From: Treponema sp.
Lineage (GTDB): Bacteria > Spirochaetota > Spirochaetia > Treponematales > Breznakiellaceae
Assembly: GCA_031260245.1 (NCBI GenBank)
Contig: JAIRKH010000083.1
Coordinates: forward strand, 28,617-92,616
Length of the DNA: 64,000 bases
Reading direction: 5' to 3'
The first letter of the stretch is position 1, and each line of letters begins with the position of its first letter. The notes under the pieces are model-generated. The model was not told the origin of the DNA. It saw nothing but the letters and a program-made list of their open reading frames with translations, and did not search any database. A program made the translations under genes and the position numbers. This document shows positions 1-64,000 of this stretch, piece by piece.

Positions 1-265
1 CGTCGCGATGGAGAAGCAAACGTTTTTTTCGTTTCGGGTCGTGGTTGAAAATAGAAGAGAACGGGTTTTCCGCCACAATCAAGGAGTGAAGCCATACTTC
101 ACGGTCCGCAACTTCCGCCCAACTATCGGGAAAGGAGATTCTACCGTCTCGGAAAGATTTAACCTCTGTCCCCAACAACTCGACGCCAGCCTCGTAACGC
201 TCATCAACTGCATAATCGTACCGCGCCTTGCGATTCACCGCGATAATCTTTATACTATCCGCCAT
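1..265 (-). CDS. smpB: SsrA-binding protein SmpB (N-terminal part, runs off the left window edge)
   Basis: Reverse complement from ATG at 265 reads MADSIKIIAVNRKARYDYAVDERYEAGVELLGTEVKSFRDGRISFPDSWAEV...NHDPKRKKRLLLHRD, with the SmpB signatures (NRKARxDY, GTEVKS, NHDPxRxRKLLLH). Not in the ORF track because no stop lies in the window. Confidence 0.93.
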   Translation of the reverse strand, partial: MADSIKIIAVNRKARYDYAVDERYEAGVELLGTEVKSFRDGRISFPDSWAEVADREVWLHSLIVAENPFSSIFNHDPKRKKRLLLHRD

Positions 266-598
266 TTCTCTCCTTTCCGAATAATGAAGGTAGCATACAT
301 TTAATAGCTACTTCATTGCTTGATTCAACGTCCTTGAAGGTTGTTGAAAAGCGCGTTTTGACTTCCGCCGAAGATGAGGCTTTCATGATTTATATAATAA
401 TTTAGTTGCCCATAGTAGTCAAGTCGTCTTATAATATTTTCAGCCGTTCATTACGCCATACTTGCGCTTGTCACGCGTAAGAAGACGCCTATGCGAACCA
501 GATAACAGTCGAGCCGCTCTTGTCTTGAAATCGTTGTCAAAGTTTTGGGCGTTCTTAACGTCCATGTAGACGTTTTCGAGCGCCAGACCTAACAGGCG

Positions 599-639
599 GT
601 GTCAGACACTTTTCGGGAGACGCTTTCGGTGTCAGACAC
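599..639. repeat. Two GTGTCAGACAC palindromes (REP-like, 599-609 and 629-639)
   Basis: Direct reading: GGCGGTGTCAGACAC...GGTGTCAGACACCGCC. Confidence 0.85.
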
Positions 640-936
640 CGCCCTCAAACAACGACACTTGTTCCCTGTCTGGAATCGAGACGTTCCGCTTATGAGCGCC
701 GTAACTCAAATCCTTTGAAAAAGTATTACTCGCCGTATAAAAAATTGTTTACGCGCTCCGCGGCAGGTCAGTTCATATAATAGAACAGTCGCCAGTATCA
801 TATAAAAAACGCTGAACATTAACTCGAAACAGCGCGTATTTATAGCGTCGCGGGGAAGCGGAGAAAAGCCGATCGATTCGTCGGAGCTTGAGCGGCGGTT
901 GACAAAAAGGTTTACCAATTGTATGATTTGATGGAA

Positions 937-2604
937 ATGAGAAGCGATATTGTAAAGAAAGGCGTTGCGCGCGCGCCGCAGAGGGCTCTGTTCAAAGCGC
1001 TTGGGTTCTTGGACGAGGAGCTAGATAAGCCCCTCATTGGCGTCGCTGTTGCGGAAAGCGAAATAGTACCTGGACACGCGCATTTGGGGATAATCGCCAG
1101 AGCGGTTGCGGACGGGGTGAGAAGCGCAGGCGGTACGCCGATACGGTTTCCGATCATCGGCGTATGCGACGGTATCGCCATGGGACACGACGGTATGCGC
1201 TACTCGCTCGTTACGCGAGAATTGATAGCGGATTCAATCGAATGTATGGCTATGGCGCATGGATTTGACGCGCTCGTGTGTATCCCGAATTGCGACAAGG
1301 TTGTACCGGGTATGTTGATGGGAACGGCGCGGGTGAATCTGCCGACGGTCTTTGTTTCAGGCGGACCCATGCTCGCGGGACGAAGGAACGGTAAACCCCT
1401 CACTTTGAGCTCCATGTTCGAGGCGGTCGGCGCTGTTTCCGCGGGTAAGATGAGCGAGACGGAACTCGCCGAGTTGGAGGAAGCGGCCTGCCCCGGTTGC
1501 GGCTCGTGCGCGGGAATGTTTACCGCGAACTCGATGAACTGCGTTACCGAAGCGCTCGGCATGGCGCTACCGGGCAACGGCACGATTCCCGCGATCATGG
1601 CGGAACGAATCCGCTTCGCCAAACGGACTGGGATGCTCATCCTCGATGTTTTGCGAAAAGACGTCCGCCCGCGAGACGTCTTGACCGAAAAGGCGTTCTT
1701 GAACGCGCTTGCCTTGGATATGGCGCTCGGCTGTTCGACAAACACCGCTCTACACTTACCCGCAATCGCCCACGCCGCGGGCGCGCGGTTTGCGAATTTT
1801 TCGGCGCTGGTCAACTGCGTCAGCGCGGAGACGCCGAACTTGTGCCGACTCGCTCCCGCCGGCCAAGCCGTTATCGAGGATCTTCACGCGGCCGGGGGCG
1901 TTTCGGCGGTTTTGGCGGAACTGGCGAAGAAAAACCTGATAGACCCATCCGCGCCCACGATTTATGGCTCCCTGGCGGATGGCTTGAAAGGCGCGGTCAA
2001 CCGCAACGCGCGCGTCATCCGTCCGATTGACGAGCCGTTTTCGGCGACTGGAGGACTTGCGGCGCTCGCCGGCAATATAGCGCCGGACGGATGCGTAGTT
2101 AAGCAGAGCGCGGTTGCGCCGTCGATGCTCAAACACGAAGGACCCGCGCGGATATTCGACTCCGAAGAGGCGGCGTTTGAAAACATTATGGAGGGGAAAA
2201 TCAAAGCAAAGGATGTGATAGTAATCCGTTACGAGGGACCGTGCGGGGGACCTGGTATGAAGGAGATGCTTGGACCAACCGCCGCGCTCGCGGGTATGGG
2301 ACTTGACGACAAGGTAGCCCTTGTTACGGACGGACGTTTTTCAGGAGCGACTCGCGGCGCGGCTATCGGACACGTCTCGCCGGAAGCGGCTCGCGGCGGC
2401 GCTATCGGTTTGCTCAAGGATGGAGATGTTATCGCAATAGACGTCGTGAACCGTTCTATCAACGTCAGGCTGTCCGCCGAGGAGCTGGCGGAACGCAAAT
2501 CAAAATGGACTCCTCCTTCGCCTAAAAACGTAGACCCCCAATCATACCTCTACCGTTACGCGCAACAGGTGAGTTCCGCCTCCACAGGCGCGGTATTCGA
2601 ATGA
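937..2604 (+). CDS. ilvD: Dihydroxy-acid dehydratase
   Basis: ORF 919..2604; likely start at [23 protein letters not shown] (937). IlvD/Edd motifs [65 protein letters not shown]. Confidence 0.95.
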
Positions 2605-2689
2605 GCGCGTCCTGTTTCATAAAATGCGTCAGGACGTTTCGCCAGGCTATTGCAGAACAACGCAAATTGCGCTATTATAATGAAACAAG

Positions 2690-3388
2690 ATGAAACCGAA
2701 AGAATTTATTTTTTTGACGCTTTTAGTTTTACCGTCATGGGGCTTTGCCGATGGTGATAATTTTTCAAGGGGCGAGGAATTGTTTCTGCAAGACAAGCCT
2801 ACCGAATCCCTAGCTTATCTTCAAGCCGCGGCCGCTTCGCCGGACGCGCCGCCCCAAACGTTTCTCTATTTGGGCATTGTCTATACTCAACTTGGACGGG
2901 CAAGCGAGGCGGTTTCCGTTTACCGCAAGATTCTTCCATCCGCAGGTCAATATACGGCTCTCGTCGCGTTCAATCTGGGAAATCTGTATTATGCGCGAAA
3001 CGACCTTGAGACCGCGGAAGATTACTACAACCAATCCATAGACGCGGACACTTCGTTCGCCTCGGCCTATTTGAACCGCGCAAACACAAGACTCCGTAAG
3101 GGCGAAACTACCTTTGCCATAGCGGATTATTGGCAGTATCTGTCTCTGAAAGGCGATTCCGAAAAAAGACCGCAGATAGAGCAAGTCTTGAAGGTTTTGC
3201 AGAAAGAAGAAGATGAGCGTAACGTAAAAGCGGCGGCCGAGACGAGGCGTAGGGCGGACATAGAGGCGATGAACGCGGCGAATGAAGAGATGGAAAAACA
3301 GCGCGCCATGGAGACCCTCCCTGCTGTCCAAGCGGCTATGCGGATAATGGATGATATGACCGCTCTTATTAAAGGAGCTGATCAATGA
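2690..3388 (+). CDS. TPR-repeat protein with signal peptide
   Basis: Hydrophobic N-terminus and TPR-like repeats; overlaps the next gene by 4 bp. Confidence 0.7.
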   Translation: MKPKEFIFLTLLVLPSWGFADGDNFSRGEELFLQDKPTESLAYLQAAAASPDAPPQTFLYLGIVYTQLGRASEAVSVYRKILPSAGQYTALVAFNLGNLYYARNDLETAEDYYNQSIDADTSFASAYLNRANTRLRKGETTFAIADYWQYLSLKGDSEKRPQIEQVLKVLQKEEDERNVKAAAETRRRADIEAMNAANEEMEKQRAMETLPAVQAAMRIMDDMTALIKGADQ

Positions 3389-4533
3389 GCGGTAACAATG
3401 AACAAATACCCGCGCTTACGATCGCGACAGAATCTGCGGCGTCTACTGAAAAGAAAGCCACGGGATGGGTACAGAACTACGTATTCGGCGCGATACTCGT
3501 CCTGTTTTTCATTCTCGTGTGCCGACTTTTCGCGCCTTTTTTCACAGTGCTACTGTGGTCTATTTTCTTATATGTGTTGTTAAATCCTTTGCACAAGCTG
3601 GCGACTAAAAACGTTGATTTCGGCAAGATAGGCGGGAGAATTCTGAAGAACGTCTGGGCCGCGGTTTTCGCCGTGGGCACGGTCATCGTCATACTCATTC
3701 CTTTATCCTTCACGGCGTTTCAATTCTTCAAACAAATCGTCGAACTCATCCGCTTCGGACAGGATTTATTCATGCGAAAGCCGGACTTCATTCAAAATTC
3801 GTTTCAATCTATATCCGACTTCATCGCAGACGTAAGCGCGGGGCAGTTGAACATCGAGGCGGACGAACTTCAGCGCCGCGTTACGGCGTTTTTGAATTTC
3901 AGTCTTCAAGGGGCGCTCCAGTTCAGCAGAAGTATAACCATGAACGTGAGTTCTTTCTTTATAAACCTGGTTTTCATGGTATTTTGCCTTTTCTTTTTTT
4001 ATGTTGACGGCGCGTATCTCTCGCGCCTCGCGCTTCATATCATCCCCATACGGAAAGAATACATGGTTACGTTGACGGGAAAGTTCTCGGACGTTACGAA
4101 AAATCTCTTTTTCGGCTATATTATCGTTTCTCTCATACAGGCGATTATGGCGGGCGTGATATTCTCAATTTTTAATATAAAAGGTTCGCTGGTTTTCGCG
4201 GCGCTCACCTTCATCTGCGTATTTGTGCCTATGATAGGCGGCGGATTGGTTTGGGGGCCACTGGGGATCGCGCTTATTATGAACGGACAAATACTCAAAG
4301 GCGTCGTCTTTCTTATTGTATCAGCCCTGTTCATATCAACTCTCGACAACTTCCTTCGTCCCTTATTCCTTCAAGACAGGATTAAGCTCCACCCGCTGAT
4401 AATTTTCTTCGCCATACTAGGCGGACTGCGCGTATTCGGCTTTAACGGTCTCATACTCGGTCCCATGATTGTCATATTCTTCCTCACAGTACTTGACTTG
4501 TTCCTAATGGAACACAAGATACAGGAGTACTAA
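3385..4533 (+). CDS. AI-2E family (PerM-like) transporter, membrane protein
   Basis: Multi-TM protein; C-terminal FLRPLFLQDRIKLHPLIIFFAILGGLRVFGFNGLILGPMIV typical of the AI-2E_transport family. Confidence 0.85.
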   Translation: MSGNNEQIPALTIATESAASTEKKATGWVQNYVFGAILVLFFILVCRLFAPFFTVLLWSIFLYVLLNPLHKLATKNVDFGKIGGRILKNVWAAVFAVGTVIVILIPLSFTAFQFFKQIVELIRFGQDLFMRKPDFIQNSFQSISDFIADVSAGQLNIEADELQRRVTAFLNFSLQGALQFSRSITMNVSSFFINLVFMVFCLFFFYVDGAYLSRLALHIIPIRKEYMVTLTGKFSDVTKNLFFGYIIVSLIQAIMAGVIFSIFNIKGSLVFAALTFICVFVPMIGGGLVWGPLGIALIMNGQILKGVVFLIVSALFISTLDNFLRPLFLQDRIKLHPLIIFFAILGGLRVFGFNGLILGPMIVIFFLTVLDLFLMEHKIQEY

Positions 4534-4579
4534 CAGCTCCACTTGCTCTGTATTGCTTGGACCCATGTTCGCGGGTTTT

Positions 4580-4623
4580 GGTGTCAGACACCGATTTTTG
4601 ACTGACAAAGAAGTGTCTGACAC
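4580..4623. repeat. GTGTC(A/T)GACAC palindromes (4581-4591, 4613-4623) at the 5' side of RAYT copy 1
   Basis: GGTGTCAGACACC...AGTGTCTGACACC read directly. Confidence 0.85.
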
Positions 4624-4658
4624 CAAAGCAATTCCCATAACAAGTCCGTATTATAGGT

Positions 4659-5153
4659 ATGCGAAGTTTGCGAATACTCCTCGAAGGAGCGACGTACCAC
4701 GTTACGTCGAAAATAGACCACGACGACATGTGCCTGCTTGATCCTCTGTTCAAACTATTATTCCTCTCGTTCGTCAAGAAGGCCAAGCGGAAGTTCCATT
4801 TCCAGTTGTGGGATTTCTGTATCATGGGAAACCATATCCATTTCCTGATAAAGCCTGGGAAAGACGCTAATTTATCGGAGATAATGCAATGGATAAAGTG
4901 TAATTTCGCGAAGGCGTGGAACAAGGCGCACGGGCGGAAGGGTCACGTATGGGGGGAACGGTTCTACTCGCGGATAATCGGTGGGATAGATGACTTTCTG
5001 CGGACGCGGAACTACATAGCGGAGAACCCCGTGAAGGCTGGGCTTGTAGAGCGGGCCGCGGAATGGATGTTTGGGAGTCTATACCATCGACTGCATCGAC
5101 AATCCGACTTATTAGACGAGCCTGTCATCGGTGGCGACTACGACGACGTATGA
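4659..5153 (+). mobile_element. REP-associated tyrosine transposase (RAYT, Y1/IS200-like), copy 1
   Basis: MRSLRILLEGATYHVTSKID...WDFCIMGNHIHFLIKPGKDANLSEIMQWIKCNFAKAWNK...GHVWGERFYSRII...YIAENPVKAGL; HxH motif and RAYT-type family residues; flanked by palindromes. Confidence 0.92.
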
Positions 5154-5158
5154 GCGGC

Positions 5159-5189
5159 GTCTGACACCGTTGCTACCGCGTGTCAGACA
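5159..5189. repeat. Degenerate palindrome pair at the 3' end of RAYT copy 1 (GCGTCTGACACCG...CGTGTCAGACA)
   Basis: Same 3' end as RAYT copy 2 (30443-30474), ending ...GTTGCGTGCGTCTAGCC. Confidence 0.75.
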
Positions 5190-5374
5190 AAACCTGTTGC
5201 GTGCGTCTAGCCTTGTGCCTCGATCGGAAGCATGAGCATGAACGGAGAGTGCGTCAACTTGAAAGGGAACGTCCTTCGTGGGACTATTCCCCGTTAAACG
5301 GACAAGCCGTCTAGTTAAATTTCAAGCGACTCCCGGACACGCGGGAGTTGTTCCTGAACATACGGAACAAGCGT

Positions 5375-5636
5375 TTATTCCTGCGGGTTGGAATACGCTA
5401 TCTTACCAAAACTGCCATCGATGACAAACTTACCCCCGCCGTAGGCTATGGGAGGAGGTAGTGGATTCGAAAAACGGAGAGTCCTCTACCGCGGTCCATC
5501 TCAGACTGCCATCCGGTTTTTCATGGATGTCGCTACCGCCAGTGCTACCACTGCTGTCTTTGTCGCCGCTACAACTCATAAATGCCATGCCAAAGGATAG
5601 TATGACTGCTAACATAAACAGAAATGTTTTCTTCAT
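5375..5636 (-). pseudogene. Frameshifted small lipoprotein (MKKTFLFMLAVILSFGMAFMSCSGD... / WTAVEDSPF...IAYGGGKFVIDGSFGKIAYSNPQE)
   Basis: ORF 5430-5636 ends SLRRG*; the shifted frame continues IAYGGGKFVIDGSFGKIAYSNPQE* to a TAA at 5375-5377. Confidence 0.6.
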
Positions 5637-5676
5637 AAAAACACTCCTTAATATAGAAGCAACGGGTCTCTGTCCG

Positions 5677-5724
5677 CAAGGCTTCGGGTTTATTGGGAGC
5701 GGCTAAGTCGTCCGCTTAACCGTT
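5677..5724 (-). promoter_or_regulatory. Conserved 48-bp leader upstream of a lipoprotein gene (copy 1)
   Basis: 42/48 identical by hand count to 54302-54349, upstream of the paralogous lipoprotein. Confidence 0.5.
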
Positions 5725-5784
5725 GGTATAAATGGACAAAAACCGCCCCAGAGCCGCGAGGTATTTAACCCAAAGGAATAAAAA

Positions 5785-5795
5785 GTGTCTGACAC
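5785..5795. repeat. GTGTCTGACAC palindrome
   Basis: Direct reading. Confidence 0.8.
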
Positions 5796-5927
5796 CTTAC
5801 ACTTCTCCCCGTCAGCCGCGCAGGATTATTATCTGCGTAGGTTTGAGCGACTCCCTTCGTCGTTTTGAACGGCGTGGATTTTATCGGTTCTATAAATTGC
5901 GGGGGCGATAACGTTTTTACCGCTACG

Positions 5928-6464
5928 CTATCGCGCTATGTTCCATCCAGCTTGGATTGCCTCTATGTTGAGCGGCAAGAATTTGTGCTTGTCAGGCGGG
6001 AAAAAGTCTTTTAAGATGGTTTCAATGTTCAAGATAGTTAGAGCGCCTGTGAGTTTCGCCATTGCGCCCATCGCGACCATATTGGCGAACTTAGCGGCGC
6101 CGATTTTTTCCGCTATGCCGGTAGCGTCTATTTTGGAGACGCGGACGCCTTTCCGTTCCGGCTCTTTTTTCACTAAAGATGAATTGATAACCAACAATCC
6201 GCCGCTTCTTACGCTGTTTTCACAAAGCGGTAGAGAATCGGCGTTCATTACGAGCGCGGAATCCGGCGTTGTAACAAGAGGGCTGGCGATTTCCTCATCT
6301 GACACGACGACGCCCGCGCGGGCGATACCGCCGCGTTTTTCTGCGCCGTAAAACGGGAAGAAGGTTACGTTCTTGCCTTCTTTCATACCGCAATATACCC
6401 AAATTTGTCCGAGAGAAATGATACCCTGTCCCCCAAAACCCGCAAAGAAAGATTTTTCAGTCAA
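5928..6464 (-). CDS. 2-oxoacid:ferredoxin oxidoreductase gamma subunit
   Basis: FAGFGGQGIISLGQI...FPFYGAEKRGGIARAGVVVSDEEI: POR gamma family. Confidence 0.88.
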   Translation of the reverse strand: MTEKSFFAGFGGQGIISLGQIWVYCGMKEGKNVTFFPFYGAEKRGGIARAGVVVSDEEIASPLVTTPDSALVMNADSLPLCENSVRSGGLLVINSSLVKKEPERKGVRVSKIDATGIAEKIGAAKFANMVAMGAMAKLTGALTILNIETILKDFFPPDKHKFLPLNIEAIQAGWNIAR

Positions 6465-6469
6465 GAGAT

Positions 6470-7228
6470 TTACGCCTCCTTTTTTAATGTGTTCTTGATT
6501 TCGCCAAGCGGAAACACTGGAAACATTTCTTGCTCAAGCCATTCAACCGCATGGACGGGGTCCATGCCCCAATTTGTGGGGCATGGGGAGAGAATCTCCA
6601 CCATTGTCCATCCCTGTCCCCGATCTTGCGCTTCAAGCGCTTTTCTGATATAGGACTTGGTCTTGCGGACGTTAGCCGCGTTGTTGACTGCGCCCCGCGC
6701 AATGTAACGCGCTCCTTCAAGCGTAGCAAGTAACTCGCACACGCGGATGGGATAGCCCATACCCGCGGCGTCCGGGTCCCGTCCGCGGGGCGCAGTCGCG
6801 GCTTTCTGCCCCACAAGAGTCGTAGGAGCCATCTGCCCGCCGGTCATGCCATAGATGGCGTTGTTGACGAATATCGTAGTAAATTTTTCGCCGCGGTTAG
6901 CCGCGTGTACCATCTCGGCCGTGCCTATGGCGGCCATATCGCCGTCCCCTTGGTAGCAGATGACGGTGTGGTCGGGCAAGACGCGCTTGACGCCGGTAGC
7001 GGCCGCGGGCGTGCGCCCATGCGGGGGTTGAACCGTGTCCATGTCAAAGTAGAGGTCCGCCCAAATCGCGCACCCTACCGGGTTTGTGACGACGGTCTTC
7101 TCCCGTAGTCCCATTTCGTCAATAAGCTCGCAGATGATTCGCGTGATGACGCCGTGTCCGCATCCGGCGCAGTACTTCGTCTGAACCGAATAGAGGCTCG
7201 TCGGACGTCCGTATTTTTTCTCCATCAT
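6470..7228 (-). CDS. 2-oxoacid:ferredoxin oxidoreductase beta (TPP-binding) subunit
   Basis: YCAGCGHGVITRIICELID...GDGDMAAIGTAEMVHAANRGEKFTTIFVNNAIYGMTGGQMAPTT. Confidence 0.92.
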   Translation of the reverse strand: MMEKKYGRPTSLYSVQTKYCAGCGHGVITRIICELIDEMGLREKTVVTNPVGCAIWADLYFDMDTVQPPHGRTPAAATGVKRVLPDHTVICYQGDGDMAAIGTAEMVHAANRGEKFTTIFVNNAIYGMTGGQMAPTTLVGQKAATAPRGRDPDAAGMGYPIRVCELLATLEGARYIARGAVNNAANVRKTKSYIRKALEAQDRGQGWTMVEILSPCPTNWGMDPVHAVEWLEQEMFPVFPLGEIKNTLKKEA

Positions 7229-7345
7229 TTACACTCCATTTCTAGTATATATTTTTTGCAGGAAAGTGTATAGCCGCCTTCTTGCAAATTCTAAATACCT
7301 TTTTTCTTACTTGCCGCCGTCATTCTTTTATGGTAAATTAAAGTA

Positions 7346-8647
7346 ATGTTATTTAAATCTACCAGGTCGGATAGCGTGGTTTCCTTTAAAGAAGCCATTC
7401 TTAAAGGGTGTCCGTTAGACGGCGGACTGTTTGTTCCCGCGTCTGTACCTGACATGAGACAGTTTTTTCTCTATATGGATTCTGGCACAGCATACACGGA
7501 GCTTGTGTCCGCTATTTCGCCGTCGTTTCTTGAAGGGGACGTCAATCCCATAGCCGCCGCGCGGGTCGCGGAAAGCGCTTTTGATTTCGAGCCGGAAGTG
7601 CAACAGTTGGACGAAAAGTTTTCAGTATTGAAGCTCTACAACGGACCTACGGGCGTTTTTAAAGATTTCGGTATAGCCTTTCTCGCGGCTATTCTCGAAG
7701 AATTAAACAACGGTAAGGCTATGGTTTTAACCGCGGCGCGGCATGACACAGGCGTGAGTATCGCTCGCGCCTTTCGTGATAGAAAAAACATTACGGCGGT
7801 CATTCTCTACCCGTCCGGTCCCATACGCGGGCTTGACGAGTCGGCTTTTGTCCAAAACGGCGGCAATATCATCCCCATTCAAGTAAAGGGCTGTTTTGAC
7901 GACTGCCAGCGTATCGTCAGGTCCGCAATGTTGGACCGCGGCTTCGCGGAACGTTACAACATCACTTCCGCAAACGCGGTCAATGTGGGACGGTTCTTAC
8001 CACAGGCTTTCTATTACCTGTACGCGTTTATCAAGCTGAAAAAGAACATCGCGGACGATTTGGTCTTTAGTGTGCCGTGCGGCAATTTCGGCAATCTCAT
8101 AGCGGGTCTCTACGCTTGGAAATTTGGATTGCCTGTCCACGGATTCATAGCGGCGATGAATATCAATAACTCATTTGGCGACTTTTTTTCCGGACGGAAC
8201 TTCAATCCTGCGCTCACGCCCATTGTCACTAATTCACCCGCAATGGATGTATGCTACCCGTCAAACTATGAGCGGATGTTCTCGTTCTATCAAGAATCGC
8301 CCGCGGTTATGAAAAACATGGTGTTTCCCGAAGTTATCGACGACACGACCACGGTAAAAACTGTCAGAAGCGCATGGGAAAAGTTCAAGATTCTCCTGAA
8401 CCCGCACAGTGCGGTGGCTTTCGCCGCGGCGGAACGAGTTTTCATCGGAAAGGATAACGGAGCGCACTGCGTAGCGCTCGCGACGGGACATCCTGCAAAA
8501 TCCGCGGCTTTTGTTTCGCGGATAACCGGCCAAAATATCGCTATTCCCCAAAAACTCGCCATGTTAAAGAATACGTCCAAACCCATAGCGGTGATTCCGC
8601 CTGAACTGGACGCGTTTGAAAGCGCTATCGCCGCGGTCGCCGGATAA
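7346..8647 (+). CDS. thrC: Threonine synthase
   Basis: SFKEAILKGCPLDGGLFVP, YNGPTGVFKDFGIAFL, VPCGNFGNLIAGLYAWKFGLPV. Confidence 0.93.
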   Translation: MLFKSTRSDSVVSFKEAILKGCPLDGGLFVPASVPDMRQFFLYMDSGTAYTELVSAISPSFLEGDVNPIAAARVAESAFDFEPEVQQLDEKFSVLKLYNGPTGVFKDFGIAFLAAILEELNNGKAMVLTAARHDTGVSIARAFRDRKNITAVILYPSGPIRGLDESAFVQNGGNIIPIQVKGCFDDCQRIVRSAMLDRGFAERYNITSANAVNVGRFLPQAFYYLYAFIKLKKNIADDLVFSVPCGNFGNLIAGLYAWKFGLPVHGFIAAMNINNSFGDFFSGRNFNPALTPIVTNSPAMDVCYPSNYERMFSFYQESPAVMKNMVFPEVIDDTTTVKTVRSAWEKFKILLNPHSAVAFAAAERVFIGKDNGAHCVALATGHPAKSAAFVSRITGQNIAIPQKLAMLKNTSKPIAVIPPELDAFESAIAAVAG

Positions 8648-8706
8648 TTTCGCGCTAGACGTTAAGGGAATAATTTTGTATAATATGGAAATATAGAGGA
8701 GAACCA

Positions 8707-9675
8707 ATGATAACGGTATCGAACATAACGAAGCAATACGGCGGATTTACAGCGGTGAAAGATGTATCGTTTTCGGTTGACCGGGACCAGGTGCTAGGCT
8801 TTCTGGGACCAAACGGCGCGGGCAAAACCACGGTGATGAAGATACTCACCGGCTACCACTTCCCCACGTCCGGGACAGCGCTCATAGACGGCGTTTCAGT
8901 GATGGAAGAGCCGGTCGAGGTGAAGAAACGTATTGGCTATCTGCCAGAGAGCGTGCCGGTTTACGGGGAACTCACGGTGGATGAATACTTAACCTTCATA
9001 GCGCGCGCGCGTCTCATTCCCAAAGCGACCCGGAAAGGCGCGAAACAACGGGCGGTCGAGGCGTGCGGATTGGGAAGCGTTACCGGTAAAAAGATAGAAA
9101 CCCTGTCCAAGGGCTATAAACAGCGTGTAGGACTGGCGCAAGCCATCGTCCACGACCCGGCAATCCTCATCCTCGATGAACCGACCGCCGGACTCGACCC
9201 CAACCAAATCATAGAAATTCGCTCCCTCATAAAAGAACTCGGTAAGAGCAAAACCGTCATCTTGTCCACGCACATCTTGCAGGAGGTGGAGGCGGTCTGT
9301 TCTCAAGTTCTTATTATAAACGAAGGTAAAATCGCGGCGTATGGTACCGCCGCGGAAATCGCCGCTTCTCTTAAAAGGACAGACGCATGGGAGTTGCGTT
9401 TGATTCCACCGCAAGACATGGACGAAGAGACCGTTCGCGTGAAAATCGCTACGGGAATGGGAGAATCGCGTATAGAGAAAAAAGCGGATTTCTCAGAAAT
9501 AAACGGCAAGAGAGTCGTAGATTTGACGTTTTCGGCGCAAAGCGCGGAGTCGGCTTATCTTATGGACGGTGAAACGATATTTGACTGGGTTGCGTCGTCC
9601 GGCTTCAAAATAATCGGTATGAACAAAAAAAAGGTAAGCCTTGAGGATATTTTCGTCAAACTGACAAAGGAATAA
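8707..9675 (+). CDS. ABC transporter ATP-binding protein (GldA/ABC-2 type)
   Basis: Walker A GPNGAGKTT, signature LSKGYKQRVGLAQA, Walker B ILILDEPTAGLDP. Confidence 0.93.
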   Translation: MITVSNITKQYGGFTAVKDVSFSVDRDQVLGFLGPNGAGKTTVMKILTGYHFPTSGTALIDGVSVMEEPVEVKKRIGYLPESVPVYGELTVDEYLTFIARARLIPKATRKGAKQRAVEACGLGSVTGKKIETLSKGYKQRVGLAQAIVHDPAILILDEPTAGLDPNQIIEIRSLIKELGKSKTVILSTHILQEVEAVCSQVLIINEGKIAAYGTAAEIAASLKRTDAWELRLIPPQDMDEETVRVKIATGMGESRIEKKADFSEINGKRVVDLTFSAQSAESAYLMDGETIFDWVASSGFKIIGMNKKKVSLEDIFVKLTKE

Positions 9676-9677
9676 CG

Positions 9678-10385
9678 ATGAAAGCTATTATAAAGAAAGA
9701 ATTATATTCGGCGTTACATTCGCCGATTTTTTATGGTGTAGCGGTATTTTTTCTGATTTTTACGTCCGTGTGGCTGTTTTATTTGCAGAGGTATTTCACG
9801 CTTGATAGCGCGACTCTGCGGCCGTTTTTCGTCGCGTTTCCGCTTGCCATGATTTTGGCGGCGCCGGCGCTCACGATGAAAGGATGGGCGGAAGAGCGCA
9901 AGATCGGTAGCGTGGAGCTGTTGCTCACCTTACCCGCGTCCGAATGGGACCTGGTTTTGGGCAAATTTCTCGCGACGTTCAGTCTTTTGTGTATAATCCT
10001 CGCGCTTACGATACCAGTACCACTCACTCTTTCCGCTCTGGGCGATTTTGACGCGGGCGTCATTGTGGGCGAATACATCGGCGCTGTTCTGTTGAGCGCG
10101 TCTGCGATCAGTCTGGGGCTGCTACTTTCCGCTTTGTCCAAAAATCAGGCGTCCGCCTTTCTGGGAAGCGCGATTGTTCTTGTCGTGATGATACTTATCA
10201 ATCAAGCGTCCGCGCGCCTACCCGCTCCGTTCGCCGACTTCGTCAACTTCTTCTCGTTGTCCTTCCATTTTGACTCCTTCTCCAAAGGCGTCATTGACAC
10301 GCGGGATGCGGCGTTCTTCGTCTTGACGACCGTTCTGTTTTTGTTTTTGAACGTCCGAGTGATTTTGTATAGAAAATGGAATTAG
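9678..10385 (+). CDS. ABC-2 type transporter permease
   Basis: Six or so TM segments, GWAEERKIGSVELLLTLPASEWDLVLGKFLA; adjacent to the ATPase. Confidence 0.88.
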   Translation: MKAIIKKELYSALHSPIFYGVAVFFLIFTSVWLFYLQRYFTLDSATLRPFFVAFPLAMILAAPALTMKGWAEERKIGSVELLLTLPASEWDLVLGKFLATFSLLCIILALTIPVPLTLSALGDFDAGVIVGEYIGAVLLSASAISLGLLLSALSKNQASAFLGSAIVLVVMILINQASARLPAPFADFVNFFSLSFHFDSFSKGVIDTRDAAFFVLTTVLFLFLNVRVILYRKWN

Positions 10386-10413
10386 TTTTGTGTAATATTT
10401 TTCTAAAATAACC

Positions 10414-10442
10414 TTGACACATACAAAAAAAACGTATATAAT
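10414..10442 (+). promoter_or_regulatory. Consensus sigma70-type promoter upstream of fliL
   Basis: TTGACA (10414-10419), 17-bp spacer, TATAAT (10437-10442), read directly. Confidence 0.75.
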
Positions 10443-10519
10443 AAAGTTAAAGATTTTGTGATATCAGGCGTATTGTAATAGCGTTATAAAATAAAACGTT
10501 TAAAATTAAGAGGTGAGTC

Positions 10520-11080
10520 ATGTCGAATGCTGATGATGATGCTATTGGCCTTGGTGGCGACGATGGAGACGCCGATGCCGGTTCCAAAAAGAAAAAAGGC
10601 GCGGGATTTGTGATGCTCTTACCAAACCTACTCAAATTTGTGGCAATAGGATTAGGAGCGATAACTGTTGTTTTCACTATATCTGTGATTACGTTTAATA
10701 TCTTGAATGGGAGTGGGAAATCTCAGACGACTGTTCCGGAAAACGAGGTGTGGATCGGGGAGAGACCCACGTATTCCACTTTTAACGCTATTCCCGTCAT
10801 CCGGGCGAACACGAAGGATACTCCCCCCTATTCGGTGGTGGTTGATATGGTTCTGGGCTATGACCTCAATAATTCGACCGCCGCAACCGAATTGACGAGT
10901 CGACTCGTGGAATTGCAAGACTTTATCCGCAATTACTTCAGCAATAAATTTCAGGCGGACCTGCAACCGGACAAAGAGACGGCGCTAAAAAACGACTTGA
11001 TGGAAAAGATGAACCGTCTTTTGAATACCGCTAAAATTCGGACTATTTATTTTAAACAGCTGTCAACAATGGAAATGTAG
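10520..11080 (+). CDS. fliL: Flagellar basal body-associated protein FliL
   Basis: Single TM segment and FliL-like C-terminal domain; directly upstream of fliM. Confidence 0.85.
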   Translation: MSNADDDAIGLGGDDGDADAGSKKKKGAGFVMLLPNLLKFVAIGLGAITVVFTISVITFNILNGSGKSQTTVPENEVWIGERPTYSTFNAIPVIRANTKDTPPYSVVVDMVLGYDLNNSTAATELTSRLVELQDFIRNYFSNKFQADLQPDKETALKNDLMEKMNRLLNTAKIRTIYFKQLSTMEM

Positions 11081-11085
11081 ACATT

Positions 11086-12117
11086 ATGACCGAAGTTCTG
11101 TCTCAGGACGAAATAGACCAGTTACTCACAGCCATAAGCTCCGGGGATACGGAGCCTGAAGATTTTAGGCCGACTCAAGACACTCGTAAAATCAAACTTT
11201 ACGACTTCAAGCGTCCGGATAAGTTCTCAAAAGAGCAAATTCGTACTGTTTCTATCATGTACGAGACATTCGCCCGTCTCACTACGACGAGCCTGTCCGC
11301 CCAGTTGCGGAGCATGGTACATGTGCATGTGGCGTCAGTCGACCAGCTCACATACGAAGAGTTCATCCGTTCGATACCCTCGCCGACCACTCTGGCAATC
11401 ATCAACATGGACCCGCTCAAAGGAAACGCCATCCTTGAAATCGACCCGGCAATCACCTTCTCCATCATAGACCGTCTCTTCGGCGGTTCCGGCGAAGGGA
11501 CGAAAGCTCAACACGAGCTTACCGATATCGAGACTTCGGTCATGGAGGGTATCATCGTAAGGATTCTGGGCAATATGCGAGAGGCGTGGACCACAGTGAT
11601 TGATTTGCGTCCGCGTCTGGGACAGATTGACACGAATCCCCAGTTCGCCCAGATAGTGCCGCCGACTGAAATGGTGGTGCTGGTTACTCTCGAAACAAAG
11701 GTCGGGGATGTGGAGGGCATGATGAATTTTTGTATCCCTTATTTGACCATTGAACCAATTATCAGCAAGTTATCCGCCCAGTTTTGGTATTCGTCGGTGC
11801 GACGGGGAACGACCACGGAAAATTTGAACATAATAAAAGAAAAACTTTCAAGCGTCGACGTCAATGTGGTGGCGGAAATCGGGGCTATACAGGTATCCGT
11901 GCGCGACGTGCTTTCCTTGCAGATTGGAGACGTGGTGCGTCTCTACAACACGCGAGTCGGGGACCCCTATTCCTTGAACGTGGGTAACCAAAAGAAATTC
12001 TTGTGCAGACCGGGCGTTGTGGGTAAAAAAATGGCTGTGCAGATTATCAAAAAAACCGCTAAGGTTGAACATGGAGAATTTGAAGAATTCACAATGGAGA
12101 AGGAGGAAACATTATGA
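11086..12117 (+). CDS. fliM: Flagellar motor switch protein FliM
   Basis: MTEVLSQDEIDQLLTAI...YDFKRPDKFSKEQIRTV...GDPYSLNVGNQKKFLCRPGVVGKKMAVQI. Confidence 0.95.
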   Translation: MTEVLSQDEIDQLLTAISSGDTEPEDFRPTQDTRKIKLYDFKRPDKFSKEQIRTVSIMYETFARLTTTSLSAQLRSMVHVHVASVDQLTYEEFIRSIPSPTTLAIINMDPLKGNAILEIDPAITFSIIDRLFGGSGEGTKAQHELTDIETSVMEGIIVRILGNMREAWTTVIDLRPRLGQIDTNPQFAQIVPPTEMVVLVTLETKVGDVEGMMNFCIPYLTIEPIISKLSAQFWYSSVRRGTTTENLNIIKEKLSSVDVNVVAEIGAIQVSVRDVLSLQIGDVVRLYNTRVGDPYSLNVGNQKKFLCRPGVVGKKMAVQIIKKTAKVEHGEFEEFTMEKEETL

Positions 12118-13199
12118 GCGATGGCGCTCTTTCACAAGCAGAAATAGACGCTTTATTATCAGGCGTAGATTCTTCGAGCACGGGGGGACCCGCTTCGCCT
12201 ACGGCTCTGTCCGGCAACGACGATGAACGAAAGGCTCTTCATGACTTACTTACCGAAACCGACGAGAATCAGGGACGCGCTCTGTCCACCATGACGGGCA
12301 CAACCGTTACCTTCAACGGTCCAGAAGTGTCTTTTTCCAACCGCGATTTACTACTTGGGCAGTTGCCTGATCAGGTCGCCGCCGTCAAGGCGGACTTCTC
12401 GGCGGGTTTTCCCGGCGAACATATGTTTATCATGGGCGAGGACACGGCAAAGCGTATCGCAAGCCTGCTTAACAAGGAAGACAATATCGCTCTTGACGAG
12501 ATGGCTCTCTCCATGATAGGCGAAGTGGTCTCTCAGTTGGTCGGCACCCAGATAACCGCCCTGACAAAGGCGACAAACAACACGTCCATCGCGTCTATTT
12601 CGCCGGAGGCGGTCAATGTACCGAGAGCCGTTGTCGCGCTTCCTAACGGTACTTTTCCGGTCGCTTTGTATAACATCGACCTGGGCGAAGGAACGCAACG
12701 ACAACTCTGGGAGGTTTATGGTCCCGCGGTGTCGTCCAATATCGCGAAAGCCATAATCAGCGCTATAGCCGCGAAAAAAGCTCCTGTTCGTCAGCCTGCG
12801 GTAGCCGTTGCTATGCCCAGTATGAATAATATGCAGGGCGCCATGCCTATGCAAGGCTACCCTATGCCCACTTATACGCCGCCTAACGTGCAGTCCGTCC
12901 AATTCCCCAACCTCCTGCCCCAAAACGCGGCAATGGAACAGGGAAACATCGGTCTCATCATGGACGTATTTATGGAGATGACCGTAGAACTCGGACGCAC
13001 CAAGAAACTCATCAAGGAAATCTTGAGCATGGGCGAAGGCACCATCATTGAATTGGATAAGCTCGCAGGCGAACCTGTTGATATTCTCGTAAATCATAAG
13101 CTTATCGCCAAGGGCGAAGTCGTGGTCATTGATGAAAATTTTGGCGTTCGCGTTACTGAAATAGTCTCTCCCGTGGACCGTGTGAATACCGGAGAGTAG
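12114..13199 (+). CDS. fliN: Flagellar motor switch protein FliN/FliY
   Basis: LSQAEIDALLSG N-terminus, CheC-like middle, C-terminal FliN domain MDVFMEMTVELGRTKKLIKEILSMGEGTIIELDKLAGEPVDILVNHKLIAKGEVVVIDENFGVRVTEI. Confidence 0.94.
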   Translation: MSDGALSQAEIDALLSGVDSSSTGGPASPTALSGNDDERKALHDLLTETDENQGRALSTMTGTTVTFNGPEVSFSNRDLLLGQLPDQVAAVKADFSAGFPGEHMFIMGEDTAKRIASLLNKEDNIALDEMALSMIGEVVSQLVGTQITALTKATNNTSIASISPEAVNVPRAVVALPNGTFPVALYNIDLGEGTQRQLWEVYGPAVSSNIAKAIISAIAAKKAPVRQPAVAVAMPSMNNMQGAMPMQGYPMPTYTPPNVQSVQFPNLLPQNAAMEQGNIGLIMDVFMEMTVELGRTKKLIKEILSMGEGTIIELDKLAGEPVDILVNHKLIAKGEVVVIDENFGVRVTEIVSPVDRVNTGE

Positions 13200-13200
13200 T

Positions 13201-13848
13201 ATGTTCGGAAAATGGGGAACAGGGAACCTGAAAAAAAGCGAGATTTTCAGAAAATACATTCAGATAAAGCCCTCATTCTCTGTCCCTCGCGTTTTGTTTA
13301 TATTGTTCTTTTTTATTGCGACGCAGTCGGCTTTTCCCCAGACGACGGCTCAAAGCCAAGCCGTTGGCGAGGAAGCTTTAGTGTTGGCGGACGAAAGCTC
13401 GTCGCAAACGCCTGACCCCTCTTCGGTCTCCACTTTTTTCGTCATATTGCGCCTCGTGATGGTTTTGGCGCTGGCGTCCGCGGCAATCTATGGATTAGTC
13501 TTCTTCCTCAAAAAATTCTCCCGCGGTCAAGAACAGAAAGGACCCTTCCTGAAAATACTAGCCGGCCTTTCGCTTGGAGCGAACCGTTTTATCCATGTTG
13601 TCAGTGTGGGAGAGAAAGCGTGGCTTGTAGGGTCCGCTGACGGCGGCGTGTCCCTCCTCGCGGAAATCAACGACAAGGAGACCTTGGACGCCATGTTACT
13701 CGAAGAGTCGCGACGGAGCGCGGAAAACGCCAAGTCGTCCGGCTTTGCCGCTCTCATGCGCCATACAGGTAAACCCGCCCCACACGTCGGAGAACCGCCC
13801 AAGGCGGAGAACGTCCGAAAATCCCGTGAAAGGCTTAAGGGACTGTGA
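13201..13848 (+). CDS. fliO: Flagellar biosynthetic protein FliO/FliZ-like
   Basis: Position between fliN and fliP, TM segment followed by a short cytoplasmic domain. Confidence 0.75.
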   Translation: MFGKWGTGNLKKSEIFRKYIQIKPSFSVPRVLFILFFFIATQSAFPQTTAQSQAVGEEALVLADESSSQTPDPSSVSTFFVILRLVMVLALASAAIYGLVFFLKKFSRGQEQKGPFLKILAGLSLGANRFIHVVSVGEKAWLVGSADGGVSLLAEINDKETLDAMLLEESRRSAENAKSSGFAALMRHTGKPAPHVGEPPKAENVRKSRERLKGL

Positions 13849-14678
13849 CTCTCTCTATTTTCCCCAGACATTTCTATTTTCGCGTGTTTCTCTTATTACT
13901 CCTTGCGGGAACCTATGGGCTAGACGCGCAGGAGTCGGACTTCCCCGACACAGCCGCCTCCACAACCGCGGACATTCCTGCGCCCCCTCAAAATCCAGTT
14001 CTTCCTTTCATTGACCTGACCGTGAGAAACCCCCAATCAGGCAGAGAAGCGGCATTTTCTCTGCAACTGCTACTCCTCCTCACTGTGCTGTCCCTCGCGC
14101 CGAGCATCGTCATCCTTATGACAAGTTTCCTGCGCGTCTCTATCGTCCTCGACTTCATAAAACGCGCGCTTTCCCTCCAACAGGTGCCGCCGACTCAAGT
14201 GCTTATGGGAATCGCTCTGTTTCTGACGATTTTCATCATGTGGCCCACGTTTGACGCGATCTATCAGAACTCAGTGAAGCCTCTTTCTGACGGAGAGATT
14301 TCTGTGGAGCAAGCGTTCCAAGCGGCAGAGACGCCCCTGCGTATATTCATGTACCGACAGATGAGCGGACGTCCTGAAAACATCAGGCTCTTTATGGCGA
14401 TGCGCGGTCTTGCGAAGCCCAACACACTAGCGGATGTGCCGACATACATCCTCATTCCCGCGTTCATCCTCAACGAATTGACAACGGCCTTCAAAATCGG
14501 TATCTTGCTCTACATTCCTTTCATCGTGATTGATATGGTTGTGGCAAGCACCCTGATGTCTATGGGCATGATAATGCTCCCGCCCATTATGATTTCTATG
14601 CCCTTCAAGCTCATCCTCTTTGTGCTCATTGACGGATGGGGACTCCTGACGGAACAGCTCGTCAAATCCTTTATATGA
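13845..14678 (+). CDS. fliP: Flagellar export apparatus protein FliP
   Basis: LLTVLSLAPSIVILMTSFLRVSIVLDFIKRALSLQQVPPTQVLMGIALFLTIFIMWPTFDAIYQN...VVASTLMSMGMIMLPPIMISMPFKLILFVLIDGWGLL. Confidence 0.95.
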   Translation: MTLSIFPRHFYFRVFLLLLLAGTYGLDAQESDFPDTAASTTADIPAPPQNPVLPFIDLTVRNPQSGREAAFSLQLLLLLTVLSLAPSIVILMTSFLRVSIVLDFIKRALSLQQVPPTQVLMGIALFLTIFIMWPTFDAIYQNSVKPLSDGEISVEQAFQAAETPLRIFMYRQMSGRPENIRLFMAMRGLAKPNTLADVPTYILIPAFILNELTTAFKIGILLYIPFIVIDMVVASTLMSMGMIMLPPIMISMPFKLILFVLIDGWGLLTEQLVKSFI

Positions 14679-14679
14679 T

Positions 14680-15513
14680 TTAAAACCATAGATACACGCT
14701 GTGGAGTCTTATGCAGATGATCCATGTTCCTAAGCTCAGTAGCAGGAGACCCGCAAATGGGGCAATCCAGGTGTCCGCGTTGACGAGGACTCCTCTACCG
14801 ACAAGAACAGCGAGCGCGCCCAAACCCACAAAGATATAGTCCTTGCTTCCTCGCGTCAGGGCGGCGATGAAGAAAGTCGTAAGGGTAACGAGGGTGAACC
14901 CTAATTCGGCCATTCCGAAAAGCCGCGTGTGTCCGTTTGCCATGCTCAAACTACTGCTCCACGAAAAGCCGTCCATGGGAATGTTGAGCGCGAACACAAA
15001 GGATAACGCCGTTAGCGCGAGAATGTTGTTTTTTTGCTGTTGAACATTGAATCCTGCGGCGTAGAGGCTCGCCATAAACAAGGAGAATAACCCGAAGTAC
15101 CTACCGAAGAACAACAGGCGCCCGGACATGATGAGATAAACGTTTGGCAATTCATTCGCCTCCTTCAACGGTATCATGATACGGCAGGATTCAAACGCAA
15201 AAGACATGACAAAGAAAGCAAAGAATAATATTTCGGGCGCCTGGGTCTTCTCGAAGAAGCAGTAGATGAATACGAGGGCGACGAGCGCGTAAACTGCGGA
15301 TCCCGTCATTGACGCGAAAGCCGCATAATCCCATATTGGTCCAAAATGCGCCCCTATGACGTCGACTCTTTCAGTCGCAGACTCCATCAGAGCCAGGAAA
15401 ACGCCGGGTTGAATTCGGAATACAGACGCGGACGCGAACGCTAAACAGCCCAATGCTATCGCGGCCATCATTATACCGATCCTGAAAAACAGATTTCTTT
15501 CTCGCAACGTCAT
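14680..15513 (-). CDS. Polytopic membrane protein of unknown function
   Basis: About seven hydrophobic segments; convergent with fliP. Confidence 0.7.
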   Translation of the reverse strand: MTLRERNLFFRIGIMMAAIALGCLAFASASVFRIQPGVFLALMESATERVDVIGAHFGPIWDYAAFASMTGSAVYALVALVFIYCFFEKTQAPEILFFAFFVMSFAFESCRIMIPLKEANELPNVYLIMSGRLLFFGRYFGLFSLFMASLYAAGFNVQQQKNNILALTALSFVFALNIPMDGFSWSSSLSMANGHTRLFGMAELGFTLVTLTTFFIAALTRGSKDYIFVGLGALAVLVGRGVLVNADTWIAPFAGLLLLSLGTWIICIRLHSVYLWF

Positions 15514-15660
15514 GTTTCCACTATACCATAAATTTTTCTCTTATGGAAGTAATCAAACAAACGACCGATTGAAAATGATTGGTGAAATATTTTTGATATA
15601 AAGACGGTAGTTTATAAACAAAATCCATTCTGCCTTGCCCTTGAACTTCCCTTCTGAGAT

Positions 15661-18630
15661 ATGTTACAATCCTTTGTGTTTCTTAAAAGTCTTGACATAT
15701 TCGGATTTAAGTCATTTGCGGACCGTACTAGAATCGAATTTTCCGGGGGTATAAGCGCCTTACTCGGACCAAACGGGTGCGGCAAATCAAACGTGGTAGA
15801 CGCCATAAAGTGGGTTTTAGGCGAACAGAAGTCGACGGCTATGCGCGCCGAAAAAATGGAAGACGTCATCTTCAACGGCGCCGAAAGCAGAAAGCCGTTG
15901 AATGTCGCCGAAGTAACCCTCACTATTGCAAACGAAGCGAGTCTCCTCCCCATAGACGCGCCTGAGGTACAAATCAAACGCAGACTCTTTCGGTCTGGAG
16001 ATAGCGAATACTTCATCAACTCGCAAAGCGTCAAATTGAAGGATGTACGCGAGCTTTTTTGGGGGACAGGCGTGGGAAAAGCCGCATATTCCGTCATGGA
16101 ACAAGGCAAGATTGACCAAATTTTGTCCTCGAAGCCTGATGAAAGGCGCTATTTGTTTGAAGAAGCCGCTGGAATCACCAAATTCAAGGTACAAGGCCGC
16201 GAGGCGGATCAGAAAATCGCCAGAACAGAGGAAAATATGCGGCAGGTACAGGGCATTTTAGGAGAAGTCCATCGCGCTTACGACAGCCTCAAGGTTCAGT
16301 CGGACAAAACCGTCAAGTACCGCGCTCTGAAAGACGACATCTTTCGTCTCGAAGTTAACATTCAGCTCCTTCGCCTTAAACAGTTCAAGAACGACAAAGA
16401 CGAGCGTTCTGAAAACCTGCGGCGGCGCGCCGAGGAACGGGATACGCTCAAAGCGGAACTTGACGCAATCAACAAAGCGCTTGAAGAAAGCATGGACGCT
16501 GTGAATTCTATGGAGACGAGACTCGTCGAGTATCAGAAGGAAATCATGAAACTCGCGGTTGAAAAGAACGCTAAAGAGAAGGAAGTCCGCCTTTACGCGG
16601 AACAGCGAAACGAAAGCAAGGTGAAAATCGCGCAAGACGAGACGCAAGAACGGCAGGTTGAGACAAAGATCGAGGAATTGATTGAGGACGCCGAAGAACA
16701 GGACGGCGCTGTACGGGATTTTCGCAAGAAAACCGCGTCTATAGAGGATAACATCCACTCTTTTGAAGGAAATATCGCGCTAGCTGGCTCGCAGGTCAAG
16801 GAAAACGATCGGCTCATCCATCAGAAAGAGGCGGAAATCAAGAAGTTCGGGCAAGAAATCTCCAGCCTTGAGAAGGAATTGGAGAAAATAACCGACGATA
16901 TCGTTGCCGCGTTGGATAAAGGCTTGAAGGACGCAGGCTATTCGGCGGTCGAGCGGCGGACAAGTGAAGCCGCTCTGCTGGAGACGTTTGCGCGAATTGA
17001 GACCGCGCTTAACGGCAGAGAAACCCTTACCAAGGACTTGGCGGATATGGTAGAACGGGGGCAGGAGACCGGAACTTCGCCCCTTTTTGAGGAATTCCAA
17101 CGTGTAACCGTAGGAATTGCGGCCGCTTTGTCTGAAATTTCGGCGAATATGGCAAAGGTACGAAGCCTTTTTGACAATTATCGGCTGTCTACGCCCGCGT
17201 TTCTGGACGATTTCCTCGCTCCTCAGGGAATTATCACCAAAAAGCGAATGTTGGACGCGAAAATTCGAGATGCGAAGGACGGCGTGGAACAGTCGCGGGC
17301 GCGTATTGCGAATCTGGGAGCGGAAAACGCGGACTTGAGTGTGAAAATAGGCGAATACCGCGCTACTCTACAGGATTTACGAGTGAGTCAAGCGCGTATG
17401 ACCGCTCAAGCTCACGCGGCCGAGGCACAGGCGCGGCTCATCCGAAGGGAGCTTGCGGGACAAGAGTCCCGCCTCAGGACCATACGGGACGATCTCTTCC
17501 TCACGCGCAAACGCTTTGACGAAATCTCTGAGCGCATTTCAGACACGGAGCAGGAATTAGCGGAAATTGAAAAGGAAGGGGTCAGACTCACGAAGGAATT
17601 AGAGGATCTGGAAGCCGATTTGAAAAAGCGCAACGCCGACGTTTTCGGCGCTCAAGACACGATAAGAAAGAAAACCGCTGATCTTTCGCGGTCCCAATCC
17701 GTAATGGAAAAGATACATCTTGAACTAGCGCAATCCGAGACGGAAATTAAGAACATCGCGGAGAATTTTCGGGAAACCTACTCCCGCGACATCGGCGAGT
17801 TTGAGGAGAGTATGTTTGAAATCGTAGAGTCTGCGCCTGTTTTACGGGAAAAGCTCGCGAAGGCGCGAAATTCACTTAAAAATCTAGGCGCGGTGAACCT
17901 TATGGCGCCGGAGGAATTCGCCGAAACCAAGGAGAGGTTTGATTTTTTGTCTAATCAGTTGGCGGATTTGACCAAGGCGCGGGACGACCTTAAAAACATC
18001 GCGGCGGAAATCCGCGCGGAATCGTCCCAAATTTTCCTTGGGGTTTACAACAGAATCAAGGGAAACTTCCATAATATGTTCCGCCGCCTCTTCGGCGGCG
18101 GACGAGCGGAGCTACGACTCGTTGACCCAAATCACGTTTTAGAATCGGGCATTGAGATTTTCGCTCGGCCCCCGGGCAAGAAGCTTGAAAACATAAGCCT
18201 GCTCTCCGGAGGCGAGAAATCCATGACCGCGGTCGCCTTACTCTTTGCAACCTATATCGTGAAGCCTTCACCCTTCTGCCTTTTGGACGAAATTGACGCG
18301 GCGCTTGACGAGGCTAATGTGAGCCGTTTTGTACAAGTCTTGCGGGAATTCGGGAGCGCGAGTCAGTTTATCGTCATCACCCACAACAAAAAGACGATGA
18401 TAGGCGCAGGCGCTCTGCTTGGCGTGAGCATGGAAGAATCCGGCGTTACAAAGATAATCTCAGTGCGTCTGGAGAACCGAGGCGAAACCACGCCGCCGCC
18501 TGTCGAAGACTTCATCTACGAGGACGTAGAATTCGAGGACGGACGAGAACTCCCTAAAGACGTGAACGACTCCGCTTTAGTAAAGGAAGAGGTTTTGCGT
18601 CCGGTGCGCGGAAAAACAGTTTCTATTTAG
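15661..18630 (+). CDS. smc: Chromosome segregation protein SMC (short form)
   Basis: N-terminal FLKSLDIFGFKSFADRTRIEFSGGISALLGPNGCGKSNVVDAIKWVLGEQ; C-terminal LSGGEKSMTAVALLFATYIVKPSPFCLLDEIDAALDEANVSRF; real start may be GTG just inside the ORF. Confidence 0.93.
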   Translation: MLQSFVFLKSLDIFGFKSFADRTRIEFSGGISALLGPNGCGKSNVVDAIKWVLGEQKSTAMRAEKMEDVIFNGAESRKPLNVAEVTLTIANEASLLPIDAPEVQIKRRLFRSGDSEYFINSQSVKLKDVRELFWGTGVGKAAYSVMEQGKIDQILSSKPDERRYLFEEAAGITKFKVQGREADQKIARTEENMRQVQGILGEVHRAYDSLKVQSDKTVKYRALKDDIFRLEVNIQLLRLKQFKNDKDERSENLRRRAEERDTLKAELDAINKALEESMDAVNSMETRLVEYQKEIMKLAVEKNAKEKEVRLYAEQRNESKVKIAQDETQERQVETKIEELIEDAEEQDGAVRDFRKKTASIEDNIHSFEGNIALAGSQVKENDRLIHQKEAEIKKFGQEISSLEKELEKITDDIVAALDKGLKDAGYSAVERRTSEAALLETFARIETALNGRETLTKDLADMVERGQETGTSPLFEEFQRVTVGIAAALSEISANMAKVRSLFDNYRLSTPAFLDDFLAPQGIITKKRMLDAKIRDAKDGVEQSRARIANLGAENADLSVKIGEYRATLQDLRVSQARMTAQAHAAEAQARLIRRELAGQESRLRTIRDDLFLTRKRFDEISERISDTEQELAEIEKEGVRLTKELEDLEADLKKRNADVFGAQDTIRKKTADLSRSQSVMEKIHLELAQSETEIKNIAENFRETYSRDIGEFEESMFEIVESAPVLREKLAKARNSLKNLGAVNLMAPEEFAETKERFDFLSNQLADLTKARDDLKNIAAEIRAESSQIFLGVYNRIKGNFHNMFRRLFGGGRAELRLVDPNHVLESGIEIFARPPGKKLENISLLSGGEKSMTAVALLFATYIVKPSPFCLLDEIDAALDEANVSRFVQVLREFGSASQFIVITHNKKTMIGAGALLGVSMEESGVTKIISVRLENRGETTPPPVEDFIYEDVEFEDGRELPKDVNDSALVKEEVLRPVRGKTVSI

Positions 18631-18650
18631 GGATAGGGAATACCTGCGCG

Positions 18651-18810
18651 CGTCTATGGGCTTGTTTGTCTGGTATCTAACCCAACAAAGCTAATGCCTG
18701 CCATTCCGGTAAAATAATCATTGATTGCCATTTTTCCGCCGATAGCGCCCGCCAATCGGGTAACCGCTTTGCTGGAAGAATAGTTATGGTTACGGGAATA
18801 AGGCGCGGTT
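18651..18810 (-). pseudogene. Remnant of a protein C-terminus without start codon
   Basis: Reverse strand reads ...APYSRNHNYSSSKAVTRLAGAIGGKMAINDYFTGMAGISFVGLDTRQTSP*, with an in-frame TAG just upstream and no start. Confidence 0.35.
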
Positions 18811-18897
18811 ACCTACCAACACTGCTTAACATTTGAAATATTTTTGCTGATTTTCTCAATTACAAGACTTTTATGCGAAGTTGTCGCTGTTTTACAA

Positions 18898-19842
18898 TTA
18901 TGTCCATTCTGTAATACTTCGTTTTGAAATTTCCCACTCCATTCCATTAAGAATAGATCCTTTTATATTACAATACTTACAAAATGGGATTGGTTTACTT
19001 AAAAAACAAGCAATTTCCGCAGTATCTTTCGCTTCATATATATTTATGTAATCATCCTTTGTTACTTTAAGATCACAATTAAAATATTTATTGAAATGCC
19101 GTATATTCGGAACCACGGAACAAGGATATAATCTCCCATTCTGTAATTGAATACACGCATTGGATTTAAAGCATAACTTGAAATTATCTTCTATATCTTG
19201 TTCCCCTTGTATATCCAATACATCTTTACGCATGGTATTCGTTCTTTCATGCGGGCAATATATTTTTACATTATGTTCTTCCGCCTTAGCTTTTATGGCA
19301 TTAATATCGATATTTATAGGATACCAGCTAACATGAATAGAAACTCTGTTTTTACAGCATAGTTCCCAAAATTCTTCCGTTTGTTTTAATAACAATGTAC
19401 CGTTAGTAAGTATATTTATAAATTCATAATCAAACAACTTTCCAATTATTTTTATCACATCGACAATTTGAGGATGAAGCAAAGGTTCGCCACCTAATAA
19501 AGCAACTCCATGAATTTGCCTGTCCGACAATCTTGATAGACGTTCACAATCCATTTCAAATCCAGAAATATTTAAATATTCTTTTTCAGCAATTGGGGAA
19601 AAATGACTACAGCCTTTGCAAGCCAAATTACAATGTTCTGTAAGATGAACCTCAAAATACAATTTTGTTCTTGGTTGTAACCTTTTATTTGATAAGATTT
19701 TTCGCCGAAATAGTAAGATATCTTTTGGAATTATTGTTTTTATAATATCCTTAAAACCATTGTAAAAATCCATTTGAACCTCCAAAACATTTTGTGAAAA
19801 TTGCCTCAAAAATTTTTCCAATCCATTCAGCGGGCATTTCAC
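18898..19842 (-). CDS. Radical SAM protein (SPASM-like C-terminus)
   Basis: CNLACKGCSHF (CxxxCxxC), GGEPLLHPQIVDVI, ILTNGTLL; late cysteines CIQLQNGRLYPCSVV and CKYCNIKG; visibly AT-rich codon usage. Confidence 0.88.
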   Translation of the reverse strand: MKCPLNGLEKFLRQFSQNVLEVQMDFYNGFKDIIKTIIPKDILLFRRKILSNKRLQPRTKLYFEVHLTEHCNLACKGCSHFSPIAEKEYLNISGFEMDCERLSRLSDRQIHGVALLGGEPLLHPQIVDVIKIIGKLFDYEFINILTNGTLLLKQTEEFWELCCKNRVSIHVSWYPINIDINAIKAKAEEHNVKIYCPHERTNTMRKDVLDIQGEQDIEDNFKLCFKSNACIQLQNGRLYPCSVVPNIRHFNKYFNCDLKVTKDDYINIYEAKDTAEIACFLSKPIPFCKYCNIKGSILNGMEWEISKRSITEWT

Positions 19843-19923
19843 ATAACTACGAATATACGAACCATTTCGTATATCCCACAGCCAACGGCTGTGTACACAA
19901 TAATACTGCGCGCACTACAGCCG

Positions 19924-20093
19924 TTATATCAGCGCCGCCGTAACGGCGGTGGCTAATAATCCACAAAAACGCCTGGCTCCGAAAGTGTCTGACACGCCCC
20001 AGGCGGTACGAACCGCCGCGGTCATGTACGCCAGCCAATTCCGACACATCGCCAAGATAGCTGTCCGAGTTCCCGGCGTCCACTCTTTGTCAT
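19924..20093 (-). pseudogene. Decayed paralogue of the 61013..61729 protein
   Basis: KEWTPGTRTAILAMCRNWLAYMTAAVRTAWGVSDTFGA aligns with NDWMPAARAAILAMCWNWLTYLTPELRALFGVPDAEFT; truncated and frame-disrupted near the RBS/ATG. Confidence 0.65.
19985..19995. repeat. GTGTCTGACAC palindrome inside the pseudogene
   Basis: Direct reading. Confidence 0.8.
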
Positions 20094-20373
20094 ATCCCGC
20101 TCCTTTATTCATTACAACAAATGACTCTACAGTTTTGAATTTTGACTCGTTAGTTGTAACTAACGCTACACGCGCCGTTACGTCGCGTCCCGCCCAGACT
20201 CCGTAACAGGAAGCGGCGCAAGACTTCGGCGGCGTTATTATTAATTGCCATAACAATCTTCTGGTAAACGATATAAATAGAGAAAAACCGCAGTCTTCTC
20301 GACAACGAGAGACATCTGCTTTTCCTGAAAGGATATGAGAATAACCGGCGTGTCAGCGGGTTTGTCTGTCTGG

Positions 20374-20568
20374 TATCTAATGAATACGGGGGGGGGGGGA
20401 CATCAGCTCGGACTGCGGGTGGCTCGCTCCAACACGCTGTATCCCGAGTCGACTATAGTTAGCTTTTCTTTGTCGTTTCTGCATAGGAATATAATTACTC
20501 AAAAAATAAGAATTGTCAAGCGGTTTTTTGTAAAAAAGCAACGAACGGGAAACGGCGTCTGACGCCGT
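20374..20568. repeat. Composite repeat copy A: TATCTAATGAATAC-G12, 29-mer AGAATTGTCAAGCGGTTTTTTGTAAAAAA (20509-20537), ACGGCGTCTGACGCCGT palindrome (20552-20568)
   Basis: Shares the poly-G flank and an exact 29-mer with the inverted copy at 60254-60617. Confidence 0.75.
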
Positions 20569-20651
20569 GCGCCGATTCAATTCACGTATAGATACCAACG
20601 CCTCTTCGCATAGACGCTTTTCGTCAACGCATCGTTTCGCTATATTACCGG

Positions 20652-20662
20652 GTGTCAGACAC
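20652..20662. repeat. GTGTCAGACAC palindrome
   Basis: Direct reading. Confidence 0.8.
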
Positions 20663-20752
20663 ATTCGCTCAAACAACGCCTCGTTATGAAGTCGTCCAAC
20701 AGACGAAGTCTGACTGTAGCATAGATTCGCAAAGACCGTTATACTATATAGA

Positions 20753-21343
20753 ATGGAAATCGTTAAAAGGTTTATAGTATTTGAAGGCGTAGATGGAAGC
20801 GGAACCAGCACACAACTCGAATTGCTAAACGGTGAGCCCGGCGTGTGGACGACCTGCGAGCCGACAGACGGACCCATCGGACGCCTCATCAGAAGCGCTC
20901 TTCGCGGGAAAACGACATTGCGCCCAGAGACGCTTGCGTTACTCTTCGCGGCCGATAGAACCGAGCATCTATTCGCAAAGGACGGCGTCATAGAACGCTG
21001 TAGTCGAGGCGAAACCGTCGTTTCCGATAGGTACACGCTTTCGTCGATGGTTTATCAAGGCGTTTTATGCGGGGACTTGCCGTTCAATCTTAACAAGGAC
21101 TTCCCTCTGCCGGAACTGCTTTTCTTTTTTGATATAGACCCGCGTATAGCGGCGCAACGCATGGAAAGCCGTCCTGTCCGTGAAATTTACGAGTATATCG
21201 AATTTCAAGAACTCGTGCGCGATCGTTACAAGACTCTGGCGCCCCAATGGCGGCAAAAAGGCGTCCGCGTCGCCGTCATAGATGCGTCAGAGCCAATAGC
21301 AATCGTGGCAAGGGAAATAATGCGGGAAATCGACGCGCTCTAA
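20753..21343 (+). CDS. tmk: Thymidylate kinase
   Basis: KRFIVFEGVDGSGTSTQLELL, DRYTLSSMVYQG, ELLFFFDIDPRIAAQRMESR. Confidence 0.9.
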   Translation: MEIVKRFIVFEGVDGSGTSTQLELLNGEPGVWTTCEPTDGPIGRLIRSALRGKTTLRPETLALLFAADRTEHLFAKDGVIERCSRGETVVSDRYTLSSMVYQGVLCGDLPFNLNKDFPLPELLFFFDIDPRIAAQRMESRPVREIYEYIEFQELVRDRYKTLAPQWRQKGVRVAVIDASEPIAIVAREIMREIDAL

Positions 21344-21467
21344 AAAGAATAATGACAAAACCGACGTTTTTGTATTGCCTTTTTTACGGCTTTATGCTAG
21401 TATAAAAACTAAGAGTGAATGTTAGAACATCTTTTAAAGGACGCCGCATTCTCTTGAGGAGATATTT

Positions 21468-21944
21468 ATGGAAAAAATAGCAAGTTTTCAAATTGACCAT
21501 ACACGCTTACTTCCAGGCGTCTACGTGTCCCGCCAGGACACTTTCGGCGAGACTATGCTCACAACCTTTGACCTGCGATTCAAGGCGCCGAATCGCGAGC
21601 CTGTTATGGATATGCCGGTGATGCATACCCTTGAACATCTAGTCGCCACATACCTCCGTTCCCGCGCTGAGTGGGGAAAACGGGTCGTTTATGTGGGACC
21701 AATGGGTTGTAGGACGGGTATGTATATTATATTTGAAGGGAAACTTAGTTCCGCCGACGTCTTGCTCCTCCTTGTGGAGACGTTTGATTGGCTTTTGAGT
21801 TTTGAAGGAACGATTCCGGGCGCGGCGCCTGAAGACTGCGGAAATTGGCGCGAACACAATCTCGATATGACCAAATTCGAGGCGAAACGTTATGTGGAAA
21901 TATTGAAACGCGCGGGTAAGGAAAATCTGAACTACCCGGAATGA
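21468..21944 (+). CDS. luxS: S-ribosylhomocysteine lyase (AI-2 synthesis)
   Basis: FQIDHTRLLPGVYVSRQD...HTLEHLVATYLR...GPMGCRTGMYII...CGNWREHNL. Confidence 0.95.
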   Translation: MEKIASFQIDHTRLLPGVYVSRQDTFGETMLTTFDLRFKAPNREPVMDMPVMHTLEHLVATYLRSRAEWGKRVVYVGPMGCRTGMYIIFEGKLSSADVLLLLVETFDWLLSFEGTIPGAAPEDCGNWREHNLDMTKFEAKRYVEILKRAGKENLNYPE

Positions 21945-22079
21945 TTAGCAATTTTAAAGATAAGTTTTCAAAGGACGATAACTACTCGTTATTCGCCCTC
22001 CTGTTTCCCAAGTTTTTTGCATGAATATCTTGTATAACTTATTTAAGTAGTGTATAATGTCTATCTAGTAGGATTAAGT

Positions 22080-22403
22080 ATGGCAGATTATAGAAAAGTA
22101 TTTCAAGAACAAGAAGTCGCCTTCATTAAGACTAGTCAACAACTGCCCATTACCAGCGCACAGAAGGTCATTCTCAACCGTAAAGGAAACGTTTTGTTTA
22201 ACGAAGGAAATATTGAAGGAGCAAAGCGGGTTTTCCTGACGACTGGTTATTCAGACGGGCTTTCCCGAATCGGCGATTATTATAAGAGTCAGGGGAAGTT
22301 ATTGGACGCTCTTCGTATGTACTGGAGGGCGCCGGACCGAAACAAAGCTGAAATTATTATTGTACAGCTTTCTGCCGTTATAAAAAACCTCATTGATAAT
22401 TAG
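22080..22403 (+). CDS. Conserved hypothetical protein
   Basis: MADYRKVFQEQEVAFIKTSQQLPITSAQKVILNRKGNVLFNEGNIEGAKRVF; followed closely by a TPR gene. Confidence 0.6.
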   Translation: MADYRKVFQEQEVAFIKTSQQLPITSAQKVILNRKGNVLFNEGNIEGAKRVFLTTGYSDGLSRIGDYYKSQGKLLDALRMYWRAPDRNKAEIIIVQLSAVIKNLIDN

Positions 22404-22420
22404 GAGGATTTCTAAAAAAT

Positions 22421-23566
22421 ATGGAAGGGACAAATTTCATAGACGACTTATTCAAAAAATACGATATAGCGGACTCGCATAACGAAAACCATGAACTAGC
22501 GGAGATTTCGGAGCTATCTAAAAAAGGCTATCAGCTCTTAAAAGAAAACAAGATATTTGAGGCGGTGGATTGCTTTGAAAAGATTATTCTTATTGATGAA
22601 TACAACAACTATGCGCTGGTAGGAATGGGAGACGCCTTTCGCAAGAAAGGTTCATTCCGCGAGGCCGTCATCTTTTATCAACGTTGCCTTGTTCACCATC
22701 CGGGCAACAATTACGCCCTATTCGGGCTGGCCGACTGTTATAAAGCTCTCAATCAGTTCCACAAAGCCATAGAGATTTGGGAACAGTACCTCGTTCATGA
22801 TGAAAGAAACATCACGGTTCTGACTCGCGTGGCGGACGCGTACCGTAAAATCAAAAATTTCAAACATTCTAAAGCCGTTTACCTACGGGTGCTTGAGATG
22901 GAAAGCGATAATCCCTACGCCATCATCGGTTTGGGACACCTCCATTATGACTTCAAGGAATATACAGACGCGCTTTATTTTTGGAAGAAAATGCTCCTTA
23001 CGGCTGATTACTCAACCATTGACATCCGCGTGCTCACCTCTATAGGGAATTGTTACCGTAAACTGAAGACCTTTGACGAAGGCGTCATATATTTTGAGAA
23101 AGCCCTTGAACGGGACCCCTATAACTTCTATGCGCTTTTTGGAATGGCGGATTGCTACCGAGGCATGAATATGCCTCTCAAATCTCTCGAATACTGGAAC
23201 CGCATCATTGACCAGGATCCGCGTAACAAGGTGATTCTGACCCGCGCCGGAGACGCATACCGGACTCTCGAAGATTACGACAAGGCAGTAGAATACTACG
23301 AGAGGGCGATCAACATTGAATTCGACACTTATGCGGTGCTGGGCTTGGCTATGGTGGCGAAAGCCCGCGGCAGATTCTCGGACGCCATAGAATCCCTCTG
23401 CCGACTCATACAGCAGGACCCGAAGAATTACCGCCTTTACCTCGAATTAGCTGACTGTTTCGTCAGAATCAACGAAAAAAATAGAGCCATAGAGTTGCTT
23501 GAAGACTTCCAAAAGATGGGAGGGCGTAACCCCGCGATCGCGGAATTCCTGGAAAAGATAAAGTAG
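22421..23566 (+). CDS. TPR-repeat protein
   Basis: Nine or so TPR units (e.g. NNYALFGLADCYKALNQFHKAIEIWEQYL). Confidence 0.9.
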   Translation: MEGTNFIDDLFKKYDIADSHNENHELAEISELSKKGYQLLKENKIFEAVDCFEKIILIDEYNNYALVGMGDAFRKKGSFREAVIFYQRCLVHHPGNNYALFGLADCYKALNQFHKAIEIWEQYLVHDERNITVLTRVADAYRKIKNFKHSKAVYLRVLEMESDNPYAIIGLGHLHYDFKEYTDALYFWKKMLLTADYSTIDIRVLTSIGNCYRKLKTFDEGVIYFEKALERDPYNFYALFGMADCYRGMNMPLKSLEYWNRIIDQDPRNKVILTRAGDAYRTLEDYDKAVEYYERAINIEFDTYAVLGLAMVAKARGRFSDAIESLCRLIQQDPKNYRLYLELADCFVRINEKNRAIELLEDFQKMGGRNPAIAEFLEKIK

Positions 23567-23653
23567 AAGATTGAAGATAGGGAGAAACCTCTCATGCTAT
23601 TAAACGTCGAAGACTGTTTAAGCTGTTTTCAAAGACAAGACCGCTTTTAAAGA

Positions 23654-24697
23654 ATGAAACAATCCCTAGTCGGTTTGCCGTTGACAGAATTAGAAAAATT
23701 ATTCACCCCCTCTTTCCGCGCAAGACAACTCTATCAGCATATCTGTCGAGGAACGCGCTCATTCGCCGAGATGACAGACTTCTCACTGTCTTTACGCGAG
23801 ACTATGGAGAATCGCTACACCCTCTATTCGAGCGAGATCGTGCAACAGTTTAAGGACAGAGACGGCAGTGTGAAGCTTCAAATCGGCTTGAGCAACGAGG
23901 CGAGAATAGAGTCTATACTTCTTGCAGATAAGACTGGGCGCAAAACCGCGTGCCTCTCAACCCAAGTCGGCTGTCCCATAGGATGCGTATTCTGTAGAAC
24001 CGGGATGCTTGGCTTCAACCGCAACCTTGCATCAACCGAAATCGTTGAGCAGTACCTACACCTTCAGACCGTTGCCGGTTCCCGTATTGATAACGTAGTT
24101 GTTATGGGCATGGGTGAGCCTCTGTTAAATATCGAGGAATTACGGAAGGCGCTTGTATTTCTCACCAGCGCGGAAGGCGTGAACCTTTCCAAACGGAGCG
24201 TAACCATTTCCACAAGCGGCGCCGCCGCGGGAATATGGGACTTAGCGGAGAAGGGCCCCAACGTACGACTCGCCCTATCCCTCATCACCGCGGACGAGAA
24301 ACTACGCGGACGACTCATGCCCGCGACACGGGCAAACCCATTATCTACCGTAAAAGACGCCCTACGCCGCTACCAGCAAAGCCAAAAACGCCGCGTTACG
24401 CTAGAAATCGTGATCCTCGGCGGCGTGAACAATCGACAAAAAGATGTAGACCTGACAGCCGACTTCGCCCAAGGGCTAAAAGTTGCGGTGAACCTGATAC
24501 CGTGGAACCCGGTTTTCGGCGCTCTGTTTGAAGGCGCGCCTTTGCGCCAGCCGTCGCGAGCGGAAACCAACGGCTTCGCCGAGAGTTTACGGAGAAAAGG
24601 ACTAAACGTAACCGTGCGTCTGAAAAAAGGATGCGACGTGGGCGGCGCGTGCGGACAATTGGGATATTTACCGCGGACAGAAGTCCATGAAACCTAG
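23654..24697 (+). CDS. rlmN: 23S rRNA (adenine2503-C2)/tRNA methyltransferase RlmN
   Basis: CLSTQVGCPIGCVFCRTGMLGFNRNL, NVVVMGMGEPLLN, SLITADEKLRGRLMPA, CDVGGACGQLGY. Confidence 0.94.
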   Translation: MKQSLVGLPLTELEKLFTPSFRARQLYQHICRGTRSFAEMTDFSLSLRETMENRYTLYSSEIVQQFKDRDGSVKLQIGLSNEARIESILLADKTGRKTACLSTQVGCPIGCVFCRTGMLGFNRNLASTEIVEQYLHLQTVAGSRIDNVVVMGMGEPLLNIEELRKALVFLTSAEGVNLSKRSVTISTSGAAAGIWDLAEKGPNVRLALSLITADEKLRGRLMPATRANPLSTVKDALRRYQQSQKRRVTLEIVILGGVNNRQKDVDLTADFAQGLKVAVNLIPWNPVFGALFEGAPLRQPSRAETNGFAESLRRKGLNVTVRLKKGCDVGGACGQLGYLPRTEVHET

Positions 24698-25485
24698 TCT
24701 CGCGGCGCTTTTGCGGGGTCTACGTAAACCCCGTCCTTGTCCACCATAAATAAAAGCTGAGGCGAACCGTCAGTTGACAGTCTGCCGAGTTCTGTGCCGA
24801 CTCCTACTTTGTCGCCCTGTTTGACCGAAAGCCAATCGCAACCGCCGTAGATGTAGAGCCAGCCGCTTTCATTCTTTACGATGACTACTTTTTTATAATG
24901 CAAGTAAGGTCCGGCGGATTGGACGACGCCTTTCGTTACGCTTCTGACGACTTCCGACGCGTAACTCGTGATGACGACCCCGCCCGCGATTTTGCCCGTA
25001 GATTTGGACATACTCTTAACCGTTACCGGCCACTCCAGAGTGGACTTCTGCAAAAGCGGCGGCTTTACCTCGGATTTTTTTTGTGGTATCTTGAGCCTGT
25101 CGCCCATTTTGAGAACATAATTAGCAGGCAATTCATTCAACTTCAACAATTCTGACACCGTTACGCCGTTTCTTTTGGCGATACTAAAGAGCGTATCGTT
25201 TTTGACAACCACATATTCCGGATTATTCAGATTGACCGAGGAGCCGTTTTTCCTCGGCGCGTTAGACTTCGGGGCGTCCATTTTCTGAGGTATCTTGAGC
25301 TTCTGATCCGCCTTAAGCTTGGCCGGGTCGGTTATACCATTCAACTTCATAAGCGCGTCGGTACTGACCCCATAAGAGAGAGCAATAGAATAAATAGTTT
25401 CCCCCCTCTTGACCGTGTGAAAGTCGTCTCCGAAGAGTGTCGCGCTAATAAAAAGACAAATAATAAAAAGAATAAACTTTCGCAA
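24694..25485 (-). CDS. LysM-domain protein with a degenerate M23-like C-terminus
   Basis: Two LysM motifs (FHTVKRGETIYSIALSYGVSTDALMKLNGI; EYVVVKNDTLFSIAKRNGVTVSELLKLNEL). Confidence 0.87.
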   Translation of the reverse strand: MRKFILFIICLFISATLFGDDFHTVKRGETIYSIALSYGVSTDALMKLNGITDPAKLKADQKLKIPQKMDAPKSNAPRKNGSSVNLNNPEYVVVKNDTLFSIAKRNGVTVSELLKLNELPANYVLKMGDRLKIPQKKSEVKPPLLQKSTLEWPVTVKSMSKSTGKIAGGVVITSYASEVVRSVTKGVVQSAGPYLHYKKVVIVKNESGWLYIYGGCDWLSVKQGDKVGVGTELGRLSTDGSPQLLFMVDKDGVYVDPAKAPRD

Positions 25486-25677
25486 TTTTTAACCCTATAT
25501 TTTAATAGTATACGATAATGGGGCAAGATATGCAAGAGGTACGGCGCATTGACCTCGTATGTCCCGACAGTCGGCTTACCATGCGCGAGTGGATTTGATA
25601 CGGTCGGTACGGGGTGCGGACTTACGCGTGAGAAAAGAGCGTTTTAGGGGGTATACCGCTTGTGAAAGTGGAGCGAC

Positions 25678-26283
25678 TCATCGTTCTAGTTCCGCCTCTA
25701 TCGCTTCATAGGAAAACCCTTCCTGTTTCAAAAGCCGTCTTTCTATGGGTTTTCCTGTTTTTTCTAACTTTTTCAAATATTTTTTCAAAAGAGTCTGTTC
25801 TTGTTCAAAGTCAAGAACCGTTTTGAAAGCGCGTTCAGCCGTCTTTCGCTCTATACCCTTGTTGCGAAGAGACGCGAACAGTTTACGAGGGGAATCCGTT
25901 TTTGAAAAGAGGCGCGCTTCGAGCCAAAACCGCGCGTAACGCTCGTCGTTTACAACGCCCAGGTCTATCAGGTGGGCGACCACAGGCTTTACGCAGTTTT
26001 CCGTGTAACCGCGAGCCGTTAGCTTGTGCGAAAGCCCGTATACGGTCTGCTCCGCGTTAGCCGTAAGCGCCAACGCCGCTTTCTCCGCCTTCAAACACGC
26101 GGACACAAACCGCAAAGCGCGCTCTTCGTCGGCTGAAATCTCCCGCCCAGACGCCAACTCAAACGGCGAATTCATCACTGTCAAATATATCGACTTAAAT
26201 AAAAGAAACGTCCCGTCAGATAAACTGATACGATACGTTTCTTCAGTATGAGAACAATCTTTTTGGAAAGAGATAATGGTCAA
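25678..26283 (-). CDS. recX: Regulatory protein RecX
   Basis: LSHKLTARGYTENCVKPVVAHLIDLGVVNDERYARFWLEARLFSKTDSPRKLFASLRNKGI. Confidence 0.82.
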   Translation of the reverse strand: MTIISFQKDCSHTEETYRISLSDGTFLLFKSIYLTVMNSPFELASGREISADEERALRFVSACLKAEKAALALTANAEQTVYGLSHKLTARGYTENCVKPVVAHLIDLGVVNDERYARFWLEARLFSKTDSPRKLFASLRNKGIERKTAERAFKTVLDFEQEQTLLKKYLKKLEKTGKPIERRLLKQEGFSYEAIEAELER

Positions 26284-26420
26284 TAGTGGACGATGAATTT
26301 CTTAATTTGGTTAAATATCAACGTTCTAAAAAGTACGACGTTATACGGCGCAACCTCAATCTTGAAACAGAGGAGCCTATTCCCTCCGAACTCCCTCTTT
26401 TGCGCATACTTTCCAAGCCG

Positions 26421-26810
26421 TTAACGTTTGGAGAACTGGAACCTGCGCCGCGCGCCGCGTTGGCCGTATTTCTTGCGTTCGACCATACGCGAGTCCCGGG
26501 TGAGGTAGCCGTTGGCGCGGAGGCTGGCGTAGTTGGCTTGGTCAACCTGACACAGCGCGCGCGCGAGTCCGTGTCTGCACGCGCCCGCCTGTCCGTGAAT
26601 ACCGCCGCCATAGACGTTAATCAACACGTCGAACTTGTCTTCACCGCCTGTTACCATAAGAGGCTGTCTCACCATGAGCGCGTGCTCGCCCTGTATAAAA
26701 TACTGGTTGAGTTCCTTGCCGTTCACCGCGATTTTTCCGGCGCCTTCGCGCACGTAGACGCGGGCGACCGCTGTTTTTCTTCTACCGGTTCCAATGCCGA
26801 GATTCTTCAT
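26421..26810 (-). CDS. rpsI: 30S ribosomal protein S9
   Basis: [26 protein letters not shown]...GLARALCQV...[29 protein letters not shown]. Confidence 0.97.
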
Positions 26811-26816
26811 ATTACC

Positions 26817-27245
26817 TCACAAATCAATTTTTTCAGGACCCTGAGCCGCATGGGGATGTTGCGGTCCCGCATACACTTTCACACAACCGCAAAGCTTCCG
26901 TCCAAGGGGACCCTTGGGAAGCATCCCTTTAACGGCCAGTTCCAAAGGTTTCGTCGGATGCTTTGCTATGAGTTTCTCAAACGTTTCCGTTTTGAGTCCG
27001 CCCACATAACCGGTGTGGTGGTGGTAGAGCTTTTGCTGGGCTTTGCGCCCCGAAATCGCTACCTTTTCCGCATTGACGATCACTACAAAATCCCCACATT
27101 CCTGATGAGGAGCGAACAAGGATTTTTCCTTGCCTCTGGCTATGGACGCGGCCCTGCCAGCCACTCTGCCTAAAGGCTTACCTTCGGCGTCTATAAGAAA
27201 CCATTTCCGCTCAATTTCAGCGGGTTTCACAAACATCGTTTTCAT
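26817..27245 (-). CDS. rplM: 50S ribosomal protein L13
   Basis: ERKWFLIDAEGKPLGRVAGRAAS...GDFVVIVNAEKVAISGRKAQQKLYHHHTGYVGG...VKGMLPKGPLGRKL. Confidence 0.97.
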   Translation of the reverse strand: MKTMFVKPAEIERKWFLIDAEGKPLGRVAGRAASIARGKEKSLFAPHQECGDFVVIVNAEKVAISGRKAQQKLYHHHTGYVGGLKTETFEKLIAKHPTKPLELAVKGMLPKGPLGRKLCGCVKVYAGPQHPHAAQGPEKIDL

Positions 27246-27388
27246 AAGCGTCATTTTGCCATAGAATTGCATTTTTGTCAAGCCGTTCCTTGCTTTTTTG
27301 TGGTCTTGCGTCGGATATTATTCTCATTTCTGTTTGTAAAAGAGGCTTGAATAAATCTCTTTTATTATTATATAGTAAAATATCCGTA

Positions 27389-28042
27389 ATGAAAATACTA
27401 TGCATATCTGACCATATAGACCCTCTTGTCTACACCGCATCCATAAAAGAACGGTTTAAGGATATAGACATAATCTTGAGCGCCGGCGACCTGCCCCAAG
27501 ATTACTTGGAATTTGTGGTATCTACGCTTAACAAACCCCTACTCACAGTCTATGGAAATCACAACCTCGAAGGTTTAAGGGAACTGAAATGGTACGGCGA
27601 AATCTCTCTGCCATGGACAACGAACAGAACGGGAGAGATTCACATAGGGTCAAAAGTAAGAAAAGAAAACGGAATCATATTTGCAGGACTCGGCGGGTCC
27701 ATGCGCTACAACAGCGGGGAAAACCAGTTTACGAATTTCCAGATGAAATGGGAGATTCTCCGTCTCGTTCCCCGACTCGTCATTAACCGCATCTTTCACG
27801 GCAGATTTCTGGATATTCTTTTGACGCACGCCCCGCCGTTAGGCATACACGACAAGGAAGACCTCTGCCACAGGGGATTTAAAGACTTCCTTTGGTTTAT
27901 GAGGATTTTCAAGCCCAAATACCTCATACACGGGCACATCCACCTTTACGACTTAGCGAGCGTGCGGCTTTCTCGTTATCGCGACACTCTAGTCATAAAC
28001 GCCTACAGCCATTACGTCGTGGATACGGAAAACGGCGAGTGA
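27389..28042 (+). CDS. Metallophosphoesterase
   Basis: MKILCISDHID, LSAGDLPQDYLEFV, VYGNHN, LLTHAPPLGIHD, HGHIH. Confidence 0.87.
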   Translation: MKILCISDHIDPLVYTASIKERFKDIDIILSAGDLPQDYLEFVVSTLNKPLLTVYGNHNLEGLRELKWYGEISLPWTTNRTGEIHIGSKVRKENGIIFAGLGGSMRYNSGENQFTNFQMKWEILRLVPRLVINRIFHGRFLDILLTHAPPLGIHDKEDLCHRGFKDFLWFMRIFKPKYLIHGHIHLYDLASVRLSRYRDTLVINAYSHYVVDTENGE

Positions 28043-28057
28043 GAAGGAGACAAGGAT

Positions 28058-28990
28058 ATGGATAACATGGATAATAGCCTACGGATTTTACAATCCGCGG
28101 AAGATTTTGATAAAGCGAAAAGCAGAGCGGCGCTCATGCAGATAATGCATTTTATCAATGTAGACAAGGATAGACTGCTCTCCTTCAACGATGTGAAGGA
28201 CGTCCTGAAGCCCAAAAATCAGGTTTATATGGGTATACAGATAATCCCCGTGAAACTCATCGTGGGCAGTGAAGGACGGTACCAGGATTTCAATCGTTTC
28301 TTCCTTCCGAAATCCGAGCACCTCCGCGCCCGATGGGAACGCGTGGACCAAGCCCAACTCCAGAGTATCAACCTGCCGCCCATTCAACTCTACGAAATAG
28401 GCGGCGCCTACTTCGTGAGAGACGGAAACCACCGCGTATCTGTCGCCAAGTCTCAAGGCGTTGAATCCATAGACGCGGAAGTGATAAGCCTCTCCAGCGT
28501 GATTGACATAAAACCCAATCAGACCATCGACGACCTCAAGATAAGCCTCGTCAAATACGAAAAGACGGTTTTCTATGAAAAGACTCGTTTTGCGGAGCTT
28601 ACTGGCGACAATAACCTCGATTTTACCGCGACGGGGCGCTACGACGTTATCTATAACCACATTCTCGTTCACAAGTACTTCATTAACCAGGGTATAGAAC
28701 AGGAAATCTCGTTTGACGACGCTCTTGTTTCGTGGTATAAGAATGTGTATTTACCCATTATTCAGATAATCAAAACCGAATGGATACGTTTTGACTTTCC
28801 GGGTGTGACGCCTAGCGATCTTTACGTGTGGATAGTGAAGCACTGGGACTTTCTCAAGAAGAAATACGGTATTCATTATTCGCTTTCAAAAGCCGCGCGG
28901 GATTTTACCGTGAAGTACGGAGACGGTAAGGGCAAATTCATGCGGTTTCTATCAAAGATGGTGGGAAAAGTATTAGGAAATAAGAAATAG
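28058..28990 (+). CDS. ParB/Srx-like nucleotide-binding or transcriptional-regulator-like protein
   Basis: IGGAYFVRDGNHRVSVAKSQGVESIDAEVI resembles the ParB-like fold core motif. Confidence 0.6.
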   Translation: MDNMDNSLRILQSAEDFDKAKSRAALMQIMHFINVDKDRLLSFNDVKDVLKPKNQVYMGIQIIPVKLIVGSEGRYQDFNRFFLPKSEHLRARWERVDQAQLQSINLPPIQLYEIGGAYFVRDGNHRVSVAKSQGVESIDAEVISLSSVIDIKPNQTIDDLKISLVKYEKTVFYEKTRFAELTGDNNLDFTATGRYDVIYNHILVHKYFINQGIEQEISFDDALVSWYKNVYLPIIQIIKTEWIRFDFPGVTPSDLYVWIVKHWDFLKKKYGIHYSLSKAARDFTVKYGDGKGKFMRFLSKMVGKVLGNKK

Positions 28991-29050
28991 GAAGCAGGTT
29001 CATTACAAAATATCAATTCCTTATTTCCTAAAAATAATAAGGAGGCAAAT

Positions 29051-29905
29051 ATGCCGATTTTATCGATTCAATCTCATGTAGTTTATGGACACGCGGGTAA
29101 CAGTTCCGCGGTTTTTCCACTACAGAGACTGGGACGCGAGGTGTGGGCTATCAACACAGTTGAGTTTTCTAACCATACAGGTTATGGTTCATGGACCGGG
29201 CAGTGGCTTTCGCCGCAGTTGGCGCGAGAACTAGTGCGCGGTTTGTCTGAACGCGGAGTACTAGGGCAGGCTGAGGCTGTGCTTTCCGGGTACATGGGAG
29301 ATGCGGAAACAGGTTCTGCAGTAATGGATGCGGTGCGGCAAGTTAAAGCAGTAAATCCCGCGGCGCTTTACTGTTGCGACCCGGTCATGGGGGATGTGGG
29401 TAGAGGGCTTTACGTGAAACCGGGTATTCCAGAAATCTTCAAGAGCGAGATAGTCAGATGCGCCGATATTGTTACACCCAATCAATTCGAGTTAGAGATT
29501 TTAACCGGCATTGATACAAGCGTTCGCGGAAACGCCCGCAGAGCGGTTGAAAAACTGCACGCCTTGGGACCAAAAATAGCGCTTATCACGAGCTTCACTA
29601 TGCAAGCGGATCGCGAACCGCGCATCAATATGTTAGCGTCTGACGGTGAAGAGATGTTCATCACTACTACGCCTGAATTGCCCTTTCCCCCAGGCATGGC
29701 AGGCTCCGGGGACCTCACCGCCGCGCTCTTCCTCTCACGCTACCTCGAAACTCGCGACATAAAACGAACCTTGGAACTGACGACCGGCTCGATATTCGCA
29801 GTGATGGACGCTACATTCAAGGCGAGTAGTACGGAATTACTCACCATAGCGGCGCAGGACGAACTCGTTTCCCCCAGCCGTTCATTCGAGGCAACGCCTT
29901 TTTAA
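29051..29905 (+). CDS. pdxY: Pyridoxal/pyridoxamine kinase
   Basis: ILSIQSHVVYGHAGNSSAVFPLQRLGREVWAINTVEFSNHTGYGSWTG...YCCDPVMGDVGRGLYV...TPNQFELEILTG. Confidence 0.93.
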   Translation: MPILSIQSHVVYGHAGNSSAVFPLQRLGREVWAINTVEFSNHTGYGSWTGQWLSPQLARELVRGLSERGVLGQAEAVLSGYMGDAETGSAVMDAVRQVKAVNPAALYCCDPVMGDVGRGLYVKPGIPEIFKSEIVRCADIVTPNQFELEILTGIDTSVRGNARRAVEKLHALGPKIALITSFTMQADREPRINMLASDGEEMFITTTPELPFPPGMAGSGDLTAALFLSRYLETRDIKRTLELTTGSIFAVMDATFKASSTELLTIAAQDELVSPSRSFEATPF

Positions 29906-29913
29906 GGTGTTGT

Positions 29914-29924
29914 GTGTCTGACAC
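29914..29924. repeat. GTGTCTGACAC palindrome at the 5' side of RAYT copy 2
   Basis: GTGTCTGACACCAAAGCAATTC as in RAYT copy 1. Confidence 0.85.
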
Positions 29925-29959
29925 CAAAGCAATTCTCATGGCAACCCCGTATTACAGGT

Positions 29960-30439
29960 ATGAGAAGTTTACGAATACTTATCTACGGAGCGACGTATCA
30001 CGTTACGTCGAAAATAGACCACGACGACATGAGCCTTCTTGATCCCCTATTCAAGCTATTATTCCTTTCATTCGTCAAAAAAGCCAAGCGGAAGTTCCAT
30101 TTCCAGTTATGGGATTTCTGCGTCATGGGAAATCATATTCATTTTTTGATAAAGCCGGGTAAAGACGCTAATTTATCGGAGATAATGCAATGGATAAAGT
30201 GTAATTTCGCGAAAGCGTGGAACAAGGCGCACGGGCGGAAGGGACATGTGTGGGGAGAGCGATTCTACTCGCGAATAATCGGTGGGATAGAGGACTTTTT
30301 ACGGACGCGGGAATACATTGCGGAAAATCCTGTGAAGGCGGGGTTAGTGGAGCGGGCGGCGGAGTGGGCGTTTGGGAGTCTGTACTACCGACTACATCGA
30401 CAATCCGACTTATTAGACGAGCCTATTCTCGACGTATGA
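29960..30439 (+). mobile_element. RAYT transposase, copy 2 (nearly identical to copy 1)
   Basis: Eight amino-acid substitutions relative to copy 1 up to LLDEP by eye, then a different C-terminal tail; same flanking palindromes. Confidence 0.92.
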
Positions 30440-30442
30440 GCG

Positions 30443-30555
30443 GTGTCTGACACCGTTGCACCGCGTGTCAGACAAAACCCGTTGCGTGCGTCTAGCCGAC
30501 GCCATTGAAAGTCTCCGCCGTAGGCATCCGGTAGGCATCCGGCGGTGTCAGACAC
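30443..30555. repeat. GTGTC(A/T)GACAC palindromes (30443-30453, 30545-30555) and half-site 30464-30474
   Basis: Direct reading; the 3' end of the RAYT element is shared with copy 1. Confidence 0.85.
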
Positions 30556-30637
30556 ATTTATCGTAGGCGGGCGGGAAAGCTTTTGCCCACAAAATATGAT
30601 AAAGAAGTAAAGACAATAGGATCAGCGCTGTACAGAA

Positions 30638-32650
30638 TCACTTCCTGAACCATCCGGGCGATTTACCGTAGATGTTCTTGAATACCCTACAGAAATACGC
30701 TTGGTCTTGGAAGCCAGTTTTGTCGGCTATTTGGGCTATAGTAGCGCCCGAATGAATGAGAAGGTCAACGGCCATGAATACGCGGTAGTGGTTGAGATAC
30801 TTCCAAAGGGACATCCCCATTTCCTTGCGAAAAATTCTGGTGATGTAGTCTTCGCTACTGCCTACCGCGTCCGCGAGCTTCCATCGGAAGATGTGTCTGT
30901 GCGCGTACTGGTTGAAGTAGAGGATAGCCTTCTTCACTAAAGCGCCAGTAAATAGAGGGAGGATAGAGTCGCCCGCCGCGATAGACCTCATACGCATACA
31001 GAATGCCGAAGAGCCGGCCACAGAACGGTTGCACAATACCACACGCGAGTATTTACTGAGTTCCTTGACAAGTTCAGGCGACTTTATGTGTTCGGGTACC
31101 ACAACGATGGGCGTCATGGTAGTCGCCGGATGATTGCGGATAATCTTTATCATTTCAATGTCTATGTCTCCAAGGCTGACGACGTCCGGCGTAACTTTGG
31201 AAACCGCGTTAAGGAAATCTTCCGAAGGCGCGACGTTCACCCCCATGCCTTCGTCTATCCATGAAGATAGGAGTTCTCCGTTGGAAGCTTCTCCAGAAGC
31301 CAGTCCTTCCTGTCCTTCAATAAACAGTATACTGCCGTTTTTGGAATTCTTCTCTTCCAAAGCCTGACTTATAGTCTCGCCCTCAAGCTCGTCGCTGAAG
31401 CATAAAAACGGGGTTTGAAAAAACTCTGGATGCGCGCGGAAGAGGGACCCTAACTTCGCGGGGGAAAGGTCGCCGCGCTCCGCGTCCGTACGGATTGAGC
31501 ACAGGATGAAACCGATTCTGTTGGGCGTATTTAAGGCTCTCGCCACGTTTCTGACGACTGGTAAACCGAGCAGAGCCTTCGTATCAATAGGGACGTCGTT
31601 CAACGACAGCGCCGCTTTGCCCTTGGACGGTTCGGTTACCCGTCCCGAAAACGTGGTCCACGGGAGCGTAATTGAACAGGAGTTTTCACCGCAATCCGCG
31701 CTTCCGCCGTGCATGAGCGTGATGCGCTCTATTATGGTGAACGTCCATTTCGCCATTCCACCGCTCGCGCCCGTAAAGCGAATTTCGAGTCCTCTCTCGT
31801 GGAAATGCGCGGCGGGTTTGTCCCGATACTGGTTCTTTATGAGCGCGAATACATGGGAGAGAAGTTCCTCATCTCCTACCAATAAGGGAAATTCCCCTTC
31901 CAGTTCGGGCAGAATGGAATGGATATTAAACAGGGCTTTCTTGAAAGATAGGTCGTCGGTCTGGGATATGGCTAGCTCTATCAAGCGATGCATATGATTC
32001 TGGCGGTCCACGATGAGGTTCTGAAGGGCTTTTAGTTTGCTGAAGATTTCAGGGTTTCGCTCTAGGGGTACCTCCGCCATGAGGCTCTGAACCGCGGAGA
32101 TTACTTCTTTAAATGGTTCGTTCAGGTTATTTCCCACGGTTGCGAAGAACTCGGTCTTTGCACGCTCTGAATTCTCGGCGAGTTGTTTTGCATGGAAGGT
32201 CTCTTCAAAGAAAGCAATGCCCTTGAAGGCGTTGCTCATAGCGGAGCGGAGTTCTTCCAAAATCACCCCGTCAAAAAACGGGATATTATGAACAAAATAA
32301 CCTAACGGCTGATTCTCAATGAATAGGGGTTGAACCAGAAAGATTCCGTTCTCGAAGTATTCCTGCATATCTTGAGGGAAAAGTCGGCGCGCGGGAAAGA
32401 GGCGCGGAATCGTGTTGACGCCTTGAGAGGAGAAGCCGCCGATATATTCGGACGCGTCTTCGTCTTTGTAGGCGACCAGAAGCGCGGTTGTTACTCCTAT
32501 CTTGGGTAGGCGTCGAGCAATGCTCTCAACCAGAGACTTCTTGTCCTTTATACCAAGCAATTCACATTTGAAGGAATTAAGAGCGCTATTTCTCTCTTCT
32601 CTTTCGTGCAAGGATAGAACATAATGCTGTTCCTGTAGGCAGGAAACCAT
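30638..32650 (-). CDS. AraC-family HTH regulator with degenerate kinase-like and receiver-like regions (open frame continues upstream to the C13 tract)
   Basis: C-terminal HTH_18: KLADAVGSSEDYITRIFRKEMGMSLWKYLNHYRVFMAVDLLIHSGATIAQIADKTGFQDQAYFCRVFKNIYGKSPGWFRK; N-terminal AKTEFFATVGNNLNEPFKEV resembles a HisKA region. Confidence 0.85.
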   Translation of the reverse strand: MVSCLQEQHYVLSLHEREERNSALNSFKCELLGIKDKKSLVESIARRLPKIGVTTALLVAYKDEDASEYIGGFSSQGVNTIPRLFPARRLFPQDMQEYFENGIFLVQPLFIENQPLGYFVHNIPFFDGVILEELRSAMSNAFKGIAFFEETFHAKQLAENSERAKTEFFATVGNNLNEPFKEVISAVQSLMAEVPLERNPEIFSKLKALQNLIVDRQNHMHRLIELAISQTDDLSFKKALFNIHSILPELEGEFPLLVGDEELLSHVFALIKNQYRDKPAAHFHERGLEIRFTGASGGMAKWTFTIIERITLMHGGSADCGENSCSITLPWTTFSGRVTEPSKGKAALSLNDVPIDTKALLGLPVVRNVARALNTPNRIGFILCSIRTDAERGDLSPAKLGSLFRAHPEFFQTPFLCFSDELEGETISQALEEKNSKNGSILFIEGQEGLASGEASNGELLSSWIDEGMGVNVAPSEDFLNAVSKVTPDVVSLGDIDIEMIKIIRNHPATTMTPIVVVPEHIKSPELVKELSKYSRVVLCNRSVAGSSAFCMRMRSIAAGDSILPLFTGALVKKAILYFNQYAHRHIFRWKLADAVGSSEDYITRIFRKEMGMSLWKYLNHYRVFMAVDLLIHSGATIAQIADKTGFQDQAYFCRVFKNIYGKSPGWFRK

Positions 32651-32744
32651 TCGGTACGTCTCGGATTTGAGCGCGTGATCGACGCCGATTCGCCCGCATA
32701 CATAATCAAAAATCTCGAAGAAACAGCCAATATCTTCGTAGCTA

Positions 32745-33743
32745 TCAAGTATCTCCGTACATAATTTCGTAGCCGTTTCTAGGAAGAGCTTCTTTTGTTC
32801 CCCCCCCCCCCCGATTAATATTTAATATAAGGGCGTCAGCAAAGGCTTCTCCACCTTGCAAGTTCAATTTTTCCTGCGTCCCGCTTCTTCTTTCGCTGGG
32901 TCTGACGACGAGACGGCAGGGCAGGGTTACATCTCTGACATCATGTTTAGGGTCTCCCATCAGAGCTTTGAGGATCTTAAACGACTCAGCGCTCATCTTC
33001 GTATAAGGAATTTCCACAGTTGAAAAGGGGATTATTTGGCTTTCAATGGAGTTGTTAAATCCGCCGATTCGGTACGAGTCTGGTGGAAACCCCTGTTTCT
33101 GAAGGTAGAGAGCGGCTGGCAGAGTCATCAGGTCGCTTGAGCCAATCAGTGTGTCAAAGTCTTGCGTCGGTCTCAAGCCCCGCGCCGCGAAAAGTTGAAC
33201 GCACGCTGAAGCTCCGCGCGCCCAATCAAAAGGGTCGCTTATGAGTCTCTCGTTACAGGAGAGTCCGGACTCCGAAACCGCGTCCCGAAACCCCTGATAC
33301 CGGTCCATAGCCGAGTGGTGCGAGGATGGTCCTCTCAAGAAGGCGATGTTCCGCGAACCTGTTTGTATGAAGTAACGGGTCAAGCTCTTCATACCGTCAT
33401 ATGCGTCAAAACGTACACAGGGGTGTCCCTCAAGCTTGTCCGAAATGGTCGTGTGGGGCAAGTCTCCAAAATGTCGGTGAAAGTCGGAGAGTTCGGAAAG
33501 GCTGGAACAGCCAATAGAGGAACTCCAACTTATCAGTCCATCGAGATTCTGGGCGTTAGCTAATGAGTAGATAGGGTTGCGTAGGTATTCCATGTTGTCT
33601 TCAGCGTTGAGTTTGCCTCCGGGAAATACAAAGAGGCTCGTCTTCTCGTCCATCGCGGCCCGCGCGAAATGGGACCACACGCCGCAGGCCGAACCGGTGT
33701 GTATTGAAGCGAGGACTAGACCAATTTTATTCTTTTCTACCAT
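32745..33743 (-). CDS. LacI/periplasmic-binding-protein-type sensor domain lacking an N-terminal HTH
   Basis: KIGLVLASIHTGSACGVWSHFARAAMDEKTSLFVFPGG...SRNIAFLRGPSSHHSAMDRYQGFRDAVSESGL...LPCRLVVRPSERR. Confidence 0.85.
   Translation of the reverse strand: MVEKNKIGLVLASIHTGSACGVWSHFARAAMDEKTSLFVFPGGKLNAEDNMEYLRNPIYSLANAQNLDGLISWSSSIGCSSLSELSDFHRHFGDLPHTTISDKLEGHPCVRFDAYDGMKSLTRYFIQTGSRNIAFLRGPSSHHSAMDRYQGFRDAVSESGLSCNERLISDPFDWARGASACVQLFAARGLRPTQDFDTLIGSSDLMTLPAALYLQKQGFPPDSYRIGGFNNSIESQIIPFSTVEIPYTKMSAESFKILKALMGDPKHDVRDVTLPCRLVVRPSERRSGTQEKLNLQGGEAFADALILNINRGGGGTKEALPRNGYEIMYGDT
32800..32812. repeat. C13 (G13 on coding strand) homopolymer at the sensor/regulator junction
   Basis: Direct count of 13 C. 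Confidence 0.9.
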
Positions 33744-33882
33744 GTTCATATTATATACCAAATCTCACTTCTTGCAAGGATATTTTTCACATGAAAGCCG
33801 CGGTCCAGCCCGCGCCGATTTGCGCCGCCTTTAGGCGTTCACTGCGCTTGAAAGTTCCTTTGCTTTTGTGGTATAGTCTCGT

Positions 33883-34740
33883 ATGAGCTTTTTTGGGCGA
33901 ATGATGAAAATGCCGTTGGCGCTTGGAGTCGCGCTCGTATGTTTCGGCTGCGCTCTTATAGTCCCAACTGAAAGGGTCGGACAGCTTATTGGAGGCGCTC
34001 TGCCCCAGAAAGCCACAGCCGTATATGCGGGCAGAGACGTCTCCTTATCTATGGGTGAAATAAACAAGGACGGGGACAGGAGCGGGACCGTGCAGTTGAC
34101 CGAATTTCCATTTTTGCAAATGCAGGCGGAGCTACGAGTGGACGAATCCTTCTTATGGACCGAATTGCGCTTCTTGGGCGCTAGTCCCTCTGGGTGGAAT
34201 GAATTCACCCAGGAACTGACGGGAGGCGGGAACGTCAGATTCACCGAAAGCTTCGCGTTCCTTAACGTACCCCGGACCGAACGCGGACAAATCGCAAGCG
34301 CAAATACGCTCTACAAGGACGGCAAACTACAGGAGGGGCAAGCCTTGTCGAATATGAGGGGTCGAGCCGAAAGGATTGACGCGCTGACCCAATGGATGCG
34401 CGCCCAGTTTGAGGACGCGCCCGTGCATTTCCCCAATGAGCGGGTATTCGAAGACTACTGGCGGCCCATTCTCCTGCCGGAAACGGTTTCCGCCAAGAAG
34501 AGACCTTCAACATGGACAGACGCGGGCGCATGGGTCATAGCCGAAGAGGTCAAGTGGAACACGTCCTATACGACGCGCGTTCTGCCCGAACATTTAAGAG
34601 CCGCGCGGGACTCAGGCGCTCTGCTCCGCGACTGGGAAGAAGCCCTGGCATGGCTCTACATGGACTATGAGTGGGATTATGTGCAGAGCCTCTTTTCCCA
34701 GGGGCGCCTGACTCTTGTCAGAAAGCAAGGAGGTAAATAA
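33883..34740 (+). CDS. Hypothetical lipoprotein-like protein
   Basis: MPLALGVALVCFGCALIV lipobox-like N-terminus; long ORF leading into the ExbB gene. Confidence 0.6.
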   Translation: MSFFGRMMKMPLALGVALVCFGCALIVPTERVGQLIGGALPQKATAVYAGRDVSLSMGEINKDGDRSGTVQLTEFPFLQMQAELRVDESFLWTELRFLGASPSGWNEFTQELTGGGNVRFTESFAFLNVPRTERGQIASANTLYKDGKLQEGQALSNMRGRAERIDALTQWMRAQFEDAPVHFPNERVFEDYWRPILLPETVSAKKRPSTWTDAGAWVIAEEVKWNTSYTTRVLPEHLRAARDSGALLRDWEEALAWLYMDYEWDYVQSLFSQGRLTLVRKQGGK

Positions 34741-35449
34741 CGTGGAGAATTTTTCGTTGATAGATATTTTCAGGATGGGCGGTATATTTATGTGGCCCCT
34801 CCTGGTTTTTTCTATTTGGACTTTTGCCATTGTCATTGAGCGCGCGGTCTACTTTCTTTATCACAACCTGCACGTTGAGGACCTTGAAGTCAAGGTGCAG
34901 GGCTATCTTGCCACAGGCAATATGAGGGGCGCGCAGGATTACTTATCCGCGCTTGCTAAGAAACAGTTAGGCGCGCGCGCGCTTCTCGCCATGGTCAAAC
35001 AGCGCGACATACCAGAGAGCCAGTTAGAAAAGGCGGTGGAAGCCTCGGCCGCAGACTGCATTAGGGAAATGGAGACTGGTTTCAACTTCCTGACAGCGCT
35101 CGGCTCCCTTTCTCCGCTCACTGGCTTTTTGGGAACGGTTTCTGGAATGATTGGCGCGTTCAGGTCCATCGCAGAAGCGGAAAACGTCAACGCACAAATC
35201 GTAGCAAGCGGTATCTATGAAGCCTTGGTAACTACTGTCTTTGGTCTCATCATCGCTATAGCCGCTATGCTTGCCCATGCGTTTCTGTCGCACTTGGTCG
35301 ACTCTTTCGCTTCGGATATGGAAAAAACGTGCTCAGACCTTATGATTGACATAACCCGCCTCAACGCAATGGGCAGAGGTAGAACGGACTTGAAGCTGTT
35401 GCCAAGCCCTCGTCCTAACCAGGTGCTTTCGTTGGAAGAGTACACATAA
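34715..35449 (+). CDS. exbB: MotA/TolQ/ExbB proton channel family protein
   Basis: GFNFLTALGSLSPLTGFLGTVSGMIGAFRSIAEAENVNAQIVASGIYEALVTTVFGLIIAIAAMLAHAFL. Confidence 0.9.
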   Translation: MSESKEVNNVENFSLIDIFRMGGIFMWPLLVFSIWTFAIVIERAVYFLYHNLHVEDLEVKVQGYLATGNMRGAQDYLSALAKKQLGARALLAMVKQRDIPESQLEKAVEASAADCIREMETGFNFLTALGSLSPLTGFLGTVSGMIGAFRSIAEAENVNAQIVASGIYEALVTTVFGLIIAIAAMLAHAFLSHLVDSFASDMEKTCSDLMIDITRLNAMGRGRTDLKLLPSPRPNQVLSLEEYT

Positions 35450-35850
35450 TGCGAATTCACCGCGAGAAAAGAAATCCTTTTGAAGCCTCAAGCGTGTCGA
35501 GCGATATTGCCTTCCTGCTCATAATTTACTTCATCGTCATAGCTGGTTTCAGCGTCAACAAAGGTCTCTTGTTGAACTTGCCCGAAAAAGACTCGACTCG
35601 CCTGTTACTAAAAGAAGATATTCTCCGCTTTGAAATGGACCGCGTAGGCGCGGTGTCGGTAAACGGAAGCTATCTTGACAAAGACGGCGTGGAACGAGAA
35701 ATTCGACAGGCTGTCGCCGAAAGACCTAATATCGCGGTGGTCCTTGAAATAGCGCCTGCCGCGCCTTGGCAAAGCGTGGTGTCCTTCGTGGAACTCGCCC
35801 AAAATTTACGAGTGGATTCCTTTTCATTCGCCATGGAGGAGGAACAATGA
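35449..35850 (+). CDS. ExbD/TolR family biopolymer transport protein
   Basis: N-terminal TM segment and ExbD-like domain; overlaps exbB. Confidence 0.83.
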   Translation: MRIHREKRNPFEASSVSSDIAFLLIIYFIVIAGFSVNKGLLLNLPEKDSTRLLLKEDILRFEMDRVGAVSVNGSYLDKDGVEREIRQAVAERPNIAVVLEIAPAAPWQSVVSFVELAQNLRVDSFSFAMEEEQ

Positions 35851-36239
35851 ACATCAGACGCGGACGTAGACGTTTTTCGATTCCTCTTGACTCTATGTCA
35901 GACGTTGCCTTTATCTTGCTCATATTCATCATGTTCCTTTCCCTAATAAATTACCGACAGGAAATAAAAATTGAATATCCGGAAGCGGAAACGGCGAAGA
36001 AGACCGATGTGGAGAAAAACCTCGAAATCTGGATTGACAGGGATGGGGAACTTTACCTTAACGGTTCCTTAAGCGATTTAAAGACTCTGGAGGACAGCGT
36101 TATTGAGGCGTATCAGAACGCGCCCAGTACTCGCGTTCACGTCATCGCGGATAAGAATACGCGATTTGAAAGAGTGAATCGTGTTCTGCAAACGCTTCAA
36201 ATCCTGCAATACCGCGTAGTGAGCCTCGTGGCGAGGTGA
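35847..36239 (+). CDS. Second ExbD/TolR family protein
   Basis: MNIRRGRRRFSIPLDSMSDVAFILLIFIMFLSLINYRQEIKIEYPEAE...VHVIADKNTRFERVNRVLQTLQ. Confidence 0.85.
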   Translation: MNIRRGRRRFSIPLDSMSDVAFILLIFIMFLSLINYRQEIKIEYPEAETAKKTDVEKNLEIWIDRDGELYLNGSLSDLKTLEDSVIEAYQNAPSTRVHVIADKNTRFERVNRVLQTLQILQYRVVSLVAR

Positions 36240-36605
36240 ACTATTCGCTCTCGGATTACAAGCGCGAATTTTTACCTCAATTCAGACTCCATTTTATGAG
36301 AATAAACGCGGAAACGTCATCAGCGGCAGTTTATCTGATATAAAACTACTATATAAGCGCAGGCTCCGCCTGTTTAACGACTTCACACAGGGCGTTGTTT
36401 GAAAAGGATCGCCGCTGTGCGAGACTCTCGCATAGCGGGCGCACCGAAAAACATACCGCCGTCTAAAGCGTTTTGGAAAGCGTCCCCCTTTTTTATGACT
36501 TCTTAACGAGGCGTAAATGGTCCGCCTTGTTCCACAGGAGAGGGGAAATCCTCTCTCCTTATGTAACACGATCGATCAAAGATTTATTCCCCTTTGGGCT
36601 TAATA

Positions 36606-36634
36606 CCCCGCCCCTTTGGGGCGAGGATTTTTTA
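36606..36634 (+). terminator. Putative rho-independent terminator
   Basis: CCCCGCCCC-TTT-GGGGCGAGG-ATTTTTT. Confidence 0.6.
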
Positions 36635-36675
36635 TTTCCCCTTGACTTTTTTTCGAAAGAGGTATAAAAATAACT

Positions 36676-38373
36676 ATGAAACAGGATAAAAAAAGAGGTT
36701 TGTTTCAAAAAATCGGCGAAACTTCAATGGTACCTATTTCCGCCAAGATTGTGATTATCGTATCAGTTCTGTTGTTTGTTTCAAATTTCGCTACTAACTA
36801 TTTAACCATTTCCTTTCTTCGCAAGGAAACGATGGAAATGAACAGCCGATTGCTTGCGCGGGAACTGAAAGAAATCTACATAAACGCGGGAAACCAATAC
36901 CAAATATACCTGTTTTCAGGGAATAAACAAGAAGCGATGGATTTCATCGTCCAGCCCGCAGAGAAGAGTATGACCCACCCCGGAAGCTGGGCCGTCGGCG
37001 CGCTCCCATCGGGAGGGTTGCTTTTTAAAACCGCGGCCGCGACGCCTGAACGCCTGCCCGACGAAAAGTTGCTGGACGAGATAACGCAAGCTAAAGAGAA
37101 CGGAGTAGACGAAGGCGCGCGCTTCTTCGATACGCCCTACGGCGAATACTTCGGGGTCTACAAATACCACGAAGACTGGGGCGTGTTCCTGATCCGCGCG
37201 GATTTAATGGCCGACCTCATGCGCGAATCAAACGCGGTCTTTAAACGAATAGTCGCTATTATCGTCGTCCTGACCGTCGTATTTATAATCGTGAGTTTCT
37301 GCGCGCTCTTTCGCCTTCTGCGTTTCGTCAAGGTCATAAGCCGCTCCCTCTACGACATGCAGCAGATGCAGGAGCTTACGCTCATAGACCTGAAGGAAGC
37401 CCCAGCCGACGACATCACCTATCTGGGCGTTTCCTTCAACTCGCTGGCGTCTTCTATTAACAACCTACTCGGCATCTTCCGCAAATTCGCGTCCCGCGAC
37501 GTGGTGAACAAAGCGTACCGCGACCGTATCGTAAACCTCGAAGGCGAACAGCGGGAACTGTCCATACTTTTTACCGACATCAAAAGTTTTACCAACATGA
37601 CGGAAACTCTGGGCAACGACATCATAGACCTTATCAACCTGCACTACAACAGCGCGATTCATATCATACACAGCAACGGCGGCATCGTCGGCTCTATCAT
37701 CGGAGACGCCCTGCTCGCGGTCTACGGCGCGGACGAAGAAACCGTCGACCAGAACAAGTCTCTTGCGGCTCTGCTCTCCGCATGGAAACTGCAAGACGCG
37801 GCCCTGGAGTTGCGGAATAGTATGCTCGAAAACCGTCAGGCGATTGAACAAACCCGCGCTCTCACGCCCCGCGAAGAAGAGGTGTTCAAGGCCGTGATGC
37901 TCGCCATCGGCGTGGGCATAGATGGAGGCGCGGTGTTCTACGGCACCATCGGCTCCAACGAGCGTATGACGAACACGGTCATCGGAGATAACGTGAATTC
38001 CGCGTCCCGTATCGAGGGTCTGACCCGCATCTACCAGCTTCCGGTCATCGTGTCGGAATACGTGAGGGATGATGTCGCGGAGAAAACCGACCGCTTCCGA
38101 TTCTTCGAGATCGACACGGTGCAGATGAAAGGCAAGACAAAGGGGAAAAAAGTGTTCTACCCTATGGACATAGAGCTGATCGGAGACAAGGATATCGCCG
38201 AATGGGAGGTCTTTGAACAGGCTCTGACTTATTACTACGACGGAAATTGGGATATGGCGCGCGCCGGTTTCAACTCGCTGACTATTCCGGTCGCCGAGGT
38301 ATTTAAACAGCGCGTTAATACACGGGAAGTCCCGGAAGGATGGAATGGAATATGGACGATGACAAGCAAATAA
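36676..38373 (+). CDS. Membrane-anchored class III adenylate/guanylate cyclase
   Basis: Two TM segments with an extracytoplasmic region; cyclase domain LSILFTDIKSFTNMTETLGNDIIDLINLHYNSAIHIIHSNGGIVGSIIGDALLAVYGA...GAVFYGTIGSNERMTNTVIGDNVNSASRIEGLT. Confidence 0.92.
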   Translation: MKQDKKRGLFQKIGETSMVPISAKIVIIVSVLLFVSNFATNYLTISFLRKETMEMNSRLLARELKEIYINAGNQYQIYLFSGNKQEAMDFIVQPAEKSMTHPGSWAVGALPSGGLLFKTAAATPERLPDEKLLDEITQAKENGVDEGARFFDTPYGEYFGVYKYHEDWGVFLIRADLMADLMRESNAVFKRIVAIIVVLTVVFIIVSFCALFRLLRFVKVISRSLYDMQQMQELTLIDLKEAPADDITYLGVSFNSLASSINNLLGIFRKFASRDVVNKAYRDRIVNLEGEQRELSILFTDIKSFTNMTETLGNDIIDLINLHYNSAIHIIHSNGGIVGSIIGDALLAVYGADEETVDQNKSLAALLSAWKLQDAALELRNSMLENRQAIEQTRALTPREEEVFKAVMLAIGVGIDGGAVFYGTIGSNERMTNTVIGDNVNSASRIEGLTRIYQLPVIVSEYVRDDVAEKTDRFRFFEIDTVQMKGKTKGKKVFYPMDIELIGDKDIAEWEVFEQALTYYYDGNWDMARAGFNSLTIPVAEVFKQRVNTREVPEGWNGIWTMTSK

Positions 38374-40061
38374 CCGCGCTGACTGGTTTTGATTTCGTTG
38401 ATAGAGAGACGCGCCTGTTCTTCCGCGAAGACGCCATAAAGATCCTCAAGGGCGACGCGCCGGACGTCTACGACCTGGAAACGGAATTCGCCAAGGCGAA
38501 AAAAAACCGCTCCTGGTTCGTCATTCTGATTATACTCGGCGTTACCGTCGCGACTGTATGCGGGCTTCTCATAACGACGCGGATTATCAACACGCGGACG
38601 CGGAACGTGCCGGAGAGCATCAACACCTTCGACGACCTAAACCTCAAGAATCTTCTCGATATGGCGAGCCGCATCGAGTTCTCTTACCAAACGACGCTTG
38701 CGGAAAAATCCGCGCTCGAAGGCGAAATGGCTGTGGAGTTAAACAAGCTCGAAACAAACGCCGAAACCGAACGCGCAGCCATACGCGCTCTCTCTCTGCC
38801 GCGCGTCGACGAAAACGCCCGCATCGCCCAAGCGACAGCGAAACTGCTCGTGGATACGGATAAAGTACGAGCGAAATACGCGGAGCCCTTGGTCGCCCTG
38901 AACGCAAAGCTCGAAGAATACAGGAGTCAAATCGCCTCCTTTGACAAAGCTCGTATCGAGCAGGCCGAGGAACAACGAAAAACTGCCAACGCCGAATACC
39001 TGCGCTTCGAACATGAGAAAGAGACGATACGCGCCCAGTACGAGGAAACCATAGCGAATCTCCTCGCGGTACTTACCGAGTCTCAAAAGGTCGGCTTGCA
39101 GACGCAATTAGAAAGTATCGACGTGGTGTCCTCAAAATACAAGGCGGAAATCGCGGAGCTCGATCCGGTGTGGGAGAACGAGCGGAACGCGGCCGTCATA
39201 GCGAGTATAGGCGCGCCGCCAGACGCGGAGCTTCCTCTGCCCGATGAAAGAATGAGAATTCTCGCCGAAATAAACGCCGCTTACCGTAATATGAACGCGC
39301 TCTCATCAGAATTGCTCACTATCCCCTGGAAAAACAACACGCCCTCTTACGTTAAAGCTATGGACGCGCTCTTCTACGAAACCGCGCGCTCCGCGGGCGC
39401 CGAGATTCAACAGCTCGCCGATACTATGGACGCGCAAAAACAGGCGCTTGAAACGCAAATCGCCGAATTACAGTCCTTGCTCGCCGACGCCTCTGCTGAA
39501 GCCGAAGCCGCCAAAGCGGACAACGCTTCTCTGGCCGCGCGCCTAGCGGACTTGACTGTGGAACGAGAAGCGCTGTCCGCGGAAAAGCAGGCGCTTACTC
39601 AAGAGAAGAACCTCCTTACTCAAGAAAGAGAGGCTCTTACCCGAGAAAAAGCGACGTTAATTGCGGAGCGAGAAGCGCTATCCGCCGAGAAACAGACGCT
39701 TACCCAAGAGAAGAACGCTCTCATCGGCGAAAGCGCGACGCTTTCCCATAACCTGGACGCCGCAAATGACTTGCTTGCCCGAAACCGCCGATTCTTCCGC
39801 GCGGTAACGGAAAAAAATGGCGCGGCCGGATACGTCGTGGATCCAAGAAGCAGAACGGATATTCTTGTCTACATTGACCCGCTGTTCGGGCTTTCGTTTG
39901 AGGGTCAAAGGGCGTTCGTATTCAGAACTGGTAACGAATACGTGGGTTCCGTAACGATTTCCGGCTCGGGCGGGGTGTTCACGGCCAGGACTGTAGAACT
40001 TGCCCAAGGTATGGCTATTGAGCCTAACGACAAGATTTTGCTTGAAACAAAGGGACGGTAA
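38352..40061 (+). CDS. Coiled-coil membrane protein with tandem EREALSAEKQALTQEKN-type repeats
   Basis: N-terminal TM WFVILIILGVTVATVCGLLI, long coiled coil; overlaps the cyclase ORF. Confidence 0.75.
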   Translation: MDDDKQITALTGFDFVDRETRLFFREDAIKILKGDAPDVYDLETEFAKAKKNRSWFVILIILGVTVATVCGLLITTRIINTRTRNVPESINTFDDLNLKNLLDMASRIEFSYQTTLAEKSALEGEMAVELNKLETNAETERAAIRALSLPRVDENARIAQATAKLLVDTDKVRAKYAEPLVALNAKLEEYRSQIASFDKARIEQAEEQRKTANAEYLRFEHEKETIRAQYEETIANLLAVLTESQKVGLQTQLESIDVVSSKYKAEIAELDPVWENERNAAVIASIGAPPDAELPLPDERMRILAEINAAYRNMNALSSELLTIPWKNNTPSYVKAMDALFYETARSAGAEIQQLADTMDAQKQALETQIAELQSLLADASAEAEAAKADNASLAARLADLTVEREALSAEKQALTQEKNLLTQEREALTREKATLIAEREALSAEKQTLTQEKNALIGESATLSHNLDAANDLLARNRRFFRAVTEKNGAAGYVVDPRSRTDILVYIDPLFGLSFEGQRAFVFRTGNEYVGSVTISGSGGVFTARTVELAQGMAIEPNDKILLETKGR

Positions 40062-40113
40062 ATTGACGTGAGCGGCGGCGGTAAAAGCGCGCTATAAATT
40101 TTTAGGAGGAAAA

Positions 40114-40845
40114 ATGTACAGGAAAATTATTTTTATTGGTTTATTGTTTGCCTGCGCGGGGCTTAACGCGCAGGAATGGGAAAAGCGGAACGAAAGGAAG
40201 GAAGGCTCCGAGACCGTTACAGAATTGGCGTCTTCGGGTGGGCTGGTCTGCCGCGTCGTCTCCGCGAATGAATTGAACGACGCGGACGCGCGAGTCGTGG
40301 GCGCCAGTCTGAACGCGGTGTGGGCGATTCCGGGTATGCGAGGGACCGAGTCTTCGGCGTATATGGACGAGAAGGGCGACGGCGGTTTTCGGCTCGTCGT
40401 ATACCCGGAATCGTTTACGAACGGCGGCGAAGAGTTGAGCGGCTATTTCCCTTCCGGTATGGCGTTTTACTACCACACGAGTCTTTTCTACGATATTTCT
40501 ATGAAGGTGGGCGACTTCATGCCGAAGGTTACCGGCGCGTTCGTGTCGCCCGACGGGTTAATTAAGCACGTTTCAGCCGCTATTTTGATGCCGGAGATGT
40601 ATATGTTCGACCAGTCTCTTCTGGGGCGCATAGACCGTCTCGAAAAGGCGCTTGTCGCGGCGCTTGCCAAATCCGCGCCGAAAACGGGCGTGTCCCCAGA
40701 AACGACGCTTGCCGTCCTAAACGAGTATAACGCGAATCCTAATCAAAACGCGGAAGCAGTTTTCGCCGCGCTGAAAAAGAAAGGACTCAAAACAAACGTC
40801 AAAGAAGTACGAGCTGTGTTGTGGACGTATTTCGGAATTCTTTAG
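40114..40845 (+). CDS. Hypothetical secreted protein
   Basis: Signal peptide MYRKIIFIGLLFACAGLNAQ; same-strand cluster with the cyclase. Confidence 0.65.
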   Translation: MYRKIIFIGLLFACAGLNAQEWEKRNERKEGSETVTELASSGGLVCRVVSANELNDADARVVGASLNAVWAIPGMRGTESSAYMDEKGDGGFRLVVYPESFTNGGEELSGYFPSGMAFYYHTSLFYDISMKVGDFMPKVTGAFVSPDGLIKHVSAAILMPEMYMFDQSLLGRIDRLEKALVAALAKSAPKTGVSPETTLAVLNEYNANPNQNAEAVFAALKKKGLKTNVKEVRAVLWTYFGIL

Positions 40846-40916
40846 CTATTGAGGTTGTTTCAAAACCTCACGTTTTGAAACAGCGTTAAGATAAAGTAAT
40901 ACAGAGGAGGAAAAGT

Positions 40917-43106
40917 ATGAAGATAGGGAAAAAGATTATTCTGGTTGTAGCGGTTTTGAGCGGCATTGGTATTAGCGTCCTGGCTCTCATAACCATGCAA
41001 CTGACCCGCGCCGAGTTCTCGCATGTCATAAATGACAGCACGGCAATCATGGCCGAACAGTACAGCCGCGAGATTCAGGTGAAGCTGGAAGTGTACATGG
41101 ACATTGTCCGGACTATTGGCCAGATGATGGAAGAATACGAAAGCATAAATGTCGAACGGAGGCGTGTTCTCTTTGACGCCTTCCTAAAGGGAATCGTTGA
41201 AAGGAATCCCGATATTATCGGCTTATGGAACGGTTGGGAGCCAAACGCGCTGGACGGCATGGACAGCGAATACGCGAATACTCCGGGAACTGACAGCACC
41301 GGGCGTTACCTTGTCTATTGGTATTGGTCGGGCGGCAAGGTGGCGTCAGAACCCTTGACTGATTACAGTACCAACGATTATTACCAGATACCATTAAAAA
41401 CCGGCAAGGAAGCGGTTATAGAGCCTTACTTCGATACAGCGGGCAGCAAGAGGGTATTGCTTATCAGCCTTGCGGTTCCCATAAAAAACAACGGAAAGGT
41501 TGTAGGGGTGCTAGGCGTCGACATAGACCTGTCGCTCATACAGGAACTTGTGGGTGCGCTTAAACCTTTTGGCGACGGCGTGGCCGCCGCCTTCTCAAAC
41601 AAGGGGATCGTCGTAGGCCATTTCGATTCCTCCCGTTTAGGGAAACAGATGAGGGACTCCGAACAGGACATGGCCGGCGATTTCCTCCCCGATTTCGCCG
41701 CCGCAGTTGAGGCGGGCAGACCTTATAGTTTTGTAGTCCACCAGCCCGGTTTTAACAACGATATGTATATCCAGACTGCTCCCATTACGATTGGAAAAAC
41801 ATCAACCAAATGGGCTATGGCTATTGGATGTTCGGAAAAAACCATCATGTCGCCGGTCATAGCGCTTATGATCGCCACTATCATTGTCGGCCTTGCGGTT
41901 ATACTGGTGATCTGCCTGGGCTCTTTTTTCATGTCCCGCGCTATCAGTAAACCCATTGTGTACACGATGAATATGCTCAAGAATATTTCTGAAGGCGAAG
42001 GGGATTTGACTCATAGCCTTGCAGTCAACACAAAAGACGAGATAGGGGAACTTGCCCACTATTTTAATCTCACTCTGGAAAAGATCAAAAACCTTGTGAT
42101 GGTCATCAAGAAAGAGACTATAGCTCTCTTTGACATAGGCAGCGAACTTGCCAGCAATATAACCGAGACTGCGGCCGCCATTAACGAGATTACCGCCAAT
42201 ATCCAGAGCATCAAGGGCCGGGTGTCAAACCAGAGCGCCAGCGTCGCCGAAACCAACGTCGCCATGGAACAGGTGACGGCCAATATTGAAAGACTCTCAG
42301 TCCATGTGGGAAAACAGAGCGAGCATGTCTCCCAGTCAAGTACCGCTATTGAAGAAATGACGGCCAATATCAAATCGGTCGTGGCGACTCTGGAACAAAA
42401 CGCCCGGAGCGTCATGGATCTCATGGAAGCCGCAGAGGTGGGACGTTCCAGCGTGGGGGAAGTTTCCACCGATATCCAGGAAATCGCTCGGGAATCCGAG
42501 GGGCTTTTGGAAATAAACACAGTGATGGAAAATATCGCAAGTCAAACCAACCTGCTGTCCATGAACGCCGCCATAGAGGCCGCCCATGCCGGGGAAGCGG
42601 GGAAAGGTTTTGCGGTGGTGGCCGATGAGATACGCAAACTGGCCGAAAGCTCGGCGGATCAGAGCAAGACCATCAGCGAGGCGCTTAAAAAGATCAAGGG
42701 AAGCATAGACAAGATAATAAAAAGCACGGACAACGTGCTTTTAAAATTCGAAGCCATAGAAGGCGGGGTGAAAACAGTATCGAATCAGGCGCAGAATATA
42801 CGCGCCTCTATGGAAGAGCAGGAGATAGGGAGCCACCAGATACTGGAAATGATCAACGCCCTGAATGAAATAACCGGGCAGGTTAAAAGCGGGTCTGTCG
42901 AAATGCTGGATGGGAGCAAAGAGGTCATTCAGGAAAGCAAGAATCTTGAAATGGCGACCCAGGAGATCGCCAACGGGATGAATGAAATGGCGACCGGGGC
43001 TGAACAGATCAATGCGGCGGTAACCCATGTGAACGAGATCAGTGGACAGAACAAGGAAAACATCGGCGTGCTGGTCAAAGAGGTGTCAAAATTTAAGGTG
43101 GAGTAA
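40917..43106 (+). CDS. Methyl-accepting chemotaxis protein with Cache-type sensor
   Basis: [17 protein letters not shown] (Cache), HAMP, signalling hairpin [47 protein letters not shown]. Confidence 0.95.
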
Positions 43107-43135
43107 GGGTATTAACACTGTCCTAACTGCTTACG

Positions 43136-43266
43136 CTTCGCCGTTGTTGGCGGACCTGTCTCCGCAACGGCGAAGTCATTCCGCTACGCCCTATCCCTAC
43201 GCCTCTTTCGTCCACGTTCCAACCCGCCACAAACCTATGGCTTGCTTTATGGGAGGGTTGGAACGT
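43136..43266. other. Two stem-loops in the convergent MCP/PpiD intergenic region
   Basis: CTTCGCCGTTG(43136-43146)/CAACGGCGAAG(43165-43175) and CACGTTCCAACCC(43212-43224)/GGGTTGGAACGTG(43254-43266). Confidence 0.75.
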
Positions 43267-43291
43267 GCATACAGCCGAAACGTTATACGTT

Positions 43292-44842
43292 TTATTCAGC
43301 GGCGCTCGCCGACGGTTGGGGTTGAAGATATTTAAAATAGGCGTCCGAGAAGTTGTCTTTTAGTTTTGCGTTTCCTGTAAAGAAAGAGCTTGTTTTTTGT
43401 TCCATAGTATAACTCAACCAATAAGAAGAATAAGCGGTCTCGATGTAACCGGCGTTGGTTTCGTCGGCAGGCGCTTCTTCCGTGGGGTAAAGCACAAGCA
43501 CGTTGTTTCCGACGACGAAAGGATTAGACGCGGTATTGAGCGGGGTGGAAAAAGCTATCCGCCAGAAGTTCTCGTTTGAGACTGCGCCCGAAAGTTCGCT
43601 TATCGACGAGTCAAGGGGCGGCAAAAGCTGATCTCCGCCGAAGTTAATGGGCGTAGGACCAAAATGTTTCTTTTCAAGTCCCCTTTCGTCAAGAGCGGCG
43701 TCAAGGCCCTTGGTATTGCTCAAGGAGGCGAAAGCTTCCGCCTCTTTTATGAAATAGTCTTCCACGCGCCCTCTCTCAAAATCTATGACGTAGGAGCGTA
43801 TCTTCCTCAAGGTTTCCTCGTCCGTCGTATCGGCGAGCTTGGGCGCGTCTTCGGCGCGGAAGAACGTCCATGTTTCGCCTGTCTTTACGAGCTCGCTGAA
43901 ACTCCCTTGGGCAAGGTCCAAAACCGCGTTTCGCGCGTCCGCGTCGGGTATCTCCGATATAAGCTCGAAAGCCATTTTGACGCCCATGTCTCCGCCTTTC
44001 TCCGCGGTTACCGCGTCTTGGGACTGAGTTTTCGCCGAATCCTCAAAGGTCGCAACGCCGTCCTTGATATTTTGCATGACTTGTTGCGCCTCTTTCTCGG
44101 ACTTCATGGCGATTTTCGAGAGATGCGCGGACTTGAAGAGGCTCGGATTGGCGTTGGCGAAAGCTATCGTTTCGGAATCCGGATAATTGCTCAAGGAGAA
44201 CGTAACCATATCAAACGAGCGTTCAGGAGAAGCCATCGCTCTGATAAAGGGCGCCTCTTTGGAGGATATTCTTAAACTGGTTATATCGTCTATATAACGA
44301 GACGCTGCGATTTCCTCCTGCACTTCCTTCCATAGCGTTTCCCGCGTGTTGCCGTCCATCTGCCGATATTTCACCGAGGAAAAACGCCCGTTTTCCTGAA
44401 ATATCGGCAAAGCCGCGACTTCCTTGTCCACAACGCCGTCGGGCGTCGCGTAGCCGGCTTTCCGCATTTCCTCAAGAATCGCCGTCCGAACCACGGTTTG
44501 TTCAAAGGCCGCGCGCCATATTTGATAGTTCATAAATAGGTTGTTGACGTCCTGTCCCGCGTTCTGCTGGCTTCTGGCGATGTTCTCGTAAACCTGGGCA
44601 AGATAACCGCCCGGCGTATAGGAAATAGGCGTCTTGCCGTAGTAACCGAAAATTAAGTCCACGCTGCGTCCCATTTCGGCGCTCGGCGTTATCGCCGGCA
44701 CAAAGACAAACGCGATAATCACGATAACCAACACAAGAATCGTTCCGATAAAAACGCCGGGGCGAGTCTTGAACTGGCGGGTAAACTCCTCCGTTATGGA
44801 TTCGTTCTTTTTTGCGGCCGCTTTTTTCTCTTTTAAAGCCAT
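43292..44842 (-). CDS. SurA/PpiD-like peptidyl-prolyl isomerase/chaperone
   Basis: Single TM near the N-terminus, SurA_N-like region, degenerate rotamase segment (HLSKIAMKSEKEAQQVMQNIKDGVATFEDSAKTQSQD). Confidence 0.7.
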   Translation of the reverse strand: MALKEKKAAAKKNESITEEFTRQFKTRPGVFIGTILVLVIVIIAFVFVPAITPSAEMGRSVDLIFGYYGKTPISYTPGGYLAQVYENIARSQQNAGQDVNNLFMNYQIWRAAFEQTVVRTAILEEMRKAGYATPDGVVDKEVAALPIFQENGRFSSVKYRQMDGNTRETLWKEVQEEIAASRYIDDITSLRISSKEAPFIRAMASPERSFDMVTFSLSNYPDSETIAFANANPSLFKSAHLSKIAMKSEKEAQQVMQNIKDGVATFEDSAKTQSQDAVTAEKGGDMGVKMAFELISEIPDADARNAVLDLAQGSFSELVKTGETWTFFRAEDAPKLADTTDEETLRKIRSYVIDFERGRVEDYFIKEAEAFASLSNTKGLDAALDERGLEKKHFGPTPINFGGDQLLPPLDSSISELSGAVSNENFWRIAFSTPLNTASNPFVVGNNVLVLYPTEEAPADETNAGYIETAYSSYWLSYTMEQKTSSFFTGNAKLKDNFSDAYFKYLQPQPSASAAE

Positions 44843-44933
44843 AATATCCTCTGTAAATTGTAAATTCTCTAAAGTGGTCGATAGAATACCATTTTTGACG
44901 GAGAAGGTCAAGGGGTCAAGAGAAGAATGTCTG

Positions 44934-45614
44934 TCAGAAAAATTCGGCGGGAGGCGACTTTACGAAGAACAATTCCCTTATTTCGCGTCCTTCCGCGCGG
45001 GCGCGTTCTTCGAATTTAGTCTTTGGGCGCCATGTTTGGCGCGGGGCGAATCGAGCGTAGGCGTTTTCAAGACCAGTCGTCGCAGAGAGTTCGGCAAGCG
45101 CCGCGTCAGCGTATTCAGTCCAGTCTGTTACCATGTAGAGGTACCCGCCGACTCGCAATTTTGACGCAAGCGTATCGGTAAACGGTTTCTGAATTATCCG
45201 CCGCTTGCGGTGCCGTTTCTTGGGCCAGGGGTCCGGAAAAAATAGGTGAATTCCAAATATACTCTCCGCGTTTACGGCGTTAAACGCCTCCACCGCGTCG
45301 CAGGCGGCGACGCGGATGTTTTTTAAACCGCGCCGCTCAATCTCCATCAGCAGTCTGCCTAGTCCCGGGGTGTGGACCTCCATGCCCATGTAGTTTACAT
45401 CCGGATTGTTTTCCGCAATGACGGCCGTCGCTTCTCCCATACCGAAGCCGATTTCTACTACAACCGGATCGGCGTTGCCGAAGATTTTCTCAAAGTCAAT
45501 ATTCCTCCCTTTTTGTTCGAACAAAGACGCTCCATAGACCGGCAACAGAGCCGCCAGCGCCCTCCGTTGTCCGTGCGTCATCCGTCCTGTTCTACGGACA
45601 AAAGTTCTTTCCAT
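44934..45614 (-). CDS. trmB: tRNA (guanine-N7)-methyltransferase
   Basis: VEIGFGMGEATAVIAENNPDVNYMGMEVHTPGLGRLL...IHLFFPDPWPKKRHRKRRI. Confidence 0.95.
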   Translation of the reverse strand: MERTFVRRTGRMTHGQRRALAALLPVYGASLFEQKGRNIDFEKIFGNADPVVVEIGFGMGEATAVIAENNPDVNYMGMEVHTPGLGRLLMEIERRGLKNIRVAACDAVEAFNAVNAESIFGIHLFFPDPWPKKRHRKRRIIQKPFTDTLASKLRVGGYLYMVTDWTEYADAALAELSATTGLENAYARFAPRQTWRPKTKFEERARAEGREIRELFFVKSPPAEFF

Positions 45615-45618
45615 AAGA

Positions 45619-47154
45619 TTACTGATTCTTCCTGAAGACGCGATAGTTTATGTTGGGAAAAATACGATGATCGTATTCCAAGTTAGTGAGCCATTCGGTA
45701 CTGATGTGACCATTGCCGAGCGATTCATAGATGGTGGTAAAATTCTGTAGGCACCCCTCGATTTGTTTACCCGCGTATTCAGCGTATTCTTTACTATAAA
45801 GCATCATGGGCCAGCTTGAGTCTTGGGCGAGGAGTATCTCTCGCGCGGCCTGGTTCAAGGCGCGCTCTTTTATACAGGATTCATTAGGGAACCGTTCCGC
45901 GAGTTCCGTCATGCGTTCGATAGCCCGAATCATGTGACTGTACATCCAGTCGTTAGAAGAATCGAGCCACATCTCCGCGTATCCGTTGATGCCGGACGAC
46001 GAAAACGAAGGCGTAATAGTTTCGAATTTGTCCGCTTCTTGATCGAAAAGATATTTTCCCGGACACAAGAGTCTGACGCCTGCGTTCTTCGAGGCGTTTG
46101 TCTCGCGAAACAGCGACTCGACAAAATAGTAGCCCTCACGCCAGGAACGTCCCAAGTCTTCCGCGTCGCATACGCAGAGGCTTACCGGCGTTTCGGGCAT
46201 GAATTCGCCTACTTTATGGAGACGTTCGGACTGCATATCCAGAAAAGCCCGCGCTTGGGAACGGGCCTTCGTTGCCGCAAGATCCGGGTCGTAGAGGCTT
46301 TTATCATGCGCGTAGTACTTACAACCGGTTGACGTCCGTCTGTTCCCGAAAAACGGTTTCAACGTCTCTTTTGGAAGCTCGTATGCGACGTCGCGGCTAT
46401 TGTCGCGGTAACAATCGGCGCCGGGATAGGCGGAAAATTGAGCGCCGGTATCCCGCGCCATCGCGAAAACGCCGGTACTTGTCCTAATAGGGTAAAACGC
46501 TCCCTTTGAAGCGGGCGGCTCGCCAAGCGCAAAAGCATGAGCGTCCATTATGGTATAGCCAAAATTATACGCGCGCAGAAATCGGTCGATGTCCGGGTCC
46601 CACGCTATTTCCGGCAGGAAGAAACCAAGAGGATATTTGCCGAAAAAGCGCCGAAACGCGCCTATGGCCGTTTCAATTTGCGCCTGCACCGCTTCGGGGT
46701 AATAAACGTAAAACGGAAGGAACGCATGAGTGGCCGCGGTCATCAGAAGCTCTACATTACCCTTCTTTTGGTAATACTCAAGCGTCTTCAGGATGTTCCG
46801 CTCATATCTGATGGTCCACTGGAGCTTTTTATCCACAGCCTCTTCGTAATACATTTGGGCGAGGGCGTTTTCCGGGGCGTTATCGGTACGAGTCAGCTCT
46901 TGCTTGAGGAAGTCTATGCGTTTGTTGAGCCAGTCGTCGAATCTTTTCAAGATATCTTCATCAGACAGGAGAAAACAAAGCGACGGCGAAAAAGAGACGC
47001 CCAGCTGAAAAGGAACGTGGTCCGCTTCTAGTCGGTCAAAAATTTCAAACAACGGCAGGAAGGAGTCAAAGATGCTTTCGAACAGCCGTTCCTCATTATA
47101 AGGCGTCCAAGGCATATGAGCTTTTATTACCAAAGAAAAAACAGGTTTATTCAC
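45619..47154 (-). CDS. Glycoside hydrolase family 57 protein
   Basis: KAHMPW, GFFLPEIAW, YTIMDAHAFALGEPP, CVCDAEDLGRSWREGYYFVESLF. Confidence 0.87.
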   Translation of the reverse strand: MNKPVFSLVIKAHMPWTPYNEERLFESIFDSFLPLFEIFDRLEADHVPFQLGVSFSPSLCFLLSDEDILKRFDDWLNKRIDFLKQELTRTDNAPENALAQMYYEEAVDKKLQWTIRYERNILKTLEYYQKKGNVELLMTAATHAFLPFYVYYPEAVQAQIETAIGAFRRFFGKYPLGFFLPEIAWDPDIDRFLRAYNFGYTIMDAHAFALGEPPASKGAFYPIRTSTGVFAMARDTGAQFSAYPGADCYRDNSRDVAYELPKETLKPFFGNRRTSTGCKYYAHDKSLYDPDLAATKARSQARAFLDMQSERLHKVGEFMPETPVSLCVCDAEDLGRSWREGYYFVESLFRETNASKNAGVRLLCPGKYLFDQEADKFETITPSFSSSGINGYAEMWLDSSNDWMYSHMIRAIERMTELAERFPNESCIKERALNQAAREILLAQDSSWPMMLYSKEYAEYAGKQIEGCLQNFTTIYESLGNGHISTEWLTNLEYDHRIFPNINYRVFRKNQ

Positions 47155-47816
47155 ACCGTTCGCTCCCTGCCGCGGATTATGGGGAAATCTTCAACGCCCG
47201 ATAAGCGCAACAGCGGATTCTTCTCCGCGTAAAGCCGAGTTTTCTGCGGTTCAAACAGTTTCGGCATGGCAAATTCACGCGACGCCGCGAGAACCTCTTC
47301 CTTGTCTCCAAATAAGGCGCAGAGAGTCACTCTAAAGACGCCGTTCGGTACTGGTATGGACACGTACCATGCCGTATCGTCCGGCTCTATGTTCACTATC
47401 CACGCTCCCTTGGGGTCGCTTAAAGGCAGAACTTTAAGAAAGTACCCGTCGAAATCAGGCGAATTCTCGATGCGCTCCTTATCCTGCCGCTTAATCTCCC
47501 AAAACGCGAAAACCCACATCGGATCGCGTATCAGTACGTTGATGAAAGTGATATTGTAATGTTCCGGCAACGGAACGGCGCCGGAAAGCGGAATATCCAA
47601 GAGAGGCTGAACATCGTCTTCCAGTTCAATATCCAACAACGCTTCTATGATGAAGTTCCAATCGAGGTCGGACGGAATATCAATATCAAAATGGTCCGCA
47701 ATATTTATCAACTCTTGAGTTGTTAAGCCTTCAAGATAGGCTCTTTTTAGAATAGCGTCAGGCATTAAATCTATAATGGGAAAAAATCCGATAAGTGTCA
47801 AGAGGTTTGAAACCAT
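47151..47816 (-). CDS. DUF4912-like protein
   Basis: LPEHYNITFINVLIRDPMWVFAFWEI; overlaps the GH57 gene by 4 bp. Confidence 0.75.
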   Translation of the reverse strand: MVSNLLTLIGFFPIIDLMPDAILKRAYLEGLTTQELINIADHFDIDIPSDLDWNFIIEALLDIELEDDVQPLLDIPLSGAVPLPEHYNITFINVLIRDPMWVFAFWEIKRQDKERIENSPDFDGYFLKVLPLSDPKGAWIVNIEPDDTAWYVSIPVPNGVFRVTLCALFGDKEEVLAASREFAMPKLFEPQKTRLYAEKNPLLRLSGVEDFPIIRGRERTV

Positions 47817-47887
47817 AGGCAGAGAAGGGCTTTAACCGCAAAATCAAGCGGCGTTATTGCTTACGATTACCAGCTGTTCTATGGTTA

Positions 47888-48373
47888 TTAATTTAAGCTC
47901 GCTGATTTTTTAGAGAGCGCCTCTATGACCAACGGCGGAACCATTAAGGAAACGTCTACGTGAAACGCCGCAAGCTCTTTCACGGTTGACGAGCGGACGG
48001 CGAGGAATTTCGGATCAGACGGGAGAAAAACGGTCTCTACGCGCGGGTCAATAGCCTTGTAGATTGTTGCGATTTCCGTTTCATAAGCAAAGTCGGCTTG
48101 CGCTCTTAGCCCTCTGACGAGAATCAAGGCGTTTTGCGCCTTCATAAAATCGGTCATAAGGGAATCCCATCCAAAAACGCGCGTGTTTTTGAATGGTTCC
48201 GTCAACCTTTCGAGCATTTCAATCCGTTCGTCAAGAGAGAAAAGAGACTTTTTCTGGCTGTTTTCAGCCGCGACCACAAGGAGTTCGTCAAAAAGAGCCG
48301 CGGCTCTTTTGATGACGTCAATATGTCCCAATGTCGGCGGATCAAAAGAACCTGCAAAAACCGCTTTTCGCAT
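47888..48373 (-). CDS. coaD: Phosphopantetheine adenylyltransferase
   Basis: AVFAGSFDPPTLGHIDVIKRAAALFDELLVVAAENSQKK...LVRGLRAQADFAYE. Confidence 0.95.
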   Translation of the reverse strand: MRKAVFAGSFDPPTLGHIDVIKRAAALFDELLVVAAENSQKKSLFSLDERIEMLERLTEPFKNTRVFGWDSLMTDFMKAQNALILVRGLRAQADFAYETEIATIYKAIDPRVETVFLPSDPKFLAVRSSTVKELAAFHVDVSLMVPPLVIEALSKKSASLN

Positions 48374-49314
48374 TATCTTAACTTGAAGGTTGCTATGACG
48401 ACGACGCGGTAGAATTCGAGGTGAATGGGATCTGGGGCTATGACGCGGTCTTGATAGAAGGCGTTGTTTTTCGTTTCCGTCGTGAAAGTCCGCCGCGTCC
48501 AGAGTTGAGCAAGCGTCGCTATGCTGATCCGTTCCGTTACTGTGAAGTTAAACAGGATGGAAAATGTCCATCTGAACACCTCGTCGCCCCATGTCTTGCG
48601 GTTTGCGGTCGTGTAGAGATAATTACTCGTTTCCACCAAGAAGCCCGTCATATTGAGGAATATAGGCATCTGGTAGCCAATCAAGTAGTTGCCATAGTAG
48701 TTCCAGCCGTTCATATTTTCGCCGTCGTCGTTTTCGAAATACCAGGGCTCGTCGTTCTTTGCGTCCGAATAGCCCGCGTAGTTGACCTCGTGGTAAGTAC
48801 GGAACACGACATGGTTCCAGTCTCCGGGGAAAACCGCGGCAAAATCAAATTGCACAGCCGCGCCCGCCTTTGCGCTCCACAATATCCCGTCAAAGCCGTC
48901 GCCGTCCACTACAACGCTCCCGCCGTCCTTCCGTACTATGCCTATGCCATAGACGTCTTCCCCGAAGAGCTTGATATTCCAACCAGAACCGATTCTTCCA
49001 CCGGTTACTAGTTGGAAGAAGGCGATGGGCGTCCACACGATTTCAGCGATTCCGTTTATGGAAATGGGGGAGAATTCCGTTCTTAAAACAGCCGTGATAT
49101 TATTATCCGCGGAGAGTGGACTTTGGCCCTGCAAAAAGGGAATGACGAAACTTTGGCTCAACGCGGCCTTTGCTTCGGGTCTGGAGGACACAGTAAGAGA
49201 TAAATCCGTGCCCATTTTTATTTTCCCGCCCTCGTCCGCGAATACAATACTTACAAAAGTAGCGCTTGAAAAGGAAAGAAGTGAAAAAAAGAGAATCGCT
49301 TTAAAAGAATTCAC
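48373..49314 (-). CDS. Predicted secreted/outer-membrane protein of unknown function
   Basis: Signal peptide and alternating aromatic/polar strands suggesting a beta-barrel. Confidence 0.6.
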   Translation of the reverse strand: MNSFKAILFFSLLSFSSATFVSIVFADEGGKIKMGTDLSLTVSSRPEAKAALSQSFVIPFLQGQSPLSADNNITAVLRTEFSPISINGIAEIVWTPIAFFQLVTGGRIGSGWNIKLFGEDVYGIGIVRKDGGSVVVDGDGFDGILWSAKAGAAVQFDFAAVFPGDWNHVVFRTYHEVNYAGYSDAKNDEPWYFENDDGENMNGWNYYGNYLIGYQMPIFLNMTGFLVETSNYLYTTANRKTWGDEVFRWTFSILFNFTVTERISIATLAQLWTRRTFTTETKNNAFYQDRVIAPDPIHLEFYRVVVIATFKLR

Positions 49315-50030
49315 GTAAACCTCCCGTCTTTTTGGTAACTAAAATAGGCTGTTTCTGAAAAGATGATATGGTCAAGAAAGTTCAGCCCCAGAACATCCGC
49401 CGCGGCGCGCAACCGCCCGGTTATTTCGTCGTCTTCCGGCGATGGAGCAAGCTGTCCCGAAGGGTGGTTATGCGCCGCTATCACCGCGCTTGCCCTATCC
49501 AGAATCGGGTCCGCAAACACCTCTCTGGGATGCACCATGGTCTTGTTCACCAGTCCTATGGTAACGACACGGACCGCGAGAACCTCGTGCGCGCCGTTGA
49601 GAGAAAGGCAGATGAAGCGTTCTTGTTTGCGATCAGCATAATGTTTGATGATGTTGAAAGCGTCTTCGGGCTGGCGTATACGCGTTCCCGCGATACCCCA
49701 CTGTCTTCTACCAAATTCGAGCATTGCCACGATGGAACAGGACTTGCCTTTACCGAGTCCCGTTATCTTTACCAGATCTCTAACGTCAGGGATACCTTTC
49801 CTTACGTCGAGGCGTTCAAGCAGGTCCCCAGCAAGGGTCCAAACGCCTTTACCCTTTATACCTGTGTTAAGCAGGATGGCGAGAAGTTCCCTATCCGAGA
49901 GCGCGTCCACTCCCTTGTCCATGAGCCTTTCCCGTGGGCGGACTTCAGCGGGTAGTCGTATCAGATTCACCCTGTCCGAATCCCGCGTTTCGCCACATTC
50001 ATTTTTCCAAACTCTGTCTCCATAATTCAC
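49311..50030 (-). CDS. radC: DNA repair protein RadC (JAB domain)
   Basis: LPAEVRPRERLMDKGVDALSDRELLAILLNTG...HNHPSGQLAPSPEDDEITGRLRAAADVLGLNFLDHIIF. Confidence 0.95.
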   Translation of the reverse strand: MNYGDRVWKNECGETRDSDRVNLIRLPAEVRPRERLMDKGVDALSDRELLAILLNTGIKGKGVWTLAGDLLERLDVRKGIPDVRDLVKITGLGKGKSCSIVAMLEFGRRQWGIAGTRIRQPEDAFNIIKHYADRKQERFICLSLNGAHEVLAVRVVTIGLVNKTMVHPREVFADPILDRASAVIAAHNHPSGQLAPSPEDDEITGRLRAAADVLGLNFLDHIIFSETAYFSYQKDGRFT

Positions 50031-50136
50031 GCGTACAATACGGCGTTACCATGAAAATTGATTTTTTATTATGAATTATCAGACGATTCTTGTCAAGAGG
50101 AGTAGTATGGACTTAACAAACATCTTCAAAACGCGC

Positions 50137-50159
50137 CTAGACTCTTTCAAAGAGTCTAG
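50137..50159. other. Perfect 11-bp inverted repeat upstream of deoD
   Basis: CTAGACTCTTT-C-AAAGAGTCTAG. Confidence 0.8.
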
Positions 50160-50199
50160 CTATTATGAAAACTAAAAACAGAGAATCTTTGGAGGTTTT

Positions 50200-50904
50200 A
50201 TGTCAACACACATTACGGCAAAAAGCGGCGAGATTTCGGATGCAATTCTTCTGCCCGGAGACCCTTTGCGGGCGAAATTCATAGCTGAGACGTTTCTTAA
50301 AGACGCTCGCCAATACACGAACGTGCGGAATATATTCGGTTATACGGGACTCTACAAGGGTAAGCCCGTGTCCGTTCAAGGAACCGGCATGGGTATTCCA
50401 TCCATTTCTATCTATGTGAACGAACTTTTTCGTGAATATGGGGTCAAACGGGCAATCCGCATAGGAACGGCCGGCGCGATTCAGTCTGAAGTGGAAATTC
50501 GAGACGTGATCCTCGCCACAGCCGCGTCAACGGACAACGGCGCAAACAACATCCGTTTTCGAGGCAGGGACTTCGCTCCCGCGGCTTCCTTTCCCTTGCT
50601 CAAAACGGCTTATGAGATAGCGGTTCAAAAAGGCTTTGACCCGAAAGTCGGTACCGTGGTTTCTTCAGATATGTTCTACACCGAAGACTCGGACGATTGG
50701 AAAATCTGGGCGAAATTTGGCTGTCTAGCAATAGAAATGGAGACCGCGGAACTCTACACACTCGCGGCTAAATACAGGCGGGATGCTCTTGCTTTGCTTA
50801 CCATTTCCGACCATGTAGTTACCGGTCAAATCACCACGGCCGAAGAGCGACAGAATACCTTTGTCAATATGATAGAGATCGCCCTGGACACGGCTGTTTC
50901 GTAA
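50200..50904 (+). CDS. deoD: Purine nucleoside phosphorylase
   Basis: [69 protein letters not shown]. Confidence 0.95.
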
Positions 50905-50925
50905 CAATTACCCGTGTTTTCTGGA

Positions 50926-52416
50926 ATGATAACCTTAACTGGTATAGAGAAAACATTTTCAAACGGCGTTAAAGCCCTCGATGGAGCGAGTCTGGAACTT
51001 CAAAAAGGCGAGATTCATGCGGTTTTAGGTGAAAACGGCGCGGGTAAGTCTACGCTTATGCATACGCTTGTCGGCTTTTTGAAGGCTGACGCCGGAACCA
51101 TAACAGTTGACGGCAAGGAGAGGCGCTTTTCAGGCTATATAGACGCGATCCACGCGGGTATCGGCATAGTAAAGCAACATCCCTTAATCGTAGATGGATT
51201 CCCCTCATGGGTAGTCTGTGCGCTCGGAGCGGAAGACGGCTTCTTATTCACCCCAAAGAAGTTGCGCGCGCGGGTGGAGTCTATTTGCGAAGAGTGGGGA
51301 TTTCACCTGCCTTTGGATAGAGACTCTTCCTCTCTGACCGCGAGTCAGAGGCAGATTGTCGCAGTGGTCTGTCTTCTCTTGCGCGGCTGTTCCGTATTCA
51401 TCTTCGACGAAGTTACGGCGGTGCTTTCCCTCTACGAAACTGAAAGGCTATTCGCGCTTCTCGGACGACTCAAACAAAACGGGGCGAGCATCGCTCTCAT
51501 CTCCCACAAATTGGACGAGACCCTCTCCGTCGCAGACCGTGTTACCGTTCTTCGCAGAGGCAAGACTATTGCAAGTTTCGGCGCAAAGGAATCAAACAGG
51601 GAAACATTAAATGCATTGATGTTTGGAAAGGGATTGGAAGTTGAAGGTCGGGAGGCAAGGGGAGGGGAGGGGGGAAAGATTCTTTGCGTTCAGAATCTTG
51701 CGGTAACTGGGAATGCGGAACTGCCTTTTTTATGGGATGTTACGATGAGCGTTGTCCGCGGTTCCATTGTGGGTGTGGCCGGGGTCAGGGATAGCGGTAC
51801 CGAGACGCTGGAATTGGTTCTTACTGGTTTCTTGAAACAAGATTCAGGGACTATTCGCCTCAACGGTATTGAAATGGATGGGTATCCGCGGACGTTTCGG
51901 GACGCGGGCGGCGCGTATTTGGCTGCCGACCGAATAGGAGTGTGTCTTGCGCCGAATCTGTCTCTGTGGGACAATCTCGTTATACACGCTCATCGGAAAA
52001 ATTGTTTCTTCTTGGACAAGAGCTTCTTGAACGATTGGGTAGATTCTCTTCTGGAGAAGACGAAAGTACAATGGGGAAAAGAAGAGAAAGGGCGTTCTTT
52101 CAAAGAAACAGCGCGGTTTTTTTCAGGCGGTCAGCTTCAGCGGCTTGTTTTGGAGAGGGAACTGGCTGAAAACGCGGGACTACTTGTGCTTTCTGAGCCT
52201 TTCTGGGGCTTGGATACTCAAGCCTGCGCTCATCTTGTTCAAAAACTGAATTCTGTTACAAGGCGCGGAGGCGCTGTTCTTATTTTTTCTGCGGATATTG
52301 ACAATCTTGTTCCACTCTGCGACGAAATCTTCGTCTTACGGAACGGCCGTATCGTTGAAATCATCCGGGGGACCGCAGGAAATCGCAAGCAACGGCTCGT
52401 GAAAGCTATGGTTTAG
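50926..52416 (+). CDS. ABC transporter ATP-binding protein with two nucleotide-binding domains (sugar/nucleoside-uptake type)
   Basis: Walker A GENGAGKST and VRDSGTETLE; HPLIVDGF; second NBD FSGGQLQRLVLERELAENAGLLVLSEPFWGLD. Confidence 0.9.
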   Translation: MITLTGIEKTFSNGVKALDGASLELQKGEIHAVLGENGAGKSTLMHTLVGFLKADAGTITVDGKERRFSGYIDAIHAGIGIVKQHPLIVDGFPSWVVCALGAEDGFLFTPKKLRARVESICEEWGFHLPLDRDSSSLTASQRQIVAVVCLLLRGCSVFIFDEVTAVLSLYETERLFALLGRLKQNGASIALISHKLDETLSVADRVTVLRRGKTIASFGAKESNRETLNALMFGKGLEVEGREARGGEGGKILCVQNLAVTGNAELPFLWDVTMSVVRGSIVGVAGVRDSGTETLELVLTGFLKQDSGTIRLNGIEMDGYPRTFRDAGGAYLAADRIGVCLAPNLSLWDNLVIHAHRKNCFFLDKSFLNDWVDSLLEKTKVQWGKEEKGRSFKETARFFSGGQLQRLVLERELAENAGLLVLSEPFWGLDTQACAHLVQKLNSVTRRGGAVLIFSADIDNLVPLCDEIFVLRNGRIVEIIRGTAGNRKQRLVKAMV

Positions 52417-52420
52417 CCCA

Positions 52421-52457
52421 AGCCCCCCCTATAGGTCTGACCTATAGGGGGGGGGCT
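52421..52457. repeat. Perfect palindrome C7-TATAGGTC-T-GACCTATA-G9 flanking RAYT copy 3
   Basis: AGCCCCCCCTATAGGTCTGACCTATAGGGGGGGGGCT. Confidence 0.9.
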
Positions 52458-52936
52458 CTTGTAGATACTATCCCCATAATTCCCTGTTTGCGATGGTACG
52501 CCCCACCCCATTCCCAGTCTCCCGGTTCCTGCGCCAAACCCGCTTTCACCGGATTCCGGTCTATGTAGTTATATACCGTTAGAAAGTCTTCCTCCCCTTT
52601 TACCTCTCGCGCCCAAAACCGATCCCCCCAAAAATGCCCGGTCTTCCCGTGTAACTTGTTCCACCGTATCGCATATACCATTTTTATCCATTTAAGTACC
52701 ATCGACAGGCTCTCTCCTTTTTCTGGAGTGATAAGGAAATGGAAATGGTTATCCATTATGCAAAAGTTCCATAACTCAAACTTGAATCCTTTCTTGGTTT
52801 TGGCTTCTTGGATGATAGAGATGAATAGGTTTTTCATCACAACGGATTGTAGTTCGGGAACGTGACGGTTAACCTCCGATGAGACATGGTAGGTTAGACC
52901 CATATCGGTTTGTCCACGTGGGCGATGCGATGCCAT
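52442..52936 (-). mobile_element. RAYT transposase, divergent copy 3
   Basis: LTYHVSSEVN...ELWNFCIMDNHFHFLITPEKGESLSMVLKWIKMVYAIRWNKLHGKTGHFWGDRFWAREV...YIDRNPVKAGL. Confidence 0.92.
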
Positions 52937-52985
52937 AGTACCCTTATATATGGGTTTATTCTGTATTTTGCTTTGCTTTTTTCGG

Positions 52986-52998
52986 TAGGTCTGACCTA
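52986..52998. repeat. TAGGTCTGACCTA palindrome on the other side of RAYT copy 3
   Basis: TAGGTCTGACCTATAGGG read directly. Confidence 0.88.
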
Positions 52999-53718
52999 TA
53001 GGGAGTGAGGTCTGTCCTGCTGAGACGGTTTTTCCACAGCCAGGAAGTAGCGATGACTGATACAGTCAAAGTAACCCTGCCGTTCCATCACGGACTCTAA
53101 CACAGACAACTCTTGTTTAGAGATATTCGCGTTGAAACATTCGGTCAACAAGGGAATATGTTTGATATAATAAAGGACGTCGTCGATACGGTAGAACCGC
53201 TGTTTACCCATACTCTCGCCACAGTCTACGAGACATAAGCCCGCTCGTGCGAATGCGGCTGTGTTTTGCACGAGGTTCCGCCCTGTTATTTTGATAAGCA
53301 TACCCAATGCGGCGCAGAGGTCCAGTGCGTTCATGCCGCCGATTTGCTGTGTGATGAACACACCGCCGGGAGCAAGGGAGCGACAGACCTCGCTGATTTC
53401 GTATTTGCCGTTGCGGTTGAGGATGAGATCGAAAGACGCGTCTGGAAAAGGAAGCAGACAATCGCCGTTGGAGTGTTTGACGCGAACGCGCGCGTCTTTG
53501 ACGTTCCAGACCTGTTCTGGCGCATCGACGGGGAGTTTGTCGACGAACGCGACGCGCGGGGGTAGGGTAGGGAAGCAGTTTAGGAAGTCCGCGTTACCCG
53601 CGAACATATCAAGGATAGATTGTTTACCATGGAGAAACTTTTTGACAATGAGACGCAAGTCCCAAGGGAGAGGCTCCTCCTGCACCCTATTCTTTAGACC
53701 TGACAATTGCGGATTCAT
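52996..53718 (-). CDS. Class I SAM-dependent methyltransferase
   Basis: SILDMFAGNADFLNCFP, NGDCLLPFPDASFDLILNRNGKYEISEVCRSLAPGGVFITQQIG. Confidence 0.85.
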   Translation of the reverse strand: MNPQLSGLKNRVQEEPLPWDLRLIVKKFLHGKQSILDMFAGNADFLNCFPTLPPRVAFVDKLPVDAPEQVWNVKDARVRVKHSNGDCLLPFPDASFDLILNRNGKYEISEVCRSLAPGGVFITQQIGGMNALDLCAALGMLIKITGRNLVQNTAAFARAGLCLVDCGESMGKQRFYRIDDVLYYIKHIPLLTECFNANISKQELSVLESVMERQGYFDCISHRYFLAVEKPSQQDRPHSL

Positions 53719-53722
53719 TACT

Positions 53723-54259
53723 TTAACCTTTCACCAATCCTTCGCTCCGGATGAGGTCTGTCCTTGTGGAGAGCGCATCCACCGGAACAACGATACCTGA
53801 ACCCCAATTCGCCCACACCGCTTTTGCGTACTTAGTGGAATCCGTTTCAAGAGAAAGTGTTGCAAGATTCGTATCATTGTCTTCAGTCGCGCCGTTACCG
53901 TAGTCCGCGCTCTTGAAAGAAGAAGCATTCTCTAAAGCCTCAAAATCCTGAATGACAACTGGGGCGCCGGCGATAATTTTCTTGATGTCAATATTTAAGT
54001 CTTTCACATAGTATTTCTTGGCCTTTTTATCAGCCTTGTTTTCCGTCTTATGCCCATCTTTAAAAGTGTAGATGGTGTAAGGAATCTTGGTGTAAAGTTT
54101 GCCGTCTCCGAAGCCTTGTACCACATCGCCGTCTTCCGTGTTGGTGATAGTATAGCTCTGTGTGGTAATGCCCGGACCCTCGTCGTCGCCGCTGCAACTT
54201 ACGAGCGTCATGCCGAATGTCAGCATGACCGTCAACAATAATAAAAATGTTTTCTTCAT
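53723..54259 (-). CDS. Small lipoprotein paralogous at its N-terminus to the 5375..5636 pseudogene
   Basis: MKKTFLLLLTVMLTFGMTLVSCSGDDEG lipobox. Confidence 0.75.
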   Translation of the reverse strand: MKKTFLLLLTVMLTFGMTLVSCSGDDEGPGITTQSYTITNTEDGDVVQGFGDGKLYTKIPYTIYTFKDGHKTENKADKKAKKYYVKDLNIDIKKIIAGAPVVIQDFEALENASSFKSADYGNGATEDNDTNLATLSLETDSTKYAKAVWANWGSGIVVPVDALSTRTDLIRSEGLVKG

Positions 54260-54301
54260 AAAACATCCTCCATTAAGAAGCCGCGGAGTCTTCACAATCC
54301 C

Positions 54302-54349
54302 CAAGGCTTCTGTTTTATTAGGAGCGACTACGTCGCCCGCTTAACCGTT
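54302..54349 (-). promoter_or_regulatory. Conserved 48-bp leader upstream of a lipoprotein gene (copy 2)
   Basis: 42/48 identical to 5677-5724. Confidence 0.5.
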
Positions 54350-54462
54350 TTCACAAACGGAGAAAGCCTTGAGATGCGCCGTCGTTTACAACGGCAAAAA
54401 TGAGTAGCGAATAATTATGTGGAAAAAGAAAATAAGTCCCGTGTTTTAGTCCGCTACTGTGC

Positions 54463-54474
54463 GGGGGGGGGGGG
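54463..54474. repeat. G12 homopolymer
   Basis: Direct count. Confidence 0.9.
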
Positions 54475-54653
54475 CATCATGGAAAAGCGTATTCTGGAAG
54501 TATTATGTTTCGCATTCATAGCAATGAGTATAGCGCATTTATTTTTTTTGTCAAACAAAAAACGAAAAAACGTCGGAATTTTCGCATGAAGGACAGACCT
54601 CGTTTGGCGTGCGGTAGTTTACTTTTTATCGTAAACCGTGTAACATAAAGCCT

Positions 54654-55484
54654 ATGGTAAGAACGATAATGATAGGCGATGTGGTAGGAGAGCCGGGGTT
54701 GACGGCTCTGGAAAGAGAATTGCCATCTCTGATACGCGAGTATAAGGCTGATTTCGTAGTAGTGAACGGCGAGAATGCGGCTGACGGTTTCGGTATGACA
54801 GGACAGACCTTGAATCGCATCTTGCAAAGCGGGGCGGACGTTGTAACGTCGGGCAACCACGTTTGGGAAGAGCGCGAATTTTGGAGCGTTTTGGAAAATG
54901 ACGAGCGCGTTCTGCGTCCGGCGAATTACCCGCCGGGCATTCCGGGCCGCGGCTGGCTCAAAACGAGAAAAAACGGCGTCTTCTGGCTTGTTATTAACCT
55001 ACAAGGACGGGACAAGATGAAAAGCATAGATTGCCCGTTCAGGACCTTTGACGCGATATTTTCGGCGCGCGGCGATACTGTACCAGAACGCCACAAAATA
55101 TACGAAATGCCCTATCCGCCCTTCATTACGCTTATTGATTTCCACGCGGAATCCACAAAGGAGAAAGAAGCGCTAGGTTTCTATTTGGGCGCCCGCGCAA
55201 GCGTTATTGTGGGAACGCATACGCACGTACAAACGGCGGATAATCGCGTCCTACCCGGCGGCGCGGCCTATATCACAGATATAGGCATGACTGGCGTTCA
55301 GAATAGCGTTATCGGAATGGATACGCGGATATGCGTGGACCGCGCCGTGAAACAAGTTCTCTACCACATGGAATGCGCGCAGGGGGAAGGATCGGTTCAA
55401 GGCGTTGTTGCGGAAATCGACGAAAATACGGGAAAAGCCCTCTCCATTAAACGGATAGGACATACCGCGTCAGAGCGGGACTAA
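54654..55484 (+). CDS. YmdB-like metallophosphoesterase
   Basis: MIGDVVGEPGL, NGENAADGFGMTG, DVVTSGNHVWEERE, DFHAESTKEKEALGFYLGARASVIVGTHTHVQTAD, TDIGMTG. Confidence 0.93.
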   Translation: MVRTIMIGDVVGEPGLTALERELPSLIREYKADFVVVNGENAADGFGMTGQTLNRILQSGADVVTSGNHVWEEREFWSVLENDERVLRPANYPPGIPGRGWLKTRKNGVFWLVINLQGRDKMKSIDCPFRTFDAIFSARGDTVPERHKIYEMPYPPFITLIDFHAESTKEKEALGFYLGARASVIVGTHTHVQTADNRVLPGGAAYITDIGMTGVQNSVIGMDTRICVDRAVKQVLYHMECAQGEGSVQGVVAEIDENTGKALSIKRIGHTASERD

Positions 55485-56313
55485 ACGACGACCGAATTAA
55501 ATAACGGGAAAAGCCGTCGAACTCAATTGAGACGTCAATGTATACATCCCCAGTCTCGCGGCTGTTCTTCAAGAAGTCTACCATACGGGCGCAAAGCTCG
55601 GATCCAAGTCCTAATCCCCGGTATTCAGGCTGAACTTCGACTATGAGTCGGCAATTGAAACCGCCGCCCTGCTCCTGCGCCGCGGCAAAACCCGCTATGC
55701 CGCGTTCCGTGGTTTCGGCGACGATGATTTTATCGCTCGTTTCACGTTTGACTTCCACATCATACGCCGCACAGAGCGGGCTCTCGTCAACGCAGGCGCG
55801 ATGCAAAGCCGCTATGGCTGACGCATCGCCAAGAATACAGTCGCGGAACGTAAAATCTTCCAAAACAAGCTCTTGAGTCTCTTCAGGCTCCTCAAAGCCG
55901 ATTTTTTCCATATTCCAAGACTCTCGTAGCCCGTTATACCATTGAACGATGCGCCGCTTCATCTCTCGTTTCTTGAAGGCGAACCAACGCTTTTCCGTTT
56001 CTGGATATTGATTCAACACGTCTTTAAACGCGCGAAAGACTCCTTTCCCTCGTTCAAGGCTTTGCGTCAAAGCGTCTTTGATAACGCTATTCCGACGCCT
56101 GGACACGAATTGTTCCATGACGAGGAACCCGTCCGACGAACGCCATTCAGGAATTCTGATGAAGCGCTCTTCAATACCGCCTTCAATATCGTCGATTTTG
56201 GTATTGATAAGCTTGGACTCCTGCGTATCCAAAAGAAAATTGTTGTTCTGGTCTTCCATACAAAAGAGAATCTCGTCAATTAAAACCTGCGTTAATTCAA
56301 AAAACATACTCAT
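55447..56313 (-). CDS. UPF0158-like N-terminal region fused to a GNAT acetyltransferase
   Basis: C-terminal VEVQPEYRGLGLGSELCARMVDFLK (GNAT motif A). Confidence 0.75.
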   Translation of the reverse strand: MSMFFELTQVLIDEILFCMEDQNNNFLLDTQESKLINTKIDDIEGGIEERFIRIPEWRSSDGFLVMEQFVSRRRNSVIKDALTQSLERGKGVFRAFKDVLNQYPETEKRWFAFKKREMKRRIVQWYNGLRESWNMEKIGFEEPEETQELVLEDFTFRDCILGDASAIAALHRACVDESPLCAAYDVEVKRETSDKIIVAETTERGIAGFAAAQEQGGGFNCRLIVEVQPEYRGLGLGSELCARMVDFLKNSRETGDVYIDVSIEFDGFSRYLIRSSFSPALTRYVLSV

Positions 56314-56476
56314 ATTATACTATGAAAGAACGGCGTGGTATAGGGTGAAAGACGGCGATACCTCCGACCCTCTATCACAAGACAGACTTGCAATGCAATA
56401 CGAAAAAAGATATAATACAAAAAGTCTTTTCAAAACTAAAGTTTTGGATAGTAGCTAATCAATTGGATTAAAAACT

Positions 56477-57442
56477 ATGAATATACTTGTAATCGGCGGC
56501 GCGGGCTACATAGGAAGCCACGTAGCGCGGGAATTTCTGGATAACGGACACAGAGTAACGGCGTTTGACAATCTTTCGAGCGGAACGCGGGAAAACCTGT
56601 TCAAGGACGAAGAGTTCATCTACGGCGACATCCTCGACTATTCGACGCTCTTGCGGGCAATGGGAAACGGCTTTGACGCGTTGATTCACCTTGCGGCCGC
56701 GAAGGCCGCAGGCGAATCCATGCTGAAACCTGAAAAGTACTCTCGACAGAACATAAGCGGAACCGTCAACATCCTCAACGCGGCGCTTGAAGCGGGCGTT
56801 AAAAATATAGTTTTTTCGTCAAGCGCGGCCGTTTACGGCGAGCCGCAATACCTGCCCATTGACGAAAAACACCCAACCAATCCTGAAAATTATTACGGTT
56901 TCACCAAACTGGAGATTGAGCGCTTGCTTTCGTGGTACGAAAAGCTGAAAGGCGTCCGTTTCGCCGCTCTCCGTTACTTCAACGCGGCCGGCTACGACGT
57001 CAAAGGGCGCATCGCCGGACTGGAACAGAATCCCGCAAACCTACTCCCCATTATTATGGAAGTCGCGGCTGGACTGAGGCGGGAATTACGCATATTCGGG
57101 GACGATTACGACACGCGGGACGGCACATGTATCCGCGACTACGTTCATGTGAGCGACCTCGCCGCGGGACACGTCGCGGCGCTTGACTATATCCGCGAAA
57201 ACGCCGCAAGCATCGTCCTCAACTTGGGCAGCGAGAACGGCGTTTCGGTAAAAGAGATGCTCGAAATAGCGCGGCGCGTTACCGGCAAGCCTATTCCGGC
57301 GAGAATCGACGGACGCAGAGCTGGCGACCCCGCGAAGCTTACCGCTTCGTCTCAATACGCTCGCGAGGTTCTCGGCTGGCAAGCCCGCTATTCAGACGCT
57401 GAAACTTTGATTGAAACCACATGGAAAGCGTATCATAAATAA
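56477..57442 (+). CDS. galE: UDP-glucose 4-epimerase
   Basis: ILVIGGAGYIGSHVAREFLDNGH, DNLSSG, SSSAAVYGEP, YYGFTKLEIE, GTCIRDYVHVSDLA. Confidence 0.95.
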   Translation: MNILVIGGAGYIGSHVAREFLDNGHRVTAFDNLSSGTRENLFKDEEFIYGDILDYSTLLRAMGNGFDALIHLAAAKAAGESMLKPEKYSRQNISGTVNILNAALEAGVKNIVFSSSAAVYGEPQYLPIDEKHPTNPENYYGFTKLEIERLLSWYEKLKGVRFAALRYFNAAGYDVKGRIAGLEQNPANLLPIIMEVAAGLRRELRIFGDDYDTRDGTCIRDYVHVSDLAAGHVAALDYIRENAASIVLNLGSENGVSVKEMLEIARRVTGKPIPARIDGRRAGDPAKLTASSQYAREVLGWQARYSDAETLIETTWKAYHK

Positions 57443-57452
57443 GGAGGCTTTT

Positions 57453-58505
57453 TTGTTATTGTCAATAAATTTTCCGTCATGGCTGAAGCCGGAAATCATC
57501 CATGGACTGCCGGTCCGGTGGTATGGGCTGATGTATCTTATTGCTTTCGGCGTCGCGTATCTCCTCTATAAAAGACAAATTAAGGAGAGAAATTTTCCCA
57601 TGAGCGCGGACGACTTGTCGGGCTTATTCTTCTGGGGCATAGCTGGGCTGTTGATTGGCGCGCGCGTGTTCGCTACCATCGTTTACGAAACGAGCGACAT
57701 CTACCGCAGAGAGCCGTGGCTCGTGTTCTGGCCCTTCCGCGACGGACGTTTTACCGGTCTCCAAGGCATGAGCTACCACGGCGGAGTCATTGGCGGGATA
57801 CTAGGTTTCGTCGTTTATAGCGCGGTAAAACGTTTTGACGTACGAGAAATCGCCGATATGTTTGCGGCGAGCATTCCTCTCGGCTACACTTTCGGCAGGA
57901 TCGGCAATTTCATAAACGAGGAGCTTTACGGTAGAATCACCGCGTCTCCCATAGGCATGACGTTTCCCGAAGCGAAGACCTATTCGGCAAGCCTCCCCTG
58001 GGTTCAGGAAATCGCGGAGGAGATAGGTCTCGCCATTCCTTCGCCAGACGCCATGCTTAACCTGCCCCGGCACCCGTCACAGCTTTACGAGGCGCTTATC
58101 GAAGGCGTTGTCCTCTGGGCGATTATTTGGCTTATCCGCAATAAGAAGCCGTTCAAGGGTTTTACCGCGGGAATTTATATTTTGGGGTACGGGCTTTTCC
58201 GATTCTTCATTGAATATTTCCGCGAACCGGACGCGGATCTTGGATATCGTCTTGAAATCGTCAAAACGGATTTGCCCATTGCGCTTTACCATCCGCTCTT
58301 GAGTTTCTCAACGGGTCAGATATTATGCTTTGCAATGGTAGCCGTCGGAGTCGCCTGGCTTGTCGTAGCGGCGAATCTATCGAATCGCAAGCCAGTACGG
58401 GTCTACGAAAAGCCTGCCGGGAACGGAAGGAAAAACCGCACTGTCCAAGACCGCGAGGCGGACAGGAAGACGCGGCGGATGAAGAGGCGGAAAGCCGGAA
58501 AATGA
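57453..58505 (+). CDS. lgt: Prolipoprotein diacylglyceryl transferase (probable TTG start)
   Basis: IHGLPVRWYGLMYLIAF, GLQGMSYHGGVIGGI, PLGYTFGRIGNFINEELYGR, HPSQLYEALIEG. Confidence 0.95.
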   Translation: MLLSINFPSWLKPEIIHGLPVRWYGLMYLIAFGVAYLLYKRQIKERNFPMSADDLSGLFFWGIAGLLIGARVFATIVYETSDIYRREPWLVFWPFRDGRFTGLQGMSYHGGVIGGILGFVVYSAVKRFDVREIADMFAASIPLGYTFGRIGNFINEELYGRITASPIGMTFPEAKTYSASLPWVQEIAEEIGLAIPSPDAMLNLPRHPSQLYEALIEGVVLWAIIWLIRNKKPFKGFTAGIYILGYGLFRFFIEYFREPDADLGYRLEIVKTDLPIALYHPLLSFSTGQILCFAMVAVGVAWLVVAANLSNRKPVRVYEKPAGNGRKNRTVQDREADRKTRRMKRRKAGK

Positions 58506-58568
58506 CGGCGCTCATTGGCGTAAGTCCGATAAGTCAGACCCGTAAGTCCTCCTGCGCGCCATAAAATA

Positions 58569-58594
58569 GTCTCCGCTTGCTTGCAAGCGGAGAC
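58569..58594. terminator. Perfect 12-bp stem-loop between lgt and the GH51 gene
   Basis: GTCTCCGCTTGC-TT-GCAAGCGGAGAC; no T-run, so terminator function is uncertain. Confidence 0.45.
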
Positions 58595-58665
58595 GTCAAG
58601 ACGGGGACAGCGGCGCCCCTCAAACAACGCCCCATTAAGAAGTCTTTAAACAGGCTACGCTATGC

Positions 58666-60216
<1,551 letters not shown>

Positions 60217-60239
60217 TCAATTACGACTTGCGTGTCCTC

Positions 60240-60379
60240 ACGCCCGCGACGCGGTGTCAGACACGCGCCCCGTGCGACCCCATGCGCGGCGTATGGCACC
60301 CGCGCCCCCCCCCGCCCTCGCCCTGCGACTCGCCCGCGTAGCGTCCGACGCCCGCGACGCGGTGTCAGACACGCGCCCC
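60240..60379. repeat. Direct repeat ACGCCCGCGACGCGGTGTCAGACACGCGCCCC around two GTGTCAGACAC palindromes (60254-60264, 60362-60372)
   Basis: Direct reading of both copies. Confidence 0.8.
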
Positions 60380-60617
60380 TGTTGCTTTCCTTGTATTTAC
60401 TTTTTACTTATTATTAACATTTTTTACAAAAAACCGCTTGACAATTCTGATTTCTTGGATGAACATATTTCTCATGCGACGACAGCAAGAGCGTATTAAT
60501 TCTTTTAGTCTCTGGGTAGAAATCCCGCAAGTTGTGATAGAGCGGCGTTTATGGGTCGTTAGTCGCTCTGTTTACGCCCCTGCTTGTACCCCCCCCCCCC
60601 GTAGAATTCATTAGATA
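60254..60617. repeat. Composite repeat copy B (inverted relative to A): palindromes, 29-mer (60420-60448), C12 (60589-60600), GTAGAATTCATTAGATA
   Basis: TTTTTTACAAAAAACCGCTTGACAATTCT is the exact reverse complement of 20509-20537. Confidence 0.75.
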
Positions 60618-60620
60618 TAG

Positions 60621-60703
60621 AAAAACCCGCGAATGCGTCTGGCGTTCTTGTTTCAAGAACACAGCCGTTTCGTTTTCTCAACGCCAGAAGTCCGCGGTTT
60701 TTT
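60621..60703. other. Large imperfect stem-loop, possible bidirectional terminator or structured RNA
   Basis: AAAAACCCGCG...CTGGCGTT..GTTCTTG-TTT-CAAGAAC..AACGCCAG...CCGCGGTTTTTT. Confidence 0.55.
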
Positions 60704-60762
60704 CTATTTTCTCCATTTACTTCATATACTTATTTAAAAACGACTCCAAAGTTAAAGCTTTT

Positions 60763-60972
60763 GATTCAGAAGCCGCGCCTGTTGACTCAAAAGGAAGCCC
60801 TGTCGACTTAAAAGCCGCGCCTGTTGACTCAAAAGGAAGCCCTGTCGACTCAAAAGCCGTTCCTGCTGACTCAAAAGGAATCCCTGTCGACTCAAAAGCC
60901 GCTCTTGCTGACTCAAAAGGAATCCCTGTCGACTCATTAGGCGCGCCTAACCATGCGTTAGGAGCCCCTAAC
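60763..60972. repeat. 21-bp tandem repeat array (consensus about GTCGACTCAAAAGCCGCGCCT / GTTGACTCAAAAGGAAGCCCT)
   Basis: About ten consecutive 21-bp units, open on both strands (VDSKGSP on +, FESTGLP on -). Confidence 0.88.
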
Positions 60973-61012
60973 GACTCGTCAGTCAAAATTAACGAGTCGA
61001 AAGGAGGAAGAT

Positions 61013-61729
61013 ATGAGCAATGATTGGATGCCTGCCGCGCGAGCGGCGATTCTAGCGATGTGCTGGAATTGGCTGACGTACCTGACCCCGGAACTGCGGG
61101 CGCTCTTTGGCGTCCCGGACGCGGAGTTCACGACGCTGGGGAACCTTTACAACGCCGCGGACGCGCTTCTCAAGAAGGCGCAGAACGAGGCGGAGCGAAC
61201 CCACGTAATCACCGTTGAACTTCAGGCGGCTTTCAAAACCCTGACCGCGAAGATGCGCTTCTTCCGGGACCGCTACTTCAAGATACCGCCCCTCGCCGAA
61301 GGGGATTGGGCGGCGCTGGGCTTCAAGCAGAAGGACCCGCATCCGACGCCGATACCCGCGCCAGAGGGAACGCCCGCTGTTTCCTTGAGCTACTCCGGCG
61401 GTCCCCACGCGATGACGGCCCATCTGGGACCCATGGCGGGAACTCGGGAACTTAACCCCGAAAGCGACTACGGCTACGCTATTTATCTGGGCGTGATGCC
61501 TCCCGGCGGCGCCACACTGGAGCAGGCCGCGTCGGAGAAACGCTACTTGATGAAGCCGCCCGCGGACGGAAAGATACTGTCGCATTATCGGTTCTCTCGG
61601 CGGCGGAAGGAAAAAATTCTCTTCGACGCGGCGGACGCCGGTATGACAGCTTACGTCTGTTGCCGCTACGAGAACGGCAAGGGCGAAGTCGGTCAGTGGG
61701 GTCCCGTCGCTTCGGCGGTTGTCCCGTAA
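61013..61729 (+). CDS. Hypothetical protein, possible fibronectin-like C-terminus; family also present as a pseudogene at 19924-20093
   Basis: Good RBS (AAAGGAGGAAGATATG), MSNDWMPAARAAILAMCWNWLTYLTPELRALFGV...; C-terminal FDAADAGMTAYVCCRYENGKGEVGQWGPVASAVVP. Confidence 0.75.
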   Translation: MSNDWMPAARAAILAMCWNWLTYLTPELRALFGVPDAEFTTLGNLYNAADALLKKAQNEAERTHVITVELQAAFKTLTAKMRFFRDRYFKIPPLAEGDWAALGFKQKDPHPTPIPAPEGTPAVSLSYSGGPHAMTAHLGPMAGTRELNPESDYGYAIYLGVMPPGGATLEQAASEKRYLMKPPADGKILSHYRFSRRRKEKILFDAADAGMTAYVCCRYENGKGEVGQWGPVASAVVP

Positions 61730-61800
61730 CAGGTAACATAGGAAAAGTAAGAGATAAGAGATGAGAAGTACGAGCCGTTCCAGAGGCGCGCCGCCCACGG

Positions 61801-61828
61801 AGATTGCTTCGTTGCGCTCGCAATGACG
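61801..61828. repeat. Dispersed bacterial palindrome AGATTGCTTCGTTGCGCTCGCAATGACG
   Basis: Matches the widespread GATTGCTTCGCxxCGCTCGCAATGACG class from general knowledge. Confidence 0.65.
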
Positions 61829-61883
61829 GGCGCCGTCTATTATCTGAAAGTCGGCTGTAGCGCCCGCAGGATTGGGCGCAAAT

Positions 61884-61926
61884 AAACGCGGAACGGTTCC
61901 GCAAGCGTCTCCGTTGGAGACGGGAA
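61884..61926. repeat. Double-hairpin element, copy 1
   Basis: AAACGCGGAACGGTTCCGCAAGCGTCTCCGTTGGAGACGGGAA. Confidence 0.75.
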
Positions 61927-62272
61927 CCGCCGCGATTTGAATGCCGCGTTACATCGCCGGGAACCGGTAAAGCCGTTATTCAAATCCGCAACGGCCCCAC
62001 GGTGAAGCGTTTGGCTACGCCGTTATTGAAGCGGGCGCAAGCGGCTGGCAGAACATAACAGCCGGCCTCTTGAAACGAGTCAAGGGCGTTAAAGACCTAA
62101 CTTTTGTGTTTTTTTGAATTACAACGCTGACGGAACTATAAAATTTTTTGAGCAGACAACAGAGGGTTTAACAGTTCCGTCTCGGAACTGACAATTGGCT
62201 CTAATGCTTCGTGTACAAAGGTCTAACAATAACCAATCGGGTTTATCCGGTTGGAATTTTTAGGAGGAAATT

Positions 62273-63940
62273 ATGATCAGTAATCTGACATTAATATCAG
62301 CGCTTGCCGCCGCGGCGGCGTTATGCGTATTGTCCTTAACCGCTTGTCCCAAGCCGAGGGATAACGAAGTTACACCAAAGCCAAACCAGGAGGAACCGGA
62401 AAGTCCGCCGGAATTGGAACTGGGAAAGGCAGCCAATCCGCTTATCAAAGGCGATGCGCCCGATGTGTCGGTTATCCGCGTTGAGGACGCCTATTACATG
62501 GTCAGCACCACCATGTATTTTAGCCCGGTCGCTCCCATAATGAAGTCGTACGATCTGGTTCAGTGGCAGATCGTTAATTATTGCGCCGATATTCTTGAAG
62601 ACGAGCCTTCGTTCAGGCTTGAGACCGAGGACGCAAACCGCATCGGCGAATATGGCCGGGGCCAGTGGGCGGCGAGTTTACGATACCAGTCAAAGCGGTA
62701 TTATGTAACGTTTACCAATAACACCACCCAAAAAACCTATATTTTTTATACTACCGATATTGAAAAAGAAGGTTCGTGGCAGCGCATTGAACTTGATCGG
62801 CAGTTTCACGATCCGTCATTGTTTTTTGATGATGACGGCACACCGTATCTTTTTTCCGGTTGCGGAACCGTGCAGTTGACCCAAATGACCCGCAACCTAC
62901 GTTCCGTTGCCGATGGCGGCGTTGATACGGCGGTAATCCCCGCGTCGAATGTAGGCGGCGCACAGAACGCCGAAGGGTCCCAGGTTTACAAGCGGAACGG
63001 TAAATATTATGTTTTTCTTATTGGCTGGGTCGGCGGCAGGAGATCCGAGCTTTGTTACCGCGCCGATACCATCACCGGACCTTACGAAGGCAGGGTGGTA
63101 CTGAACGCCGCTTTGGGAAACAGGTCCGGCGGGGTTGCCCAGGGGAGCATAATTGACACGCCGGACGGCGACTGGTACGGCTTCTTTTTTCAGGATCGGG
63201 ACGCCATAGGCCGTATGCCCGTACTGGTCTCCATGATCTGGGATAATGAGGGCTGGCCGGTATTCGGCGGCGCGAACGGGCGAATCCCGGAAGAATTCGA
63301 TATAAAACTGGCAAAAGATTTTAAGACCAATCTGTATGTTTCGGATGAATTTGAAGAAACAAAACTGCCCCTTGCCTGGCAGTGGAATCACAACCCGGAC
63401 AACGCCAATTGGTCTCTTACGGAACGGCCCGGCTATCTGCGGATTAAGACGGGCAGAACAAGCAAAACGGTGTACCACGCGAGAAACACCCTGACGCAGA
63501 GAACCTTTGAACCGGCCTGTACGGGGACTATCGCCCTTGAACCCACCGCCATGAAAGACGGTGATATTGCCGGGCTTATCGCTTTGCAGGCGGCTTCCGG
63601 TTTTGTCGGTATTGAGCAGACAGGCGGTCAAAAATTCATTGTCATGTATACCGGCTCCGGGAACGGAACCGCCGCAGCGGTAACGAGACAGGAACAAATT
63701 CCGTTTACGGGCGAGAAAGCCTATTTCAAAGTGGCTTTCCAATTTAGAACCCCCGCAAGTAACGCGGAAACGGCGACTTTTTCGTACAGTCTTGACGGGG
63801 AAACATGGCAATCCATCGGGAATGCCGTAACCATTCAATGGTCCATGCCGCATTTTACCGGCTACCGTTTCGGTCTGTTTAACTACGCGACACGGGAAGC
63901 CGGCGGCTATGTTGACTTTGATTATTTTCATGTGGAATAA
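62273..63940 (+). CDS. GH43 family lipoprotein (xylosidase/arabinofuranosidase-like)
   Basis: Lipobox SLTAC; NPLIKGDAPDVSVIRVEDAYYMVSTTMYFSPVAPIMKSYDLVQWQIV; FHDPSLFFDDDGTPYLFSG; GSQVYKRNGKYYVF. Confidence 0.93.
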   Translation: MISNLTLISALAAAAALCVLSLTACPKPRDNEVTPKPNQEEPESPPELELGKAANPLIKGDAPDVSVIRVEDAYYMVSTTMYFSPVAPIMKSYDLVQWQIVNYCADILEDEPSFRLETEDANRIGEYGRGQWAASLRYQSKRYYVTFTNNTTQKTYIFYTTDIEKEGSWQRIELDRQFHDPSLFFDDDGTPYLFSGCGTVQLTQMTRNLRSVADGGVDTAVIPASNVGGAQNAEGSQVYKRNGKYYVFLIGWVGGRRSELCYRADTITGPYEGRVVLNAALGNRSGGVAQGSIIDTPDGDWYGFFFQDRDAIGRMPVLVSMIWDNEGWPVFGGANGRIPEEFDIKLAKDFKTNLYVSDEFEETKLPLAWQWNHNPDNANWSLTERPGYLRIKTGRTSKTVYHARNTLTQRTFEPACTGTIALEPTAMKDGDIAGLIALQAASGFVGIEQTGGQKFIVMYTGSGNGTAAAVTRQEQIPFTGEKAYFKVAFQFRTPASNAETATFSYSLDGETWQSIGNAVTIQWSMPHFTGYRFGLFNYATREAGGYVDFDYFHVE

Positions 63941-63956
63941 GCCGGTATGTAGGAAA

Positions 63957-64000
63957 AAACGCGGAAAGGTTCCGAAAGCAGTCCTCGTCGAGGACTGGAA
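63957..64000. repeat. Double-hairpin element, copy 2 (reaches the window end)
   Basis: AAACGCGGAAAGGTTCCGAAAGCAGTCCTCGTCGAGGACTGGAA. Confidence 0.75.

Follow-up and report, generated by a model that had tools for sequence, protein, structure and literature searches.

The window analysed here, a stretch of 64,000 nucleotides of Treponema DNA taken at its full length, carries three REP-associated tyrosine transposase (RAYT) genes, and the third of these, RAYT3, raises the question of whether it belongs to the same lineage as RAYT1 and RAYT2 or represents a second RAYT lineage with a repeat of its own. A preliminary description of this DNA had proposed the latter, and our results make it quite probable that RAYT3 belongs to a second lineage of REP-associated HUH transposases (clade B) with its own AGGWCAGACCT-type motif, with RAYT1 and RAYT2 (clade A) using GTGTCWGACAC. 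RAYT3 shares 44% protein identity with RAYT1, consistent with the divergence proposed at the outset, and the core GTC(T/A)GAC said to be shared by the palindromes of all three genes is indeed common to the repeats of RAYT1, RAYT2, and RAYT3. The features that bear on this question are collected in Table 1.

Table 1. Coordinates in the window of the RAYT genes and of the repeats and leader associated with RAYT3.
Feature	Position	Strand	Basis or remark
RAYT1, lineage A, GTGTCWGACAC on flanks	4659..5153	+	
RAYT2, lineage A, GTGTCWGACAC on flanks	29957..30439	+	
Perfect 31-bp palindrome at the RAYT3 3' end, C7-TATAGGTC-T-GACCTATA-G7	52423..52453	.	Fold of -17.4 kcal/mol
RAYT3 ORF, 164 aa, intact REP-associated tyrosine transposase	52442..52936	-	ORF, family profiles, fold
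RAYT3 leader, AAAGCAAAAT box and CCCATATATAAGGGTACTATG	52937..52985	-	Layout common to RAYTs of other repeat classes
TAGGTCTGACCTA at the element's 5' end, upstream of the start	52986..52998	.	Pattern search
AGGTCTGTCCT, imperfect (T-T) copy	53008..53018	+	In tandem with the upstream palindrome
AGGTCTGTCCT, further copy	53754..53764	+	
AGGTCTGTCCT, further copy	54590..54600	-	Intergenic
AGGTCTGTCCT, further copy	54800..54810	-	Within ORF 54654-55484

The catalytic signature of RAYT3 is complete, with the HUH motif at H64-F-H66 and the catalytic Y124 within YIDRNP, and these residues (H64-F-H66 and Y124-IDR-N128-P129) are nearly invariant among its relatives. The protein scores 51 bits against Pfam Y1_Tnp and 89 bits against the NCBIfam model NF047646 (REP_Tyr_transpos), passing the cut-off of 80, and the top PDB fold match of its AlphaFold model (mean pLDDT of 89) is 4er8, E. 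coli TnpAREP with a REP hairpin (E value of 1e-9). No tnpB was noted beside RAYT3. Boxes like AAAGCAAAAT or AATCAAAA lie ~33-36 nt upstream of the start codon in most RAYT elements (79 of 99, versus 15 of 97 control windows) and are followed by CCC..TATATA..GTATG, with no dependence on repeat class.

The 13-mer TAGGTCTGACCTA is exact at both ends of the RAYT3 element (52432-52444 and 52986-52998), so that its positions, like those of GTGTCWGACAC at RAYT1 and RAYT2, are confirmed as first described; a longer string, TATAGGTCTGACCTATAGGG, had also been proposed for both flanks and is exact at the left end only, the right end reading GGTAGGTCTGACCTATAGGG. The left TAGGTCTGACCTA lies inside TATAGGTCTGACCTATA (52430-52446), within the 31-bp palindrome, and overlaps the RAYT3 stop codon. 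With a whole-genome expectation for the 13-mer of ~0.01, and with 8 matches in the window to AGGTCTGACCT at no more than one mismatch compared to 0.56 in shuffles (both strands, each palindrome scored twice), the palindromes at RAYT3 are real, and chance is excluded. Besides the flanking palindromes, four imperfect motif copies lie no more than 2 kb from RAYT3. A better notation for the cognate repeat is AGGTCTGWCC(T/C), usually with a T-T mismatch; the cognate signal of RAYT3 is an 11-bp quasi-palindrome, AGGWCAGACCT / AGGTCTGWCCT. Predicted folding of the core motif of this class gives very weak hairpins (-0.5 to -1.1 kcal/mol), and a search for a GT[AG]G tag at the hairpin foot found no conserved GTAG in the aligned motif instances.

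The palindromes could instead be ordinary terminators or mRNA 3' structures of RAYT3 and of the ABC-transporter gene beside it. The left copy has 15-bp arms and is placed as such a structure would be, immediately behind the stop codon of the ABC gene and at that of RAYT3, and a strong hairpin is kept at the same place in a relative, but the upstream copy precedes a start codon, the terminator scan makes no call, and RAYTs at numerous unrelated sites in the genomes of another genus (g28, below) are bracketed by this motif too. This explanation is very improbable, and for the left palindrome, a terminator reading was rejected because there is no T tract. The RAYT3 3' hairpin may act as a terminator as a by-product.

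Motif counts in the genome itself (2.34 Mb, 124 contigs) were obtained from pattern searches. It contains 28 Y1_Tnp loci, about two dozen of which are close relatives of RAYT1 and RAYT2, and RAYT3 is the only full clade-B copy found; GTGTCTGWCAC has 223 matches (both strands) and AGGTCTGWCC 33. The exact 13-mer TAGGTCTGACCTA, for which a genome-wide count had been suggested, occurs nowhere in the genome beyond the two RAYT3 flanks. Only four AGGTCWGACCT palindromes are present, and AGGTCWGACCT was rejected as a dispersed repeat in this genome, as neither of the two sites away from RAYT3 has the TA...TA frame and both appear to be chance occurrences. The dispersed form is the imperfect AGGTCTGTCC, with 27 sites versus 3.5-4.2 expected (Markov order 2 to 4) and 7 genome matches for a reversed control. 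Fifteen of the 27 sites lie inside long open frames, where chance may account for some of them, and about a dozen are apparently intergenic, near RAYT3, or adjoining clade-A repeats. The excess in this genome is modest, and clade B is low-copy here, with a single RAYT and perhaps a dozen intergenic repeats; the expanded clade is A. At four loci of this genome (L112, L097, L109, and L114), a solo AGGTCTGTCC adjoins GTGTCTGACAC repeats, as if the repeats of both lineages were gathering in the same intergenic spots.

With the RAYT3 protein as query, 149 genomes from the family were searched. Four of them, all from the genus g28, each hold at least 24 copies among the matches listed, at 55-72% identity to RAYT3 (the range given for the RAYT3 clade is 57-73%), and their Y1_Tnp genes by Pfam count number 97, 51, 37, and 33. 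In public records, the clade-B carriers are Spirochaetaceae/Treponema assemblies, for example Im510_bin15, Ncb351_bin45, Kf353_bin92, and PG1894_164, which, judging from the isolate names, we take to be termite-gut samples. AGGTCTGWCC occurs 1580, 1327, 833, and 490 times in the four g28 genomes and mostly fewer than 15 times elsewhere, and GTGTCTGWCAC occurs 0-4 times in g28 and up to 183 times in the genus of the window and in g4. The copy number of each motif tracks the presence of the matching RAYT, and because the RAYT3-type motif fills clade-B genomes and the pattern is mirrored in RAYT1/2-rich genomes, transposase and tag change together. The proposal of two RAYT/REP lineages thus stands insofar as, from one relative to another, the repeat goes with the transposase lineage, but not in its choice of TAGGTCTGACCTA as the dispersed sequence. 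Of the two outcomes named beforehand as refuting it, the first, no further exact 13-mer, is literally what the genome shows; the second, motif copies unassociated with RAYT3 homologues, is not, as the motif class is strongly associated with these homologues in relatives.

The end motifs of individual clade-B elements are of the RAYT3 type, reading GATA-GGACAGACC-TCG in G028, A-GGTCAGACC-T in G121, GG-GGACAGACC-TC in G070, and TTGG-GGACAGACC in G099. The sampled clade-B elements conform to AGG.CWG.CC(T/C), and, wherever a motif is recognisable, almost all clade-A elements to GTG.CWG.CAC. In G028, 11 of 14 repeats lie outside ORFs (of at least 100 aa); a gene-free location is not inferred for G070 and G099, because the repeat arrays there themselves form long ORFs. 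One contig of G070 (L145:14640-15420, G070:C3) has a dense AGGTCTGTCCCC array with ~20 copies in 0.8 kb at a spacing of roughly 35-45 bp. Against the clade-B reading, three genomes that have no clade-B RAYT show raised AGGTCTGWCC counts (76 in G001, 38 in G014, and 37 in G077). In G001, where no Y1_Tnp gene was found, an assembly gap or a relic population may be responsible.

On a maximum-likelihood tree built from 99 RAYT proteins, only three shifts in motif class are seen. Clade B has an SH-aLRT support of 97, and RAYT3 falls inside it, beside copies from G028 and G121; in this tree, the repeat on the flanks goes with the transposase clade. A third repeat class, AGCTCTGTCCC, belongs to a separate clade (L050, L054, L058, and L165), and its counts are raised mainly in genomes carrying RAYTs of that class. 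A fourth, GGGTCWGACCC, represented in two g49 genomes by 212 and 148 palindromes, adjoins RAYT-like proteins whose HUH motif is lost, and its presence accounts for the raised AGGTCTGWCC counts in g49 and G038. The pairing of enzyme and repeat thus extends to a series of four classes. In the RAYT-like proteins at L174, L182, L183, and L184 (from G038, G140, and G049), the HUH region reads LEDDWLxFYI(K/R)P with no HxH, and the C-terminal frames run into GGGTCAGACCC repeats; the Y1_Tnp counts of these three genomes are 10, 36, and 5, respectively, and the GGGTCAGACCC repeat reaches up to 212 palindromes in G140. A further RAYT clade (L006, G000:C48, and L038, G120:C50; ~55% and 52% identity to RAYT3, respectively) has no clear flanking repeat, and L038 has GGGACAGACAC.

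It might be argued that the solo repeats were spread by another agent, such as slippage, gene conversion, or another recombinase, and that the RAYTs merely sit in these repeats or expand from them. Local arrays of regular spacing, such as that at L145, do look like tandem duplication, and the genomes with HUH-less RAYT-like proteins also hold hundreds of GGGTCWGACCC repeats. Yet the motif class matches the RAYT clade in every well-populated lineage, and genomes without the clade stay near background, and we consider a separate agent unlikely.

In each element, the ORF has one copy of its own motif ~50-90 bp ahead of the start codon and a second copy at the stop codon. When the G028 copies are aligned, homology begins at (G)ATA-GGACAGACC, ~90 bp 5' of the ATG, and most copies end directly past the GGACAGACC at the stop codon; RAYT3 is organised likewise, but its 5' part is shorter. 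Sharp element ends are found in G028, G070, G099, and lineage A, and the end motifs are in direct orientation in RAYT3, G028, and G070 and inverted in G099. GATA or TATA precedes many end motifs, which is compatible with IS200/IS605-type insertion 3' of a fixed tetranucleotide. Copies within a genome differ by ~10-17% at the DNA level, with a median dS of 0.47-1.06 and dN/dS of 0.05-0.13, and this divergence and dS indicate that they are not the product of a single recent burst of identical copies. The substitution pattern points to strong purifying selection on the RAYT copies within a genome, and they have therefore either stayed functional or been copied from parents that were. At the orthologous site in G147, a member of the same genus (ABC gene 79% identical), no RAYT remains and two inverted motifs are left, along with ~30 bp resembling the RAYT3 3' end, an alignment that beats all 1000 shuffles. 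This relic implies that RAYT3 occupied the site before these species split.

These data also bear on whether RAYT3 could be a conventional IS200/IS605 insertion sequence of recent arrival, whose flanking repeats are merely its ends. Such a reading would fit the direct end motifs, the sharp ends, and the high copy number in g28, but the signature of RAYT3 is Y---NP rather than Y---Q, the protein reaches only 25 bits on the IS200 model NF033573 (cut-off of 55) and passes the RAYT model, hundreds of solo motifs are found without a gene, and the relic in G147 speaks against a recent arrival. Taken together, we find this reading quite improbable.

For RAYT3 as a RAYT of a second lineage, we infer both mobility and recognition of the repeat. 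Judging from the homologous E. coli TnpAREP and IS608 systems, a RAYT3-type enzyme would nick single-stranded DNA at or beside the motif via Y124 and subsequently re-join it. HUH action of the IS200/IS605 type would copy or move whole elements (motif-RAYT-motif), and short motif-bearing pieces might be moved in trans. As the core motif is a poor hairpin, base-specific reading is likely, and the choice of sequence may be set by residues on the helix that contacts the REP in E. coli TnpAREP. Six positions have no residue common to clades A and B (70, 82, 86, 87, 90, and 105), and four of these (82, 86, 87, and 90) are on helix 77-96 (P = 0.002). The E. coli counterpart of RAYT3 M86 in the alignment is K82, a residue in contact with the REP bulge (PMC8266576). 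GTAG is read in E. coli by Q95, E100, H101, and R104 (PMC6006769); in RAYT3 these are changed to G104, A109, R110, and K113, respectively, in line with repeats that lack GTAG. The association between motif and residues is not independent evidence of contact, because both are inherited together, and from the alignment, the helix residues are best viewed as hypothesized recognition determinants.

The presence of several RAYT/REP duos in one genome, their coevolution, and the correlation of their copy numbers are established (PMC2817692, PMC6006769), and in vitro work has already addressed cross-activity among three TnpAREP/REP duos (PMC8266576). The RAYT3 system resembles these in its HUH motif and single tyrosine, its Y---NP signature, and the fold of E. 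coli TnpAREP, in palindromes at the gene flanks, and in a repeat that coevolves with the enzyme, with several duos in one genome. Many dispersed copies of the flanking repeat, a further RAYT trait, are strongly evident in g28; in this genome, AGGTCTGTCC has 27 sites versus about 4 expected and 7 for the reversed control, 15 of them within long open frames. Unlike TnpAREP REPs, the RAYT3-type repeat is ~11 bp and has no GTAG/GTGG tag and no stable consensus hairpin. The end copies are directly repeated in most elements, whereas the REPs flanking the RAYTs of Nunvar 2010 are inverted (PMC2817692), and in contrast to the low gene copy of class 2 (PMC6006769), there are 28-97 RAYT copies per genome, although RAYT3 itself is single. 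With IS200/IS605 elements, the system shares an HUH Y1 transposase, end palindromes in direct orientation, and multiple copies, and it differs from them in failing the model cut-off, in Y---NP instead of Y---Q, and in its large population of solo repeats. It is also similar to the CGTC-tagged REPs and TIRYTs (PMC3733652), in that short palindromic repeats lack GTAG and the repeats flanking the tyrosine transposases are not GTAG REPs; there, however, the CGTC repeats have no dedicated transposase and the TIRs are long, whereas here an 11-bp repeat is found at the transposase ends.

Among open-access papers, these repeat sequences returned only unrelated primer or promoter strings, and no description was found of termite Treponema RAYTs or of high-copy RAYTs of this family. 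The 11-bp repeats without GTAG or a stable consensus hairpin, the high-copy RAYTs, and the class-discriminating residues of the DNA-binding helix are apparently new, at least to us. For TnpAREP-like subclasses 2.1 and 2.3, a search for GTAG-tagged hairpins with manual inspection found no REP-like repeats (PMC6006769), a search that very short untagged repeats such as these could escape.

The choice and spread of RAYT repeats have so far been studied with few proteobacterial duos. Here, one bacterial family provides four closely related classes of enzyme and repeat, with repeats that share a core and differ at only a few of the base pairs surrounding it, and with genome-wide readouts that range from near-dormant, as in this genome, to more than 1,500 copies. 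Swap tests are practical, given 11-bp substrates and four candidate residues. Tentatively, a RAYT family of termite-gut and related spirochetes may read the bases of an 11-bp, CWG-centred sequence with no stable hairpin or GTAG as a guide, move as whole elements to as many as ~100 copies, and have been retargeted at least three times via positions 82, 86, 87, and 90. If this were true, the family would hold a natural recognition code for HUH transposases.
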